Of a stretch of 64,000 bases of DNA, positions 1-64,000 are shown one piece after another. The position numbers and the translations under genes were made by a program. The stretch comes from Flavobacteriaceae bacterium NBU2973 (lineage in GTDB: Bacteria > Bacteroidota > Bacteroidia > Flavobacteriales > Flavobacteriaceae). Below the pieces are notes generated by a model, which did no database searches, was not told where the DNA came from, and saw only the letters and a list, made by a program, of their open reading frames with translations. The first letter of the stretch is position 1. Each line of letters opens with the position of its first letter. The stretch is taken from the NCBI GenBank assembly GCA_026162565.1, contig JAOEIQ010000001.1, positions 372,001-436,000 of the forward strand, written 5' to 3'.

Positions 1-452
1 GGTGCAACTGATTTTACGGGTTTGTATAGTATTGATTCTTCCAAATCTTCTTTTTCTACAAACGGCAAGGTGTTATTCATTTTGTCAAATACAATTAAAA
101 TAATACTTAATATGAGTCCAATTTTTAACGCTCCAAAAACACCACCAAGTAATTTGTTTAAAATACCTAAAGCTGCAAAATCAGCAAGTTTAGTTAAAGC
201 TTTTCCTGCTAAACCAATTGCTAAAACAATCACTACAAACGTTATAGCAAACGCTACAATATTTATATATTTTTCCTCCCAATCAACTCGACTATCTAAA
301 AATGTTGCTGCAAAATTACTAAAGTGGATGGCTCCATAAACACCAAGAACGAGTGCTAAAAGTGAAGCGATTTCTACAAAAAGCCCTTTCATAAAGCCTC
401 GCACTAATCCAAAAAGAAGTAGTGCGCCTAATACAATATCAATTACCGTCAT
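1..452 (-). CDS. cvpA: CvpA family membrane protein (3' end cut by window edge)
   Basis: Reading the minus strand from an ATG at 452 gives a protein beginning MTVIDIVLGALLLFGLVRGF, followed by further hydrophobic segments around residues 25-45, 65-85 and 105-120. The frame is open to the window edge, so the C-terminus is missing. The early Asp, the G-x-x-x-G helix and the run of four membrane segments fit the CvpA family. Members act in the inner membrane, are linked to colicin V production and envelope stress, and have no firmly established biochemical activity. The gene is divergent from the small gene at 633. A TAAATTTG box lies just upstream at 470-477 on the same strand. The family call is from recognition of the N-terminal half only. 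Confidence 0.85.
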   Translation of the reverse strand, partial: MTVIDIVLGALLLFGLVRGFMKGLFVEIASLLALVLGVYGAIHFSNFAATFLDSRVDWEEKYINIVAFAITFVVIVLAIGLAGKALTKLADFAALGILNKLLGGVFGALKIGLILSIILIVFDKMNNTLPFVEKEDLEESILYKPVKSVA

Positions 453-469
453 ACAAACCAAGATTTCTA

Positions 470-477
470 CAAATTTA
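470..477 (-). promoter_or_regulatory. -7 promoter box TAAATTTG for cvpA
   Basis: The minus strand reads TAAATTTG, an exact match to the Bacteroidota -7 consensus TAnnTTTG, 17 bases before the cvpA start. A CTTG (TTG core of the -33 box) lies at 497-500, exactly 19 bases further upstream. Confidence 0.6.
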
Positions 478-580
478 GAGTAAACTCTAATATTAACAAG
501 TAATTATATATAATAGCTTTAAAATAAGATTGATTGATGTATTTATAACGTTAAACTTTTATTAGTATTTTATTAGTCTG

Positions 581-588
581 TAAATTTG
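581..588 (+). promoter_or_regulatory. -7 promoter box TAAATTTG
   Basis: TAAATTTG matches TAnnTTTG and lies 44 bases before the ATG at 633. No clear -33 TTTG is seen at the usual spacing. Confidence 0.45.
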
Positions 589-632
589 TAGAATAATAAC
601 TTTATAAAGTTCCCCATTTTCATGGGAATAAG

Positions 633-989
633 ATGGCAAGAGACGAGCAATTAAAACAGCAGTGGGAATTAGTAGTAGAAAAACTATCTAACCAATTTGC
701 TGATGGAGATAAACTAGATTTAGATGCAATTATTTACTTAATTGGTTTGCAAGAGTTAGGGCAGCTAGATAGAGAGTTTAAAAAAGATGAAAAAGTAAAC
801 CTAATGCATATTGCTATATGCAAGCTTTTAGAGCCTTACGGTTATTATGAGTTTGATTATGTTGATGATGATGGTTGGCCACATTATAAAATTAAAGAGC
901 AACTACCACACTTAAAAGCTGGAGAGCAAAGCATCTTGATGAAAGAAGCTATTGTAAATTACTTTTTAGAAACGGAATTTATAGATTAG
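633..989 (+). CDS. Conserved hypothetical protein upstream of pheS
   Basis: This is an acidic cytosolic protein of 118 residues with no signal peptide or membrane segment. It is mostly helical by composition, with a Tyr/Asp-rich stretch (GYYEFDYVDDDGWPHY) around residues 70-86. I do not recognise a named domain. From memory, small proteins of this kind often lie between cvpA and pheS in flavobacteria, which suggests a conserved gene and not a chance frame. The start ATG at 633 follows a -7 box at 581-588. Downstream, pheS begins 53 bases after the stop and has its own -7 box. No function can be given. Confidence 0.75.
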   Translation: MARDEQLKQQWELVVEKLSNQFADGDKLDLDAIIYLIGLQELGQLDREFKKDEKVNLMHIAICKLLEPYGYYEFDYVDDDGWPHYKIKEQLPHLKAGEQSILMKEAIVNYFLETEFID

Positions 990-995
990 TTTTCC

Positions 996-1003
996 TAAAT
1001 TTG
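996..1003 (+). promoter_or_regulatory. -7 promoter box TAAATTTG for pheS
   Basis: An exact TAnnTTTG match 39 bases before the pheS ATG, in the short gap after the upstream gene. No TTTG is seen at the 19-base spacing. Confidence 0.5.
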
Positions 1004-1042
1004 CCACTTATTTGAAGTTACTGAAATAAATTCAGCACAGGC

Positions 1043-2062
1043 ATGATAGATAAGATTAAAGAACTTATAGCAGAAGCAGAAGCATTTAAAGCGCAATCAA
1101 AGGAGGAAATAGAAACGTTTAGAATCAAGTACCTTGGAAAAAAAGGATTACTTAATGACTTTTTTGCAGAGTTTAAAAATGTAGCTAACGACCAAAAAAA
1201 AGAATTTGGTCAAGCTATTAATATGCTTAAAACTACTGCTCAAAATAAAGTAAATGCTTTAAAAGAAGAGTTAGAAAGTAAGGAAGAGGTTGCAGGCGTT
1301 TATGGAGATTTATCTAGACCTGGAGAGCCAATTACTCTAGGTTCACGTCATCCTATTTCTATTGTAAAAAATCAAATTATTGATATATTTTCACGCATTG
1401 GGTTTAATGTTAGTGAAGGTCCAGAAATAGAGGATGATTGGCATAATTTTACTGCTTTAAATTTGCCAGAATACCATCCAGCGCGTGATATGCAGGATAC
1501 GTTTTTTGTGCAAACTAATCCAGATATATTATTACGTACGCACACAAGTTCTGTGCAAGTGCGATACATGGAAAACAATCAACCACCAATTCGTACAATT
1601 TCTCCAGGGCGAGTATTTAGAAATGAGGCAATTTCTGCGCGCTCACATTGTTTTTTTCACCAAGTAGAAGGCTTGTATATAGATAAAGACGTCAGCTTTG
1701 CAGATTTAAAACAAACATTACAATACTTTACTACAGAGATGTTTGGGAAAAGTAAAATTAGATTACGTCCTTCCTATTTCCCATTTACAGAACCTAGTGC
1801 TGAAGTAGATGTATATTGGGGACTTGAAACGGAAACCGATTATAAAATGACCAAAGGTACTGGTTGGTTAGAAATAATGGGTTGTGGTATGGTAGATCCT
1901 AATGTATTAGACAACTGTGGAATAGACTCAAAAGAATACTCTGGATTTGCCTTTGGAATGGGAATTGATCGTATAGCATTACTATTACATCAAATTAGTG
2001 ATATTCGTTTATTAAGTGAAAACGATGTGCGCTTTTTAAAACAGTTTAAGTCTGCTTTGTAA
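1043..2062 (+). CDS. pheS: Phenylalanine--tRNA ligase alpha subunit
   Basis: PheS is the catalytic subunit of the alpha2-beta2 class II synthetase that charges tRNA-Phe in the cytosol. The 339-residue length is normal. The N-terminal ~85 residues form the tRNA-binding coiled coil (Lys/Glu-rich). The catalytic core follows, with motif 2 visible as [19 protein letters not shown] around residue 195 and motif 3 as [14 protein letters not shown] near residue 305. The substrate-pocket segment [14 protein letters not shown] is also clear. The gene stands apart from pheT, as is usual in this phylum. A small gene with a TTG start follows after 6 bases and is probably co-transcribed. Confidence 0.98.
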
Positions 2063-2068
2063 TTTTTC

Positions 2069-2464
2069 TTGAAAAAAGATATCCAAATACCAAAAGTTGA
2101 AGGTGTTTATCTTGCAGTTGTAAACGAGTTTAACGACGTATATAAAACTCAAGATTGGAATGCTTATATTATTAACGACAAGAAAGTTGATTTAGATATT
2201 GTTTTAATAGTTACTAATGGTTATTCTGATAAAAAGATTACCTCTACATTTCGTAAAAAATTAGATAAGCTTCCAGCTAAAAGTTATGCAAAAATTGAAT
2301 TGATACAAGAAGAATTATTTGCATTGAACAACCAGTTTAAAGTAACTTTTTTTGAAGGGAATACCATGTTTGAAAAAACATTTCTATTCAGAAAAAATAC
2401 GATAAACCTAAAAGCATTACAGCCAATACCTTTAATGAAGGCTAGAGGTGTTTTGGTAAAGTAG
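2069..2464 (+). CDS. Conserved hypothetical protein downstream of pheS (TTG start)
   Basis: The frame opens with TTG at 2069, six bases after the pheS stop, and no suitable ATG exists near the N-terminus, so TTG is taken as the start. The product has 131 residues, is basic, and has no signal peptide. It contains alternating beta-type stretches (VDLDIVLIVTNGY, KVTFFEGNTMFEKTFLF) and ends with RGVLVK. I do not recognise a domain. The tight spacing implies translation coupled to pheS. It converges with gpsA, leaving a single base between the two stop codons. The protein is probably real, given its coding composition and its place next to pheS, but its function is unknown. Confidence 0.7.
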   Translation: MKKDIQIPKVEGVYLAVVNEFNDVYKTQDWNAYIINDKKVDLDIVLIVTNGYSDKKITSTFRKKLDKLPAKSYAKIELIQEELFALNNQFKVTFFEGNTMFEKTFLFRKNTINLKALQPIPLMKARGVLVK

Positions 2465-2465
2465 G

Positions 2466-3464
2466 TTAATCCAACTTATCCGTAAGTTTTTTAAAAACCT
2501 TTTTCGGGTCTTTACCTTCATAAAGTACTGAATAAACTGCATCAATTATAGGTAAGCGCGTTTTCTTTTTATTTTTTTGATTTAGTAAATGGGCACTTTT
2601 AGCAGCATAATAACCTTCCGCTACCATATTCATTTCCATTTGAGCAGATTTTACGGTATAGCCTTTACCAATCATATTACCAAACATACGATTACGTGAA
2701 AACACAGAATAACCTGTTACTAACAAATCTCCTAAATAAGCAGAATTGTTAATGTTACGTTTCATTTTATGCATTTTTTTAATAAAACGCTTCATCTCGC
2801 GAATGGCATTACTCATTAGCACACTCTGAAAATTATCACCATAACCCAATCCATGAGCAATTCCAGCTGCAATAGCATAAATATTTTTTAGCATAACGGC
2901 ATATTCAGTACCAATTATATCATCACTAATTTTAGTTTTTATATAATCACTAGATAAGGCGTTGGCAATAGTTTGTGCTTTTTCAGCATCAGCACACGAA
3001 ATAGTAAGATAGGATAAACGCTCTAAAGCAACTTCTTCAGCGTGGCAAGGTCCAGCAATAACTCCAATATTTTGAAAAGAAATCTTATAAACATCATGAA
3101 AATGCTCACCAACTAATAAACCTGTTTCAGGAATAATACCTTTTACAGCAGATACAACTATTTTAGTACTAATATCAGTAGTTAGTTTTTCTAATTCATG
3201 GTTTATAAAAGCAGAAGGAATAACAAATATTAAAACATCTGCATAATCAGCAATGTCATTAATATCATTGCTTATTTTTAGTTTGTTTATGTCAAACTCA
3301 ACAGAACTCAAGTAACTTGGATTATGATGTTCTTTCAGCAAATGTTCTTTAGTATAAACACTTCGCATATACCAACCTACTTCATCTAAATTCTCACATA
3401 GCATTTTTACAATAGCAGTAGCCCAACTTCCAGCTCCAAAAACAGCATATCTATAATTTTTCAT
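2466..3464 (-). CDS. gpsA: Glycerol-3-phosphate dehydrogenase [NAD(P)+]
   Basis: GpsA reduces dihydroxyacetone phosphate to sn-glycerol-3-phosphate, the backbone for phospholipids. The 332-residue protein begins with a Rossmann fold whose dinucleotide loop reads FGAGSWATA at residues 9-17. A second family signature, VIAGPCHAEEVA, lies near residue 138. The substrate-binding region contains the conserved lysine in EYAVMLKNIYAIAAG near residue 195. Length and motif order are those of the bacterial family. It is transcribed alone, from a promoter box at 3490-3497, and converges with the small gene after pheS. Confidence 0.96.
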   Translation of the reverse strand: MKNYRYAVFGAGSWATAIVKMLCENLDEVGWYMRSVYTKEHLLKEHHNPSYLSSVEFDINKLKISNDINDIADYADVLIFVIPSAFINHELEKLTTDISTKIVVSAVKGIIPETGLLVGEHFHDVYKISFQNIGVIAGPCHAEEVALERLSYLTISCADAEKAQTIANALSSDYIKTKISDDIIGTEYAVMLKNIYAIAAGIAHGLGYGDNFQSVLMSNAIREMKRFIKKMHKMKRNINNSAYLGDLLVTGYSVFSRNRMFGNMIGKGYTVKSAQMEMNMVAEGYYAAKSAHLLNQKNKKKTRLPIIDAVYSVLYEGKDPKKVFKKLTDKLD

Positions 3465-3489
3465 AAATGGTATAACAAGTATTGAAACT

Positions 3490-3497
3490 CAAAAGTA
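3490..3497 (-). promoter_or_regulatory. -7 promoter box TACTTTTG for gpsA
   Basis: The minus strand reads TACTTTTG (TAnnTTTG). A TTTG at 3514-3517 on the same strand gives a 16-base spacing, slightly short of the usual 19. Confidence 0.5.
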
Positions 3498-3607
3498 AAC
3501 AAATTCTGCAAAGCAAATAAGTCATCAAGAAAACACTTAAATACATTTTGGCACGCAATTTGGATTGTTTTTTACATCAATCATATTAATTACTAAAAAC
3601 GAACATT

Positions 3608-4549
3608 ATGAGAACAATTAAATTAATTTCTGGGTTTTTACTAATCGCCACAATTTTTACGTCGTGTTCTGTTAACGTTATAGAGGATGATTTTAATAAT
3701 CCACCTTCACTGACTTTAAATCAATTACTAAACTCATACGATTTATGGTATGTAGATATTAATGCAACCTTAGGGCCAGGCGAAACTCCATTTTTACAAA
3801 AAGCATTCACGGTTTCTTTTTTAAATGGTAATGTGTATGCAAACAACAATTTGGTTGGATTTGGACAACAAGGAAATGGTTTAGGAATCTCTATTGGTAG
3901 TTATGATGCTTACGATATGATATTAGATGTATTTCATGCTTTCGACGGTTTTGAAACCTTTGATGTTTACCAAATAGATAGTAATACAATAGAGTTATAT
4001 AACCCGTTTAACGACACATCCTATTTCTTGAATGGTTACCAACGCAGTAATTTTGATTACGACTTTGTTTTCTATGATAACATTCACTATTTCTTACAAG
4101 AATATGAAGCTTGGGAAAAAACCTTTACAAGTGAAGCAGGAGCTTTAAATGAATTTGATAATGAAAATTATTTACAATTTTTAGCAGGTGGAAACGATTC
4201 GGTATTTAGAAGCTCTCAAGATGTAAACGGAGTACTTGTAGAAGATTTAATTTGGGATTATACTGGAGTGTATGGAGTTGGAGATATTTCAAACAACATG
4301 TATCTAAAAACTTTAACATTAGATTATGACTTCTTTGAAAACGAAAATTTTGAATTAAGCGTTTTAAATGATGCACGAATAGAATTGTATCACGCTAATT
4401 CAGGGACAACTTATGAGTTTGATGGTAGAGGATATATTCAGTTTAGAACTTCTAAAGATGCTGAAGGTAAATCTAAATTAGAAGATAAGAAACGTAAGTT
4501 TAAAGCAGAACGTAAAAACAATCCTCGCGAAAACACGCGAAAGACATAA
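3608..4549 (+). CDS. Lipoprotein with internally duplicated domain
   Basis: The 313-residue product starts with a lipoprotein signal, MRTIKLISGFLLIATIFTSC, giving acylation at Cys20 and placement in an envelope membrane. The rest is rich in aromatic and acidic residues. Two halves look related: a segment near residues 38-143 ending in NTIELYNPFNDTSYFLNGY, and one near residues 165-285 ending in ARIELYHANSGTTYEFDGRG. That pattern suggests two copies of a small beta-barrel (lipocalin-like) fold. The C-terminus is a basic tail (KLEDKKRKFKAERKN). Relatives are often mislabelled as nicotinic acid mononucleotide adenylyltransferase; nothing here supports that. A terminator follows at 4576-4617. Function unknown. 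Confidence 0.8.
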   Translation: MRTIKLISGFLLIATIFTSCSVNVIEDDFNNPPSLTLNQLLNSYDLWYVDINATLGPGETPFLQKAFTVSFLNGNVYANNNLVGFGQQGNGLGISIGSYDAYDMILDVFHAFDGFETFDVYQIDSNTIELYNPFNDTSYFLNGYQRSNFDYDFVFYDNIHYFLQEYEAWEKTFTSEAGALNEFDNENYLQFLAGGNDSVFRSSQDVNGVLVEDLIWDYTGVYGVGDISNNMYLKTLTLDYDFFENENFELSVLNDARIELYHANSGTTYEFDGRGYIQFRTSKDAEGKSKLEDKKRKFKAERKNNPRENTRKT

Positions 4550-4575
4550 AATTTTTTGGTTGGTTATTTAGATAA

Positions 4576-4617
4576 GAAACTGTTTAAGGCACTTGCTTTA
4601 AGCAGTTTCTTTTTTTG
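4576..4617 (+). terminator. Rho-independent terminator after the lipoprotein gene
   Basis: GAAACTG (4576-4582) pairs with CAGTTTC (4603-4609), with further inner pairing through TTAA segments, followed by a run of eight T. Confidence 0.75.
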
Positions 4618-4752
4618 TGACCTGTAAGTATCTTTTGTGTCAAAATATTGCTAGTAAATTAAATACAGATTTATTAACAATAATTGGAATTACAACAAAA
4701 TTTCACAAACTTTACAAGAGTAAATTTTTTAACACTAAAACAAATATAGATT

Positions 4753-5247
4753 ATGAGTTTATTTTCATTTATTAAAGCGGCTGGAGGAGCAATTTTCGGA
4801 GGAAAATCTGATAAAGAAGAAGCAGCAGAGAGAAGAGCAGCAGCGGAAGCAGCTGAATTAGCTGAAGAAGCAGCAACAGCAAGACGATTAGAAGAAACCA
4901 TTAGAGATTTAGGATTAGATGTCGACGGATTAAACGTTCATGTTGATGATGATAGAGTTACTGTTTCTGGTTTAGCACATGACCAAGCCACTAAAGAAAA
5001 AGTAGTGTTGGTATTAGGTAACTCCGGAGGAATTGCATCTGTAGAAGATAATATGACTGTAGAGAATGTAGAGCCTGAAGCACAATTTCATACAGTAGTT
5101 AGCGGAGATACTTTAGGAAAAATTGCTAAACATTATTATGGTGACGCCATGAAATATCCTGTAATTTTCGAGGCTAATAAACCAATGCTTACAGACCCAG
5201 ATAAAATTTATGTTGGTCAAGTATTACGTATTCCAGCTGTAGATTAA
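4753..5247 (+). CDS. BON-LysM domain protein (Kbp/YgaU-like)
   Basis: A 164-residue cytosolic protein in three parts: an Ala/Glu-rich helix (residues 18-50), a BON domain (about 50-108, with VDGLNVHVDDDRVTVSGLA) and a C-terminal LysM domain (about 113-163, HTVVSGDTLGKIAKHYYGD through to VGQVLRIP). It has no signal peptide. This architecture is that of E. coli Kbp (YgaU), a potassium-binding protein whose LysM part need not contact peptidoglycan. By family knowledge the present protein may sense or buffer K+; that is inference. It is a single-gene unit closed by a symmetric terminator shared with nadD. Confidence 0.88.
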   Translation: MSLFSFIKAAGGAIFGGKSDKEEAAERRAAAEAAELAEEAATARRLEETIRDLGLDVDGLNVHVDDDRVTVSGLAHDQATKEKVVLVLGNSGGIASVEDNMTVENVEPEAQFHTVVSGDTLGKIAKHYYGDAMKYPVIFEANKPMLTDPDKIYVGQVLRIPAVD

Positions 5248-5266
5248 AGATAACTATACAGAAACT

Positions 5267-5296
5267 AAAAAGCTCAACCTTAAGTTGAGCTTTTTT
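5267..5296. terminator. Bidirectional terminator between the LysM gene and nadD
   Basis: AGCTCAAC (5271-5278) pairs with GTTGAGCT (5284-5291), flanked by A-run and T-run on opposite sides, so it can terminate both converging transcripts. Confidence 0.85.
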
Positions 5297-5879
5297 ATTT
5301 ATAAAAATTCATTTCGTCTACGTATTCCCAGACATGTTCTGGTAACATTGGTCTAATATTCTTACCTGATTTTATAGATTTTCTAATAAAAGTAGATGAT
5401 AATTCCATTATTGGTGCATCTACTTTATGCACTTTAGGATGCTCTTTAAATTGATGTTCTATAACACCTTCAGAAATTCTTGGGTAGACATAAATATGAT
5501 GATTTTTTAAAATCAGCTCGTAGTTTTTCCATTTATGAAAACTCTTTAAATTATCTTCTCCCATAATTAGAGCAAATTCATGATCTGGGAATTTTTCTTG
5601 TAAGTATGTAAGCGTGTTTATCGTATAATTTGGTTGAGGTAATCTAAACTCAATATCACTTGGACGTAATTTTGTATACTCTTTAGTAGCGCGAAATACC
5701 ATTTCTAATCGATGGTTATTATCTAACAACGAACTTTTCTTTTTAAAAGGACTATGTGGTGTTACCACAAACCAAACTTGATCAAGATTACTATGCTCTG
5801 CAAGATGGTTGGCAATGGTTAAATGACCAACATGAATAGGATTAAAAGTGCCGAAGTATAAACCTATTTGTTTTTTCAA
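5295..5879 (-). CDS. nadD: Nicotinate-nucleotide adenylyltransferase (TTG start)
   Basis: NadD adenylylates nicotinate mononucleotide to deamido-NAD in NAD synthesis. The 194-residue protein has the nucleotidyltransferase loop GLYFGTFNPIHVGHL at residues 6-20 and the second signature SSTFIRKSIKSG near residue 160, both in their usual places. The start is a TTG at 5877-5879 on the minus strand, which overlaps the gmk stop as TTGA. This is a four-base overlap typical of translational coupling. No upstream ATG gives a better start. The gene is the last of a yicC-gmk-nadD operon, a common order in this phylum. Confidence 0.96.
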   Translation of the reverse strand: MKKQIGLYFGTFNPIHVGHLTIANHLAEHSNLDQVWFVVTPHSPFKKKSSLLDNNHRLEMVFRATKEYTKLRPSDIEFRLPQPNYTINTLTYLQEKFPDHEFALIMGEDNLKSFHKWKNYELILKNHHIYVYPRISEGVIEHQFKEHPKVHKVDAPIMELSSTFIRKSIKSGKNIRPMLPEHVWEYVDEMNFYK

Positions 5880-6463
5880 GCGTCTTTTTTTTTTGAGTTT
5901 ACAAAATTACCAACTAATGTTTCTGCTTCAGTAAGTGCTTTTTCTAAATTATCGTTCTCTATAATAACATCAAATAAAGGCGCTGTAGCTAATTCAGCAG
6001 ATGCTTTTGCAATGCGCATATTTATTTTACTATCACTTTCTGTTTTGCGCTTTTTTAAACGAATTTTTAACTCATCAATACTTGGTGGTTTTACAAAAAC
6101 AGCAAGTGTATGCTCTGGGAATTTTCGTTTAATACGTAAACCACCAGATACATCAATATCAAAAATTACGTGCTTTCCTAATTTCCATATACGCTCTACT
6201 TCTTTTTTTAGAGTCCCATAAAAATTGTCTCGATAGACTTCTTCCCATTCAAGAAATTCATCGTTTTTAATTTTTGTTTTAAACTCTTTTGTAGATAAAA
6301 AGTAGTAGTCTTGAGCATGAATTTCTTCACCTCGTTTTTCTCTAGAAGTAGCAGATATAGAAAACTCTAAATTAAGTTGTTCTTGTCTTAATAAATGTTT
6401 TACAATAGTTGTTTTGCCAGAACCTGAAGGAGCTGAAAATACAATTAGTTTCCCTCCTTTCAT
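5876..6463 (-). CDS. gmk: Guanylate kinase
   Basis: Gmk phosphorylates GMP to GDP with ATP. The 195-residue protein opens with the P-loop FSAPSGSGKTTI (residues 8-19), followed by the GMP-binding region (SATSREKRGEEIHAQDYYFL) and the lid. The length matches bacterial Gmk. The start ATG is one base after the yicC stop and the stop codon overlaps the nadD TTG. Position inside the yicC-gmk-nadD operon is typical. Confidence 0.97.
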   Translation of the reverse strand: MKGGKLIVFSAPSGSGKTTIVKHLLRQEQLNLEFSISATSREKRGEEIHAQDYYFLSTKEFKTKIKNDEFLEWEEVYRDNFYGTLKKEVERIWKLGKHVIFDIDVSGGLRIKRKFPEHTLAVFVKPPSIDELKIRLKKRKTESDSKINMRIAKASAELATAPLFDVIIENDNLEKALTEAETLVGNFVNSKKKDA

Positions 6464-6464
6464 A

Positions 6465-7325
6465 TTATAGAACGTTTAATAATTGTTCTTTAATTTTTTC
6501 GAGCTCGTCTTTCATTTGTACAACTAGCTTTTGCATTGGCGCATAATTACTTTTAGAGCCAATAGTGTTGATTTCTCGACCAATTTCTTGACCTATAAAA
6601 CCTAATTTTTTACCGTTAGAGTCCGAAGAATTTAAGGTTTTTATAAAATAGTCTAAATGGTTTTTTAAGCGAACCTTTTCTTCAGTGATATCAAACTTTT
6701 CGATGTAAAAAACTAACTCTTGTTCAAAACGGTTTTCATCTACATTTTCTTTTAACTCCTCAACTCCTCTTCGTAAACGCTCCCTAACACCTTCAATACG
6801 TTCGGGATCCATGGCAATAACAGATTCTAAAAGTGTGTCAATATTTTTAATTCGTAACACAAAATCTTGCTCTAATGCTTTTCCTTCTTCAAGTCTATAG
6901 TTTGATAGTTGTTGCATAGCATTATCAATTGTATTAGCAATTTGTTGCCATTCATCAGCATCTATTTCCTCACGTTCAGTAGTTAAGGCGTCAGGCATTT
7001 TAACTGCCATTGCTAAAAGCTCGGTTCCTTTATCTTCGTTTAAAATATCTTTAAGCTGATTGATATAATTTTTAACAACGGCTTTATTAATAACCGTTGA
7101 GGTTGCCTCTCCTGTTAATTCTAAATACAATGAAAAATCAACTTTACCACGAACTAATTTTTTAGCAATACTCTTTCGAATAGCTAACTCCTCTTCTCTG
7201 TAAAGTGATGGCATACGTACATTCAAATCTAGGTTTTTACTATTAAGAGACTTTATCTCTATAGTTATTTTTTTTGACGGAAGTTGTAAAACAGATTTTC
7301 CATAACCTGTCATTGACTGAATCAT
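6465..7325 (-). CDS. yicC: YicC family endoribonuclease
   Basis: The 286-residue protein starts with the family hallmark MIQSMTGYGK and ends with the DUF1732 signature GQEIGREINTIGSKS. YicC proteins are cytosolic and, from work on the E. coli member, can act as endoribonucleases that help small-RNA turnover. The coiled-coil-rich middle (about residues 95-235) is normal for the family. It is the first gene of the yicC-gmk-nadD operon, with a TATCTTTG promoter box at 7346-7353. Confidence 0.95.
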   Translation of the reverse strand: MIQSMTGYGKSVLQLPSKKITIEIKSLNSKNLDLNVRMPSLYREEELAIRKSIAKKLVRGKVDFSLYLELTGEATSTVINKAVVKNYINQLKDILNEDKGTELLAMAVKMPDALTTEREEIDADEWQQIANTIDNAMQQLSNYRLEEGKALEQDFVLRIKNIDTLLESVIAMDPERIEGVRERLRRGVEELKENVDENRFEQELVFYIEKFDITEEKVRLKNHLDYFIKTLNSSDSNGKKLGFIGQEIGREINTIGSKSNYAPMQKLVVQMKDELEKIKEQLLNVL

Positions 7326-7345
7326 AAGTAAAATTTAAAGTTGCA

Positions 7346-7353
7346 CAAAGATA
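7346..7353 (-). promoter_or_regulatory. -7 promoter box TATCTTTG for yicC-gmk-nadD
   Basis: The minus strand reads TATCTTTG (TAnnTTTG), 20 bases before the yicC ATG. No TTTG is seen at 19-base spacing. Confidence 0.55.
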
Positions 7354-7377
7354 AATAAAACACTCGAGGTTTTAATT

Positions 7378-8853
7378 TCACCTTACTACTTTAAATAATT
7401 GAATAGTCTCTTTTTGGTAAACAGATTCTCCAACTTGTTCCATCCAGTTCATGTAATTATCATTTAATTTATTTTTAGAATGATCTATTAAAATATAGTC
7501 TGGATTATAAATATTTAAGATAAGTCTCTTGTCTGCAATATTAGTTGAATTTTTAAAAAACGCTTCTACAGCTAGGCGTCTTTCAGCTAAATCATCAACC
7601 CAATATAATGGGTGATTAGAAGCTATTACTTTTCCGTTAAAAGAAGGAATAATCCAATTAGATTTAGAATCAGATAAAATTACATCATAAGGGTTTACGA
7701 ATTCTCTCAAAAAATGAAATTGTTCATAATATGAGTTATCACTATTATAAAAAATATTTGCAGCTTTTTTTAAAGGGTAAAAATTTATTATCAACGATAA
7801 TAAAAATAACGAGCCTATAAATATAGGTCTGTTTTTTAAGTTGTTTTTTAAATCATCAAAAAGTATATAAGCTAGTAAAATCTGTGTCAGCATCATTGAG
7901 TTTGCAATAACTCTTGATACACCATATATTTTAAATAAATACCCAATACTGTATACTAATAATAGTAAAATACTAGTAAAAATTAAGAATCGTACAATCA
8001 CATGATTTCGAATATTAGAAAAACTGATAATTATAATAGCAATTGGCCAATATTTAGTGAATACTTCCGAGTAAAGTACCAAAGAATCTGAATGGAAATT
8101 TGATCCTACTCCAGAGAAAAGTGATAGAAAGTTAAAATAAGGCCAAAAAGATGCAAGAAAAACACTTGGTATAATTAGTACCGAAACTATTTTTATTTTT
8201 TGCCATTCATTATGTTTACTGGTAGTTACATAAATTGAAAAGATTGTTGCAAATAAAAACAGAGCTGTTGTTGGGTGCGTAATTAAAACGAAAGTATTTA
8301 TAAATAGTATAGAAGCTCCTTTTAAATATGATATTTGATGAAGATTATTAAGTAGTATAGTTAGTGCTAATAAAGATAATATGAATGCAAAAGTTGAAGG
8401 ATATGCTAATATATGATGTAATCCATAGATGTGATAAAATCCACTCCACTTGTAAGGGTTAAATCCCCAAAAAAACAGAATAAATATTAGACTAATTGTA
8501 GCTAATAAATTTGTGTTTTTTTTAAATAAAGCCTCACAAAATTTTAAAAAAACACTCAAAAATAATAGGAGATTAATAACACTAAAAAAAGCTAAAGATT
8601 GAATAGAATTTAGCGACGTGATTTTTGAAAACAATGAGACAATTATAGCATAAGGAGAAAAAAATGCATGAGGAATATTAGAATTTAAAATGGGGTTTTT
8701 TGGGTATAACAAATTTTTAGATAATTCATTAACTACAGCAGAGTGTTCCCAAAAATCGCCAGACCATCGACCTTTAGATATATGAAACAACTCAAAAACA
8801 AGTAATCCTATCGCTAAAATTATATAACTGTTTTTGAGAAGCTTTTTAGACAA
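7378..8853 (-). CDS. Polytopic membrane protein, possible GT-C glycosyltransferase
   Basis: A 491-residue integral membrane protein with roughly ten or more hydrophobic segments and a soluble C-terminal part (about residues 380-491). The first periplasmic loop contains GRWSGDFWEHSAVVNEL; an acidic residue in this loop is typical of GT-C transferases that use lipid-linked sugars, but I see no decisive motif. It follows a GT2 gene by 9 bases, so the pair probably works together: the GT2 enzyme could load a polyprenyl carrier and this protein could use it. That is inference. Base composition is somewhat more AT-rich than neighbouring housekeeping genes. Confidence 0.7.
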   Translation of the reverse strand: MSKKLLKNSYIILAIGLLVFELFHISKGRWSGDFWEHSAVVNELSKNLLYPKNPILNSNIPHAFFSPYAIIVSLFSKITSLNSIQSLAFFSVINLLLFLSVFLKFCEALFKKNTNLLATISLIFILFFWGFNPYKWSGFYHIYGLHHILAYPSTFAFILSLLALTILLNNLHQISYLKGASILFINTFVLITHPTTALFLFATIFSIYVTTSKHNEWQKIKIVSVLIIPSVFLASFWPYFNFLSLFSGVGSNFHSDSLVLYSEVFTKYWPIAIIIISFSNIRNHVIVRFLIFTSILLLLVYSIGYLFKIYGVSRVIANSMMLTQILLAYILFDDLKNNLKNRPIFIGSLFLLSLIINFYPLKKAANIFYNSDNSYYEQFHFLREFVNPYDVILSDSKSNWIIPSFNGKVIASNHPLYWVDDLAERRLAVEAFFKNSTNIADKRLILNIYNPDYILIDHSKNKLNDNYMNWMEQVGESVYQKETIQLFKVVR

Positions 8854-8862
8854 AATCAGAAT

Positions 8863-9612
8863 TTATTTTGTTAGAAATAGTTTGTTTTTCACACCAAGAT
8901 TTTTGGATAGAAAGAACTGTAAGGATATTTTTAAAACACCTAGACCATACGTGACACTTCTTTTGAAATTTATGGAAGAAGAATCTTCAGCATAATAAGT
9001 TGGGCAAGTAATTTCGCCAATATCAAAACCTTGATAAACTATTTGAGCAAGCATTTGATTGTCAAAAACAAAATCATCAGAATTGTTATTATAGTTTATA
9101 GATTGTAAAACCTCTTTAGAAAAAGCTCTATAACCAGTATGATATTCTGAAAGCTTTTGATTTATCAAAATGTTTTGAAATAAAGTAAGAATACGATTAA
9201 AAAAGTATTTGTAAAGCGGCATTCCTCCTTTTAAGGCTCCTTTTCCTAAAATCCTAGATGCTAATACAACAGGAAATACATTATTTGCAATTAAATAGCA
9301 CATAGAGTGGATTAGTTTAGGAGTATATTGGTAATCAGGATGCAACATAATAACTATATCAGCATCTAATTTTAAGGCTGTATTATAACAAGTTTTTTGA
9401 TTGCCACCATATCCTAAATTGTGTTGATGCTTAATTATATGTTGTATACCAATCTGCTTACCGACTTTTGATGTTTTGTCAGAACTACAATCATCAACTA
9501 GAATAACATCATCAACAATATCAAAAGGGATTTCCGAGTAAGTTTTTTCCAATGTTTTTTCAGCATTGTAAGCCGGAAGAACAACCACAATTTTTTTGTC
9601 ATTAATCATCAA
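8863..9612 (-). CDS. Family 2 glycosyltransferase (DPM1/DPG-synthase-like)
   Basis: The 249-residue protein starts with the GT-A fold signature VVVLPAYNAEKTLEKTY and carries VILVDDCSSDKT near residue 38 and ADIVIMLHPDYQYTP near residue 84, a variant of the DXD metal site as found in polyprenyl-phosphate mannose/glucose synthases. HTGYRAFSKEVL near residue 156 is also typical. There are no C-terminal membrane spans. It is the upstream gene of a two-gene unit with the membrane protein at 7378-8853. The likely product is a polyprenyl-phosphate sugar, though the sugar cannot be told from sequence. Confidence 0.88.
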   Translation of the reverse strand: MMINDKKIVVVLPAYNAEKTLEKTYSEIPFDIVDDVILVDDCSSDKTSKVGKQIGIQHIIKHQHNLGYGGNQKTCYNTALKLDADIVIMLHPDYQYTPKLIHSMCYLIANNVFPVVLASRILGKGALKGGMPLYKYFFNRILTLFQNILINQKLSEYHTGYRAFSKEVLQSINYNNNSDDFVFDNQMLAQIVYQGFDIGEITCPTYYAEDSSSINFKRSVTYGLGVLKISLQFFLSKNLGVKNKLFLTK

Positions 9613-9713
9613 ATAACTTTTTGATAAAAGTAAACATTTATGAGAGTTAACTGTAATGTTTTTGAGTTAGATACTTAATTAAATAGTAATTTCGCATTTT
9701 CATAAACAACACT

Positions 9714-10193
9714 ATGTACACAAAACAATTTGAAATTAGATGGAGTGATATAGATGCTAATAGGCATTTAGCAAATTCAGCATACCTAAATTTTATGAGT
9801 CATACACGAATGGCTTTTTTAATGGAAAATGGCTTTACATTGCTAAAAATGGGAGAGTATAACATTGGGCCTGTAATTTTTCATGAACATATTCATTATT
9901 TTAAAGAGGCTTTTCAGGGACAACCAATTACTGTTAGTCTCGAAGTTTCAGGTTTAAGTGAGAATGCAGCATTTTTTAGATTTGAACATAATTTTTATAA
10001 TCATAAAGGTGAAAATTTAGCATACTGTGAAATTCTTGGAGCTTGGATGGATTTAAAAGCTAGAAAAATTACGCAAATGCCTGATGAGCTTAAGAAACTT
10101 GTTGAATCTTTCCCTAAAGCATCTAACTTTACAATACTAGCAAAAGAAGATACAAGAAAACATGGAAGACTTCCTAAAAATATAAAAATGTAA
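9714..10193 (+). CDS. Acyl-CoA thioesterase, hotdog fold (YbgC/FadM-like)
   Basis: The 159-residue cytosolic protein begins like 4HBT-type thioesterases: FEIRWSDIDANRHLANSAYL at residues 6-25, with the conserved Asp and Asn-His region of the active-site helix. A second strand block (GQPITVSLEVSGLSENAAFF) follows. It should hydrolyse an acyl thioester; the natural substrate is unknown. A C-terminal tail of about 20 residues is basic. It is followed after 53 bases by a DUF1761 membrane protein on the same strand. Confidence 0.88.
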   Translation: MYTKQFEIRWSDIDANRHLANSAYLNFMSHTRMAFLMENGFTLLKMGEYNIGPVIFHEHIHYFKEAFQGQPITVSLEVSGLSENAAFFRFEHNFYNHKGENLAYCEILGAWMDLKARKITQMPDELKKLVESFPKASNFTILAKEDTRKHGRLPKNIKM

Positions 10194-10246
10194 AAGCAAT
10201 CCTTTTTTTTAGTAATTTGAAGCCACTAACTAATAACATATAAATT

Positions 10247-10678
10247 ATGGAAGACATTAATTGGCTAGCTTTAGTAGTCGCTTCGATTTTGCCTTTAGCA
10301 ACAGGGTTTTTATGGTATGGCCCACTTTTTGGAAAAGCTTGGATGCAAGAATCTGGTATGACAGAAGAAAAAGCAAAAAGTATGAATCCCGCTAAAACGT
10401 ATGGATTATGTGTGGTTTTTGCTTTTTTAATTGCATTTAATTTGGTACCAACTGTGTTTTTTGGTGGTCCGCCAGACATGCCTCATGGTACAGAACCTTT
10501 TATGACATTTAAGCATGGTGCTTTACATGGTGCTTTTTTAGCATTACTGACCATAATGCCTGCTTTTGCAACAAATGCTTTATTTGAGCAAAAATCCTTT
10601 AAATATGTAGCAATTAATGCTGGATATTGGGTTGTAACAATGGCGTTAATGGGTGGAATAATAAATGCTTGGCCATAA
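10247..10678 (+). CDS. DUF1761 family membrane protein
   Basis: A 143-residue inner-membrane protein with four hydrophobic segments (about residues 5-25, 49-70, 90-112 and 120-140). The WYGPLFGKAWM segment after the first span and the second-span region match the DUF1761 family, whose role is unknown. The gene sits downstream of the thioesterase and ends just before a terminator hairpin shared with the converging gene. Confidence 0.85.
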   Translation: MEDINWLALVVASILPLATGFLWYGPLFGKAWMQESGMTEEKAKSMNPAKTYGLCVVFAFLIAFNLVPTVFFGGPPDMPHGTEPFMTFKHGALHGAFLALLTIMPAFATNALFEQKSFKYVAINAGYWVVTMALMGGIINAWP

Positions 10679-10695
10679 AAAAACCAACCAAAAAA

Positions 10696-11871
10696 TTAAG
10701 AGGCTATTTCAGCCTCTTTTTTTATGTAGAGCTCTTTCTTAAAAGGCGTATGTTCTCTAAAAGATTTAATTTGAATATTTCTGATAAAAGGTTTTATTAA
10801 TTGATTTTGAAAAGACCTTTTGTGTCTAATGTAACAAGTAAGCTGTTCTGGCTTCGCTCCGAGTGTGCTCTTAATTTCTGATGCTGTTCTTCCTAAATTT
10901 ATTCTTGTTGCTTTTTTTTCTATTCCTAAACGCACATAATCATTTAAGATTCTTGGATAGATAGCATAATCCTTATTAAGCGAATAATCAATACCTATAA
11001 AATGAGCATCTAGATTTTCTTGATTTACCATTGCAGATAGAAACCCAACCAATTTATCTTCTAGAAAGTAACCTTTAACAATAAAATCATCATTGTATTC
11101 AGCTTTTAAATGAGTATAGGTGTTGAGGTTTAAAACTTGAGCATTAAAATTTGCATTAGCAATGGTATTCTCGTATAAAGATTGTAATTGATTTTTGTAC
11201 TTTTCAATATCCTCTGCAGAGAAAAGTTTAGCGATAAGTTTTTCACTTTTACTATCGGCTTTATTGGCTTTTACACGATATTTAGATTTTAAGGCGTCTT
11301 TATAATCTTCAAAAGACGTCCAATCAGGATCTAAAGAGATAATCATGTTTGGTTCTACATTCATGGCAGAATAACCAAACTTTTTTAAATAATCAGTAAT
11401 ATATAAAGAGTCTACTTTAAAGTCTTTTACAAAAATGGCATGAAGCTTTTCTGTTTTTTTGTAAAGTGTTTTTACGGCTTTTGAGATAGCATTAAAAGTA
11501 TCTATTTTGTCCTCACCATCTTTTAAAAAAGTGCCATATTCTCCACTTAAAAACACATTGCCACAAAACATAACTCGAATACTATTGTCACAAAATAAGC
11601 GGTTTATAGTTCGTTTAAAACGATCAGAAATCTTAATATTTTTAGTAATAGTTTCAATACTTATGGTTACTACTTGTGTATTGGCAAATGCAACAGCTAT
11701 TTCATTTCTAAATATTACTATGTAATTGAATTCTATATCGGAATTTGCAATTTCAAAAGCTTTTAAAAATTCAGGCGTATAGTATTTATTATCACAACAA
11801 CCAATACTATTCCAGTATTCGGAAGAGATATCATTAATAGAGGAAAAAAACCTAGCTGTCAGGTTGTGCAT
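10696..11871 (-). CDS. GNAT/FemAB-type acyltransferase-like protein
   Basis: The 391-residue protein has no signal peptide. Its C-terminal half (about residues 185-345) reads like a GNAT/FemAB-type acyl-transfer fold, with SKYRVKANKADSKSEKLI and a core VKGYFLEDKLVGFLSAMV, then a RINLGRTASEIKSTLGA element near residue 330. This is the layout of GNAT proteins sometimes labelled peptidogalycan biosynthesis. The acyl acceptor cannot be told. The start codon lies inside the end of the upstream EamA gene (20-base overlap), so the two are translationally linked. Confidence 0.7.
   Translation of the reverse strand: MHNLTARFFSSINDISSEYWNSIGCCDNKYYTPEFLKAFEIANSDIEFNYIVIFRNEIAVAFANTQVVTISIETITKNIKISDRFKRTINRLFCDNSIRVMFCGNVFLSGEYGTFLKDGEDKIDTFNAISKAVKTLYKKTEKLHAIFVKDFKVDSLYITDYLKKFGYSAMNVEPNMIISLDPDWTSFEDYKDALKSKYRVKANKADSKSEKLIAKLFSAEDIEKYKNQLQSLYENTIANANFNAQVLNLNTYTHLKAEYNDDFIVKGYFLEDKLVGFLSAMVNQENLDAHFIGIDYSLNKDYAIYPRILNDYVRLGIEKKATRINLGRTASEIKSTLGAKPEQLTCYIRHKRSFQNQLIKPFIRNIQIKSFREHTPFKKELYIKKEAEIAS
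10699..10723. terminator. Terminator overlapping the last codons of the converging gene
   Basis: AGAGGCT (10699-10705) pairs with AGCCTCT (10711-10717), followed by seven T on the plus strand. It serves the DUF1761 gene. The same bases encode the last residues (AEIAS) of the minus-strand gene at 10696-11871. Confidence 0.8.
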
Positions 11872-12766
11872 TTATGGGTTGTTGGTTCTTTTTAAACGAA
11901 ACTAAAAATACTCCAGTAAAAATAAGAAGCATTGCTAAAACTTTAACATAATTAACGGTGTCTACTTCCATAACAATAGCAAAGATACCAGCAATTACAG
12001 GTTGTAAATATATAAATATGCCAACAGTTGATGCTTTAAGCTTTGTTAATGCAAGTGGATTTAAAATATAAGTCGCAAAAGTGGCACCAACAATTACAAA
12101 GGCAACAGAAAAGCTTATGGATGGTGTAAATGTTTGCCATTGTATTTCGGTAAATTGATTGTATCCGAAAGGAATAACTAAAAATGTACCAAATAAAAAC
12201 AGCCATTTTATAAATGTAAAAGGATGATATTTAGCAGTTAATTTTTTGATAAGAATAATGTAAATACTATAGGATATGGCATTTATAAAAACAAAGGTGT
12301 TTCCTAAAAATACATTATCAGCAACTCGAGTAGATTTGCCATAAACTGTTAAAATTAAGGCGCCACAAAAACCAAGAAATACACCAAAAATTTTGAGTTT
12401 AGTAATTGTTTCATTTAGCATGAAATAAGAAAGGATTAATATGATAATCGGAGTTGTTGTAACTATTGCTGAAGCATGAATAGGTGTTGTAAACTCTAAC
12501 CCTTTTAAAAATAGCATCATGTTTATTGCCACACCAAAGATAGCTGCATAGAAAAACTGTAAATAATCTTTTTTTGCTATTGTCTCTGTTTTAAAGAATA
12601 GCCCTAGAATCCAAAATAAAATCGTAGCTCCAACCACGCGCAGAATAACAAAAGCAAGCGGTTTAATAAAATTGCCATTTAAAACTATTTTTACAAAGCT
12701 ATAGTTTAAACCATACAAAAGCTGCACTAAAAAAACAGCAACTATAGCAAAAGCACGACTATTCAT
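11852..12766 (-). CDS. EamA/DMT family transporter
   Basis: A 304-residue inner-membrane protein with about ten hydrophobic segments in two five-helix repeats, the layout of the drug/metabolite transporter superfamily. The first repeat holds VVGATILFWILGLFF and the end of the first half holds PIIILILSYFMLNETITKLK, a typical EamA signature (helix ending in an ExxT/K motif). The second repeat ends in YLQPVIAGIFAIVMEVD. The transported compound is unknown. It overlaps the genes on both sides (20 bases downstream, 8 bases with the ArsC-like gene), making a tight three-gene operon. Confidence 0.92.
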   Translation of the reverse strand: MNSRAFAIVAVFLVQLLYGLNYSFVKIVLNGNFIKPLAFVILRVVGATILFWILGLFFKTETIAKKDYLQFFYAAIFGVAINMMLFLKGLEFTTPIHASAIVTTTPIIILILSYFMLNETITKLKIFGVFLGFCGALILTVYGKSTRVADNVFLGNTFVFINAISYSIYIILIKKLTAKYHPFTFIKWLFLFGTFLVIPFGYNQFTEIQWQTFTPSISFSVAFVIVGATFATYILNPLALTKLKASTVGIFIYLQPVIAGIFAIVMEVDTVNYVKVLAMLLIFTGVFLVSFKKNQQPINAQPDS

Positions 12767-13112
12767 TCAAGGCTGATTTTACGGCTTCAATATTTTTTTT
12801 AGAGTTGCCAATAAAAATTTGATTGTTAAAAATAAAAACAGGTCTACTTAAAAAAGTATAATGATCTAAAATATAATACTTGTAATCAGGTTCTGTTAGA
12901 GACTGATTTTTTAAATCCATTTCTTTATAGAGTTTAGATCGCTTGCTAAAAAGAGACTCATAACTTCCAGATAAATCTTTCATCTCATCAAGTTGTTTGA
13001 CTGTAATTTCTTCTTTTTTAATGTCTTGAAGAATAAAATCTGATGGTAGATTTAAATCTTTTAAAATTCTAATACAAGTACTACAGGTTTTTAAATAGTA
13101 TACCTTTTTCAT
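12759..13112 (-). CDS. ArsC/Spx-family thioredoxin-fold protein
   Basis: Taking the ATG at 13112 gives MKKVYYLKTCSTCIRILKDL, the N-terminus expected for ArsC/Spx-like proteins, with the CxxC at residues 10-13. The frame extends to an upstream ATG at 13148, but the extra 12 residues do not fit the family. The protein is 117 residues long, and contains SRPVFIFNNQIFIG near residue 88 (the arsenate reductase-like RPV segment). Members are either arsenate reductases or redox regulators; the context (EamA transporter and acyltransferase) gives no arsenic link, so the role is open. Confidence 0.85.
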   Translation of the reverse strand: MKKVYYLKTCSTCIRILKDLNLPSDFILQDIKKEEITVKQLDEMKDLSGSYESLFSKRSKLYKEMDLKNQSLTEPDYKYYILDHYTFLSRPVFIFNNQIFIGNSKKNIEAVKSALNE

Positions 13113-13206
13113 TTTAAGAGAAGCTTTAATGATACAAAGTAAATTCATTTAAGCTTAAATAATTACTTTTGGTTCAAATTAATTTTACAGCTTTAAGCGA
13201 TTTATT

Positions 13207-14451
13207 ATGGATTACTACTCAATTGCTACAGTTTTAATAGTTCTTTCCGCAGTGTTTGGTTACATAAATGTTAGATTTTTAAAATTACCAATTACAATAG
13301 GTTTAATGGTAATAACTATTTTATTTACGATTGTTATTGTTGCTATCGGACAATTTGATGATACCTTATTAGTTAGAGAGAAAGAGCTTATAACAAGTAT
13401 CGATTTTAAAACTGTTTTGCTAGACATAATGTTAAGTTTCTTATTATTTGCAGGAGCTTTACACACAAATTTTGAACAACTTAAAATACAACGATGGCCT
13501 GTTTTAGTTTTTGCTACTCTTGGCGTTTTAGTATCCACTTTTTTAGTAGGAATTGTCATGTATTATGTCTTACAAGTAATTGGGTTAGAAGTAGATTTTA
13601 TTTATTGCATGCTATTTGGAGCATTAATATCTCCAACAGATCCAATAGCTGTTTTGGGTATACTAAAACAGGCAGGAGCACCAAAAAAATTAGAAACAAA
13701 AATTGTAGGTGAATCGCTATTTAATGATGGTGTTGGAGTTGTAGTATTCTTGACTATCTATGCCATAGCTAGAGGTGGAGGAGATATTAGCTTGAGTCAT
13801 GTTGCAGAAATGTTTGCTGTAGAGGTTTTAGGAGGAATTGCTTTAGGATTGCTTCTAGGTTGGATTACTTATAGACTCATGAAATCTATTGATGACTACT
13901 ATGTAGAAGTAATTATTACCATTGCAGCAGTTATGGGCGGAACCTTGTTAGCACAAAAACTACACATGTCAGCTCCACTAGCTATGGTAGCCTGTGGATT
14001 GGTAGTGGGTAACGACACAATAAGAGACACAGCAATGAGTGAAATAACAGAAACCTATGTTGATAAATTTTGGGAATTAGTAGATGTATTATTAAACACC
14101 TTACTTTTTGTTTTAATAGGAATGGAAATACTTGTTTTAACTTTTAAAGGACAATATGTTTTTGCTGGATTAATTGCTATTCCAATTGTTTTGTTATGTA
14201 GATACTCATCACTTTGGTTACCAATAAAATTCTTTGCTAAAAAGCTAGATTTTGTTCCAAACACTAATTTAATTATGACTTGGGGAGGATTAAGAGGAGG
14301 TATTTCTATTGCATTGGCTTTAAGTTTAACTGATGCTATGCACAAAGAGTTGTTTTTAGTGATTACTTATATCATTGTTGCATTTTCTATAATCGGACAA
14401 GGCTTAACTGTTGGACCGTTAATTAAAAAACTAGCACAAAAAGAGGATTAA
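13207..14451 (+). CDS. Na+/H+ antiporter, CPA1 (NhaP) family
   Basis: A 414-residue inner-membrane protein with about 12 hydrophobic segments. The ion-binding helices show LISPTDPIAVLGIL near residue 140 and GESLFNDGVGVVVF near residue 168, both hallmarks of NhaP/NHE antiporters. A late helix reads TWGGLRGGISIALALSL. It exchanges cytosolic Na+ (or K+) for protons, fitting a marine lifestyle. It lacks the long cytosolic tail of some CPA1 members. It is a single gene and overlaps the end of the converging lipoprotein gene by four bases. Confidence 0.95.
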   Translation: MDYYSIATVLIVLSAVFGYINVRFLKLPITIGLMVITILFTIVIVAIGQFDDTLLVREKELITSIDFKTVLLDIMLSFLLFAGALHTNFEQLKIQRWPVLVFATLGVLVSTFLVGIVMYYVLQVIGLEVDFIYCMLFGALISPTDPIAVLGILKQAGAPKKLETKIVGESLFNDGVGVVVFLTIYAIARGGGDISLSHVAEMFAVEVLGGIALGLLLGWITYRLMKSIDDYYVEVIITIAAVMGGTLLAQKLHMSAPLAMVACGLVVGNDTIRDTAMSEITETYVDKFWELVDVLLNTLLFVLIGMEILVLTFKGQYVFAGLIAIPIVLLCRYSSLWLPIKFFAKKLDFVPNTNLIMTWGGLRGGISIALALSLTDAMHKELFLVITYIIVAFSIIGQGLTVGPLIKKLAQKED

Positions 14452-15188
14452 TTGATTTTTAAAATTGAATTAACTTCGTTGTATGGAATAGTAAATTCAG
14501 TAATGCCTTCACTGTAAGCAGCTATTTGATAAGTATTATACAATATAATAACACCTTCATCACTGAAGCCTAAAGTTGAAGGGAGTTGAAAATCATCTTC
14601 AAAAAAGTAATTATCTAAAGATTTGTCATCATCTTTATCTATGTGTTTAATAAAGTGTTTTTGTACTAATTCTTTAAAGAGGTTAGAATCTTTTATTAAA
14701 TCTTCATCAGTAAATAACAGTCCATTTTCTGGATTAAAATTAAAAAAAGTAATTGATCCATTTCCATGTGCTCCTCCTGTATCTATATATGTATGTATTG
14801 CAATACAAATTAGATCAGGTGATTCATAAACAACTTCTCCATCAACAAGTGCTTCCCATTTTTGTGAACTTTCAGGAAACTCTTTTGTAAACTTTATATA
14901 ATTAGAATTAAAAATATTTACAGCATCTTTAAAAGAGATTGAATTTTCTTCTTCATCAAAATTAAGTGAATTAGAAATGTGGTTTTCAATAGATTTGTTT
15001 ATTGCGTTAGAAACCAATTCGCTTCCAGAAGCTTTGGGATAAACAATTTCAATAATCGCATGATCTTCAGAAGTAATAATTTCTTCAGAGAAAGTTAATG
15101 GAAACTCCTTTTTACAAGAGATAACTAATAAAATTAAAAAGCTTAAAAAGACTACTTTTTTCAAATCGTAATGAAATATGTTAAACAT
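14448..15188 (-). CDS. Lipoprotein with DUF4163/DUF3298 (RsiV-like) domains
   Basis: The 246-residue protein has a signal with lipobox FLILLVISCKK (Cys at about residue 25), so it is membrane-anchored outside the cytosol. The mature part has the DUF4163-DUF3298 arrangement: ESSQKWEALVDGEVVYES followed by the glycine-rich GGAHGNGSITFFNF signature, then LFKELVQKHFIKHI and a C-terminal strand with GVIILYNTYQIAAYSEG. RsiV of Bacillus binds lysozyme with this fold; here no sigma factor is adjacent, so ligand and role are unknown. Confidence 0.85.
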   Translation of the reverse strand: MFNIFHYDLKKVVFLSFLILLVISCKKEFPLTFSEEIITSEDHAIIEIVYPKASGSELVSNAINKSIENHISNSLNFDEEENSISFKDAVNIFNSNYIKFTKEFPESSQKWEALVDGEVVYESPDLICIAIHTYIDTGGAHGNGSITFFNFNPENGLLFTDEDLIKDSNLFKELVQKHFIKHIDKDDDKSLDNYFFEDDFQLPSTLGFSDEGVIILYNTYQIAAYSEGITEFTIPYNEVNSILKIN

Positions 15189-15210
15189 AGACTAAAGGTA
15201 TTATTTTGCA

Positions 15211-15241
15211 TTTGAATAGAACGAATTAAAAAGTAAATTTG
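15211..15241 (+). promoter_or_regulatory. Promoter TTTG-N19-TAAATTTG for metB
   Basis: TTTG at 15211-15214 and TAAATTTG at 15234-15241 are separated by exactly 19 bases, a full match to the Bacteroidota vegetative consensus. The ATG follows 19 bases later. No SAM riboswitch is visible in the short leader. Confidence 0.75.
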
Positions 15242-15260
15242 TTGCACTAACAATAATAAC

Positions 15261-16406
15261 ATGAAATTTAATACAAAAACGATACATGGAGGACAAAAAC
15301 ACGAACCATCTACTGGATCTGTAATGCCTCCAATTTTTCAAACATCAACCTATGCGCAATCAAGTCCAGGAGTTCACAAAGGTTATGAGTACTCTCGTGC
15401 AGCTAATCCAACACGAACTGCTTTAGAAAATGCATTTGCATCCATTGAAAATGGGACACACGGTTTTGCTTTTGCCTCTGGATTATCAGCAATAGATTGT
15501 GTATTGAGATTATTAAATCCTGGAGATGAGGTTATTGCTGGTGACGATTTATATGGAGGAAGCTATAGAATGTTTACAAGATTGTTTCAAAAATACGGAT
15601 TGAAATTTCACTTTGTAGATATGGACAACGTTGATAATGTTACTAACCAAATTACTGATAACACAAAACTTATTTGGTTAGAAACACCAACAAACCCTTT
15701 AATGAAAATTGCAGATATTGGAGCAATAGCGACTCAAGTGAAGTCTATTAATAACAACATACTGGTAGCTGTCGATAATACATTTGCAACGCCTTATTTA
15801 CAAAAGCCTTTAGATTTAGGGGCTGATATTGTTATGCACTCTGCAACTAAATATTTAGGAGGACATAGTGATTTAGTTATGGGAGCCTTAATGGTTAAGA
15901 ATGAAAAGCTTGCTGAAGAGTTACACTTTATTCAATTTGCAGGAGGAGCAGTTGCTGGTCCAATGGATAGCTTTCTGGCTTTAAGAGGTGTGAAAACATT
16001 ACACATACGTATGCAAAGACATTGTGAAAATGGAAAAGCAATAGCAGAGTATTTGGCACATCACCCAAAAGTTGGTCATGTTTATTATCCTGGATTTAAA
16101 AGTCACCCTAATCATGAAGTTGCTAAAAAGCAAATGTCTGATTTTGGAGGAATGGTATCGTTCCGTTTAAAAGACGTAAGTAAAGCAGCTGCATTTAAAT
16201 TTTTAGAAAGCACAAAGGTTTTCACTTTGGCAGAATCATTGGGAGGTGTAGAGAGTTTAGTTAATCATCCTGTAACGATGACACATGCATCTATACCTGA
16301 ACCAGAGCGTTTAAAAATAGGCATTACAGATTCATTAATAAGATTGAGTGTAGGTATTGAGGATATTGATGATTTGATTTCTGATTTAGAACGAGCTTTA
16401 TTATAA
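15261..16406 (+). CDS. metB: Cystathionine gamma-synthase/lyase family PLP enzyme
   Basis: The 381-residue cytosolic enzyme belongs to the Cys/Met-metabolism PLP family. The pyridoxal lysine is K197 in VMHSATKYLGGHSD, the Tyr-Arg pair of the neighbouring subunit is in YEYSRAANPTR near residue 44, and SGLSAIDC binds the phosphate. It would join an activated homoserine with cysteine in methionine synthesis (gamma-synthase), but lyase activity in cysteine synthesis is equally possible from sequence alone. It is a single gene with its own promoter and a strong terminator at 16420-16448. Confidence 0.9.
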   Translation: MKFNTKTIHGGQKHEPSTGSVMPPIFQTSTYAQSSPGVHKGYEYSRAANPTRTALENAFASIENGTHGFAFASGLSAIDCVLRLLNPGDEVIAGDDLYGGSYRMFTRLFQKYGLKFHFVDMDNVDNVTNQITDNTKLIWLETPTNPLMKIADIGAIATQVKSINNNILVAVDNTFATPYLQKPLDLGADIVMHSATKYLGGHSDLVMGALMVKNEKLAEELHFIQFAGGAVAGPMDSFLALRGVKTLHIRMQRHCENGKAIAEYLAHHPKVGHVYYPGFKSHPNHEVAKKQMSDFGGMVSFRLKDVSKAAAFKFLESTKVFTLAESLGGVESLVNHPVTMTHASIPEPERLKIGITDSLIRLSVGIEDIDDLISDLERALL

Positions 16407-16419
16407 AAAAAGTTATAAA

Positions 16420-16448
16420 AAAAAGGTTAGACAATGTCTAACCTTTTT
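16420..16448 (+). terminator. Terminator after metB
   Basis: AGGTTAGACA (16424-16433) pairs with TGTCTAACCT (16435-16444), flanked by A-run and T-run, so it also can serve the converging gene at 16468. Confidence 0.85.
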
Positions 16449-16467
16449 ATATTTATAAGTTTTTAAT

Positions 16468-17253
16468 CTAGTCTAAATAGTAGATGTAACCAAAATTTAA
16501 CCAAACTAACCAATCGTTTGCTTTGTTAGAATCTAGTTGGTGATTAAGACCGTCTACCCAGTTATTATCAAAATATTGCCATCGTAAGTCTAGCATTAAA
16601 TCAGATAAAGGTGTTAGTTTATAACGAACACCAGCACTCCATACTAATGACCAAGTTGAACCACTACTAGGATCTATAGATCCTGGTTGCCAGAAAGAGT
16701 AAAAGTTATCTGCGTTTTGAATATTTCCATCGCCATAAGTGGTTGATGCCTTTGGGTTAAACGATGTATAATGAACACCTAGACTAACAAAAGGAGCAAA
16801 CGAATAACTAAAAGCTTGAAAAGAACGTATACTTAAAGGAAAATATTCTATTTGCATTCCTATATCAAAATTATTGGCCTCACCACTATGGCGTCTTAAT
16901 CTTTCGGCATCTTCACTAGTTCTAGCTTCATCTACCCATTTACCAAAATGATCTAGTCTCGTTTTATTCCAAGATAATTCTGTACGTAGCTTAAAATGAT
17001 CGTTAAAGTAAGTATCAGTTGTATAACAATTACAATCAGCTCTGTAGGAAAAGTTTATATAATGAACAATACCAATACCAATACCAGTATTTCCAGCATT
17101 AGTTTCAAAGTCATTTCTAACCCCAAAATCCGATTGAAAAGCAACAGGGCCAGCGATAACACCAACCTCATGAGAGAAGCCCAATTGAGAAAAACCATGC
17201 TGTAACCCAGCAAAGCAAAATATGATTATAGGTAAATGTTTCAATTTGAACAT
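16468..17253 (-). CDS. Outer-membrane beta-barrel protein (THC0290_0291-like)
   Basis: The 261-residue protein has a signal peptide (to about residue 22, LQHGFSQ) and then alternating aromatic strands ending in the C-terminal LVWLNFGYIYYLD, the pattern of an outer-membrane beta-barrel with terminal aromatic residue. GFSHEVGVIAGPVAFQSDFG and YRADCNCYTTDTYFNDHF are recognisable from a conserved flavobacterial family that I recall as THC0290_0291. No function is established. It has its own promoter at 17289-17319, a full TTTG-N19-TATATTTG. Confidence 0.8.
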   Translation of the reverse strand: MFKLKHLPIIIFCFAGLQHGFSQLGFSHEVGVIAGPVAFQSDFGVRNDFETNAGNTGIGIGIVHYINFSYRADCNCYTTDTYFNDHFKLRTELSWNKTRLDHFGKWVDEARTSEDAERLRRHSGEANNFDIGMQIEYFPLSIRSFQAFSYSFAPFVSLGVHYTSFNPKASTTYGDGNIQNADNFYSFWQPGSIDPSSGSTWSLVWSAGVRYKLTPLSDLMLDLRWQYFDNNWVDGLNHQLDSNKANDWLVWLNFGYIYYLD

Positions 17254-17288
17254 AGTATAGCTTTCAATTTTAGGGCTTTTAGTCGCAA

Positions 17289-17319
17289 CAAATATATAAA
17301 ATATCGATAAACAAACAAA
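17289..17319 (-). promoter_or_regulatory. Promoter TTTG-N19-TATATTTG for the beta-barrel gene
   Basis: On the minus strand TTTG (17319-17316) and TATATTTG (17296-17289) are separated by 19 bases, an exact consensus match, 35 bases before the start codon. Confidence 0.7.
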
Positions 17320-17437
17320 TTATTCCGATAAAATGCAATTTAATATCATACTATTATTAAACTGTTAATCTACTAATTTATTGTTTTTCAATTGTTATGA
17401 AATTATAAAAAATAACCTCTAATTTTTTAATAAAATG

Positions 17438-17445
17438 TATATTTG
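17438..17445 (+). promoter_or_regulatory. -7 promoter box TATATTTG for gdhA
   Basis: Exact TAnnTTTG match 36 bases before the gdhA ATG. The rest of the 228-base divergent gap (17254-17481) is AT-rich and holds no further clear signal beyond the opposite promoter at 17289-17319. Confidence 0.55.
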
Positions 17446-17481
17446 TTTATATAAATCATATAATTTTTCAATTTTTCGTAA

Positions 17482-18825
<1,344 letters not shown>

Positions 18826-18849
18826 AAAGTTTTTTTAATTTAATAAGTT

Positions 18850-18883
18850 AAGCTTTCAAAGGTATACTTTGAAAGCTTTTTTT
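18850..18883 (+). terminator. Terminator after gdhA
   Basis: AAGCTTTCAAAG (18850-18861) pairs perfectly with CTTTGAAAGCTT (18867-18878), followed by a T-run. Confidence 0.88.
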
Positions 18884-18935
18884 ATCTTACGCAAGAAATA
18901 AGTATTTAATGCGTTTATCAAAATAAATAGTATCT

Positions 18936-21290
18936 ATGAATAGAGCTACAAAATTATTGATGCTAATTACTATTAACATTAGCTCTTTACTTTTTTCGCA
19001 AGACTTTTCTCAATCGTGGAGAGCTCATTTTTCGTATTCTAATATTGTTGACTTAACTAAAAGTGAAGATAAATTGTATGCTGCAGCAGAGAATGCAATC
19101 TTTATATATGACCCCTTGAGTCAAGAAGAAGCGACATTAACCACTGTAAATGGATTAACAGGAGATAATATTTCAAGAATTTATTTTAGTGAAATATATG
19201 AGTTGTTGGTTATAGGTTATGATAATGGATTAATTCAAATATATAATGAAAACGATGACGAGATCATTACAATAGTAGATATAGTTGATAAATTAACAAT
19301 TCCACCAGACAGAAAAACAATAAACCACTTTAATGAATTTAATGAGTTTTTATACATAGCGTCAGACTTTGGAATTTCAGTTTATAATTTAGAACGTTTA
19401 GAGTTTGATGACACTTACTTTATTGGTAATGGAGGTGCCCAAATAGCTGTTGAACAAACAGCTATATCAGAAGGTTTTATATATGCAGCATGTTTAAATG
19501 GTAATGGTCTAAGAAGAGCAGACATTACAAATGAAAACCTAATTGACTTTCAATTTTGGCAAACTTTTGTAACGGATGATTTTAGAGGAGTTGTTAATAG
19601 CTCCAGTAAAACATATGCCTTAAGAAGCGATAATAATGTTTTTGAAATTACAGACAGTGGAATAGTGTTAGTAGAATCGTATAATCAAACCCCTAATGAT
19701 TTTAGAAATTCTTCTCTAAATATAACTACCACTCTAAATAATCAAAGTAATGTTTATGACAATGATTTTCTCATAACTACCCAAATTAATAAAACAGATT
19801 ATGAAGAAATTGATCAGTTAACTCAATTTAATGCAACAGACACCATTGGAGATTTTATATATATAGCTACCAATAATTCGGGTGTTCTAGAATTTAATAT
19901 AAACGATTTAACCGTTTTTAATATTATATTACCTTCTGGGCCTATTTCAAATGAGGCTTTTTCTATTGAAGCATTACCAAATGGGGTTTGGGTGAGCTTT
20001 GGAGATTACACTAGGAGTTTTAATCCCTCTCCGACTAAAAGAGAAGGATTAAGCCGATTGATTGAAGAAGAATGGACTAATATTCCTTACGATAGTGTTT
20101 TTAATGCGGTTAACTTAAATACTATATCAATCAACCCATTTAATCAAAATCAAATTTTTGTTTCTTCTTTCCAGAATGGAATACTTGAAGTTAATGATGA
20201 TTCTCCTACAATCTTATTTGATGATACAAATAGTGGTTTAGAATCTTTTATTAATCCAAATAACCCTAATTCCTTTAGTATTAGAACATGTGCATCTACT
20301 TTTGATAGAGAAGGGCTTTTATGGTCTATGACAGGAAGGGTTAGATTTCCGCTTAAATCTTATGATCCCTCATCTAATGCCTGGCAGTCTTTTGATTTTA
20401 GTAGTATTCTTCCCAATCCGTTTAATAGTGAATTAGGTTATAGAGATATAGATAACTCTGGTAATAAATGGATAGGAGGCTTGAGGCTTGGCTTTATAGG
20501 ATTTCGACAATCTGATGGATTAGTAAAAAACATTACTTCAGAAGAAAATAATTTACCAAATTCTGCTATCAATTCTGTAAAAGTTGATGATAGAAATCAA
20601 GTATGGATTGGTACAGCTAAAGGTTTAAGAGTATTGTTTAATCCGGATAGTTTTTTTGAAGACGATAATCCGCAATTAAGTTCTATAATAATTTTAGAAG
20701 ATGGCTTAGCTCAAGAATTACTTTTCCAACAATTTGTGACTGATATAGAAGTTGATGGCTCAAACAATAAATGGATAGCAACCGCTGATGTAGGTGTGTT
20801 TTATGTTTCAGAAGATGGGCAAGAGACTATTTTTCATTTTACAAAAGATAACTCTCCTATTCCATCAAATAACGTAGTTGATGTATCTATTGATGAAACA
20901 GATGGAACAGTTTATATAGCAACAACCAATGGTTTAGTCTCTTTTAAATCTGGAAGTTCAAAACCAGTAGAAGATCTAGAAACTGCTTTTGTTTTTCCAA
21001 ATCCAGTGAGACCTGGATATAATTTTGTAGACGAAAAAATAAAGATTAAAGACATCAGCGATAATGTAAACATTAAAATTACAGACATTGAAGGAAATTT
21101 AGTTGCTGAAGCGGAGTCTAACACAAACTTAAGAAATAGAGGCTATAATTTAGAGATAGATGGTGGTACCGCTTTTTGGAATGGAAAAAATCTTTTTGGT
21201 AGAAAGGTGTCGTCCGGAGTTTATCTTATTATGCTTACAGATTTAGATACTATAGAAACAAAAGTTTTAAAACTAATGGTTGTGCGTTAA
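18936..21290 (+). CDS. porZ: Type IX secretion protein PorZ-like (beta-propeller plus CTD)
   Basis: The 784-residue protein has a signal peptide ending near residue 22 (SSLLFSQDFSQSW). Two-component-regulator-type propeller blades follow, recognisable by NKWIGGLRLGF, NQVWIGTAKGLRVLF and NNKWIATADVGVFYV. The C-terminal ~95 residues (AFVFPNPVRPGYNF through SGVYLIMLTD) form a T9SS-type sorting domain. Length and layout match PorZ of Porphyromonas gingivalis, the component of the cell-surface attachment complex that delivers A-LPS to sortase PorU. Homologues were long mislabelled ABC transporter substrate-binding proteins. Start of a porZ-recO-TonB receptor operon: recO begins one base after its stop. 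Confidence 0.88.
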   Translation: MNRATKLLMLITINISSLLFSQDFSQSWRAHFSYSNIVDLTKSEDKLYAAAENAIFIYDPLSQEEATLTTVNGLTGDNISRIYFSEIYELLVIGYDNGLIQIYNENDDEIITIVDIVDKLTIPPDRKTINHFNEFNEFLYIASDFGISVYNLERLEFDDTYFIGNGGAQIAVEQTAISEGFIYAACLNGNGLRRADITNENLIDFQFWQTFVTDDFRGVVNSSSKTYALRSDNNVFEITDSGIVLVESYNQTPNDFRNSSLNITTTLNNQSNVYDNDFLITTQINKTDYEEIDQLTQFNATDTIGDFIYIATNNSGVLEFNINDLTVFNIILPSGPISNEAFSIEALPNGVWVSFGDYTRSFNPSPTKREGLSRLIEEEWTNIPYDSVFNAVNLNTISINPFNQNQIFVSSFQNGILEVNDDSPTILFDDTNSGLESFINPNNPNSFSIRTCASTFDREGLLWSMTGRVRFPLKSYDPSSNAWQSFDFSSILPNPFNSELGYRDIDNSGNKWIGGLRLGFIGFRQSDGLVKNITSEENNLPNSAINSVKVDDRNQVWIGTAKGLRVLFNPDSFFEDDNPQLSSIIILEDGLAQELLFQQFVTDIEVDGSNNKWIATADVGVFYVSEDGQETIFHFTKDNSPIPSNNVVDVSIDETDGTVYIATTNGLVSFKSGSSKPVEDLETAFVFPNPVRPGYNFVDEKIKIKDISDNVNIKITDIEGNLVAEAESNTNLRNRGYNLEIDGGTAFWNGKNLFGRKVSSGVYLIMLTDLDTIETKVLKLMVVR

Positions 21291-21291
21291 T

Positions 21292-22008
21292 ATGTTCATT
21301 TCAACACAAGCAATTGTTTTATCAAAACTTAAATTTAGTGACAAAGATTTAATAGTTAAGTGTTATACTAAAGAGAAAGGTATAGTAAGCTATTTGATAA
21401 AAAATATATTCTCAAAGAAGTCAAAATTTAGTATTGCCTATTTTCAAGAATTATCGCTACTAGAAATTCAGACAAATTACAAAGAAGGAAGATCACTTCA
21501 ATACATCAAAGAAGCTAAACTTTTAGCTCCCTATAAAACGCTTCAAACTAATCTGATAAAGAGCACTTTAGTCATGTTTTTATCTGAAGTGTTATCTAAT
21601 ATACTTCGTGAGGAAGAACCTCAAGAAAATCTTTATGAATTCTTGAAAACAGCTTTTTTACTATTAGACGAAGAAGTTTCTATTTCTAATTTCCACATAT
21701 TATTTTTATTAGAGCTTACAAAATACTTAGGCTTCTATCCTGAAACAACAAATCTGGATTTAGCGTATTTTGATTTGTTAGAAGGGAAGTTTCAAGAAAA
21801 ATCAACCAGTGAATATTGTGTTAAAAATGAAAATTTGATGGTATTAAAAAGAGCTTTAGGCATAAAATTTGATGCTTTTAGTGAAATTAAATTTTCTAAC
21901 AACCAAAGACAATCGCTTTTAAATATGATATTACTTTATTTTCAATTACATTTGGGCGATTTTAAAAAGCCGAAGTCTTTGGCTGTACTAAACCAAGTTT
22001 TTAACTAG
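21292..22008 (+). CDS. recO: DNA repair protein RecO
   Basis: RecO anneals single strands and loads RecA with RecR. The ATG at 21292 is chosen over a TTG at 21280 inside porZ because MFISTQAIVLSKLKFSDKDL is the typical RecO N-terminal OB-fold start (IVLSxxxxSExDLIV). The protein is 238 residues, with the helical domain holding FLSEVLSNILREEEP near residue 96. No zinc-finger cysteines are seen, as in many Bacteroidota RecO. It is one base after porZ and four bases before the TonB receptor gene, so translation of the three is probably coupled. Confidence 0.93.
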   Translation: MFISTQAIVLSKLKFSDKDLIVKCYTKEKGIVSYLIKNIFSKKSKFSIAYFQELSLLEIQTNYKEGRSLQYIKEAKLLAPYKTLQTNLIKSTLVMFLSEVLSNILREEEPQENLYEFLKTAFLLLDEEVSISNFHILFLLELTKYLGFYPETTNLDLAYFDLLEGKFQEKSTSEYCVKNENLMVLKRALGIKFDAFSEIKFSNNQRQSLLNMILLYFQLHLGDFKKPKSLAVLNQVFN

Positions 22009-22012
22009 TTTA

Positions 22013-24418
22013 ATGAGACTATTTTTCTTATTTTTTTTCATAGTCGTATATAATAGCGTTCAATCTCAACAAATCACTGTGTTAAGCGAAGTTGATGGAG
22101 CTCCTATTGTTGGAGCTGTATTATACAATAATGCTAAAACAAAAAGTGCTGTTACAGATATATATGGAAAAGTGGCTATCGATAAGTTTGATAGAAACGA
22201 ACTCATAAATTTTCAGCATGTTTCTTTTCATAGAGTATCTTTTTTTAAAACCGAAATTAGCAATCAATTAGTTTATCTAAAACCAAATCAGCAAAGTCTA
22301 GATGAAATTGTAATTTCTGCTTCCAGATTCAAGCAAGATAAACGTGATGTGCCTCAAAAAATTAAGAGCATAAAAACTAAAGATATAGAACTTGCAAACC
22401 CTCAAACAAGTGCTGACCTGTTATTATCCAGTGGCCAAGTTTTTATTCAAAAAAGTCAATTAGGAGGTGGAAGCCCTGTTATAAGAGGTTTTTCTACAAA
22501 TAGATTATTATTATCTGTAGATAATGTTAGAATGAATAATGCCATTTTCAGGTCAGGTAATGTTCAGAATGTTATTTCAATTGATCCATTTTCAATTGAT
22601 AACACAGAAGTTATTTTGGGTGCAGGATCAGTAATTTATGGTAGTGACGCTGTTGGAGGTGTTATGAATTTTTATACGCGAAAACCAAGGTTATCTTACA
22701 AGGACTCATTAACTTTTAATGGGAATGCTCTTTTGCGTTATGCATCTGCTAGTAATGAGAAAACAGCTCATGTAGATTTTAACTTTGGATTAAAAAAATG
22801 GGCTTTTTTAACAAGTGTTAGCTTTACAGATTTTGATGATTTAAAAATGGGCAGCCATGGTCCTGATGAATACCTAAGACCTGAATATGTTAAAACTATT
22901 AATGGTGAAGACATTATAGTTGCCAATAGAGACACTAGAATTCAAAAATTTTCGGGGTATAACCAGATTAATTTTTTACAAAAAGCACGATATGAAGCAA
23001 GTGATAACTTGTATTTTGATTTAGGGCTCTATTATACTTCAACTTCAGATTATCCTAGATATGATAGGTTAATTAGGTATAGAAACGATACACTTCGTTC
23101 TGCTGAATGGAATTATGGGCCACAAAAATGGCTAATGGCAAATTTTCAAGTTACCAAATTAAGCAGTACGTCTAATCTTTATGATAAGATGAAACTAACT
23201 TCTGCATATCAAAAATTTCAGGAAAGTAGAATAGATAGAGACTTTCAATCTGTTATTAGAAACACGTCAGAAGAAGTAGTGAATGCGTTGTCATTTAATG
23301 CAGATTTCGAGAAAAAATTGAGTGATAAATCAAATCTATTTTATGGTATTGAATATGTTTACAATAAAGTATACTCTGATGCTGAAGAAACAGATATTTC
23401 TACTGGAAACGTATCTCCATATGTAACACGCTATCCTGATGGATCAGACTGGCAATCAATTGCTGCTTATTCTAGCTTTAAGTATAAACCAAACCCAAAA
23501 TTTGTTCTTCAAACAGGGCTGCGCTATAATCAAGTAATAGTAAATGCAAATTTTGAAGAAGAAAATCAATTTTTAAACCTTCCTTTTAATGAAACTAAAG
23601 TAAACACAGGTGCTTTAACTGGAACTGCTGGAATAACTTGGTCTCCGAATAAAACAATACAATGGAAAGCTAATGCTTCAACTGCCTTTAGAGCTCCAAA
23701 TATAGATGATGTAGGTAAAGTGTTTGATTCTGAACCAGGATCGGTTGTCGTACCTAATAACAATCTAAAGCCTGAATATGCTATTGCAGGAGATTTAGGC
23801 TTAAGACTCAACTTTAATGATAAAATTACTTTAGATGTTGCTACCTACTACACCTATTTAAGAGATGCTTTGGTTAGAAAAGACTTCAATTTAAATGGTG
23901 AAACTCAAATTATTTATAATGGAGAGTTAAGTAATGTACAAGCAATTCAAAATGCATCTGAAGCACGAATATATGGTTTAGAACTAGGAGCAGAATTTAA
24001 AGTAAATAAAAATTTAAAATTAAACTCTCAATATAACGTTGTAAAAGGAACAGAAGCAAGAGATGGTGATGATGTTCCTGTTAGACATGTAACACCTAGT
24101 TTCGGGACTACACATCTTGTTTGGGAAAATGATAAGTTTACCATTGATGCCTTTTCAGATTATAATGGTGAACTATCCTTTAATCAAATAGCACCATCTG
24201 AAGTAGTAAAAGATTATTTATACGCTTTAGACGAAAACGGGAATCCATACTCACCTTCTTGGTATACATTGAACTTAAGAACAAGATATCAAGTTCTCGA
24301 ATCTTTATCTGTTACTGCTAGTTTAGAAAATATTACAGATCAAAGGTATAGACCTTATTCATCTGGAATAAGTGCTCCAGGTAGAAATTTAATTCTGTCT
24401 TTAAAATATGCATTATAA
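22013..24418 (+). CDS. TonB-dependent outer-membrane receptor (heme/iron type)
   Basis: An 801-residue outer-membrane receptor: signal peptide to about residue 18, a carboxypeptidase-like regulatory domain (about 20-95), the plug (about 105-215, beginning with EIVISASRFKQDKRDVPQKI and containing GGSPVIRGFSTNRLLLSVD and IYGSDAVGGVMNFYTRKP) and a 22-strand barrel ending in GRNLILSLKYAL. The plug signature is like that of heme/hemoglobin or siderophore receptors, but the ligand cannot be told. Placement after porZ and recO with a 4-base gap suggests a shared transcript. Confidence 0.92.
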   Translation: MRLFFLFFFIVVYNSVQSQQITVLSEVDGAPIVGAVLYNNAKTKSAVTDIYGKVAIDKFDRNELINFQHVSFHRVSFFKTEISNQLVYLKPNQQSLDEIVISASRFKQDKRDVPQKIKSIKTKDIELANPQTSADLLLSSGQVFIQKSQLGGGSPVIRGFSTNRLLLSVDNVRMNNAIFRSGNVQNVISIDPFSIDNTEVILGAGSVIYGSDAVGGVMNFYTRKPRLSYKDSLTFNGNALLRYASASNEKTAHVDFNFGLKKWAFLTSVSFTDFDDLKMGSHGPDEYLRPEYVKTINGEDIIVANRDTRIQKFSGYNQINFLQKARYEASDNLYFDLGLYYTSTSDYPRYDRLIRYRNDTLRSAEWNYGPQKWLMANFQVTKLSSTSNLYDKMKLTSAYQKFQESRIDRDFQSVIRNTSEEVVNALSFNADFEKKLSDKSNLFYGIEYVYNKVYSDAEETDISTGNVSPYVTRYPDGSDWQSIAAYSSFKYKPNPKFVLQTGLRYNQVIVNANFEEENQFLNLPFNETKVNTGALTGTAGITWSPNKTIQWKANASTAFRAPNIDDVGKVFDSEPGSVVVPNNNLKPEYAIAGDLGLRLNFNDKITLDVATYYTYLRDALVRKDFNLNGETQIIYNGELSNVQAIQNASEARIYGLELGAEFKVNKNLKLNSQYNVVKGTEARDGDDVPVRHVTPSFGTTHLVWENDKFTIDAFSDYNGELSFNQIAPSEVVKDYLYALDENGNPYSPSWYTLNLRTRYQVLESLSVTASLENITDQRYRPYSSGISAPGRNLILSLKYAL

Positions 24419-24419
24419 A

Positions 24420-24449
24420 AAAGCCTTCAATTAATGTATGAAGGCTTTT
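24420..24449. terminator. Terminator between the TonB receptor and the T9SS giant
   Basis: AAAGCCTTCA (24420-24429) pairs with TGAAGGCTTT (24439-24448) with A- and T-runs on both sides; it can serve both converging genes. Confidence 0.85.
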
Positions 24450-24468
24450 ACTTTTATGTATATGAAAT

Positions 24469-27400
24469 TTACTTTTGTTTTATGGCTTTTTTAATTAGAG
24501 TTCTACCATCGTCTAATTGCACTTTTGCAATGTAAGCAGTTTGACTTAAAGCGGATAAATCATAGATAGTAGAGCTTCCTTCTTCAACATTAAAGTTGTA
24601 AACAGACTTTCCAGTCAAATCAATAATCTCAATAGAAGAAATTTGTAAGTTATTAGAAACTTTAAATTCTACTTTATTTGAAGTATGTTCTATAATGGTT
24701 AAAGAATTTGGGTTTAAATTGTTATTAATAAGTGATAAGGTATCGTCATTAAATACAATTTCAAAACGATCATTAAATTCGCCAACTTCAGATGTAAAGT
24801 TGTAGTCGCCTTCTTTTAGATTATGAACCGTATTTTCATAATTATCTTTAATAAAGATAGTATTGTCTTCAAGGAAAGAACCTTCAAATTGCTCTAAAGA
24901 AAAAGTAAATATAGTTGCCTCTTCAATACTTGTTTTAAAACCAACAGGAATAACCTCATCTGTATTTAAACTATTGATGTTTTTTCCTTGTATTGCGAAT
25001 TTTTTTAATTCTATATTTTCAATTTCAGTATAGATAATAGCTTGAACTCCTGTTGATATATTCCTAGTTGCATCGTAGGAGAATCCATCAAAACCACTTG
25101 TTGCTCCTTCAACGTATGCTACTAATATTTGATTAAATATGCCATTATCAGAAGTAAGATTCAGCCATAGTCTATTAGGATCGATATTATTGTCAGAATC
25201 AAGAGATGTAGTATTGTTAGGTTCAAAAAATTGAGCGTTGTTAGCAGTACTCCTAAAAGCATTTTTAAATACTAGATCACCATTGTTTAAGCCTTTAACA
25301 AAAAAGCTTTGACCTGAAGGAATATAAGTATCAGGAATTACTCCAGAACCACCAGCTAAACAACCACTTCCTGTTGTTATAATAGCATAGTCATTTTGAC
25401 TGAAGTTTAAAATTTCATTACCGTTAGTATCTGCATCTGGAGGTGTTGAATGTGACCATAAATAAGCACAACCATCTATTAGATTTGCATTGTCATATGT
25501 AGAATCTGAATATCCGTGAAAAGCAATAAAATCTATCGCTCCAGGATAAGGATTTCCTATTAAGTTCCAATCGTTATCTCCTACCACAGAATTTATAATT
25601 ATTTCAGGAGTTATATCTCCAGTATTGAAAGGTCCTGTAAATGTCGCAGTACCAATCAGTGGATAAGTAGCAGGTGGTGGTGGATTAGGATTATAAGTAG
25701 CCGCATAACCAACACCTTCTATCATTGTACTAAAAGCTCCACTGGCTTCTGTCCAGTCATCACCTTCATCATCAATATCATCTACTCCAGCACCAGCTTG
25801 CATTGTATTGTCATTGCCAGTTTCATAAAAGGCATCATTATAGTTGCTAGAATTAAACCAATAGCGTCTATCAGCAGGAGTTTCAGGAAAAGCGTCTTGA
25901 ACGGTTTCGCCAATAACAGGAGAACTCCAATAGGTATAATCATACCAATTATTTAAAAGGCTCGTATTTTTAAGTACTCTAGTGGTAGCACCTAAATTTG
26001 AAGTAAATGTGCCACTATCATTAACTTGAACAAATGATCCTCGAGATTGAACAGTTAACTCAAAAACATTTGCGTCAGTAGTGAACCCATTAACTAATAC
26101 ATCGTTTTGTACTCTAATGTAAGTATTGTCTGCAACATTTACTTGATTACCAGCATTAATTATTAAATTACAGGCTTCTATATTCCCATTTGTACCTGTA
26201 TTATAATTACCATCAATTACAGCAAGAGTAGAGCTATCGGGAACACTATTTGACCATGTTGTCCCATTCCAAATAGTTCTCTCTACATCAAGTTTAACTG
26301 AAATACTTGGTTCAAAACATGTAGCATTATCCTCTCTTACTCTACAATAATATTGATAGTTTATTTTGTTATACACATTGCTAATGACTAACTCGCTGGT
26401 TCCAGTTCCAGCGTTATTATTAATTGTATTATTTATTATATAATCACCACCAGCTGTAATTAAGTTCCATTGGTCGAGAATTGTATCAAAATAGTACCAC
26501 TCAAAATTTAATTGTCTAGTATCAGCAGGAGAAGATCCATTATAACCTTCAGTAGCATTAACAGTAATAGTTGCTGTATCACATACACCAGCTGGGCTAG
26601 ATTGTGAAATCGAAGGTGTACCACCAGAAAAGCTTGGAGCAATTCCAACCTCACGGCAAGCATTTCCAGAAACAATATTTAAATCTTCATTCCAATCATT
26701 AACATTAAATGAGCTAGATGGTTCTAAAGTTGCATCAACTAAATCGCGTTGATAATAGTAACCAGGATTAGCTGGTGCTAAAAATTGATCGAGTGTAATA
26801 TCCCAATCACTAGTAGAACTATTAAATGTTCTTAATTCAATTGCGTCATCAGCGTTCCATCCAGTGGCAGATATATCAGAATAAGGAGTTTGATAGCCTC
26901 CTGCACCATCACTACAAACGCTTGATGTAATTTTTAATCTAAAGATTTCACCAGGTGCTAATTGCCCTGTAGGAGCATAGAACAAAACAAAATTAGGTGA
27001 CCCAGGATTATAGCTACCATCTCTATAAATTCGATATTCACTTAAGTTTTTAGTTTCATTAGTACCATTAAAAATTGTAATCATTCCCCCATTTCCATAG
27101 TTTACAGGTGTGTCAATGTCATTATTTTCGTCAAATATTTCGTAGAAAAACAAGTCAGTTGGGATAGGATCAAGTGTTGTTTGACAAGCAGTTTCAGATT
27201 CAATAACATCAAAGGCTATATTAGAATCGCAATAAATTGAACCTGGTGTAGTTACTAAAATATCACCATCAGTTGCACCTAGAGGAACTTGAACTATTAA
27301 TTCTGAAGTTGTTTGAGAACTTATTGTTGCCATTACTCCATTAAAAGTTACCATAGTTGACCCATTAAAATCACTTCCACTTATAGTTACGTAAGTACCA

Positions 27401-29025
27401 ACAGGTCCTGAAGAAATGTCGATTGTAGTTGTTACTAAAGGATTTGTACAAGGAGTACAAAATATTATTACATCATCTAAGTACCATGTAGAAAAAGATG
27501 AATTAAATCTGAAAGTTAGATCTGTTTCATTAGAAAGGTCAACACCACCTACATCAGTTAAATCTACATTCTCTATATTTCCAGCAGTAGTAACTGTAAA
27601 TGAATATAGTGAATTCCAAACTCCTGCTCCTATACGATAATCTATCGTTGCAATACTACCATTACCTCCATTACTTGCATCTTGATAAAACTGTAAAGAT
27701 TCAGGGTTATCCACTGAAGGAGTAATCATTGTATCACCACTAGTGAACGCTATACAAGGAGCAGCATTTCCATAATGAGTTATGTCTGAATCTTCAGAGG
27801 TTCCCGAGTTTGTCCAATCACCAAAAGAAACAAAATCTTCACTAATACAAGCTGAATTAAATACACTTAATGTTGCTAAATTTGATACAACATCTGGACA
27901 ACCTACACTACTTACAATAACACGATACATATAACCATTTTGAGATAAAGGAATATTTGTTAAGCTTAATGTATTTGAATTTGTTCCTGTAGAAGTCCAA
28001 ACAATACCATCAGTACTTTCTTCCCATTGAAATGATGAGGCGTTTGTGGTAGTTACAGTAAAATTAGTATTGTCGCCAACAATAACGCTTTGGTCAGATG
28101 GTTCAGTATCTATAGTTGCAGATGTATTTATGGTAGGCGTAAAAGGACCAATTTCACCAATTGACCAGCACATGTTTACTGTATCATAGGCTCTAACATA
28201 ATAGTCTGCCGTTATAAAAACAATTAGTGTATTAGCCGCATCATTTGTCATATCTGTACCACCAGAATTTGGTGTTTGCCAGTAATAAACCACATTAGCT
28301 GGTGCTGAACCCGAAAAACTCAATTCTGATTCGCCACAAACAGTAGTTTCTGAAATTGTTCCAACAGGATCTCCAACAGAGCAAGGAGCAGGACAGTCAC
28401 TAAGAGTAAAAATATTAGAAAATGTTTGTTGTAAGGTATTACTACCTCCAGACCAATTAGTAGAGTCATTGATTGCTGCTAAAATCGAAGCACGAGTTCC
28501 ATTTAATACAGAGCCGTCATAAACAACATTATCAATCTCATTAATAGATACAGCATCGGTTCCATCTGTCAATCCTGGAGGTAAATTACCTTCTGCTGCA
28601 GTTGACCAGCTATTCCCAAAACCATCATTTGCTAAACCTGCAATAAATGTTGGTGATGAATTAGAACCTTGATAAGCTAAAATTGAATCGCCATCACCAT
28701 TAAAATTCAAATCATTGGTTTCAGTGACACTACCAATAGTAGCACTAGGAGCAGTAGTAATAGTTACTATAGTGCCACAACTTACTCCACCACTTGGTGA
28801 TGTCCAAGTAATTGTACCTTCATCACCTCCTAAAGTGTTTTCTTCATTGTCAGTAAAATAGATTATATCACCAGCAGGAATATCATTTAGAGCCAAAAAT
28901 GCAAAGTTATCAACACCATCAGCATTGTATTGAATAAAAGCGATATCGCCAGCAGACAATTGTGCATGAATAGATAAAATTGAGCATAAAAATGCTATTA
29001 ATGCGAGGAGATATTTTTTTATCAT
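24469..29025 (-). CDS. Large secreted multidomain protein with T9SS type A sorting domain
   Basis: A 1518-residue protein with a signal peptide (to about residue 21, SILSIHAQ). An N-terminal region (about 22-215, AGDIAFIQYNADGVDNFAFL) resembles a lamin-tail-like module. Ig-like repeats follow, with VGDNTNFTVTTTNASSFQWE near residue 315, and then a region around FVSFGDWTNSGTSEDSD. An IPT/TIG domain (ISSGPVGTYVTISGSDFNGS) lies near residue 540 and a second lamin-tail-like module near residue 630. Long beta-rich stretches carry WSSPVIGETVQDAFPET. The end is a type A sorting domain finishing in RTLIKKAIKQK. It is exported through T9SS and attached or released at the surface. Catalytic motifs are not seen; an adhesin-like role is inference. 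It is transcribed alone. Confidence 0.88.
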   Translation of the reverse strand: MIKKYLLALIAFLCSILSIHAQLSAGDIAFIQYNADGVDNFAFLALNDIPAGDIIYFTDNEENTLGGDEGTITWTSPSGGVSCGTIVTITTAPSATIGSVTETNDLNFNGDGDSILAYQGSNSSPTFIAGLANDGFGNSWSTAAEGNLPPGLTDGTDAVSINEIDNVVYDGSVLNGTRASILAAINDSTNWSGGSNTLQQTFSNIFTLSDCPAPCSVGDPVGTISETTVCGESELSFSGSAPANVVYYWQTPNSGGTDMTNDAANTLIVFITADYYVRAYDTVNMCWSIGEIGPFTPTINTSATIDTEPSDQSVIVGDNTNFTVTTTNASSFQWEESTDGIVWTSTGTNSNTLSLTNIPLSQNGYMYRVIVSSVGCPDVVSNLATLSVFNSACISEDFVSFGDWTNSGTSEDSDITHYGNAAPCIAFTSGDTMITPSVDNPESLQFYQDASNGGNGSIATIDYRIGAGVWNSLYSFTVTTAGNIENVDLTDVGGVDLSNETDLTFRFNSSFSTWYLDDVIIFCTPCTNPLVTTTIDISSGPVGTYVTISGSDFNGSTMVTFNGVMATISSQTTSELIVQVPLGATDGDILVTTPGSIYCDSNIAFDVIESETACQTTLDPIPTDLFFYEIFDENNDIDTPVNYGNGGMITIFNGTNETKNLSEYRIYRDGSYNPGSPNFVLFYAPTGQLAPGEIFRLKITSSVCSDGAGGYQTPYSDISATGWNADDAIELRTFNSSTSDWDITLDQFLAPANPGYYYQRDLVDATLEPSSSFNVNDWNEDLNIVSGNACREVGIAPSFSGGTPSISQSSPAGVCDTATITVNATEGYNGSSPADTRQLNFEWYYFDTILDQWNLITAGGDYIINNTINNNAGTGTSELVISNVYNKINYQYYCRVREDNATCFEPSISVKLDVERTIWNGTTWSNSVPDSSTLAVIDGNYNTGTNGNIEACNLIINAGNQVNVADNTYIRVQNDVLVNGFTTDANVFELTVQSRGSFVQVNDSGTFTSNLGATTRVLKNTSLLNNWYDYTYWSSPVIGETVQDAFPETPADRRYWFNSSNYNDAFYETGNDNTMQAGAGVDDIDDEGDDWTEASGAFSTMIEGVGYAATYNPNPPPPATYPLIGTATFTGPFNTGDITPEIIINSVVGDNDWNLIGNPYPGAIDFIAFHGYSDSTYDNANLIDGCAYLWSHSTPPDADTNGNEILNFSQNDYAIITTGSGCLAGGSGVIPDTYIPSGQSFFVKGLNNGDLVFKNAFRSTANNAQFFEPNNTTSLDSDNNIDPNRLWLNLTSDNGIFNQILVAYVEGATSGFDGFSYDATRNISTGVQAIIYTEIENIELKKFAIQGKNINSLNTDEVIPVGFKTSIEEATIFTFSLEQFEGSFLEDNTIFIKDNYENTVHNLKEGDYNFTSEVGEFNDRFEIVFNDDTLSLINNNLNPNSLTIIEHTSNKVEFKVSNNLQISSIEIIDLTGKSVYNFNVEEGSSTIYDLSALSQTAYIAKVQLDDGRTLIKKAIKQK

Positions 29026-29051
29026 AGGGAAAATGCTATTAAAAAACCATG

Positions 29052-29059
29052 CAAATTTA
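29052..29059 (-). promoter_or_regulatory. -7 promoter box TAAATTTG for the T9SS giant
   Basis: Exact TAnnTTTG on the minus strand 26 bases before the start; a CTTG (29082-29079) lies exactly 19 bases further upstream. Confidence 0.6.
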
Positions 29060-29128
29060 TTGTAAAAAGCTTAAAATTCAAGCATTTAAAGATACCGTTT
29101 TATTAACAAAACATTATTAAATTGCCAT

Positions 29129-29599
29129 ATGTTTAGACCAAGAACTTATTCTGTCGACGAAGCGACGAAAACACTTACAAATTTCTGTGCTTATCAAGAG
29201 CGATGCCATAAAGAAGTGGTTGAAAAGCTTCAAAAAATGAATATGATTCCAGAAGCTATATCTCAAATTGTAAATACATTAATTCAAGACAATTATCTTA
29301 ACGAAGAACGGTTTGCAAAATCATTTACTCGAGGAAAATTCAAAATTAAAAAATGGGGGAAGATTAGAATTGTAAGAGAGTTAAAGTTAAGAGATATTTC
29401 AAAATATAATATTGAAATTGCACTAAAAGAAATCAATGAGGAGGAGTATTTTAATACGCTTAATGAATTAGCCGAAAAACGTTTATCGCAACTTAAAGAA
29501 CCAAATCTCTTCAAGAAGAAAAGAAAACTTTGTGATTATCTGTTATACAGAGGTTGGGAACCTAATCTGGTTTATGAAAAAGCTTCAGAATTAATTTAG
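29129..29599 (+). CDS. recX: Regulatory protein RecX
   Basis: RecX binds RecA filaments and limits their activity. The 156-residue helical protein has the three-repeat layout: FCAYQERCHKEVVEKLQKM in the first repeat, NYLNEERFAKSFTRGKFKIK in the second (a signature of the family) and a third ending LLYRGWEPNLVYEKASELI. The length is normal. recA is not in the window. Its end overlaps the converging JmjC-like gene by nine bases. Confidence 0.93.
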   Translation: MFRPRTYSVDEATKTLTNFCAYQERCHKEVVEKLQKMNMIPEAISQIVNTLIQDNYLNEERFAKSFTRGKFKIKKWGKIRIVRELKLRDISKYNIEIALKEINEEEYFNTLNELAEKRLSQLKEPNLFKKKRKLCDYLLYRGWEPNLVYEKASELI

Positions 29600-30454
29600 A
29601 TGCTTGTTGGTTTTAATTAGTGCTTGTTCGTTTTTCCAATCAATCCATTTTTGACCTTTAATACGTCGCATTAAATTATCATAATTACGCATAATAAAAA
29701 CATTGTATAAAGCTTTACCTAAATTTTTAGGGTTTCTTGCTATAGCTCTTAAACTCATTGAGAAACCTGGAGTAATATAACGCATATAATGCCAATAGCC
29801 TTCTGGCATATACAATACTTCACCATGATTAAGGTTAGCAACCCAGCCTTTAGCATTTTTAAGAGCTGGCCATTTTTTAAAATCTGGGTTTGCAAAATTA
29901 ATATCTTCTCTTGTTATGAGGGAGTGCGGAATTTTATACAAGTGTTTGTTTTGTTTCTGATCAAACAAAATACATTGCTTTTTCCCTTCAAAATGAAAAT
30001 GGAAAATATTAGCTAAATCTATATCATAATGCATAAAAGTATACGAATATCTTCCACCGAAAAAAAGCATTGGTAAGCCTTTCATTAATCGTAATCCAAA
30101 ATCTGGATAGTTAAAATCATTTTGAAGTTGTGGCACTTCTTTTAATATGTTCCACAGAAAAATTCTAAATTTAGTAGGTTCTTTTTTTAGTAAGTCTACA
30201 TAATCACTCATTTTCATGGTAGCATGAGGCTCGTTAAAATCATCCTTGTAGTCTACTGGTCTATCATCATATAAAGGAACAGTTTTATCTCCAGCTACCT
30301 CTTTCATGTATTCTAAAGTCCATTTAGAGTATGCTGGCCAGTCTTCGATAAAACGTTCAATAACCACAGGTTTTTGTGGTTTAAAATACTGCTTTATAAA
30401 CTCCTCTTTTGTGATCGTTTCAACACGAGGAATGTCTTGAAGATTTAACGACAA
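29591..30454 (-). CDS. Cupin/JmjC-like 2-oxoglutarate oxygenase-type protein
   Basis: The 287-residue cytosolic protein starts with the region typical of cupin_8 proteins (QKPVVIERFIEDWPAYSKW). Its metal site is visible: H142 and D144 in FMHYDIDLANIFHF, and H222 in MPEGYWHYMRYI. These residues form the His-x-Asp...His triad for Fe(II). Such proteins hydroxylate amino-acid side chains in proteins or other targets using 2-oxoglutarate; the substrate here is unknown. It lies upstream of recX on the other strand and downstream of bioB without obvious functional link. Confidence 0.88.
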   Translation of the reverse strand: MSLNLQDIPRVETITKEEFIKQYFKPQKPVVIERFIEDWPAYSKWTLEYMKEVAGDKTVPLYDDRPVDYKDDFNEPHATMKMSDYVDLLKKEPTKFRIFLWNILKEVPQLQNDFNYPDFGLRLMKGLPMLFFGGRYSYTFMHYDIDLANIFHFHFEGKKQCILFDQKQNKHLYKIPHSLITREDINFANPDFKKWPALKNAKGWVANLNHGEVLYMPEGYWHYMRYITPGFSMSLRAIARNPKNLGKALYNVFIMRNYDNLMRRIKGQKWIDWKNEQALIKTNKHLN

Positions 30455-30529
30455 AATTTAAAATTTAGAACATCAAAGTTAATAAAACGTTACCAAATTT
30501 TTAATAGTATAAGTTTTAAAAAGACGATT

Positions 30530-31624
30530 TTACTTTAAAACTTTAGCTTTTTGTTTTGCTTGTTCGTTACGTTCAATTGTATAATCTGGTCTTGACCATT
30601 TTGGCTTTTCTCCTAAAGCCTGATATTGAGAATCTTCGGCTTCTATAGTTTTAGGTTGCATTTTTTTAATAAATGGTTTTTGAGGATTTAAGCCTAATAA
30701 CTTAAACATTTCCATATCCTCATTTACATCAGGATTAGGAGTTGTTAATAGCTTATCACCTGCAAAAATAGAATTGGCACCAGCAAAGAAACACATAGCT
30801 TGACCTTCTCTAGTCATCTGCGTTCTTCCAGCACTTAATCGCACTTGAGTTTCTGGCATTACAATTCTAGTCGTTGCTACCATTCTAACCATGTCCCAAA
30901 TAGAAACAGGTTGTTGATCTTCTAAAGGAGTGCCTTCAACTGCAACTAATGCATTAATTGGTACAGATTCTGGTTGTGGATTTAAAGTAGCTAAAGCAAC
31001 TAACATACCTGCTCTATCTTCCTCTTTTTCTCCCATTCCAATAATACCTCCAGAGCAAACGGTTACATTTGTTTTACGCACATTATCTATGGTTTCTAAA
31101 CGGTCTTCAAAACCACGTGTAGAAATAACTTCTTTGTAGTATTCTTCAGAGGAATCTAAATTATGGTTGTAAGCATACAAGCCAGCTTCTGCTAAACGTT
31201 TTGCTTGATTTTCTGTGACCATTCCTAGTGTGCAACAAACTTCCATATCGAGTTTGTTAATAGTTCTAACCATTTCTAGTACTTGATCAAATTCAGGACC
31301 ATCTTTTACATTTCGCCAAGCAGCTCCCATACAAACCCTTGAACTACCTGATGATTTAGCACGAAGTGCTTGAGCTTTGACTTGCTGTACACTCATAAGA
31401 TCATTGCCTTCAATATCAGTATGATAACGAGCAGCTTGAGGACAATAGCCACAATCTTCTGGACAACCACCAGTTTTTATTGATAACAAAGTTGAAACTT
31501 GAACAGTATTAGGATCGTGATGTATACGATGAGTAGTTGCAGCTTCGTATAGCAATTCCATTAAGGGTTTGTTGTAGACTTCTAATATCTCTTCTTTAGT
31601 CCAATTGTGTCGTATCTCGCTCAT
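30530..31624 (-). CDS. bioB: Biotin synthase
   Basis: BioB is the radical-SAM enzyme that inserts sulfur into dethiobiotin. The CxxxCxxC of the SAM cluster is C54-C58-C61 in [13 protein letters not shown]. The cluster ligands and substrate residues recur in [20 protein letters not shown] and RLSAGRTQM. The length of 364 includes a C-terminal extension of about 35 residues beyond the core ([19 protein letters not shown]). It is transcribed alone from a TATTTTTG box at 31648-31655, separate from bioF-bioD-bioA 4-8 kb away. Confidence 0.97.
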
Positions 31625-31647
31625 AAATCTTTTGGTTAATCAATAAT

Positions 31648-31655
31648 CAAAAATA
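31648..31655 (-). promoter_or_regulatory. -7 promoter box TATTTTTG for bioB
   Basis: Minus-strand TAnnTTTG match 23 bases before the bioB start; no -33 TTTG at normal spacing and no obvious BirA-type palindrome. Confidence 0.5.
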
Positions 31656-31740
31656 CTAATTTAATAGAATTAGATCAGCTTTTACTCTAATAAATGAGCG
31701 TGTTTTAAAAATATAATTAACTTTCGGTAATTTATCGAGA

Positions 31741-32790
31741 ATGAGAAGTTTTAGAAATACAGGTAGAATCAAAGTTTTTTTTAAGGATCCCAATAAAAAA
31801 GGATTTTTTAAAATGCTAAATGAAGTACTTACACTTTGGAAACTTAAAAAGGAGTTTCCTTTCTATTATTTTAAATACGTTTACAGAAAACATGTTTCTA
31901 ATTATAAGGACTATTTAAGCACAAAAGAAGTTGTTAAGATTGGATTAAGTAAAAAATTACATAACCCAATCTATCACAAAGTAATTGAAGATAAATTAGA
32001 ATTTGCTTTACAGCACCAAATAGGAACTTTTAGAACTCCAAAGCTTGTTAGTTATAATAAAGGAATCAACTTTTATTATAATGATTCTATTCAAGAAATA
32101 TCTAATAAAAATGATTTGATAGATTTCTTCAATAAAGTGTTTACTGATACAAATTTAGAAGAACTGTTTTTTAGACCTCCTTCAGATTATGGAGGGAAAG
32201 GCTGTTTTAAATTGACTAAAAAAAATCTAAAAAGCGAAATAGATGAAATAGCCGATGATTTATTATCTGGCACTTATGTTCACAACGAAGTAGTAAAACA
32301 GCATGAAGCACTCAATAAAATACATCCTAATTCGGTAAATACAATTCGGTTGTTATCGTTTATTACTAAAACAGGAGACATAGAAATAATAGGAAGCTTT
32401 ATTAGGTTTGGGGTTGGAACAAGTGTTGTAGATAATGCATCTTCTGGAGGTATTTTTGTTGGTGTAAATATTGAAGATGGAACTTTAAAAAAGAAAGGGC
32501 ACTATTTTATTGAGTATGGCGGAGCAGAAATTTTTAAGCATCCTGAAAGCGGATTTGTTTTCGAAGGGTTTATAATTCCTTATTATGAAGAAGCTAAATC
32601 AGAAGTCAAAAAAGCTGTAAAAGCAATACCTGATAGATTTATAGGTTGGGATGTTGCTATAACACCAAGTGGTCCTACAATAATTGAATCAAATGCTGGC
32701 CCTCATTTACCAGGAAGTGATATTGCCCACGGAGGATTTTTAAAAGATAAAATTTGGCGTGATCTTTTAAAAGAATTAGACGAGGATTAA
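31741..32790 (+). CDS. Sugar-transfer-associated ATP-grasp domain protein
   Basis: The 349-residue protein has no signal peptide. From about residue 95 it shows an ATP-grasp fold: FFRPPSDYGGKGCFKL (ATP-binding loop) near residue 142, HNEVVKQHEALNKIHPNSVN near residue 182, ASSGGIFVGVNIEDG near residue 233 and the metal-binding FIGWDVAITPSGPTIIESNA near residue 300. This is the arrangement of the ATPgrasp_ST (PF14397) family, usually found with polysaccharide genes; its reaction is an ATP-dependent ligation of unknown substrates. Here it stands among biotin genes and converges with the ketoacyl synthase with a 4-base overlap. Confidence 0.87.
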   Translation: MRSFRNTGRIKVFFKDPNKKGFFKMLNEVLTLWKLKKEFPFYYFKYVYRKHVSNYKDYLSTKEVVKIGLSKKLHNPIYHKVIEDKLEFALQHQIGTFRTPKLVSYNKGINFYYNDSIQEISNKNDLIDFFNKVFTDTNLEELFFRPPSDYGGKGCFKLTKKNLKSEIDEIADDLLSGTYVHNEVVKQHEALNKIHPNSVNTIRLLSFITKTGDIEIIGSFIRFGVGTSVVDNASSGGIFVGVNIEDGTLKKKGHYFIEYGGAEIFKHPESGFVFEGFIIPYYEEAKSEVKKAVKAIPDRFIGWDVAITPSGPTIIESNAGPHLPGSDIAHGGFLKDKIWRDLLKELDED

Positions 32791-33953
32791 GCTTTCTTCA
32801 AAACGATACTCACAGCATTACCTCCAAAACCAACGGCATTGACTAGAATAGTTTCTAATTTTTCAGGAAGTTTTTCGTTACTATATGGCACAGAAATAAA
32901 CTGCTGTTTTTTTAACATATAAATAGCCATTTCTACACTTAATAGTCCTGATGCACCAAGTGTATGACCTAATTTCCATTTATTATTTGTCAGGCTAGGA
33001 CGCTTATTTTTAAAAACTTTTTTAATGGCTTTATACTCTGCTAAATCTCCTTTAATGGTTCCAGGAGTATGGGTAACAATAACATCTGAAGTTTTTAGGT
33101 TTGCAGAATCTAATGCCATCTGCATAGATTTTTGAAAACAATCAGCTTCAGTTGAAATAGAAGTGTTATTTTTTAAAATTTCGGTAGCATAACCAAACCC
33201 TCCAATGGTAGCCAAAGCGTTTTTAGACAGTCCTTTTTCTAAACAAGCAACCGAAGCTCCTTCACCTAAAACCATTGTGTTTTTAGTTTTTTTAAAATCT
33301 AAAGCACGACAAGGATATTTTATTTCGGACATTGAGGTTCTCGAAATGTCGGAGTTACTGTAGATTTTTAGAGCTTTCATTTGAGCAATTGTGAAAGGGG
33401 TTAAAGGTGCTTCACTACCTCCAACCAAAAAGGTATCAGACATTCCAGAGTTAATCCAAGCAATTCCATTTAACATCGCATGTAATGCTGTTGAGCATGT
33501 TATTGAATGCGAAATTTCAGGACCATTGGTTTGTAAATCATGAGCTACCCAAGAGGAAATATTTCCTAAAGTAGTAGTAGGTGAACTTAAAGTTTTTGCT
33601 TGATCTGAATTTAAAAAATCTTGATAATAGGATTCAAATAAGGATGTTGCACCACGAGATGAACCAATATTAATCCCAAAATTATCTGAAGCTTTCCAAT
33701 TAGCATTTTTAATAGCTAATCGAGAAGCATACATAGCATATAAAACGGAGTTATCTAATGTTTTATATTTAGAATTTTCTTGCCTTAATTTTTCAATTAA
33801 TAGGTTACTTTCTTGAGATAATTCTGCAACTAAATCAGTATCATTTTTAGTAATAAAATGACGATTGTTTAGGTAGTTATTCCAAATAGAATCGTAAGTA
33901 TTTCCTAAAGGAGAAATTGATGAAACTGCAGTTATAGAGATAGGCTCTTTCAA
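32787..33953 (-). CDS. Beta-ketoacyl-ACP synthase-like protein of the biotin region
   Basis: A 388-residue thiolase-fold enzyme related to FabF. All three catalytic residues are visible: Cys in SITCSTALHAML near residue 150, His in VIVTHTPGTIKGD near residue 291 and His in WKLGHTLGASGLL near residue 328. It is shorter than FabF (about 412 residues) and diverged in the loop GGSEAPLTPF. In flavobacteria a ketoacyl synthase of this kind is usually near bioA/D/F, which suggests a dedicated role in building the pimelate chain. That is inference; a role in another acyl pathway cannot be excluded. It has its own promoter box. Confidence 0.88.
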   Translation of the reverse strand: MKEPISITAVSSISPLGNTYDSIWNNYLNNRHFITKNDTDLVAELSQESNLLIEKLRQENSKYKTLDNSVLYAMYASRLAIKNANWKASDNFGINIGSSRGATSLFESYYQDFLNSDQAKTLSSPTTTLGNISSWVAHDLQTNGPEISHSITCSTALHAMLNGIAWINSGMSDTFLVGGSEAPLTPFTIAQMKALKIYSNSDISRTSMSEIKYPCRALDFKKTKNTMVLGEGASVACLEKGLSKNALATIGGFGYATEILKNNTSISTEADCFQKSMQMALDSANLKTSDVIVTHTPGTIKGDLAEYKAIKKVFKNKRPSLTNNKWKLGHTLGASGLLSVEMAIYMLKKQQFISVPYSNEKLPEKLETILVNAVGFGGNAVSIVLKKA

Positions 33954-33969
33954 GTAATTTTATTTTCAG

Positions 33970-33977
33970 CAAAAGTA
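33970..33977 (-). promoter_or_regulatory. -7 promoter box TACTTTTG for the ketoacyl synthase gene
   Basis: Minus-strand TAnnTTTG match, 16 bases before the start codon. Confidence 0.5.
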
Positions 33978-34059
33978 AGATTAATGACTATAAAAAAGTA
34001 ACTTGTAACAAGATTATTAAAAAACATACTTATAAAGTATAGAAAGCGATATATCAAAG

Positions 34060-35145
34060 ATGATTAAGAAAATTTTACTTATTGGAGGACTTCTTTTACT
34101 AGCTGTAATTATAATGGGGGCAGTTGGTGTTTATTACTTTAAGTCCGATAAAATGGTTGTTCTTAATTTTATAAAAGACAATCCAGATAAGGCGTCTATT
34201 AAACTCGTTAGAAACGATTCGGTATTAGCTAATATTAATTCTAATAGAATTCAACCACTAGCGAGTACAGTAAAATTAATAGTAACTATTGAGTATGCTG
34301 AACAGGCAGCTGCAGGAATTATCAATCCTGATGAGCTAATTGATTTAAATGAGTTAGATGTTTTTTATGTAGAGAATTCTGATGGAGGAGCGCATCTTGC
34401 TTGGTTAAAATATTCAGCTTCTGAAATTGTAGACAATAAAGTATCTGTTAGAGATATTGCAAAAGGGATGATTCTATTTAGCTCTAATGCTAATACCGAA
34501 TGGTTGAGTAAACGACTTGGTTTAGAAAATATTAATAAACGATTAGTCAGTTTAGAGATGATTAATCATTCTGAAATTTATTATTTGGTATCCTCATTAT
34601 TTGTTGGTAAAGAATTATTTCCGGATTTAAAAAATAAAGAATTAGAAGAAGCTATGAGAAATCTATCTACAGTAGATTATATCAAATCAACAGAGCGAAT
34701 TCATGAAAAATTATTGAATGATCCAAGTTATAAAAACGACAGAGGAGATCGTGCTTTGAATATTCAAAAAGTATGGTCTGATAATTTACCAGCATCAACA
34801 ACTTCAGAGTATGTTGAGTTATTAAAAAAGATAAATTCTAGAACCTATTTTTCTGAAGACACACAGAAATATCTAGATGAGATTTTAGAGTTTTTGTTAG
34901 AAAACCCTAGAAATAGACAGTGGTTAGAACATGCTGGAATGAAAGGCGGCTCAACCGCTTTTGTGCTGACCAAAGCGTTTTATGCAACCGATAAAAAAGG
35001 AAACAAAACAGAGTTAGCGTATTTTTTGAAAGGTCTAGATTATTTAGAAACCCAAAAAATACAAGGTAGTATGAATGCCTTTGAGTTGGCAATTCTTACT
35101 GATTCAGAGTTTAGAGATTTATTACAAACTACACTAAAAAAATAA
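34060..35145 (+). CDS. Membrane-anchored serine hydrolase, class A beta-lactamase fold
   Basis: The 361-residue protein has an N-terminal membrane anchor (residues 4-26). The active-site SxxK is S69-T-V-K72 (PLASTVKL), a SSNAN motif near residue 148 takes the place of the SDN loop, and KGGST near residue 288 takes the place of the KTG strand. It therefore belongs to the penicillin-binding/beta-lactamase superfamily and should act on peptides or esters in the periplasm. It is longer than true class A beta-lactamases and resistance activity should not be assumed. It is the only plus-strand gene between the ketoacyl synthase and bioA. Confidence 0.85.
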   Translation: MIKKILLIGGLLLLAVIIMGAVGVYYFKSDKMVVLNFIKDNPDKASIKLVRNDSVLANINSNRIQPLASTVKLIVTIEYAEQAAAGIINPDELIDLNELDVFYVENSDGGAHLAWLKYSASEIVDNKVSVRDIAKGMILFSSNANTEWLSKRLGLENINKRLVSLEMINHSEIYYLVSSLFVGKELFPDLKNKELEEAMRNLSTVDYIKSTERIHEKLLNDPSYKNDRGDRALNIQKVWSDNLPASTTSEYVELLKKINSRTYFSEDTQKYLDEILEFLLENPRNRQWLEHAGMKGGSTAFVLTKAFYATDKKGNKTELAYFLKGLDYLETQKIQGSMNAFELAILTDSEFRDLLQTTLKK

Positions 35146-35174
35146 ATCATGCAGCTCTCGTAGAGGGAAATTAA

Positions 35175-35262
35175 TGTCATTCTGAACGAGTGAAACGAAG
35201 TGAAGAATCTTTGTTTTTTAATTTTGGATATCCTTCAGTCACTCTGTTCCTTCAGAATGACA
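35175..35262. repeat. Large inverted pair of REP-like repeats at the bioA 3' end
   Basis: TGTCATTCTGAA (35175-35186) and its exact complement TTCAGAATGACA (35251-35262) frame an 88-base inverted structure, with inner TGAAGAAT and matching ATCCTTCA segments. The right arm overlaps bioA: its TCATTCTGA encodes the last Ser-Phe and the TGA stop. It sits between the converging serine hydrolase and bioA. Confidence 0.85.
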
Positions 35263-36523
35263 AACTATCTAATACTTCCTCAATAACGTGATACACTTTC
35301 TGTAATTCAGCTTCACTAATTATATAAGGCACTTGAATGTAAATGGTATTGCCTAGCGGTCTTAAAAATACACCTCGATCCATAAAGAATTTTAATAGTT
35401 TATCACGTAAATCACCATAACGTTCCATTTTAGTGTTAAGGTCAATAGCAAATACAACTCCTAATTGTCTAGTGGATTTTACTTTTGAGTGTGATTGTAT
35501 CTGTTCATTGAACTTTAGATGCGATTTTATAATGTGTTTGATATTATTTTGAATACCATCAGATCGTAATAGCTCTATTCCAGCGATAGCTGCAGCACAT
35601 GCTATTGGATTTCCAGAGTAGGTATGGCAATGAAAAAATCCTTTAGCCATGTCATTACTTAAAAAAGCATCATAAACATCTTGTGTACAAGAAGTGATTG
35701 CCATTGGTACTAAACCTGCAGTTAGGGCTTTACTCAAACAAATAATATCTGGTTTTGTTTCTATATAATCTGATGCAAAATAGCGTCCTGTCTTTCCAAA
35801 ACCTGTCATTACTTCATCAGCGATAGTTAAAATATTATGGGTTTTACAAAATTTAAGAATAGTGTTTAAACCATTAGCATCATGAATGGTCATTCCAGCA
35901 GCTCCTTGCAATAAGGGTTCGTATATAAATCCAGCTATTTTATGTTTTGATGTATAGTCTTTTAATGTGTCAAAAATATCTTGATGATTTGCTCCATTTG
36001 GTGTTGGTATGCGTTTTACATCAATTAAAAAATCCTCAAAAGGGCCATTGTAAACAGATAATCCTGAAACACTCATAGCTCCAAATGTGTCACCATGAAA
36101 TCCATTTTCAAAAGCAATAAATGTAGAACGCTTTTCATTTTTATTAAAATAGTATTGAAGCGCCATTTTTATTCCTGCTTCAACAGCAGTAGAACCATTG
36201 TCGTTAAAAAATAGTTTATTCTGACCTTTGGGTAATATTTTAATAAGTTCTTCAGATAATCTAACAGCAGGTTCATGCGTAAAATCACTAAACATAATTT
36301 GGTCTAGTTGCTGCATTTGCTGATAGGTCTTTTCAATAATATAGTCGTTACAATGACCATACATGCACGTGTACCATGATGAAATGGCGTCAATATATTC
36401 ATTACCATTTTCATCAATTAATAGACAACCTTTTGCTTTTACAATCGCAATGCTGTCTGGCTGCAATTGGTGCTGCTTTAAAGGATGCCAAAGGTGCTTT
36501 TTGTCGCGTTCTTTTAAACTCAT
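35252..36523 (-). CDS. bioA: Adenosylmethionine-8-amino-7-oxononanoate aminotransferase
   Basis: BioA converts KAPA to DAPA using SAM as amino donor. The 423-residue class III PLP enzyme has substrate residues in DAISSWYTCMYGH (45-57), the phosphate site FFNDNGSTAVEAGIKM (106-120), the cofactor Asp in LTIADEVMTGFGKTGRYF and the pyridoxal lysine K265 in ICLSKALTAG. The C-terminus ends SLSF, with the last two residues and the TGA stop lying inside a REP-like repeat, so the original end may have been replaced. It follows bioD with a GIY-YIG gene and repeats between (534 bases), which may weaken operon linkage. Confidence 0.97.
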   Translation of the reverse strand: MSLKERDKKHLWHPLKQHQLQPDSIAIVKAKGCLLIDENGNEYIDAISSWYTCMYGHCNDYIIEKTYQQMQQLDQIMFSDFTHEPAVRLSEELIKILPKGQNKLFFNDNGSTAVEAGIKMALQYYFNKNEKRSTFIAFENGFHGDTFGAMSVSGLSVYNGPFEDFLIDVKRIPTPNGANHQDIFDTLKDYTSKHKIAGFIYEPLLQGAAGMTIHDANGLNTILKFCKTHNILTIADEVMTGFGKTGRYFASDYIETKPDIICLSKALTAGLVPMAITSCTQDVYDAFLSNDMAKGFFHCHTYSGNPIACAAAIAGIELLRSDGIQNNIKHIIKSHLKFNEQIQSHSKVKSTRQLGVVFAIDLNTKMERYGDLRDKLLKFFMDRGVFLRPLGNTIYIQVPYIISEAELQKVYHVIEEVLDSLSF

Positions 36524-36530
36524 ACATATT

Positions 36531-36549
36531 TCCTGCGAAAGCAGGAATC
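36531..36549. repeat. Short palindromic repeat TCCTGCGAAAGCAGGAATC
   Basis: TCCTGC pairs with GCAGGA around GAAA. It lies 8 bases upstream of the bioA start and is of a different family from the adjacent TCAT...CTGAA repeats. Confidence 0.7.
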
Positions 36550-36573
36550 TTTTTTAATTTATTCCTATATGTC

Positions 36574-36725
36574 GTCATTCCGAAAGGACGTTGAGGTACT
36601 CGAAACGTGTTTCGGAATCTCATCTGCTTGTATGACTCTGAAATAAATTCAGAGTGACGTTTAGTTTTTTATTTGTCATGCTGAACTTACTTGTGCTGAA
36701 CTGGTTTCAGTATTTCAGCATCTCA
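36574..36725. repeat. Cluster of three REP-like repeats downstream of the GIY-YIG gene
   Basis: Three palindromic units lie in tandem: GTCATTCCGAA (36574-36584) with TTTCGGAATCTCAT (36610-36623); ACTCTGAA (36635-36642) with TTCAGAGTGACGT (36648-36660), in opposite orientation; and TGTCATGCTGAACTT (36674-36688) with ATTTCAGCATCTCAT (36711-36725). All fit the family seen at 35175 and inside bioF. The 208-base gap between bioA and the GIY-YIG gene is almost entirely made of these repeats and the palindrome at 36531. Confidence 0.85.
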
Positions 36726-36731
36726 TTTTAG

Positions 36732-37010
36732 TTAGTAATCTAATGTTTTTAGAGTTGGATTCGAAGTTTTAATTAAATTAATTTTCCATTCTTTATGCCA
36801 ATTTTTCAATTGTTTTTCTCTTGCTATTGCTTGCTCAATATCTGTAAATACTTCAAAATAAACTAAATCTTTCGTGTTATATTTTTTAGTGAATTTTGAA
36901 GCTTTTTCTTCATAATGTTCAGCTAAACGTTTTGTTAAATTAGCAGTTACTCCTATGTAAAAAGTCGTTCTATATGTATTAGTTAATATATATACGAAAC
37001 TGTTTTTCAT
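36732..37010 (-). CDS. Small GIY-YIG nuclease domain protein between repeats
   Basis: A 92-residue protein consisting only of a GIY-YIG domain (UPF0213/COG2827 type). The two-strand signature is YIL (7-9) and YIG (18-20); the catalytic Arg is R28 in TKRLAEH and the Glu is E65 in AIAREKQLKNW. All key residues are present, so it may be an active endonuclease of unknown target. It sits inside the biotin operon between bioD and bioA, with repeat units immediately on both sides (36574-36725 and 37021-37070). It has no role in biotin synthesis by family; the setting suggests an inserted, repeat-associated cassette. Confidence 0.88.
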   Translation of the reverse strand: MKNSFVYILTNTYRTTFYIGVTANLTKRLAEHYEEKASKFTKKYNTKDLVYFEVFTDIEQAIAREKQLKNWHKEWKINLIKTSNPTLKTLDY

Positions 37011-37020
37011 AATTTATGCG

Positions 37021-37070
37021 ACTCTGAATCACATTTCGATAAACTCAATGTCAAAGTTCAGGGTGACGTT
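37021..37070. repeat. REP-like repeat spanning the bioD stop codon
   Basis: ACTCTGAATCACATTTCG (from 37021) and the outer arm TTCAGGGTGACGTT (37048-37061) form an imperfect inverted unit of the same family. On the minus strand TCACCCTGA encodes the last Ser-Pro of BioD and its TGA stop. Confidence 0.75.
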
Positions 37071-37675
37071 AATTTGCTTTTAAAAAGTTCTGCATATTCC
37101 TTAATGACATTTCTATCAAAATAAGGCTCATCGTTAATACGTCCTATAACGGCTACATTTGTCATTTTTTGAATAATATCTTCAGTGGTTTTATGTTCAT
37201 TTCCACTGTATATTATTGAGACATCAAACCCTTTTTCTTGTAATAGTTTTACAGTAAGTAGTGTGTGATTAATACTTCCTAAATAATGTCTAGATATAAC
37301 AATAACTTTATAATTAGGCTTTATAATATCTAGTATTGTTTTCGAATTATTAAGAGGAACTAGTAACCCTCCAGCACCTTCAATTATTAAATTGTTTTTT
37401 GTATTTGGAGTTTTTATGTCTTTAAGTTGAATTGAAACACCATCAATATCTGCTGCTGCATGTGGACTCATAGGTGTTTTTAAAGCATAACTGTTTTTAT
37501 GAAATACAGATTTAGAATTAGATACCAATCGCTCTACTTTTTTAGTATCGCAATTATCCAACTCACCTGCTTGTACAGGTTTCCAATAGTCAGCTTCAAG
37601 TGCTTCAACTAAAACAGCTGAAGCAATTGTTTTACCTACATCTGTTGAGATTCCTGTTACAAAGTATGTTGTCAT
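37058..37675 (-). CDS. bioD: Dethiobiotin synthetase
   Basis: BioD closes the ureido ring of dethiobiotin from DAPA, CO2 and ATP. The 205-residue protein opens with the P-loop VTGISTDVGKT (6-16) and carries YWKPVQAGE near residue 30 and the IIEGAGGLLVPLN switch region near residue 98. The start ATG overlaps the stop of the upstream DUF2007 reading frame as ATGA, indicating translational coupling. The last residues (SKLTSP) and the stop are encoded by a REP-like repeat, so the natural C-terminus may have been altered. Confidence 0.96.
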   Translation of the reverse strand: MTTYFVTGISTDVGKTIASAVLVEALEADYWKPVQAGELDNCDTKKVERLVSNSKSVFHKNSYALKTPMSPHAAADIDGVSIQLKDIKTPNTKNNLIIEGAGGLLVPLNNSKTILDIIKPNYKVIVISRHYLGSINHTLLTVKLLQEKGFDVSIIYSGNEHKTTEDIIQKMTNVAVIGRINDEPYFDRNVIKEYAELFKSKLTSP

Positions 37676-38086
37676 TTAGTATTGAATTCAGTTTTACAGT
37701 CTTCACATTGATATTTATAACGTGTATGAAATGGTAAAGTTCCGGATATAAAGCCAATAAGAAAAGCGAAAAACGATTTAAAATCGTTAATTGTAGAAAA
37801 TAAGTGCACTTTTTTACTACTTACAGTTTGGGCAATGTATCGCATTCCCATCATCATCCAGAGCATATTCTTGAATCGTACTTAAAATATGTTGCGCTTT
37901 CATAGCGTCTTCTGATAAGACTTTTAGTTTTATACCTCCAATAGCGTTACTAACTAAAGGGTCTGTGTCAATAGTAAAATTATCGAACAAGAAAACTTTA
38001 ATGCCTTCACTCTCTAACCGCCCTTTTATAATTTGAGCCTCTGTTGAATACTGATATTTAGCTATAGTTTTAAACTTGTTGCTCAT
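37672..38086 (-). pseudogene. DUF2007 zinc-ribbon protein gene split by a frameshift
   Basis: The first frame (38086 down to 37817, 89 residues) is a DUF2007 domain: YQYSTEAQIIKGRLESEGIK and DTDPLVSNAIGGIKLKVLS, ending at HCPNCK then TAG TAA. In the +1 frame the protein carries on from 37816 as SSKKVHLFSTINDFKSFFAF, a membrane segment, and KYQCEDCKTEFNTK, with stop overlapping the bioD ATG. Together they make the usual full-length family protein: DUF2007 domain, then a zinc ribbon made of CPNC and CEDC with a membrane segment between. One base of difference near 37817-37823 (TGTAAGTAG on the minus strand) separates the halves. It is either a recent mutation, a sequencing error or an unusual recoding site. 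Confidence 0.75.
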
Positions 38087-38095
38087 GTAATTTAT

Positions 38096-39232
38096 TTACC
38101 TTACAAAAGTAGTAAGTAGCTCTAATACTTTTGTTATGTCTTGAGAAGAATTGTAACTATGAAGGCAAAAACGTAAGCGCTCATATCCTTTAGGAACAGT
38201 TGGTGATATAATAGGTTTTACATCGAAACCATGTTCTTGTATTTTTTTTGCGATTTGTTTTACATGGTTGTTTCCAGAAATAACACAACAGTGAATAGCT
38301 GAATTACTATCTATAAATTTTGAATCTATTTGAAGCCTTTTCAATTCTGATTTAAAATGCGTTATATTTTTATGTAAACTGTCAATAGCATGAGTCTGCA
38401 ATAACTCCTCGTAAGCAGAATTAATAGTAGCCAAACTATGAGGTGGTAATCCTGTTGTGTAGATAAACGAGCGAGAAAAATTAATGAGGTAAGTTTTTAA
38501 ACTATTACTACCTAAAATTGCTGCTCCATGACAACCTAAAGCTTTACCAAAAGTTACGATTCGTGCAAATATTTGGTCTTCAATTTTTAGATTTTGAGTT
38601 ATGCCACAACCATTGTTTCCAAAAACACCAACTGCATGTGCTTCGTCTATAATTAGATTGGCGTTATGTGTTTTACAAATTTTTGAAAGCTCTATCAAAT
38701 CAGGAGAGTCGCCATCCATAGAAAAAACAGATTCTGTAACTACATAAATTTCATTTTTATCATGCTGAACACGTTTCAATATCTCATCTAAATCTCTTAA
38801 ATCATTATGCTTAAACTTATACGATTTAGCATGACTCATAGAAATGCCATCGCGAATGGAGGCATGAATTAACTCATCATAAAGTATAATATCATTGCGC
38901 TGAGGTACGCTAGAGAAAAATCCAATATTAGCATCGTAACCAGAATTAAAAACTACAGCAGTTTCTGAATTATGAAATTTACAAAGCGTTATTTCTACAT
39001 CTTGATATAAAGCATGATTTCCAGACAGTAAACGAGAACCTGTAGCGCCATTTTGAATATAGTTTCCCTCAACAAGTAGATTATGAGCCTTATCAAAAAT
39101 GGTTTTAGACTTTGCAAACCCTAAATAATCGTTGGATGAAAAATCTACTAGATTTTGGTTTAAACCAAGTTGTCGAAATGCATTATTTACCTGCCGCTCG
39201 TTTAATTTTTGTAGTAGTTTTTTTGGAAACAT
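38096..39232 (-). CDS. bioF: 8-amino-7-oxononanoate synthase with a repeat-encoded segment
   Basis: BioF condenses pimeloyl thioester and alanine to KAPA. The 378-residue PLP enzyme has FSSNDYLGFA (31-40), SGYDANIGFF (97-106), the cofactor Asp in NLIIDEAHAVGVFG (192-205) and the pyridoxal lysine K230 in IVTFGKALGCHGA. Residues 149-159 (DEILKRVQHDK), between HNDL and VVTESVFSMDGD, are encoded by a sequence matching the local REP-like repeat, and this loop appears slightly longer than in E. coli BioF. It is the first gene of the bioF-DUF2007-bioD-(GIY-YIG)-bioA unit. Its promoter box is so close that the mRNA may be leaderless. Confidence 0.96.
   Translation of the reverse strand: MFPKKLLQKLNERQVNNAFRQLGLNQNLVDFSSNDYLGFAKSKTIFDKAHNLLVEGNYIQNGATGSRLLSGNHALYQDVEITLCKFHNSETAVVFNSGYDANIGFFSSVPQRNDIILYDELIHASIRDGISMSHAKSYKFKHNDLRDLDEILKRVQHDKNEIYVVTESVFSMDGDSPDLIELSKICKTHNANLIIDEAHAVGVFGNNGCGITQNLKIEDQIFARIVTFGKALGCHGAAILGSNSLKTYLINFSRSFIYTTGLPPHSLATINSAYEELLQTHAIDSLHKNITHFKSELKRLQIDSKFIDSNSAIHCCVISGNNHVKQIAKKIQEHGFDVKPIISPTVPKGYERLRFCLHSYNSSQDITKVLELLTTFVR
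38760..38788. repeat. REP-like repeat in frame inside bioF
   Basis: TCATGCTGAAC (38760-38770) followed by ACGTTTCAATATCTCATC (38771-38788) matches the family form TCATnCTGAAC..GTTTCAGnATCTCAT at all but one base, in the same orientation as the copies at 36574 and 36674. It is read in frame by bioF as residues 149-159. Confidence 0.75.
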
Positions 39233-39236
39233 ATAT

Positions 39237-39268
39237 CAAAGATAGTTAAGACCTGTCAGGTTTTCAAA
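39237..39268 (-). promoter_or_regulatory. Promoter TTTG-N20-TATCTTTG for bioF
   Basis: The -7 box TATCTTTG (39244-39237) ends four bases before the bioF ATG, so transcription should start at or next to the start codon. A TTTG (39268-39265) lies 20 bases upstream, at the centre of the palindrome at 39249-39281. Confidence 0.55.
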
Positions 39269-39281
39269 ACCTAACAGGTCT
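39249..39281. repeat. Near-perfect 16-bp palindrome upstream of bioF
   Basis: AGACCTGTCAGGTTTT (39249-39264) and AAAACCTAACAGGTCT (39266-39281) pair around one C with a single mismatch. It lies between divergent genes and has no T-run, so it is not a normal terminator; from memory it resembles a repeat common in flavobacterial genomes. Confidence 0.75.
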
Positions 39282-39311
39282 ATATTTAAAATTACTCTTT
39301 TTTAATAAAAA

Positions 39312-39361
39312 ATTATTGTTTATCAATAATTTTTATATATTTGTTATCGTTAAACAATAAT
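39312..39361 (+). promoter_or_regulatory. Promoter and putative operator of the DUF2975-HTH module
   Basis: ATTATTGTTTA (39312-39322) and TAAACAATAAT (39351-39361) are exact inverted arms around the -7 box TATATTTG (39336-39343). Inside them the motif TTATCnnTAA occurs twice (39320-39329 and 39344-39353), 24 bases apart. This is a likely binding site for the HTH protein encoded by the third gene. Confidence 0.6.
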
Positions 39362-39364
39362 AAA

Positions 39365-39886
39365 ATGAAAGCAAAACAAGTTTTAAATACGATGAAAATT
39401 GTTTCATGGATAGTTTTTGTTGGCTTATGTATTAGAGCTGGATCTTTAATCGTATCATATTTTATAAGTGTTTTTGTAAATAAAGCTGCAATTACCAATT
39501 TATTTTTAGGATTAGATTTATCGCGACTATATGAGTATAGCATAACGCATTACAATTCAATTATGTTGTTAGTAATAGTTTTAGCCATATTAAAAGCATA
39601 TATGTTTTTTTTAGTATTAAAATTATTTGCTAAACTAAATTTGGATAAACCTTTCACTTTCGTAGCAGCTCATTCAATAACAAAAATCAGCTTTGTGTCT
39701 TTACTTATTGGAGCTATTACAATAATTGCAAATGGCTACAATTTGTGGTTAATAAAACAGGTGTTTTTTCCTGTAGTCATAACTGAAGGAAAAGCTTATT
39801 TGTTTTTAGGAGCAATCATTTTGATTGTTGCTTTTATTTTTAGACGTGGCATTGAAATTCAAGAAGAAAACGAATTAACTATATAA
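39365..39886 (+). CDS. DUF2975 membrane protein, first copy
   Basis: A 173-residue inner-membrane protein with four hydrophobic segments (about residues 10-38, 62-85, 105-125 and 140-160), the DUF2975 layout. The ATG at 39365 is preferred to a TTG at 39341 that lies inside the operator. The C-terminus RRGIEIQEENELTI matches that of the next gene. DUF2975 proteins are typically encoded with a YozG-like HTH regulator, as here, and their role is unknown. Confidence 0.88.
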   Translation: MKAKQVLNTMKIVSWIVFVGLCIRAGSLIVSYFISVFVNKAAITNLFLGLDLSRLYEYSITHYNSIMLLVIVLAILKAYMFFLVLKLFAKLNLDKPFTFVAAHSITKISFVSLLIGAITIIANGYNLWLIKQVFFPVVITEGKAYLFLGAIILIVAFIFRRGIEIQEENELTI

Positions 39887-39888
39887 TT

Positions 39889-40413
39889 ATGAAAAACAAC
39901 ATAAAAACGTTGACTATTATTACTTGGGTTGTTTTATTATCTACAATTTCAGTTTTATTAAATGATATGCGCGAGTTTGATTTTAATCAGTTTAAAGAGT
40001 TTCAAAACTGGGCAAGTACAGCTGGTAAAAACGAATCATGGTTTAATTCAAAAAATGCTATTCAATGGAGTTATTATGTAATTAGCGCTGGCTTGTTTTT
40101 CTTGAGTGGCTATCTTATCTATGGATTTTCCTATTTTTTATCAATTCTGAAAGAAGTTGAGAATGAAAACTATTTCAGTGATAATACTATTGAATACTTT
40201 AAAAAAATTGGCACTATTTTTATTCAATATACTATTAGTATCTTGGTTTTAAGATTTCTTTTAGCGGCAATTAATAAGTCTACATTTAACTTTTTTAATG
40301 AATTAAAAGCAGAATTTACTTTTTTAATTCCAGCAGGATTAGCTTTTTACATACTAGCAGACATTTTTAAACGCGCAAAAGAAGCCAAAGAGGAAAACGA
40401 TTTAACGATATAA
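39889..40413 (+). CDS. DUF2975 membrane protein, second copy
   Basis: A 174-residue paralogue of the preceding protein, starting two bases after its stop. It has four hydrophobic segments and the same ending (KRAKEAKEENDLTI against GIEIQEENELTI). The first periplasmic loop is longer and polar (EFDFNQFKEFQNWASTAGKN). Two DUF2975 genes in a row suggest a hetero-oligomeric membrane complex; that is inference. Confidence 0.85.
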   Translation: MKNNIKTLTIITWVVLLSTISVLLNDMREFDFNQFKEFQNWASTAGKNESWFNSKNAIQWSYYVISAGLFFLSGYLIYGFSYFLSILKEVENENYFSDNTIEYFKKIGTIFIQYTISILVLRFLLAAINKSTFNFFNELKAEFTFLIPAGLAFYILADIFKRAKEAKEENDLTI

Positions 40414-40415
40414 TT

Positions 40416-40622
40416 ATGCCAATAGTAGTAAATCTTGATGTGATGCTAGCCAAGCGTAAAATGAAAAGTAAAGACTTGGCAGAAGCTATTGGTATAACAA
40501 CCGCAAATCTATCTATTCTAAAATCTGGTAAAGCAAAAGCGATTCGTTTTTCAACATTAGAAGCCATTTGTAAAGCGCTGGACTGCCAACCCAATGATTT
40601 ATTAGAATATGTAGAAGATTAA
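40416..40622 (+). CDS. Cro/C1-type HTH regulator (YozG-like)
   Basis: A 68-residue DNA-binding protein made only of a helix-turn-helix domain: KMKSKDLAEAIGITTANLSI then LKSGKAKAIRFSTLEAICKA and CQPNDLLEYVED. This is the YozG/XRE type that pairs with DUF2975. It begins two bases after the second DUF2975 gene and is the last of the three-gene unit. It probably controls its own operon through the inverted site at 39312-39361. It ends one base before the converging dinB stop. Confidence 0.92.
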   Translation: MPIVVNLDVMLAKRKMKSKDLAEAIGITTANLSILKSGKAKAIRFSTLEAICKALDCQPNDLLEYVED

Positions 40623-41843
40623 CTACAGTCTCCTATTAGCCAGTAAAGGAGGTGGCTCACCAGTAAACGGATTCCATCTGCTAATGGTTTTAGCATCCAT
40701 ACCTGCAGCACTAATTACTGCTCTGTCGCCATAACGTTCGCGCATTGTATCGATTGCGTTACTTAAGTTTATATGCTTTTCGTTGTCTTCAAATAAGTTA
40801 ATCTGGTGACCACCTTCGACCAAATGGCTAAATTTTACACCAACTAAACGCACTAATAATCGTCTGTTATATAATTTTTTAAATAAATCCATCACTACAG
40901 GAATAATGCTGTGATCCATAGCACTATATGCAATGCGCTGCTGTTGTGTGTACGTTTGAAAATCTGAATACCTAATTTTAAATGTTACACAAGCGGTTAA
41001 CTTATTACCACGACGCAGCTGGTAAGCTAGATTTTCTGCCATCGCCAGAATAATGCTCTTAAGCTTATTGACATCTGTTGTGTCGCGATTAAACGTACGC
41101 TCTGTCGAGATGGATTTACGTTCGTGATATTGTATTACAGGACTGTTATCGATGCCATTGGCTTTTTTCCAGATACTCAACCCATTTTTACCAAGTACTT
41201 TCTGCATGAGTTCCATTGGCATTTCTTGAACGGTTTTAATTTGTTTTACACCTAAATCACAAAGCGACTTATAAGTCATTTCTCCTACCATAGGAATTTT
41301 TCTAACAGATAAAGGTGCTAAAAATGGTTTTTCTGTGCCTTTTATAATCTGTATTTGATTGTTAGGCTTCGCCTCACCTGTGGCAATTTTAGAAACGGTT
41401 TTATTAATGGATAGACCAAACGAAATAGGTAAACCAGTTTCTTTTATAATACGTTGGCGTAACTCTGAAGCCAATTTGTGGCAGCCAAAAAACTTATCCA
41501 TTCCTGTTAAATCTATGTAAAACTCATCAATAGAAGTTTTTTCGTAAAGCGGAACGCTTTCCTTTATAACATCAGTAACATCTTTTGAAAAGTTGGTGTA
41601 TGTACCAGAATTACCTCGTAATACAATAGCTTCTGGGCAGAGTTGTTTGGCCATACGCATTGGCATAGCAGAGTGAATACCAAACCTACGAGCTTCGTAA
41701 CTACAAGAAGCTACAACACCACGATCAGAATTACCTCCAATGAGTATTGGTTTGCCTATGAGCCTGCTATCTAACAAACGCTCGCAGGAGACAAAAAAAG
41801 TATCTAAATCCATATGTACTATGGCTCTATTATTGTCTGGCAT
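40623..41843 (-). CDS. dinB: Y-family DNA polymerase IV
   Basis: A 406-residue translesion polymerase. Catalytic motifs are intact: VHMDLDTFFVSCE at residues 9-21, with the metal-binding Asp residues, and KTSIDEFYIDLTG near residue 102. The steric and finger region CSYEARRFGIHSAMPM is typical, and a little-finger domain follows from about residue 240. The C-terminus (FTGEPPPLLANRRL) has no clear beta-clamp motif. Its start lies 14 bases inside the dnaE-like gene, so the two polymerases are made together, as in mutasome cassettes. Confidence 0.95.
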   Translation of the reverse strand: MPDNNRAIVHMDLDTFFVSCERLLDSRLIGKPILIGGNSDRGVVASCSYEARRFGIHSAMPMRMAKQLCPEAIVLRGNSGTYTNFSKDVTDVIKESVPLYEKTSIDEFYIDLTGMDKFFGCHKLASELRQRIIKETGLPISFGLSINKTVSKIATGEAKPNNQIQIIKGTEKPFLAPLSVRKIPMVGEMTYKSLCDLGVKQIKTVQEMPMELMQKVLGKNGLSIWKKANGIDNSPVIQYHERKSISTERTFNRDTTDVNKLKSIILAMAENLAYQLRRGNKLTACVTFKIRYSDFQTYTQQQRIAYSAMDHSIIPVVMDLFKKLYNRRLLVRLVGVKFSHLVEGGHQINLFEDNEKHINLSNAIDTMRERYGDRAVISAAGMDAKTISRWNPFTGEPPPLLANRRL

Positions 41844-44814
41844 ATCGTTCGGCTTTTTTTATATCGCTATAACGAGGGTCTTCGACAACTGCGAGCTTTT
41901 TCATAGATATAACTTGAATGTTGGTACAATCAAACTCTACTAAAACCTTACCTGTAATGCTGTATATACCTTTTCCTCTAAACGGAAATTTAACAGCGAT
42001 GGTTGGAAAGTGTACAGTATCAATAAAATCGCCATCACGATCTAGGAAGGTTCCAAAATTCATGCGTTTACCATTACTAGTACTTGTGTTTTTTGTAGTA
42101 ACTAGATAGCCTTCTATAGTAATTACTTTATTTTCACATAGTAATAAATGTTTAGCACGTAATGTGTTTTTAGAAGGATTTTTTAGTAAGTAAAAAGGGT
42201 TGCATAACGGAAACCCCAATAATTCTAACTCGTCAAAAGCATTTTCTAAATCTGTACTTGGTAGTTCTGGTGTTTGGTAATTAATACGTTCGGTTTTAAA
42301 CAGTGTAACAATATAATCTTCTACAACCGTTTTACTAATTTTTAAATGGGCTTGCCAGAGGAGTTCACGTTTATTAATACCTGTAAACCTAAAGGCATTT
42401 ATTTTTATTAAAATACTAATTTGTTCTACAGATATTGGGACGCGTTCTATAAAATCGTCTAAACTTTTAAATGTACCATACTGTTTGCGCTCAATTAATA
42501 ATTTTTTGATGGTTTTGGATTCAATAGCATGTAAAAACATGAAGCCTAAATAAATAGTGTCCCCTTTTATTGTGGCTTTATAATGGCTTTTATTAATGCA
42601 AGGTGCTTCGATAATGCCTCCATGCATGCGTGCTTCGTGCACATAAAGTTCGGTTTGGTAAAAGCCACCAAAATTGTTAATAGTAGCGACCATATATTCC
42701 AGAGGATAATAGGCTTTTAAAAATAGACTTTGATAACTCTCTACAGCATACGATGCCGAATGACCTTTGGCAAAGGCATAACCTGCAAAACTTTCGATTT
42801 GTCGCCATATATTTGCTGTAAGCGATGCTGGTTTGCCATCGTTTTTACAATTATCAAAAAATTGCTGTTTTACTTTTAAAAACTCATCACGAGAGCGAAA
42901 TTTTCCAGACATGCCTCTACGCAACATATCTGCTTCGCCTAGTGTTAAACCTCCAAAATAGTGCGCTACTTTAATCACGTCTTCTTGATAGACCATTACG
43001 CCAAAAGTTTCTGGCATAATTTTAAGTAAAACAGGATGTGCATCGTTTCTGCGTTCTGGAAATCGATAACGCATAATATATTCGCGCATCATACCAGATT
43101 TTGCCACACCAGGACGAATAACAGAGCTCGCAGCGACCAATCCTAAATAATTATCGACTTGCAATTTTTTAAGTAGCATGCGCATAGCAGGCGACTCAAC
43201 ATAAAAGCAGCCAATTGCTTTGGCATTTCGCAATAAGTATTTAATACGCTTGTCTTGTTTAAAACGTTTAATGTCGTGTATATCTATAGGTGGTTTTTTG
43301 GGATTGTTATATTTTACAATATCCACGGTGTCTTTAATTTTTCCTAAACCTCGTTGGCTTAAAATATCAAACTTATAGAGGCCGATATCTTCTGCAACAA
43401 CCATATCAAACTGTGTGGTGGGAAATCCTTTGGGAGGCATAAAAGTAGCACCATAATAGTGAACAGGTTTTTCTGAAATAATAATGCCTCCTGCATGAAT
43501 ACCTAAATAGTTAGGAAATCCTTGTATATATGTACTGTAGTTTATTACTAACTGTGATAATTTATCAAGTGCCTCAAAATTATATTTACCAGTTGTTAGT
43601 ATATCGATTTCACTTTTTGGTAAGCCAAAAACTTTGCCTAACTCTCTAACAGATGCTCTAAATTTAAAGGTATTGTAAACTGTTATGAGTGCTGTGTTTT
43701 TAAATGTTTTAAATATAAATTGTGTAATATCATCGCGATCTTGCCATGAAAAGTCGATGTCGAAATCAGGTGGATTTTTTCTAAAAATATTGATGAAACG
43801 CTCAAAATAAAGGTCTAGTTCAACAGGATCTACATCTGTAATACGAAGTAAATAAGAAATAATACTATTGGCACCACTACCTCTGCCTACATAAAAATAG
43901 TCTTTGCTTCTAGCATATTTTAAGATTTTCCAATTAATCAAAAAGTAAGAAACGAAGCCTTTTTGCTTTATAATATCAAGCTCTTTTTCAATGCGATTGT
44001 AGATTTGCTGTTTGGGATTTTTATAACGATACTTAAGACCATCGTATGTGAGTTTTTTTAATAAGCGATAGTCTAAATTTTCATTATTGGTATACGACTT
44101 TTGATTATTTGGTACGCTTTGACTAAAATCAAAATCTATAGAGCAACCCTCTAGAAGCTGTTTGGTATTTTCAATAATTTTTGGGAACTCTTCATAATGT
44201 GCTAATAATTCTTGATTAGGCAACATAACATCCGCTTCATTGGCTTGTTCTGTTAATGGTAGTTTGCTTAATAGTGTATTATTATCGACAGCACGAAGTA
44301 AGCGATGTGTGTTAAAATCTTTTTTATGTTTAAACGATACTGTTTGTAGTATTACTAATTTATTGGGCGATTTAGCCCATTTAGAAAATTTTAGATGATT
44401 AACATCTTTAGGTTTAACACCTAAAAATTCGTTGCTTTTTAAGTTGTAGTCCTTACCTTTTATAAATGGATATATCACAAAACAATCATTTATTACAGTA
44501 TCTGGTTTTTCCGGAATTGCTATTGTTTGTTCGTGTAAAAATTGAGAGAGATACGCATTAATATTTTTAAAACCAGTATTATTTTTTGCAATTAAAATAA
44601 ATTGCTGTTGTGCACCGTTTCTAAAATCTACACCTAGTATAGGCTTGATGCTATATTTACTTGATAACCTTACAAAATCTAGACATGCCGATGTGTTATT
44701 AATATCTGTAAGTGCTAATGTTTGTATACCACGCAGCTTAGCCAACTCAAGAAGGTCTCTTGGCTTAATGGTACCATAGCGCAAACTATAATATGTGTGG
44801 CAATTAATATACAT
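41830..44814 (-). CDS. dnaE2: Short error-prone-type DNA polymerase III alpha subunit (DnaE2-like)
   Basis: A 994-residue C-family polymerase, far shorter than replicative DnaE of this phylum (about 1450). The palm is intact: YVGRGSGANSIISYLLRITD near residue 313 and the catalytic aspartates in PPDFDIDFSWQDRDDI near residue 350. The N-terminal PHP domain begins INCHTYYSLRYG, where the first His of the HxH metal motif is Asn, so the PHP site is probably inactive. An OB-fold (VITIEGYLVTTKNTS) follows near residue 905. Companion of dinB, with a 14-base overlap, and divergent from a LexA-like repressor; a DNA-damage-induced translesion role is inferred. Confidence 0.92.
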   Translation of the reverse strand: MYINCHTYYSLRYGTIKPRDLLELAKLRGIQTLALTDINNTSACLDFVRLSSKYSIKPILGVDFRNGAQQQFILIAKNNTGFKNINAYLSQFLHEQTIAIPEKPDTVINDCFVIYPFIKGKDYNLKSNEFLGVKPKDVNHLKFSKWAKSPNKLVILQTVSFKHKKDFNTHRLLRAVDNNTLLSKLPLTEQANEADVMLPNQELLAHYEEFPKIIENTKQLLEGCSIDFDFSQSVPNNQKSYTNNENLDYRLLKKLTYDGLKYRYKNPKQQIYNRIEKELDIIKQKGFVSYFLINWKILKYARSKDYFYVGRGSGANSIISYLLRITDVDPVELDLYFERFINIFRKNPPDFDIDFSWQDRDDITQFIFKTFKNTALITVYNTFKFRASVRELGKVFGLPKSEIDILTTGKYNFEALDKLSQLVINYSTYIQGFPNYLGIHAGGIIISEKPVHYYGATFMPPKGFPTTQFDMVVAEDIGLYKFDILSQRGLGKIKDTVDIVKYNNPKKPPIDIHDIKRFKQDKRIKYLLRNAKAIGCFYVESPAMRMLLKKLQVDNYLGLVAASSVIRPGVAKSGMMREYIMRYRFPERRNDAHPVLLKIMPETFGVMVYQEDVIKVAHYFGGLTLGEADMLRRGMSGKFRSRDEFLKVKQQFFDNCKNDGKPASLTANIWRQIESFAGYAFAKGHSASYAVESYQSLFLKAYYPLEYMVATINNFGGFYQTELYVHEARMHGGIIEAPCINKSHYKATIKGDTIYLGFMFLHAIESKTIKKLLIERKQYGTFKSLDDFIERVPISVEQISILIKINAFRFTGINKRELLWQAHLKISKTVVEDYIVTLFKTERINYQTPELPSTDLENAFDELELLGFPLCNPFYLLKNPSKNTLRAKHLLLCENKVITIEGYLVTTKNTSTSNGKRMNFGTFLDRDGDFIDTVHFPTIAVKFPFRGKGIYSITGKVLVEFDCTNIQVISMKKLAVVEDPRYSDIKKAERYARQ

Positions 44815-44825
44815 AGTAAGACTTG

Positions 44826-44833
44826 CAAATTTA
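44826..44833 (-). promoter_or_regulatory. -7 promoter box TAAATTTG for dnaE2-dinB
   Basis: Exact TAnnTTTG on the minus strand, 11 bases before the dnaE2 ATG, implying a leader of only a few bases. Confidence 0.6.
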
Positions 44834-44870
44834 GCTACTATTTGTAGTTTTTATTGCTTATATTTGTAGC
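44834..44870. promoter_or_regulatory. Putative LexA-like operator between dnaE2 and the S24 repressor
   Basis: TATTTGTAG occurs twice (44839-44847 and 44861-44869) with a 22-base period, about two helical turns. The outermost bases form inverted GCTAC (44834-44838) and GTAGC (44866-44870). The region lies between and over the two opposed -7 boxes, where a repressor would block both. Confidence 0.55.
44859..44866 (+). promoter_or_regulatory. -7 promoter box TATATTTG for the S24 repressor
   Basis: Exact TAnnTTTG match, six bases before the ATG at 44873, so the transcript is probably leaderless or nearly so. The second TATTTGTAG motif overlaps this box. Confidence 0.6.
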
Positions 44871-44872
44871 AA

Positions 44873-45640
44873 ATGAAAAAAATTAACATAAATATTAGGC
44901 ACTTAAGAGGCTTAAAAAAATTGTCTCAAGAGCAATTTGCAGACGAACTGGGATGGACACGCTCTATGGTTGGATCGTATGAAGAGGGACGATCTGAGCC
45001 ACCAATTGAACGTTTGATTGAATTGTCTAACTATATTAATATTCCTATTGATATTTTGGTGAAGAACGATTTACGATTGTCAAAAGATACGTCGTTTATT
45101 GAAATAGGGAATAAGCGTGTATTATTTCCTGTAACTGTTAGTGAAACTAACGAAGATTTAATTGAAATCGTCCCAACCAAAGCATCTGCTGGTTATTTAG
45201 AAGGTTATGACGATCCTGAATATATTGAGCAACTACAAAAAATTAAACTTCCTTTTTTACCTACAGGGACACATCGTGCTTTTCCTATAAAAGGCGATTC
45301 TATGTTACCAGTTAAAGATGGTTCTTATGTGGTTGCAAAATTTGTAGATGATATCACGACACTTGTAAATGGGAAGACTTATATTGTATTAACCAAAAAT
45401 GATGGTTTGGTATACAAGCGATTATACAACCAACTAGAAAAAAACAATACCCTATTACTCTCTAGCGATAATAAAAATTATGACCCTTATGAAGTACATG
45501 TACAAGATATTCTCGAGCTTTGGGAGTTTTCATGTTGTATCAACACACAAGAGTATGATGAAAAAGAATTAAAATTGAGCAGTGTTATGAAATCATTTCA
45601 GGATTTAAAAATAGAATTAGAAGCCATTAAAAAGTTGTAG
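44873..45640 (+). CDS. LexA-like autocleaving repressor (XRE HTH plus S24 peptidase)
   Basis: A 255-residue regulator. The N-terminal Cro/C1-type HTH (about residues 6-62) contains LSQEQFADELGWTRSMVGSY. The C-terminal S24 domain (about 100-215) has an Ala-Gly cleavage site at A106-G107 (KASAGYLEG), the nucleophile S143 in IKGDSMLP and the general base K182 in LVYKRLY. All residues for RecA-stimulated self-cleavage are present. A C-terminal helix of about 35 residues follows. It is divergent from dnaE2-dinB and precedes a UmuD-like gene, so it is likely the local damage-responsive switch, though it uses an XRE rather than a LexA winged-helix DNA-binding domain. Confidence 0.93.
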   Translation: MKKININIRHLRGLKKLSQEQFADELGWTRSMVGSYEEGRSEPPIERLIELSNYINIPIDILVKNDLRLSKDTSFIEIGNKRVLFPVTVSETNEDLIEIVPTKASAGYLEGYDDPEYIEQLQKIKLPFLPTGTHRAFPIKGDSMLPVKDGSYVVAKFVDDITTLVNGKTYIVLTKNDGLVYKRLYNQLEKNNTLLLSSDNKNYDPYEVHVQDILELWEFSCCINTQEYDEKELKLSSVMKSFQDLKIELEAIKKL

Positions 45641-45688
45641 TTTTAAACAAATTATTTGATGCTTTTAAGCTACTCTTAACGATATATT

Positions 45689-46132
45689 ATGCGATTACTA
45701 CACAAATCAGAAGGTTTAACACTATACATTCCAGATATTACAGAAAATTCTGGAGCTTACTTTTTTGATGCTGGCATTTCTGCAGGATTGCCTGCTCCAG
45801 CAGAAGACTTTGAGCAACAGCGTTTATCCTTAGACCAAACACTTGTAAAAAATAAAGAAGCTACATTTTTTGCAAGAGTGAGTGGTCAATCCATGATTGG
45901 AGCTGGACTTGATGATGACGATTTATTAGTAATAGATAGAAGTCTTGAACCAGAGAATAATAAAATAGCTGTATGCTTTTTAGATGGCGAATTTACCGTA
46001 AAGCGTTTAAGAGTAAGCCAAGATGAAATTTGGTTACAGCCAGAGAATCCAGATTATCCAATTATTCATATTACAGAAGAGAATAACTTTGTGATCTGGG
46101 GAATTGTGACTAATGTGATTAAGAAAGTTTAA
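45689..46132 (+). CDS. umuD: UmuD-like S24 peptidase
   Basis: A 147-residue protein made of an S24 domain alone. The cleavage site is A32-G33 (GISAGLPAPAED), the nucleophile S68 in RVSGQSMIGAG and the base K105 in FTVKRL. The spacings 33-68 and 68-105 equal those of E. coli UmuD (25-60 and 60-97). It should be cut by RecA filaments and then assist a translesion polymerase. No umuC follows; the partner is probably the dinB/dnaE2 pair on the other side of the repressor. It starts 49 bases after the repressor stop. Confidence 0.92.
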   Translation: MRLLHKSEGLTLYIPDITENSGAYFFDAGISAGLPAPAEDFEQQRLSLDQTLVKNKEATFFARVSGQSMIGAGLDDDDLLVIDRSLEPENNKIAVCFLDGEFTVKRLRVSQDEIWLQPENPDYPIIHITEENNFVIWGIVTNVIKKV

Positions 46133-46153
46133 TAAAAAAACATATATAAAAGC

Positions 46154-46185
46154 AAAAAACGCGAAGCTCTTGCTTCGCGTTTTTT
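46154..46185. terminator. Bidirectional terminator between umuD-like gene and atpC
   Basis: AAAAAACGCGAAGC (46154-46167) pairs exactly with GCTTCGCGTTTTTT (46172-46185). Confidence 0.9.
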
Positions 46186-46211
46186 ATTATCCAAAATTAA
46201 GTAAGTTGTAA

Positions 46212-46490
46212 TTAGTCTGCTAATACAATTACTTTGTTATCTTTCATCTCTAAAGTTCCAGAGTTAATTGCTAACCAAGTTCCTTTATCGTCTCCTTTAG
46301 AAAATTTATCTTCAACTTCTTCTTCAAGAGTGATGTCTCCATAAATTTTAACATGACCCGCTTTTAAAAGCGATACAATAGGAGCGTGATTTGTAAGCAT
46401 TTCAAACTCACCATTTACACCTGGAACAGCAATACTAGTTACATCTCCACTAAATAAAGTTGCTTCTGGTGATACGATTTCTAGATACAT
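46212..46490 (-). CDS. atpC: F1 ATP synthase epsilon subunit (short form)
   Basis: A 92-residue protein equal to the N-terminal beta-sandwich of AtpC: YLEIVSPEATLFSGDVTSIA then PGVNGEFEMLTNHAPIVSLL. The usual C-terminal helical domain (about 45 residues) that inhibits ATP hydrolysis is absent, a normal feature in this phylum. It connects the beta-alpha ring to the rotor. It follows atpD after an 88-base spacer that contains two REP-like repeats. Confidence 0.95.
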   Translation of the reverse strand: MYLEIVSPEATLFSGDVTSIAVPGVNGEFEMLTNHAPIVSLLKAGHVKIYGDITLEEEVEDKFSKGDDKGTWLAINSGTLEMKDNKVIVLAD

Positions 46491-46507
46491 AGTTAACTTG
46501 TTTAACT

Positions 46508-46570
46508 ATCCTGAACTAGTTTCAGGATCTTAATTATTATTAGTTAAGATGCCGAATCAGTTTCGGCACT
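46508..46570. repeat. Two REP-like palindromes in the atpD-atpC spacer
   Basis: ATCCTGAACTAGTTTCAGGAT (46508-46528) and GATGCCGAATCAGTTTCGGC (46549-46568) are palindromes of the same family as those in the biotin region. They fill most of the intercistronic gap and could form hairpins in the atpDC mRNA. Confidence 0.8.
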
Positions 46571-46578
46571 TGCTACGG

Positions 46579-48090
<1,512 letters not shown>

Positions 48091-48148
48091 TTATCTATTT
48101 AATTTTATGCTATTTAATTACTAGAAAACACATCTGGTTTTCGCGCTG

Positions 48149-48156
48149 CAAAGATA
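48149..48156 (-). promoter_or_regulatory. -7 promoter box TATCTTTG for atpD-atpC
   Basis: Minus-strand TAnnTTTG match 61 bases before the atpD start codon. Confidence 0.5.
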
Positions 48157-48204
48157 TGGGTTTTGTTTTGAAAAAAAATGTATTTTTTGTCTTTTTTCTG
48201 TATA

Positions 48205-48235
48205 AAAAAACACCTTCAAAATGAAGGTGTTTTTT
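48205..48235 (-). terminator. Terminator after the GDSL lipoprotein gene
   Basis: AAAAAACACCTTCA (48205-48218) pairs exactly with TGAAGGTGTTTTTT (48222-48235). It closes the TonB receptor-lipoprotein unit upstream of atpD. Confidence 0.85.
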
Positions 48236-48262
48236 ATTGCAAATATCTTTTTATAAAATAGC

Positions 48263-49729
48263 TTAATCTATATATACACCAGTGTAATCAACAGGGTTTA
48301 CATCAGGAAGATTAGAACCATATTTAGCATTTATTGCTGTTAACATTTGATTTGTTACAACCGCATACCCTCTTGGTGATGGATGCACACCATCTAAAGA
48401 GAAAGTCCCACCAGTAACAAAATCTGCAGTCATTGTATAGAATTCATTTACAGGGAAACCATTTGTAGCTACACCATTAAAAAATGTGTTTACATCAAAT
48501 AAAGCCAAGTCATTGTCTTGAGCTAGACCATTAATAATACCGTTAAAAGTAGCTGTTGCAGCTTGAATTTCTTGTAACTCACTTGGAATAATAACCCAAT
48601 TATCAGCTAATGGCACACTTACCCCATTAATTAATTGAGGATTCCCACCTACCGAAGTTCCAATGAATGTGCTAGATGGCAACACTAATAAATCATCAGG
48701 CGTAGCAGGTCTCATATTTACTAAAGCAGGGTTAAAAGCTGTTAAATCTGTTAATGTTTCATCTAAAATTAAAACAGGATTTTGACCTGCAGCATACGTT
48801 ACCGTTCTTGCAGCTACTTCGCCTGCAGAAATTAGTCCTAAACCTTGTAATTGCGCTAAACCACCATTATAAGCAGCAAAAGCAGCATTTAATGCTCCAG
48901 CAGTAGCAGCATCTAACGGTACCGCATTATATGGCACTGTGGTGAAAAAAGGTGCATCGGTTACATTTGGTATATTGGCTAATACACCTTCAGCTCCACC
49001 AGAAGTAAGTGTTGAAACTAATGTATTCATTGCAAATGTGAAAGTACCTACATCTGTGATTGGGTTTGAACCGTCTCCACCTGAAGTTGCATAACCAAGT
49101 ACATCGTTATTACCTATCCATAAAGAAAAGAAAGTAGGATTCATAGCCATAGCATCTTCTAACATAGAAGCATTAGGAGTTGATGCCATTCTAACAAAAT
49201 AAGGATTGGCAGCAGCAGGGAAATTAGCAATGTCTCCATAACCGTTAGCTAATAAGTGAAAACTTTTAGCACCAGGAACGCCCATATTATTATATGGTCC
49301 AGCTATTACATTAGTAATATCTGTAGAAGGTGTTCCAGCAGCAGGTTCTAAGCCAGCTGTATTAGGATTAAATATTAATCTTGGTCCAGAGATAGGAGTA
49401 CCTCCTACAAGTAAACCACCAACATCATCACTCATTAAAGGTTGTGTAAACTGACCACCTCCAGCTAAAGCCATTCTTTGCGCTAGTAAATTAGGGAAAG
49501 ATACTTCTTGACCTTTAGCAAATAGAGCATTATCTGAAAATCCTGCTGTTAATGAGTTACCGATTGCAACAAAGGTTGAGAAATCAGCTGATCCACTTGT
49601 AAAATTAGGTATTACAGGATCACTTACTGTATTATTGTTTAATGGATCTGATAAGGTATCATCATCAGACTCACAGGCTGTAAAACCGAATAACAAAACG
49701 ATTAAAAGCCATATATAATTTGTTTTCAT
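48263..49729 (-). CDS. SGNH/GDSL-type lipoprotein, partner of the TonB receptor
   Basis: The ATG at 49729 gives MKTNYIWLLIVLLFGFTACE, a proper lipoprotein signal with Cys19; an ATG 18 bases upstream would only add six residues. The mature part is an SGNH hydrolase: block I is FVAIGNSLTAG, block III LWIGNNDVLGYA and block V DGVHPSPRG with the catalytic Asp-His pair. It should act as an esterase or lipase at the outer membrane. The gene starts 22 bases after the TonB receptor stop, a pairing common in flavobacteria; release and uptake of a lipid-like substrate is inferred. Confidence 0.9.
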   Translation of the reverse strand: MKTNYIWLLIVLLFGFTACESDDDTLSDPLNNNTVSDPVIPNFTSGSADFSTFVAIGNSLTAGFSDNALFAKGQEVSFPNLLAQRMALAGGGQFTQPLMSDDVGGLLVGGTPISGPRLIFNPNTAGLEPAAGTPSTDITNVIAGPYNNMGVPGAKSFHLLANGYGDIANFPAAANPYFVRMASTPNASMLEDAMAMNPTFFSLWIGNNDVLGYATSGGDGSNPITDVGTFTFAMNTLVSTLTSGGAEGVLANIPNVTDAPFFTTVPYNAVPLDAATAGALNAAFAAYNGGLAQLQGLGLISAGEVAARTVTYAAGQNPVLILDETLTDLTAFNPALVNMRPATPDDLLVLPSSTFIGTSVGGNPQLINGVSVPLADNWVIIPSELQEIQAATATFNGIINGLAQDNDLALFDVNTFFNGVATNGFPVNEFYTMTADFVTGGTFSLDGVHPSPRGYAVVTNQMLTAINAKYGSNLPDVNPVDYTGVYID

Positions 49730-49751
49730 ATTTATTTTATTAGTCATGTTA

Positions 49752-52523
49752 TTATTGATTTATTGTCCAAGACACAAAATACTGCGCTCCAATAGTTCCA
49801 GCTCCAGGAGCACTTACATACTCGTGAGCTAAAATGTTTGATCCACCTAATTTGAAAGTAGACTTCCATTTTGGAACTGTATAGTTAATTTGAGCGTCTA
49901 TTAAGTTTCTAGCAGAAATTATACCATCAGCAAAAGTAGATTGCCATAAGTAATCATCATTCCATCTCCAGTTGATATTAAAACCGAAGTTTTCGAATAA
50001 ATCAGTTTTACCAAATGACGCTTTTACTTTGTGTTCAGGAGTGTTAAAGTTGGTTTCAAATCCAGGATCACTAGCTTCGTCAAAGTCTAATTTAGCATAG
50101 GTGTAGTTTAAACCGATATCAAAACCATTTAATATTTGAGTTGTAATACCAATAGCTGCACCATATGAACTAATATCAGCACTTGAATTTGTATATGTTT
50201 GATATGCTTGGAAATCACCGTTTTGAAGTGCTAATAATGATAAAGAATTATCACCTACTTGACCATACAATGGCGTTATTACGGTTTTATTAGAAATGAA
50301 ATCTTCATATTGGTTGTAGTAACCACTTAAGTCAACATTAAACTTCCCTAAACGTCCACGATAACCTACTTCGTAAGCGGTAACTTGTTCAGGTTCTACT
50401 AATGCTACATCAGCAGATACAGGAGCTCCTTGTTGAACAGACGCTCTGTCAAAAGCATTTTCATAGGCATCTCTACCGTTTAATTGAACAGTTTGTTGAC
50501 CGGTTATGGCCTGACCAGCTGTACTTAATTGTTGACTCGTAGCAGTATATCGATCTAAATTGTCAGGAGCAGAACCTACTAAAATAGCTCTACCTGCATT
50601 TAACCCAATAAATAAGTCTTGAGTAGTTGGATTACGGAAACCAGTTTGGTAAGAGGCTCTAAAGTTATGCTTCTTATCTTCATCTGCTGCATAAACAAAT
50701 GATACTCTTGGTGATAGGAATCCATCAAAGAATTCTGATTTATCATAACGAACAGAACCTGTAAACTTTAATCTTTCATCTAGCAGTTTTTTCTGTACTT
50801 GTACATAGGCACCATATTCATTGTAGTCTATTGGCCCATCAGTATCAGTGTAAATGGTTCCTCCGGAGTTTAATGAGTATTGTCTCCAAGATCCACCTAC
50901 CATAATATCAGCAAAATCAACTAAATGACTAAAGTTATAGTTAACATCTCCATGATAAATTTTAGAGTTATCAGTAAACTTTGCTCCAGTCTCTAAATTA
51001 CCATCAGCAGTAATTCTTGCTAAAGCATTATTAAATTGAGCTGTTCCTGGCTCAAATCTACCAGTATCGGCATTAGCTCTAGCAGCTAAATGAGCTGCGT
51101 CTAATTGAGCTTGAGTAGGGTTTGTAAATATTCCCTGTCCAGCTAAAGCACCAATAAATCCTGCTGCATAGTCTTGAAACCATGCTATGTCACCTTTCCA
51201 TGCTCTATTCACATTAATCGCTGCAAATCGAGTATCGTAAGAGTTTCCTGCTTTTTCAGCAGTAGTATAAATTCTTGCAAAGAAATTATCGTTTCTAACT
51301 TCTAATTTATGCTGTTGCATAAAGAAGTCTTGTATTGAGTATCTGTTAGCTCCTTGGTAGATAGTATTACCACGACCTATTTTAGAGTTCAAAATCACTT
51401 CAAAATCATTAGCCCAAGGCTTAAAGTGTAATGAGAAATCAGCTTTTAAACTTTCTGCATCATAATTCATTAAATCACGCTCTTCATAACCTGTTCTTGA
51501 AACAGTTGCAGAACCATAATCTGTTGCTAATGGAATCGGTAAATTACCAGAGGCAATTTCATCGAAATCTAAAGTAGTTGAAACTTCATCACCATAAACG
51601 TTTAATCCATCGTATGATGGATCTAAACGAGTTTGACCTGGGTTTTCAAAATCTCTATTATCTGTTGAAAACCATTCTGTACCTTTTAAATAGGATACAG
51701 AAGCTTTTGCAGCAAACTTATCACTAAATTGGTGAGCTGCTCTTAAACCTACATCATAAAAATTATTGTCACCAGCATTTTCACTGGATGTTAAACCAGT
51801 TTTTACGTAAGCACTTACTCCTTTATGATCAAAAGGATTTTTACTTGTCATAAACATAATACCATTAAAAGCATTCGCTCCATAAAGTGCAGAAGAAGCA
51901 CCTGGAAGTAGCTCAACAGTATTAACATCTAATTCTGACATTCCTAGTAAGTTTCCTAGTGGGAAGTTAAGTGCAGGAGATGAATTATCCATACCATCAA
52001 CTAACTGCATAAAACGATTGTTTGCAAACGTTGCAAAACCTCTGGTGTTAACAGATTTAAATGTTAAACTATTGGTATTCATATCAACTCCTTTTAAATT
52101 CTCAATAGAATCGTAGAAAGTTGCAGAGGACGAGTTTTTAATCGCTCTAGAATCTAATCTTTCAACTGTTACAGGGGATTCTCTAACTCTTTCAGGAGTT
52201 CTAGAAGCAGAGATAACAACTTCATCTAATTCGCTACCTTCTTTTAGAGTAAAGTCTAGAGTTTGATTGTTACTAGCTACTTCTTGAGTAACCGTCTCAA
52301 AGCCTACAATACTAGCTTGAATTGTGAAAGGAGGATTTTGATCAGATGTTAAAGAGTAATTTCCATCAAAATCTGTAACGGTTCCTGTAGTTGTTCCAAG
52401 TATAATAACATTGGCACCAGGAATGGGTTGTCCAGTATCATCAGCTACTGTACCTTGAACTGTTGTTTGTGCATATGAAGATATGCAAAACACTAACAAA
52501 AATAATTTGATAATTGCTTTCAT
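49752..52523 (-). CDS. TonB-dependent receptor with carboxypeptidase-like N-domain
   Basis: A 923-residue outer-membrane receptor with signal peptide (to about residue 18), a carboxypeptidase-like domain (20-95, VQGTVADDTGQPIPGANVII), a plug (about 105-230, VVISASRTPERVRESPVTVE and GASSALYGANAFNGIMFM) and a long barrel ending in IGAQYFVSWTINQ. It probably imports a compound released by the downstream GDSL lipoprotein. The ligand is unknown. No promoter box of the TAnnTTTG type is evident just upstream. Confidence 0.93.
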   Translation of the reverse strand: MKAIIKLFLLVFCISSYAQTTVQGTVADDTGQPIPGANVIILGTTTGTVTDFDGNYSLTSDQNPPFTIQASIVGFETVTQEVASNNQTLDFTLKEGSELDEVVISASRTPERVRESPVTVERLDSRAIKNSSSATFYDSIENLKGVDMNTNSLTFKSVNTRGFATFANNRFMQLVDGMDNSSPALNFPLGNLLGMSELDVNTVELLPGASSALYGANAFNGIMFMTSKNPFDHKGVSAYVKTGLTSSENAGDNNFYDVGLRAAHQFSDKFAAKASVSYLKGTEWFSTDNRDFENPGQTRLDPSYDGLNVYGDEVSTTLDFDEIASGNLPIPLATDYGSATVSRTGYEERDLMNYDAESLKADFSLHFKPWANDFEVILNSKIGRGNTIYQGANRYSIQDFFMQQHKLEVRNDNFFARIYTTAEKAGNSYDTRFAAINVNRAWKGDIAWFQDYAAGFIGALAGQGIFTNPTQAQLDAAHLAARANADTGRFEPGTAQFNNALARITADGNLETGAKFTDNSKIYHGDVNYNFSHLVDFADIMVGGSWRQYSLNSGGTIYTDTDGPIDYNEYGAYVQVQKKLLDERLKFTGSVRYDKSEFFDGFLSPRVSFVYAADEDKKHNFRASYQTGFRNPTTQDLFIGLNAGRAILVGSAPDNLDRYTATSQQLSTAGQAITGQQTVQLNGRDAYENAFDRASVQQGAPVSADVALVEPEQVTAYEVGYRGRLGKFNVDLSGYYNQYEDFISNKTVITPLYGQVGDNSLSLLALQNGDFQAYQTYTNSSADISSYGAAIGITTQILNGFDIGLNYTYAKLDFDEASDPGFETNFNTPEHKVKASFGKTDLFENFGFNINWRWNDDYLWQSTFADGIISARNLIDAQINYTVPKWKSTFKLGGSNILAHEYVSAPGAGTIGAQYFVSWTINQ

Positions 52524-52673
52524 TATTTGGGTTTAGTTAATTAATGAAAGCAATATACACTTTTTTAGCATATCTCTAAAAAAGAAGCTCAAAAATTATG
52601 CATGCATAAGATATAATGTAGGAATTTTATGATTAAATCAATAAAACGATAATTGTAAACTGTAAAAGCTAGC

Positions 52674-54521
52674 TTATTCTACAGTAACAGATTTTGCTAA
52701 ATTTCTAGGTTGATCCACATTTTTATCTAGCATAACAGCAATATGATACGATAATAATTGCAGAGGTATTGTGGTTAATAAAGGTGTTAATGATTCTAAA
52801 GTTTCTGGAACTTCAATTACATAATCTGCAAGATCTTTTACACTTTTATCTCCTTGAGTTACAATACCAATTATTTTTCCTTTTCTTGATTTAATTTCTT
52901 GAATATTACTCACTACTTTATCGTAGTGGCCTTTTTTAGTAGCAATTACAACAACTGGCATTTGCTCATCAATTAAGGCAATTGGTCCATGTTTCATCTC
53001 AGCAGCAGGATACCCTTCAGCGTGTATGTAGGATATTTCTTTTAGTTTTAAAGCACCTTCTAGAGCAACAGGAAAATTATAACCTCTTCCCAAATACAAA
53101 AAGTTTTTAGCATCTTTATAAATATCTGCTATCATTTTAATATGAGAATCAGATTTTAAAGCCTCTTCAACTTTGCCAGGAATCATTTCTAATTCTAATA
53201 GATGACGCCTAAAATCAGAACTTGATATGGTGCCTTTAGCTCGAGCAAGTCTCAAGGCTATTAAAGTTAAGACCGTAATTTGTGTGGTAAAAGCTTTAGT
53301 TGAGGCAACTCCAATTTCTGGACCAGCATGTGTGTAAGCACCAGCATCTGTTTCTCTAGCTATAGAGGATCCAACAACATTACAAACTCCAAAAACAAAA
53401 GCGCCTTTTGACTTTGCTAGTTTAATTGCTGCAAGTGTATCTGCCGTTTCACCAGATTGTGAAATTGCTATAACTACGTCTTTTTCTGTTATAATAGGAT
53501 TTCTATATCTAAATTCAGAGGCATATTCTACCTCTACGGGAATCCTTGCTAAATCTTCAAAAATATATTCTGAAACTAAACCAGCATGCCAAGATGTGCC
53601 GCAAGCAACAACAATAATTCTATCTGCATTTAGGAACTTTTTCATGTTATCTTCAACTCCAGCCATCTTTATAATAGCCTCGTTTACTAATAATCGTCCT
53701 CTGTAGGTATCTTTAATAGCATTAGGCTGTTCATAAATCTCTTTTAGCATAAAATGGTCGTAACCACCCTTCTCAATTTGCTCTAAATTTATTTGAAGCT
53801 CTTGGATATATAAATCGACTAAAGAATCATCTTTAATTTTCCGAATCTTTACGTCTTTATGCCTTCTGACAATAGCCATTTCTTCATCTTCAAGATAAAT
53901 GGCATTTTTTGTGTACTCTAGAAAAGGAGACGCATCACTAGCAATAAAAAATTCATCTTCACCAATACCAATAGCTAGTGGGCTACCTAAACGAGCAACT
54001 ACAATTTCGTCAGGTTTATTTTTATCAAAAACTGCTATAGCATATGCTCCGACAACTTGATTCAAAGCTATTTGAACAGCTTTTCCTAATTTAACGCCTT
54101 CATTTTTTTTAACATCTTCTATCAAGTTGATTAAAACTTCAGTATCAGTGTCAGAATTGAAGGTATAACCTCTTTTAAGAAGTTCTTTTTTGAGAGATTC
54201 GTAATTCTCAATAATTCCATTATGAATAATTACTAAATCACCAGAATTAGAATAATGAGGATGAGAATTTACGTCATTTGGAACACCATGTGTTGCCCAT
54301 CTTGTATGGCCAATACCTATGGTTCCATTTATGTTGTTCTCTTGAGTAGATTTGTTTTCAAGATCAAGAACCTTGCCTTTTGTTTTGGATACTTTTAAAT
54401 TAGTACCATCAAACATGGCAATACCAGCACTATCGTAACCTCTATACTCTAATCTTTTTAACCCTTCAAGTATTATAGGGTAAGCGTCTCTATGACCAAC
54501 ATATCCAACAATTCCACACAT
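52674..54521 (-). CDS. glmS: Glutamine--fructose-6-phosphate aminotransferase (isomerizing)
   Basis: GlmS makes glucosamine-6-phosphate, the first step to UDP-GlcNAc for peptidoglycan and LPS. The 615-residue protein has the glutaminase nucleophile C2 in MCGIVGYVGHRDA, with RYRGYDSAG-type segment LEYRGYDSAGIAM, and two SIS domains from about residue 290 (VVACGTSWHAGLVSEY; AISQSGETADT). The C-terminus DQPRNLAKSVTVE is the usual end. It is 21 bases after DUF4270, with no room for a glmS ribozyme. Confidence 0.97.
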   Translation of the reverse strand: MCGIVGYVGHRDAYPIILEGLKRLEYRGYDSAGIAMFDGTNLKVSKTKGKVLDLENKSTQENNINGTIGIGHTRWATHGVPNDVNSHPHYSNSGDLVIIHNGIIENYESLKKELLKRGYTFNSDTDTEVLINLIEDVKKNEGVKLGKAVQIALNQVVGAYAIAVFDKNKPDEIVVARLGSPLAIGIGEDEFFIASDASPFLEYTKNAIYLEDEEMAIVRRHKDVKIRKIKDDSLVDLYIQELQINLEQIEKGGYDHFMLKEIYEQPNAIKDTYRGRLLVNEAIIKMAGVEDNMKKFLNADRIIVVACGTSWHAGLVSEYIFEDLARIPVEVEYASEFRYRNPIITEKDVVIAISQSGETADTLAAIKLAKSKGAFVFGVCNVVGSSIARETDAGAYTHAGPEIGVASTKAFTTQITVLTLIALRLARAKGTISSSDFRRHLLELEMIPGKVEEALKSDSHIKMIADIYKDAKNFLYLGRGYNFPVALEGALKLKEISYIHAEGYPAAEMKHGPIALIDEQMPVVVIATKKGHYDKVVSNIQEIKSRKGKIIGIVTQGDKSVKDLADYVIEVPETLESLTPLLTTIPLQLLSYHIAVMLDKNVDQPRNLAKSVTVE

Positions 54522-54542
54522 GGTTATTTAATTTTTATATTC

Positions 54543-56261
54543 TTAATTTTCAGAGTCAATAGAATCTTCAAAGCAATCTCCATCTTCGTTTATACATGTA
54601 TAATAAACTTCTAATTTCATCCTCAAGTTTTTGGGTACATTTGGGTGACTACCATTTAAAATTGTACCTCTTGGTTGAGTTATTGAACTTACAGGAATTT
54701 TATTAATTTCAGAATCACTAGTAATAGATTCCAGATTTATAGAGTTATTTTCAAAAGGGACATTATTTGAAACCACAAGCCCCAAACTTAAATTAGTACT
54801 ATCTCTTGTTATGATATTGTTTAAATGTTCTGTTATTCTAATTTTATAACTAATCCCCGTACTATTTTCTTCATTTCTTTTAAGTGGTTCTAAATGAATT
54901 TCTTTTGTTGATGTTGGATCAATAAAATAATCTATTAAAGGGGTATTATTTTTTATGTCATACAAATATACTCTGTCTAACTCATTATCTTGAACGAGAT
55001 TCTGATCCACAAATATTTTTATAAACGCTTCATTTATAAGTCTTTTAGGTTCAGATTCGTTATTATTTAAAGTGTTGCAATTGTAATTACTTTTGTAAGC
55101 TTGCATAAACTCACAAAACGAACTTCCTTCAATATTTTCATCAAACAAATCAATAACAGTCATTGTTCCTTGACCTCCTTTGAGATATAATGTTTCATCA
55201 CCTTCTGAAGGATTCCCATCACTTAACAATGAGTTATCAGAATTGTTTAAAAAATTTAAGTTAGTACCCGAAAAATTAAGCACATATGAATTTTGCGTAG
55301 TAACTTCCTCTTGAGTTTCTGGATCAGTAGTAGTGCTACTGTAATGGAAAGTTAAGTTAGCACTTGAACTATAATTGAAAAACATAAAAAAGCCATCATT
55401 ATCTATACTTTCTGCTTTAAAGTATAAACCCCTAAAATAATTGAAAAAATTATTGAGGTTGCTTAATACTATATCTCCTTCTTTGTCAAATATTAAATTA
55501 TCCCAATATTCTTTATCTTTATGTGTTGTGGTATTTATATTATTATCATTATCGACATTAACTTCTTGATCCAAACGAATTCTTAATGAAGGAGAAACAG
55601 GAATAACATCACCATCTGATTCTATAAGCGTTATTTGTTCTGCGCTTGGTATGAAAGATATATCTTCGTATAAAATATCACCTTGTACGTCAGTAACTTC
55701 ATTAATTTGTGTTCCTTCAGAGGTCATGCCATCAGAAAAATAAATTAAGCTTTCATTAAAATCAGAATCATCGCCTATGTCAAAATCTCTCAAAAAATAG
55801 TTGTTTCTGTAAATGGATAATTTTATTGGGCTTAAGCTTTCAGAATCTTCATTATTTGAAATAATAGAGTCTAATTCAAAAGTTGAATTATTTTCAGAGT
55901 CAATATCTAATAGGGTACTAAAGTAAGGTAGTGTTAAAATAACAGAATCTAAAACTACTTGCTCACCGAATGTTGGGTCTAGAACATTAGGACTCATTTG
56001 GCTTAAAAAATTAGAAGTAGTATTACCATAAATTGGGTCTTTATATAAGCCTAGCATTCCAATTGGGAGACCGTTGGTTTGAACTCGTTCTAATCTTTTA
56101 GTGTAAGCTCTTACGGCAAAAGTATCAACAGAAGTGCTAAAATTAGTATTTATGCTTATACCACTCTCAAGATTAGTAAAATCTTCATCACAAGCAGTAA
56201 ATGATGTAGTAATAATTGCAAGTAACACAATTATATTTAGGGCTTTATGTATCTTCTTCAT
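54543..56261 (-). CDS. DUF4270 family lipoprotein
   Basis: A 572-residue lipoprotein with signal MKKIHKALNIIVLLAIITTS and Cys near residue 24 (FTACDEDF). The mature protein is beta-rich and acidic, with the DUF4270 pattern (an early GLYKDPIYGNTTSNFLSQM and a C-terminal SSITQPRGTILNG). DUF4270 is specific to Bacteroidota and of unknown function. It lies between the GT5-like gene and glmS with short gaps (9 and 21 bases), a conserved order that points to envelope or glycan work. Confidence 0.9.
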   Translation of the reverse strand: MKKIHKALNIIVLLAIITTSFTACDEDFTNLESGISINTNFSTSVDTFAVRAYTKRLERVQTNGLPIGMLGLYKDPIYGNTTSNFLSQMSPNVLDPTFGEQVVLDSVILTLPYFSTLLDIDSENNSTFELDSIISNNEDSESLSPIKLSIYRNNYFLRDFDIGDDSDFNESLIYFSDGMTSEGTQINEVTDVQGDILYEDISFIPSAEQITLIESDGDVIPVSPSLRIRLDQEVNVDNDNNINTTTHKDKEYWDNLIFDKEGDIVLSNLNNFFNYFRGLYFKAESIDNDGFFMFFNYSSSANLTFHYSSTTTDPETQEEVTTQNSYVLNFSGTNLNFLNNSDNSLLSDGNPSEGDETLYLKGGQGTMTVIDLFDENIEGSSFCEFMQAYKSNYNCNTLNNNESEPKRLINEAFIKIFVDQNLVQDNELDRVYLYDIKNNTPLIDYFIDPTSTKEIHLEPLKRNEENSTGISYKIRITEHLNNIITRDSTNLSLGLVVSNNVPFENNSINLESITSDSEINKIPVSSITQPRGTILNGSHPNVPKNLRMKLEVYYTCINEDGDCFEDSIDSEN

Positions 56262-56270
56262 AGGGTTTTA

Positions 56271-57080
56271 TTAACTCAACACTTTTTCATTATAAAATTC
56301 AGTGTAAGCAGTTGCAAAAGTTTCAACTGGCTGATATCCTAAAACTGGCTTATCTGAATCATTTAAATGTTTTTGTATGGTGTCTGGTAGCATGTCTGAT
56401 CCTTCTATCAAAGCATCCGAATAATCAATAGCTACTTTCATTAAACTTTCGTAATCAGGTTTTTCTAAAGTTGTTAACGTATTAGATTCAATACCATCAA
56501 ACTTTATTTTCGCAACCATGTCTTTATTTAACGTTCCATCAAAGCCTTGATTGTATATAGAAGTAACTATTTTACTTTCGTTGAATAATGGTTCGTCCTT
56601 AAAATATTCTTTTAAGTACAAAGGTAATAGAGAAGCTAGCCATCCATGAACATGGATAATGTCTGGAGCCCAGTTTAGCTTTTTAACAGTTTCTATAACA
56701 CCTTTTGCAAAGAAAATGGCACGCTCATCATTATCAGAAAACAAATTACCATCTTCATCTGTTAGGGTTGCTTTTCTTTTAAAGTACTCTTCGTTATCAA
56801 TAAAATAAACTTGTATCCTTTCTTTAGGTATCGAAGCTACTTTTATTATTAGCGGCATATCAAGATCGTTAATCACTAAATTAATACCTGAAAGTCTAAT
56901 AACTTCATGTAATTGGTGTCTTCTCTCGTTAATATTGCCATATCGTGGCATAAAAATTCGTATTTGTCCTCCTAACTTATTTACCATTCTTGGAGCTTCA
57001 AACGACATGGATGATATTTCTGTCTCAGGTAAATATGGCACTACTTCAGATGATACATACAATATCCTCTTATCCTTCAT
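56271..57080 (-). CDS. GT5-type glycogen/starch synthase N-domain protein (short)
   Basis: The 269-residue protein is equivalent only to the N-terminal Rossmann domain of a GT-B glycogen synthase: ILYVSSEVVPYLPETEISSM near residue 6 and DIIHVHGWLASLLPLYLKEY near residue 140. The C-terminal ADP-glucose-binding half (about 200 residues) is absent and no frame for it follows. The KTGG-type glucan motif is also not clear (here ETEISSM). Short proteins like this are common in flavobacteria, so this is not a fresh truncation; catalysis is doubtful. It is first in an operon with DUF4270 and glmS. Confidence 0.88.
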   Translation of the reverse strand: MKDKRILYVSSEVVPYLPETEISSMSFEAPRMVNKLGGQIRIFMPRYGNINERRHQLHEVIRLSGINLVINDLDMPLIIKVASIPKERIQVYFIDNEEYFKRKATLTDEDGNLFSDNDERAIFFAKGVIETVKKLNWAPDIIHVHGWLASLLPLYLKEYFKDEPLFNESKIVTSIYNQGFDGTLNKDMVAKIKFDGIESNTLTTLEKPDYESLMKVAIDYSDALIEGSDMLPDTIQKHLNDSDKPVLGYQPVETFATAYTEFYNEKVLS

Positions 57081-57118
57081 ATAATTTATGCTTTTGAAAA
57101 TTCAAAATAAAAAACACG

Positions 57119-57126
57119 CAAAAGTA
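57119..57126 (-). promoter_or_regulatory. -7 promoter box TACTTTTG for the GT5-DUF4270-glmS operon
   Basis: Minus-strand TAnnTTTG match 38 bases before the start at 57080. Confidence 0.5.
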
Positions 57127-57157
57127 CAAAAATTTATGCAAATTGACTGTAAAATCT

Positions 57158-57165
57158 TAAGTTTG
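57158..57165 (+). promoter_or_regulatory. -7 promoter box TAAGTTTG for panC-panD
   Basis: Exact TAnnTTTG match in the 107-base divergent gap, 22 bases before the GTG start of panC. Confidence 0.5.
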
Positions 57166-57187
57166 CAGCGTTAAAATTTTGGTAAAA

Positions 57188-58039
57188 GTGAAAGTCTTTT
57201 CTGATAAAGTAGAACTTGTAAAAAAAATTAATCAGTTAAAAGCTGAAAACAATTCTATTGGATTTGTTCCTACTATGGGAGCCTTACATCAAGGTCATAT
57301 GTCTTTGGTGAAACAAGGATTATCAAATAACTCCTTTGTAGTTGTAAGTATTTTTGTTAATCCTACTCAATTTGACAATGCAGAAGATTTAAAGAAATAT
57401 CCTAGAACTCTTGAAAGAGATGTCGATTTATTGAAGACTGTTTCTAAAGATAAGATTGTTGTTTATGCTCCAACGGTAGATGATATATATGAAGGGAACG
57501 CAAAATCAGAATCGTTTAATTTTGATGGATTAGAGTTTGAAATGGAAGGTAAATTTCGTCAAGGACATTTCGATGGAGTTGGTACAATTGTTAAGCGTTT
57601 ATTTGAAATTGTAGAACCTAACAATGCGTATTTTGGAGAGAAAGATTTTCAGCAATTAGCTATTATAAAAAAGTTGGTTAGCAAATATAATATTCCGGTT
57701 AAAGTAGTTGGTTGTAAAATACATCGAGAAACTAACGGTTTAGCTATGAGTTCTCGTAACGAAAGACTAAAACCAGAGTACAAAAAAGCAGCGCCATTTA
57801 TATTTAAAACCTTACAATCTGCCAAGACAAAGTTTGGCACAAAAAGTGCTAATAAAGTTACGGAATGGGTAACCAAACAATTTGCAAAACATGAGCTTTT
57901 AGAATTAGAGTATTTCATTATAGCAGATGTCGACACCTTAAAACCAGTTAAAAGAAAATCTAACAAAAAAACCTATCGTGCGTTTATAGCTGCTTATGCA
58001 GATGATATAAGATTAATAGATAATATCGCACTAAATTAA
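57188..58039 (+). CDS. panC: Pantothenate synthetase (GTG start preferred)
   Basis: PanC joins pantoate and beta-alanine with ATP to make pantothenate. The GTG at 57188 gives [17 protein letters not shown], the usual start; a TTG at 57179 would add three residues and cannot be excluded. The nucleotidyltransferase loop reads [15 protein letters not shown] near residue 27, SIFVNPTQF near residue 55 and [11 protein letters not shown] near residue 145. Length is normal (about 283). It starts the panC-panD unit, 13 bases before panD. Confidence 0.96.
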
Positions 58040-58052
58040 TTACCTTTGCCTC

Positions 58053-58403
58053 ATGCAAATTCAAGTAGTAAAATCAAAAATTCATAGAGTAAAAGTTACA
58101 GGTGCAGACCTTAACTATATTGGTAGTATTACTATCGATGAAGACTTAATGGATGCTGCAAATATTATTCAAGGAGAAAAAGTTCAAATTGTAAATAATA
58201 ACAATGGAGCGCGTTTAGAAACCTATGCTATACCTGGTCCAAGAAATTCTGGAGAGATTACATTAAACGGAGCTGCTGCAAGATTAGTGTCGCCAGGAGA
58301 TGTTCTTATTTTAATTACTTATGCTTTTATGGATATAGAAGAAGCTAAAACTTTTAAGCCTTCATTAGTTTTTCCTGATGAAGCAACCAATCTTTTAAAA
58401 TAA
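58053..58403 (+). CDS. panD: Aspartate 1-decarboxylase proenzyme
   Basis: PanD decarboxylates aspartate to beta-alanine, the partner substrate of PanC. The 116-residue proenzyme is processed at Gly24-Ser25 ([13 protein letters not shown]) to leave the pyruvoyl group. [15 protein letters not shown] and the GAAARL segment ([13 protein letters not shown]) are the usual signatures. The start lies 13 bases after panC. Confidence 0.98.
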
Positions 58404-58406
58404 ATT

Positions 58407-59375
58407 TTGAATAAAACGATATTAAAAACACTTAAAATAGCGCTCCCAATTGTATTGGGAGTTTTTTTAATATGGTATTCTCTATCTAAAGTTTCTATAA
58501 ACGAGTTAGTAACCTATTTTAAAAATGCTAACTATTCTTGGATTTTACTAGGTATGTTTTTGGGGTTATTGAGTCATTTATCGCGCGCTTACAGATGGTT
58601 GTTTATGTTAGAGCCAATGGGTTATAATGTAAAATTACCAAACAGTATTATGGCTGTTTTCGCTACTTATTTAATAAATTATACGATTCCTAGAGCAGGA
58701 GAAGTTGCACGTGCGTCAATACTCACAAATTATGAAGGTGTGCCTTTTGAAAAAGGTTTTGGCACTATAGTCGCAGAACGTATTGCCGATTTAATCGTAA
58801 TTTCTGGGATTATTCTTTTGACGCTTTTTCTGCAATTCGATTTTATTTATAGTTTTTTAGTTGAAAGATTTGAGCCTACAAAAATACTATTCAGTCTAGG
58901 ACTTTTAATAGTTGCTTCTATTGCTATTTTCCTTTTTATAAAACGCAGTCAAACAACATTTGCACTAAAGGTAAAAACCTTTTTTAATGGTTTAATTGAA
59001 GGTGCTTTTAGTATTTTTAAAATGAAGAAAAAATGGGCATTCATTTTTCATACCTTATTTATTTGGGGAATGTATGTGCTTATGTTTTATGTGACAAGCT
59101 TTTGTTTGCCTGAATTACAAAGTCTTCCTTTTGGAGCCATATTAATTGGGTTTATATCTGCTAGTTTTACTATTGCAGCCACAAATGGAGGTATTGGAGC
59201 TTATCCTTTAGCAGTATATGCGGCTTTCTCAATTTTTGGAATTGCAGAAGAACCAAGTATCGCTTTTGGCTGGATAATGTGGACTTCCCAGACGTTACTA
59301 ATCATTATTTTTGGAGGGCTATCCTTACTATACTTACCTATTTACAATAGAAATAAAGCAAAAGAGACAATATAA
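58407..59375 (+). CDS. Flippase-like membrane protein (LPG synthase TM/UPF0104)
   Basis: A 322-residue inner-membrane protein with about eight hydrophobic segments, related to the transmembrane part of MprF (AglD2/UPF0104 family). Typical family segments are the LSHLSRAYRWLFML helix near residue 53, NYTIPRAGEVARASIL near residue 91 and TNGGIGAYPLAVYAAFSIFG near residue 255. No catalytic synthase domain is present. The start is TTG at 58407, three bases after panD, with no ATG at the N-terminus, so it is coupled to panD. Lipid or lipid-linked sugar flipping is a family-level guess. Confidence 0.88.
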   Translation: MNKTILKTLKIALPIVLGVFLIWYSLSKVSINELVTYFKNANYSWILLGMFLGLLSHLSRAYRWLFMLEPMGYNVKLPNSIMAVFATYLINYTIPRAGEVARASILTNYEGVPFEKGFGTIVAERIADLIVISGIILLTLFLQFDFIYSFLVERFEPTKILFSLGLLIVASIAIFLFIKRSQTTFALKVKTFFNGLIEGAFSIFKMKKKWAFIFHTLFIWGMYVLMFYVTSFCLPELQSLPFGAILIGFISASFTIAATNGGIGAYPLAVYAAFSIFGIAEEPSIAFGWIMWTSQTLLIIIFGGLSLLYLPIYNRNKAKETI

Positions 59376-59435
59376 TAGTTTTCAATCTTTCGCTTATTTT
59401 CATACCTTGTCAGTCCTAACTCAAATCCTTTTACA

Positions 59436-60584
59436 ATGAAAAAGTTTATTAGTATTCTATTAATCCTTTTTTCAATCTCCTCAATGTCATCACAAGTAAT
59501 TTACGAAGAATTTGCTTCAAGTAAATTAGGTGAAAAGCGTCAGATAAAAATACAATTACCTAGAGGTTATGAAAACGATACAGATAAAAGCTATCCACTT
59601 TTTATAGTTCTTGATGGTGATTACTTATTCGAAGCTGTCGCTGGAAATGTTGACTATTATTCCTATTGGGAAGATATGCCTGAAGCAGTTGTAGTTGGCA
59701 TAAAACAAGTAGGCTATAGAGATAGTGATACCATGTATTCTGGTCAAAACTCATTACCAATAGAAGGTGGAGCAGACTTTTTTGAGTTTATTGGTATGGA
59801 ATTAATACCATCTTTAATTAGTAATTATAGATTAGAAGATTTTAGAGTGATTGTTGGTCATGGAGAAACCGCTAATTTTTTAAACTATTATTTACTAAAA
59901 GATAGACCTGTATTTCAGGGTTATATAGCTATTAGCCCGGATTTAGCTCCAGATGTAAATACGTATTTATCAGAAAGACTTCCCAAATTTGAAACCAAAT
60001 TATTTTACTATTTAGCTACTGGAACAAATGATAGAAAATCTGTTATAAGAGATAGTGAAGCTTTAAATACAACATTTACTGCTTTAGATAACAAAAACAT
60101 ATTATATAATTACGATAATTTTGAAGGTGCTACACATTACAATGCGCCAGCTCATGCTATACCTAAAGCCTTAGAAAGTATCTTTTATGTATTTCAACCA
60201 ATTAGTAAAGATGAATACAAGGATACTATCTTAAAACTTGAATCGTCTCCTGTTGAGTATTTGGTTGAAAAATATCAAACTATACAAGAGCTTTTTGGTA
60301 TTGATAAACAAATATTAATTAACGATTTCAAAGCAATATCTGCTGCTATCGAAAAAACCGAACAGTTTAAATACTACGAAGATTTGGGTAAGCTAGCCAG
60401 AAAACAATATCCAGATACGCTTCTAGGAAACTACTATTTAGCACGTTTTTATGAAGAAACAGGCGAACCTAAAAAAGCTATGAAAACGTATAAATCTGCT
60501 TATATTCTTGAAGAGATTGCTGGCATCACAAAAGATTTAATGCTAGAAAAAGCAGATGAAATTAAAGCTGATTTTGGGTACTAA
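59436..60584 (+). CDS. Secreted alpha/beta-hydrolase-fold protein lacking the nucleophile Ser
   Basis: A 382-residue protein with a signal peptide (to about residue 20, SISSMSSQ) and an esterase-D/Fes-type alpha/beta-hydrolase domain (about 25-265): LPRGYENDTDKSYPLFIVLD and MELIPSLISNYRLEDFRVIV. The nucleophile elbow, normally GHSxGG, reads GHGETAN (141-147), so the catalytic Ser is Gly143. The distal His (ATHYNAPAHAIPKAL) remains. The C-terminal ~110 residues look like TPR helices (YLARFYEETGEPKKAMKTYK). It likely binds rather than cleaves a substrate. radA follows directly. Confidence 0.85.
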   Translation: MKKFISILLILFSISSMSSQVIYEEFASSKLGEKRQIKIQLPRGYENDTDKSYPLFIVLDGDYLFEAVAGNVDYYSYWEDMPEAVVVGIKQVGYRDSDTMYSGQNSLPIEGGADFFEFIGMELIPSLISNYRLEDFRVIVGHGETANFLNYYLLKDRPVFQGYIAISPDLAPDVNTYLSERLPKFETKLFYYLATGTNDRKSVIRDSEALNTTFTALDNKNILYNYDNFEGATHYNAPAHAIPKALESIFYVFQPISKDEYKDTILKLESSPVEYLVEKYQTIQELFGIDKQILINDFKAISAAIEKTEQFKYYEDLGKLARKQYPDTLLGNYYLARFYEETGEPKKAMKTYKSAYILEEIAGITKDLMLEKADEIKADFGY

Positions 60585-61943
60585 ATGGCGAAAGTAAAAA
60601 CAACGTTTTTTTGTCAAAACTGTGGGAGTCAATATGCAAAATGGCAAGGACAATGTATTGCTTGTAAAGAGTGGAATACTATTGTAGAAGAAGTTATTCA
60701 AAAAACTGAAAAAAACGATTGGAAAACCTCTGATAATAAGGTCAAACGTGTTTCAAAACCTCTGAAAATTCAAGATATAGATTCTACACAAGAATCAAGA
60801 TTGAATACTTATGATAATGAGTTTAATCGGGTTCTAGGTGGTGGTTTAGTTCCTGGATCGCTAACCTTGTTAGGTGGAGAACCTGGAATTGGCAAGAGTA
60901 CATTATTGCTTCAGATTGCTTTAAAATTACCTTACAAAACATTATACGTTTCTGGAGAAGAAAGCCAGAAGCAGATAAAAATGCGCGCAGAACGTATTAA
61001 TACTAATGAGAATAATTGTTTCATTTTAACCGAAACAAAAACACAAAATATCTTCAAGCAAATAGAAGCTCTTGAGCCAGATATTGTTGTGGTCGATTCT
61101 ATACAAACATTACATAGTGATTATATAGAGTCGTCTTCAGGAAGTATTTCTCAAATTAAAGAATGCACAACAGAACTTATAAAATTTGCAAAGGAAACAG
61201 CAACTCCAGTAATTTTAATTGGTCATATTACTAAAGATGGTAACATAGCTGGACCTAAAATTTTAGAGCATATGGTCGATACGGTTTTACAATTTGAAGG
61301 CGATCGTAATCATGTGTTTAGAATATTAAGAGCTAATAAAAATCGTTTTGGTTCTACTAACGAATTAGGTATTTACGAAATGCAAGGTTCTGGTTTACGA
61401 GAAGTGTCTAATCCTTCAGAAATACTAATTTCTAAAAAGGATGAAGAACTATCAGGTAATGCTATTGCTGCTACTTTAGAAGGTATGCGACCGCTTATGA
61501 TAGAAGTTCAGGCTTTAGTAAGTACAGCAGTTTATGGAACTCCACAACGAAGTGCTACAGGTTTTAATGCCAAACGCTTAAATATGTTATTGGCTGTTTT
61601 AGAAAAGCGTGCAGGTTTTCGTTTAGGTACTAAAGATGTGTTTTTAAATATAACTGGAGGCATAACAGTCGATGATCCAGCTATCGATTTAGCAGTTGTA
61701 GCAGCTATTTTATCGTCTAACGAGGATGTAGCTTTACAACGTGATTTTTGTTTTGCTGCAGAAGTAGGTTTATCAGGAGAAATTAGACCTATTCAACGTG
61801 TGGAGCAACGTATTTTAGAAGCCGAAAAACTTGGATTCTCTACTATTTTTGTGTCTAAATACAATAAGATTGCTTTAAAAAATACAGCAATTAAAATTCA
61901 ATTAATCTCAAAAATTGAGGATTTAGTAGGTTTTGTGGTTTAA
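60585..61943 (+). CDS. radA: DNA repair protein RadA
   Basis: RadA is a RecA-related helicase that drives branch migration. The 452-residue protein has the N-terminal C4 zinc finger (C10, C13, C24, C27 in FFCQNCGSQYAKWQGQC), Walker A GGEPGIGKSTLLLQ near residue 97, the RadA-specific KNRFG in ANKNRFGSTNELG, and a Lon-like C-terminal domain (GGITVDDPAIDLAVVAAILS). All key residues are present. It starts directly after the upstream stop. Confidence 0.97.
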   Translation: MAKVKTTFFCQNCGSQYAKWQGQCIACKEWNTIVEEVIQKTEKNDWKTSDNKVKRVSKPLKIQDIDSTQESRLNTYDNEFNRVLGGGLVPGSLTLLGGEPGIGKSTLLLQIALKLPYKTLYVSGEESQKQIKMRAERINTNENNCFILTETKTQNIFKQIEALEPDIVVVDSIQTLHSDYIESSSGSISQIKECTTELIKFAKETATPVILIGHITKDGNIAGPKILEHMVDTVLQFEGDRNHVFRILRANKNRFGSTNELGIYEMQGSGLREVSNPSEILISKKDEELSGNAIAATLEGMRPLMIEVQALVSTAVYGTPQRSATGFNAKRLNMLLAVLEKRAGFRLGTKDVFLNITGGITVDDPAIDLAVVAAILSSNEDVALQRDFCFAAEVGLSGEIRPIQRVEQRILEAEKLGFSTIFVSKYNKIALKNTAIKIQLISKIEDLVGFVV

Positions 61944-62071
61944 CTTATCAATTAATATTGATGTGACTTGGTAATTTCTATTTTTAGAAGTTGAAATTAG
62001 AAAAATGCACATTTCCCTAGACAAAACATATGTTTTACTCATTTATGATTTTATAATTTATATTCTGAAAG

Positions 62072-62079
62072 TAAATTTG
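62072..62079 (+). promoter_or_regulatory. -7 promoter box TAAATTTG
   Basis: Exact TAnnTTTG match 17 bases before the start of the small secreted protein gene at 62097. Confidence 0.5.
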
Positions 62080-62096
62080 ATTAAAATATAAAAACA

Positions 62097-62834
62097 ATGA
62101 AAGGATTTATTTTTAAATTAATATTATGCTTATGTGTTGTTTTGAATGCTCAAAACTCTGAAGATTTTGAGTCGTTTTCAGAAATAAAAACATATAAATA
62201 CTTTCCAAAAAAGTCTGCATATTATCAAATAGATAAAGTAAATAATAGTAAAATAGTAGAATCAAATTACTATTTAAATAGGAAATTAAAGCTGAAGTAT
62301 GTATTTGAATATAATGATAAGGGGAAATTAATTAAAGAGTTTATCAAATATGATTTTGAAGAAGGTTATGTTGATTTATTACTGAATGAATATAAATATT
62401 TTTATAATAATAACAAGCAATTGATAAGGAAAGAAAATAAAACATATTCAGAGTTTTTTTCCAAATTCAACTTGAATAACGAACCTCAAATTATAATTAG
62501 AAAAGGAGATTTTGGAATATCTATTCCTCAAAAAGAAGAATTAAAATATGATTCAAAAGGGAATGTAATTGAAGAACGTTTGTATTTTTTTACTGGAGAA
62601 GAAGACGAAACAGTAGAGTATAATAAATTTGTTTATGATGAATACAATAACATTATAAAAATTGAAAGGCAGTTTATTCCAGAACAAAATTTTCCAATTT
62701 TAATCACTGGAGGGCGTTCATTATTTCAAAAAGAAGAGTATTCTTATAAATATAATAAACAAGGACTTTGGGTGAAAAAATACCTAACTGTAAATGGTAA
62801 AAGAAAGTTAATAGAAAAGCGTCGTTTTATGTAA
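62097..62834 (+). CDS. Hypothetical secreted protein with YD-type strand repeats
   Basis: A 245-residue protein with a signal peptide ending near residue 19 (LCVVLNAQN). The mature part is very Lys/Tyr/Glu-rich and contains loosely repeated strands: FEYNDKGKLIKEFIKYDFEE, YKYFYNNNKQLIRKENKTY, LKYDSKGNVIEERLYFF and FVYDEYNNIIKIERQF. These resemble RHS/YD-like beta-hairpin repeats found in small secreted Bacteroidota proteins. No enzyme motif is seen. It is a single gene with its own promoter box and stands between radA and ileS. Base composition is more AT-rich than the neighbours. Confidence 0.75.
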   Translation: MKGFIFKLILCLCVVLNAQNSEDFESFSEIKTYKYFPKKSAYYQIDKVNNSKIVESNYYLNRKLKLKYVFEYNDKGKLIKEFIKYDFEEGYVDLLLNEYKYFYNNNKQLIRKENKTYSEFFSKFNLNNEPQIIIRKGDFGISIPQKEELKYDSKGNVIEERLYFFTGEEDETVEYNKFVYDEYNNIIKIERQFIPEQNFPILITGGRSLFQKEEYSYKYNKQGLWVKKYLTVNGKRKLIEKRRFM

Positions 62835-62887
62835 TTAAATCTACACAAAATTCATTAAATTCGCACACCTAATAAAATGTGAGGAAA

Positions 62888-64000
62888 ATGAGCCAAAAGT
62901 TCGCTGAATATAAAGGACTTAACTTACCAAAAGTAGCAGAAGAAATTCTTAACTATTGGCAAGAAAATAACATCTTCGAAAAGAGTGTAACTACCAGAGA
63001 AGGGAGTAAGCCATTTGTGTTTTTTGAAGGGCCTCCTTCAGCAAACGGATTACCTGGAGTACACCATGTTTTAGCACGTGCTATTAAAGATATTTTTCCT
63101 CGCTACAAAACCATGAAAGGGTTTCAAGTGAAGCGTAAAGCTGGTTGGGACACGCATGGATTACCAATTGAACTTGGAGTAGAAAAAGAACTAGGTATTA
63201 CTAAAGAAGATATTGGTAAAACCATTTCTGTAGAAGATTATAATGGAGCTTGCCGAAAAGCAGTGATGCGCTATACAGATGTTTGGAATGACCTCACGCA
63301 AAAAATGGGTTATTGGGTAGATATGGATGATCCATATATTACCTATGATCCAAAGTATATGGAATCTGTTTGGTGGTTATTAAAGCAAATCTATAATAAG
63401 AATTTGTTATATAAAGGCTATACCATTCAGCCCTATTCGCCAAAAGCAGGAACAGGATTAAGCTCTCATGAGCTAAACCAACCAGGAACGTATCAAGATG
63501 TTACAGATACAACAGTTGTTGCGCAGTTTAAAGCGAATGCTGAATCCTTACCAGACTTTTTACAAAACGAAGGTGATATTCACTTTCTAGCTTGGACGAC
63601 AACGCCTTGGACACTTCCAAGTAACACAGCATTAACGGTTGGACCAAAAATAGACTATGTTTTAGTTGAAACGTATAATCAGTATACGCACAAACCAATG
63701 AATGTAGTTTTGGCAAAAAAATTAGTCAATTATCAATTCTCTGGTAAGTACAATCAAGTAGAAGAAAAATCTGAATTGTTAGCGTATAATTCAGGAGATA
63801 AAAAAATACCATTTTTCGTTGTTAAGGAATTTTCAGGAAAGGATTTAGTGGGTATCACTTATGAGCAACTATTACCTTATGCCTTACCAAATGACAATCC
63901 TGAAAATGCGTTCAGAATTATTTCAGGAGATTTTGTGACGACTGAAGACGGAACAGGAATTGTACATACAGCGCCAACTTTTGGAGCAGATGATGCTTTG
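62888..64000 (+). CDS. ileS: Isoleucine--tRNA ligase (5' part, cut by window edge)
   Basis: From the ATG at 62888 the frame runs open to the window end (371 codons). The product starts MSQKFAEYKGLNLPKVAEEI and has the class I nucleotide loop FFEGPPSANGLPGVHHVLAR (the HIGH motif appears as GVHH) near residue 50, GWDTHGLPIELGVEKELG near residue 86, and AWTTTPWTLPSNTALTV near residue 235 (start of the editing domain). This is the eukaryote-like IleS type common in Bacteroidota. The KMSKS motif lies beyond the window. Confidence 0.97.
   Translation, partial: MSQKFAEYKGLNLPKVAEEILNYWQENNIFEKSVTTREGSKPFVFFEGPPSANGLPGVHHVLARAIKDIFPRYKTMKGFQVKRKAGWDTHGLPIELGVEKELGITKEDIGKTISVEDYNGACRKAVMRYTDVWNDLTQKMGYWVDMDDPYITYDPKYMESVWWLLKQIYNKNLLYKGYTIQPYSPKAGTGLSSHELNQPGTYQDVTDTTVVAQFKANAESLPDFLQNEGDIHFLAWTTTPWTLPSNTALTVGPKIDYVLVETYNQYTHKPMNVVLAKKLVNYQFSGKYNQVEEKSELLAYNSGDKKIPFFVVKEFSGKDLVGITYEQLLPYALPNDNPENAFRIISGDFVTTEDGTGIVHTAPTFGADDAL

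Follow-up and report, generated by a model that had tools for sequence, protein, structure and literature searches.

The short palindromes known as CGTC-tagged REPs carry a [CT]GTC tag, a stem of 8-9 bp that starts from A-T and a loop of 4-5 nt, and according to the available sections of the article that describes them they occur in Bacteroidetes (G. forsetii is named), lie inside genes in some cases and include RPE-4 and RPE-6 (PMC3733652). The same sections report no association of CGTC repeats with transposase genes and note capture at the same site only once, in recB of two Xanthomonas species; neither GIY nor bioF occurs in the text of that article. In-frame capture of a REP is already known. 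Rickettsia palindromic elements are likewise palindromic and translated in frame in unrelated core genes, but the classical elements are about 150 bp long (PMC10969869, in the part available), whereas the units described below measure 21-30 bp, and several of their families have used the same enzyme loop in different genera. With the RAYT REPtrons, as far as the available portions of the sources describe them (PMC2817692, PMC3116915, PMC3733652), the loci reported here share a nuclease-like gene beside REPs near gene ends and a family-specific pairing of the two. The nuclease of RAYT REPtrons is a Y1 HUH transposase, whereas here it has a GIY-YIG domain (PF01541), and the genome under study has no match to PF01797. 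GIY-YIG homing endonucleases are a class with this same catalytic domain; the match to TIGR01453 is weak (28.5 of 56.05 bits), and, unlike homing endonucleases, the genes considered here are framed by REPs, with no intron host or homing site shown.

The window analysed here is a stretch of 64,000 nucleotides from Flavobacteriaceae bacterium NBU2973 (contig JAOEIQ010000001.1, positions 372,001 to 436,000), in which one such repeat lies within the biotin gene bioF:

38096 to 39232, minus strand: bioF, 8-amino-7-oxononanoate synthase, 378 aa, best NCBIfam match TIGR00858
38760 to 38787, plus strand: family-A REP unit, the minus-strand translation of which is BioF residues 149-158 (DEILKRVQHD)
46511 to 46532, plus strand: A-type copy, match to the shortened family-A pattern

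That a dispersed DNA repeat forms part of the BioF protein is confirmed: the family-A pattern TCATNCTGAACNNGTTTCANNATCTCAT matches the window at 38760-38787 with 0 mismatches, and 100 dinucleotide shuffles gave no match to it. A chance match of the bioF segment to the repeat was ruled out by these shuffles, by the reversed-pattern control and by the loops of relatives described below. The original prediction had read here a 29-base match encoding 11 residues (149-159); the match itself stands, perfect and in frame, with the limits given above and ten residues, K159 lying just outside the element. Its view of a palindromic element captured as protein, as in Rickettsia, is borne out by a dispersed palindrome translated in frame, and the segment between HND and VTE is, as it had estimated, 2 residues longer than in E. 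coli BioF (1bs0). In keeping with its claim of intact catalytic residues, the enzyme also retains the motifs DEAH and FGKALG, which we take to be catalytic motifs of BioF.

Across the whole genome (3.05 Mb, 29 contigs), family A was found at 21 places with at most 3 mismatches, and the reversed pattern, searched for in the same way, at 0 places. Its plan comprises an 8-bp stem, a 5-nt loop and an unpaired tail CTCAT, and because the stem pair n/n' is complementary in 19 of the 21 copies, with all four pair types represented, against a mean of 5.3 by shuffling, family A is a true palindrome. It shares with the CGTC-tagged REPs the tag at one end (CGTC or TGTC in 11/21 copies), the lengths of stem and loop, the A-T pairs with which the stem begins, and the want of a RAYT partner; the short unpaired tail of most CGTC-tagged REPs fits CCA, which is found at the D-type cassette ends discussed below, whereas the A-type tail is CTCAT. 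Two further A-type copies in the window, at 36696 and 46511, are each 1 mismatch from the shortened pattern. Drift is evident in the bioF copy, which has G/T at the stem pair n/n' and TATC in place of the [CT]GTC tag; on the mRNA strand it folds no better than shuffled sequences (z 0.52), as against z -3.53 for the consensus. The captured unit in this BioF has lost its hairpin and is now protein sequence.

BioF matches TIGR00858 with an E value of 6.8e-104 and 347.5 bits, which is under the curated cutoff of 426.45. In an AlphaFold2 model built with 51 BioF sequences (mean pLDDT 93.9), residues 149-158 are predicted to span the last part of a helix (145-155) and the first part of the loop that leads to a strand (162-167), outside the conserved motifs and in a stretch whose length varies among relatives. 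Because of this variation a clean insertion is not readable at the bioF locus of NBU2973 itself; the protein did not just grow by ten residues, and the repeat occupies a helix end and loop of variable length. Two equally scoring BioF copies, each an open frame of 423 aa, are present in one of the genomes (G361:C1:20528 and 3748294).

The same loop has received REPs repeatedly in relatives. Among 216 BioF loci, 191 were parsed by motif search, giving 180 distinct genes (the 25 that were lost include the repeat-bearing L023 and L129), and REP families were matched in the loop of 48 of the 180, in both orientations and sometimes nested, at mismatch limits (A 4, B 3, B2 2, C 4) that were chosen after inspection of the data; the other 132 had no REP match at these limits. 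The 48 matches (30 of B or B2, 15 of A and 3 of C; 13 of them at 0 mismatches) fall in 15.3 kb of loop, as against 1 match in the remaining 194 kb of the bioF genes, and reversed patterns at the same limits gave 0 matches on the 180 genes. Family A is read in its two orientations as DEMLKRVQHD (A minus) and RHSELVSES (A plus), family B, TGTCAGACTGAGCGGAGTCGAAG, as CQTERSRS or CHLERSR, its variant B2 as CHTEPVEV, and family C as RFALNDN. A B unit is nested within an A unit in the sister loci L052 and L071, and the Winogradskyella sisters L090 (A minus) and L123 (A plus), joined with support 100, carry opposite orientations. On a FastTree tree made without the loop, at least 42 changes of loop state are counted, a rough figure because 76 of the 177 inner branches have support below 80.

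The units sit in a preferred register, with A minus 5 residues after HN in 7/7 loops, A plus 10 residues in 4/5 and B 8 residues in 7/9, and third-position identity within the A plus unit is 1.00 as against 0.54 elsewhere in the gene, a value inflated because the rows were picked by DNA match. The same peptide in homologues without the DNA repeat, which the original prediction had named as evidence against itself, was found in part: among 15 loops picked by an A-minus-like peptide, for which DNA mismatches were then counted, seven have 0-1 mismatches and eight have 4-9. This gradation fits capture followed by decay, and perfect DNA matches in L080, L081, L198, L020 and L064 exclude protein convergence as a general explanation. 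Some Flavobacterium BioF loops hold arrays such as AACCATCAACCATC; in the Flavobacterium-like loci L120, L131, L135 and L137, short tandem-like arrays of this kind, and of CAACTTCCAACTTCC, replace REPs. The record of L137 (CALPIE020000009.1) is titled as a Bifidobacterium breve MAG, a title that looks wrong, the BioF being Flavobacterium-like.

Capture is not confined to BioF in the genome of NBU2973. Among the 51 of 68 repeat places whose contexts were examined (all 21 of A and 30 of 47 B-like), in-frame units lie well inside the genes for BioF, IleRS, a PurL-like and an MtaB-like (radical SAM/UPF0004) protein, an E1 dehydrogenase, a TrpE-like (chorismate binding) and a TilS-like protein and an AMP-binding enzyme, the finer names being our reading of the sequences; a further three are found at the ends of genes or within an ORF of 72 aa. 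In IleRS (G000:C10:436514-437113, about 0.5 kb past the end of the window), an in-frame A dimer NSELDSESHDENLKQVQVD provides about 23 residues and is absent from all 12 relatives whose loop was parsed (12 of 29). The IleRS of an order-level relative (G042) carries a different insert at the site of the A dimer. When six genomes picked for A-like BioF loops were searched and 30 of their 36 places examined, 7 places were in ORFs, 3 of these being bioF.

The other genes of the bio cluster in the window are the following:

30530 to 31624: biotin synthase, a member of the bio cluster
32787 to 33953, minus strand: ketoacyl-synthase-like gene of the bio cluster; in 6 of 73 orthologues REP units occupy one loop
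35252 to 36523, minus strand: bioA
37058 to 37675, minus strand: bioD, with a B unit in its loop in two Flavobacterium loci (L142, L144)

The genes bioD, bioA and biotin synthase were named by reading their translations, and the BioD and ketoacyl synthase domains were verified in the proteins of relatives. For comparison, 80 named loci (1.56 Mb) were used, which are the best 80 of a larger set, so that the sample leans to the relatives of the window, and in which gene calls and contexts are longest ORFs, uncurated. A REP match was found in bioF at 24/80 loci, in the ketoacyl synthase gene at 6/73, in bioD at 2/79 and in bioA, at the mismatch limits used, at 0/79, as against 2 of 1114 other genes, each of them with 3 mismatches, the limit; the reversed control on the genes of these loci gave 0 at the same limits. 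Matches at 0 mismatches number 7 in bioF, 3 in the ketoacyl synthase gene, 2 in bioD, 0 in other genes and 4 in the 895 intergenic pieces. In bioD an insertion of exactly one unit can be seen between species, L142 having 21 more bases (one B unit) where L131 reads on. Twenty-five of the 895 intergenic pieces have a REP match, and 28 of the 31 intergenic matches are found no farther than 6 kb downstream of the bioF start (470 kb in total), as against 3 in the other 1113 kb; the crowding thus concerns the bio operon and not just the enzyme. An all-against-intergenic BLAST was discarded, its scoring having been so lax that most genes had matches.

Between bioD and bioA lies a small nuclease gene with REP units around it:

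36732 to 37010, minus strand: solitary GIY-YIG nuclease gene, 92 aa, PF01541 E value 6.3e-17, candidate driver
37016 to 37068, minus strand: degenerate A-type REP immediately upstream of the GIY-YIG start codon and disrupted by a B2-like unit (recognized by eye)
36675 to 36726, minus strand: A-type REP after the GIY-YIG stop codon, split by a second A-like unit (recognized by eye; A match at 36696)
36632 to 36659, minus strand: putative further A-type unit CGTCACTCTGAATTTATTTCAGAGTCAT, read from the letters, core match at 36638-36652
36529 to 36548, minus strand: putative D-type palindrome ATTCCTGCTTTCGCAGGAAT, read likewise, resembling the ends of other GIY-YIG cassettes of the genome

This gene is about 1.1 kb from bioF and has worn REP units at both sides; the cassette is itself worn, its flank score of 14.5 coming from arms that are degenerate, and one arm lies 108 bp beyond the stop codon. 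Seven homologues of the gene were found in the named loci (only those resembling it were counted), and every one belongs to the bio cluster and has A units on at least one side. Of the 16 genomes with a listed BioF place, 15 have a gene of this type, termed g366 (at least 73% identity), no more than 3 kb from bioF. A-type BioF loops are present in 7 of 14 genomes with such a gene near bioF and in 10 of 93 without, a difference (p 0.001) that ignores kinship, the near-bioF set having been hand-picked among the matches listed (two at 70% identity) and the A set taking in decayed loops. One bio operon (G342:C7:77365 and 78491) contains two g366-type genes. A RAYT as driver in the genome of NBU2973 was ruled out, the PF01797 profile giving 0 matches there; the genome G005 likewise has A copies and 0 PF01797 matches. 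Matches to PF01797 were found in 13 of 40 relatives, and RAYTs therefore exist in the wider group.

GIY-YIG genes are framed by inverted REP pairs elsewhere as well. When flanks were scored irrespective of REP family, 13 of 19 distinct GIY-YIG ORFs had a flanking inverted repeat that scores at least 15, as against 5 of 768 other small ORFs, and these five are two Y1 transposase ORFs of L361 and three GxxExxY nuclease ORFs. At a score of at least 14, an inverted pair is present at 26 of 37 GIY-YIG loci (8 of the 10 loci of this genome and 29 of the best matches, overlapping with the 19-ORF set) and at 0 of 368 random placements, 11 of the 37 being under the threshold. Within this sample, and in the few cases available, REP family corresponds to nuclease subtype: A is paired with g366 (29 loci), B with g365 (at one framed locus), and D, that is TTGTCATTCCTGCGAAGGCAGGAATCC and its relatives, with g369 (at two loci) and g363 (at one); four loci underlie the B and D pairings. 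The D-type ends of GIY-YIG cassettes terminate in CCA. The stems at the two ends of g366 cassettes often differ (L374, L376, L377, L381, L382, L387), the upstream one beginning CGTCAC and the downstream one CGTCAT. GxxExxY genes (TIGR04256, PDDEXK_3) lie just downstream of bioF in the Flavobacterium loci L114, L141 and L142, and inverted repeats of the CCACGGATxAAACGGATT type frame such genes in 3/3 distinct copies; perhaps they constitute a second nuclease cassette of the same plan.

The arrangement extends beyond this family. A tblastn search with the D-type nuclease matched 33 plasmid records, including those of Sinorhizobium, Azospirillum, Sphingobium, Rhizobium, Shinella and Neisseria, and 12 of 15 loci from other taxa (related strains included, with two Sinorhizobium and two Shinella) have an inverted pair, as against 1 of 600 shuffled flanks. 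In Rhizobium CIAT894, CGTCATCCCAGGGCTTGACCCTGGGATCCA flanks the GIY-YIG gene at both sides; among the three misses, Aeromonas has REPs at either side but differently arranged, and R. rhododendri and Photobacterium have none by eye. In four 40-kb regions, the GIY-YIG genes (4/4) score 29 to 81.5 and 0 of 128 other annotated genes reach 14, three IS transposase genes, one of which scores 29.5, having been separated from the 128. On AZO_p3 of Azospirillum lipoferum (L404), a GIY-YIG gene with CGTC REP dimers is located between sufB and sufC, within the suf operon. Among the papers listed from the open-licence PMC literature, to judge by titles, abstract openings and term counts and with subscription literature outside this scope, none deals with REP capture in bioF or with REP-framed GIY-YIG genes. 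Of four listed papers that contain GIY-YIG along with a RAYT or REPIN string, three are on mitogenomes and one is on a restriction enzyme, REPIN being the name of an author there; the GIY-YIG of PMC8565304 concerns another protein in the part of that source available. Recurrent capture by several families at one enzyme loop and the partnership with GIY-YIG genes therefore appear to be new within the open-licence literature, provisionally. The available text of PMC3733652 presents CGTC-tagged REPs without transposase genes, whereas here REPs of that plan frame GIY-YIG genes.

The bioF segment is a REP of the CGTC plan, taken up in frame by a permissive helix-loop and drifted since, and a GIY-YIG cassette is probably its source. 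The data show the repeat family and its translation, repeated capture at this loop, the crowding in the bio operon and the framing of solitary GIY-YIG genes by inverted REP pairs, from which mobilization is inferred. The GIY-YIG nuclease might act on REP hairpins or REP-like targets, and the repair that follows cleavage would copy REPs or whole cassettes, so that a cassette resident in the bio operon (here at 36732-37010) could scatter units into the nearby DNA. Insertions into spacers would be mostly harmless, and survivors within genes would be those that keep an open frame, have a net length divisible by 3 and fall in a surface loop; the BioF loop and, less often, the loops of the ketoacyl synthase and BioD would survive such insertions. 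Older captured units may in turn be targets of later ones, a REP in a REP, so that families and orientations would replace one another at a single site. The loop, operon and cassette data are most simply explained by a unit that resembles a REPtron but has a GIY-YIG nuclease, resides in the biotin operon and disperses its ends nearby, although B and B2 outnumber A among the captures in bioF (30 of 48 against 15), yet the GIY-YIG gene of the operon is A-type, and 28 of 42 operon REP matches are not near a GIY-YIG gene of the window's type. More broadly, there is about an even chance that a solitary GIY-YIG nuclease gene flanked by inverted REPs constitutes a mobile unit of a new class, with the CGTC-tagged REPs found in several phyla as its ends and as its non-autonomous offspring; one such unit, resident in the bio operon of Flavobacteriaceae, would then have repeatedly written its ends into the BioF loop.

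If REPs land at random and the BioF loop merely survives insertion, the GIY-YIG neighbour would be irrelevant, and this agrees with the position of the segment away from the conserved motifs, on a helix end and in a loop that varies in length among relatives, with the non-REP arrays in the same loop in Flavobacterium (L131, L135) and with units in other core enzymes of this genome. Plain tolerance is nevertheless unlikely and already weakened, because units are commoner in bioF, nearly always in the loop (24/80), than in whole intergenic pieces (25/895), and because intergenic units also crowd the bio operon (28 versus 3), where protein tolerance is irrelevant. Such crowding of spacers might instead reflect selection for expression control (mRNA stability, attenuation), under which the bioF copy would have begun as a regulatory element, and post-transcriptional roles of REPs have been proposed (available text of PMC3733652); this origin is decidedly improbable, as the bioF copy of NBU2973 no longer folds, a single site has REPs of several families and of both orientations, and 132/180 homologues are without a match at the limits used. 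A native helix (LxxLLxR) that resembles the repeat by chance, to whose pattern the decayed peptides do conform, is refuted as a general account by the perfect DNA matches in several genera and the 0 matches of the reversed control, and it can hardly apply here.

The register shared across genera (A minus 7/7, A plus 4/5, B 7/9) and the near-identical third positions within the unit, inflated as these are by selection on DNA match, would be expected also from one ancient capture that was then homogenized by gene conversion with dispersed copies, in place of many insertions. Equal unit offsets across genera could indeed reflect inheritance and homogenization instead of fresh insertion; but the helix frame would equally select a fixed register, and the switches of family and orientation between sisters and the nested units would also need insertion or inversion, so that a single capture is an improbable explanation of the whole. 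It is quite doubtful, too, that the GIY-YIG genes are passengers, brought by another route to REPs that served as targets, as some IS elements target REPs (PMC1525189, in the part available), given the tight, oriented pairs at both sides of these genes in many genera and several phyla. In-frame capture of a CGTC-plan REP, with mobilization by a GIY-YIG cassette as its likely cause, remains the reading that we prefer.

A GIY-YIG gene between inverted REPs is a candidate partner for the CGTC REPs, which were reported without a transposase, and a 92-residue protein and a 30-nt hairpin suffice for a test of this partnership. The BioF loop provides a natural experiment in protein innovation, with dozens of inferred state changes at one loop, and the empty, fresh, nested and decayed states of this loop in related species follow mobile DNA as it becomes protein sequence while the enzyme stays recognizable and intact. 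If this reading is true, a mobile element would continually supply a single site of an enzyme with new protein sequence.
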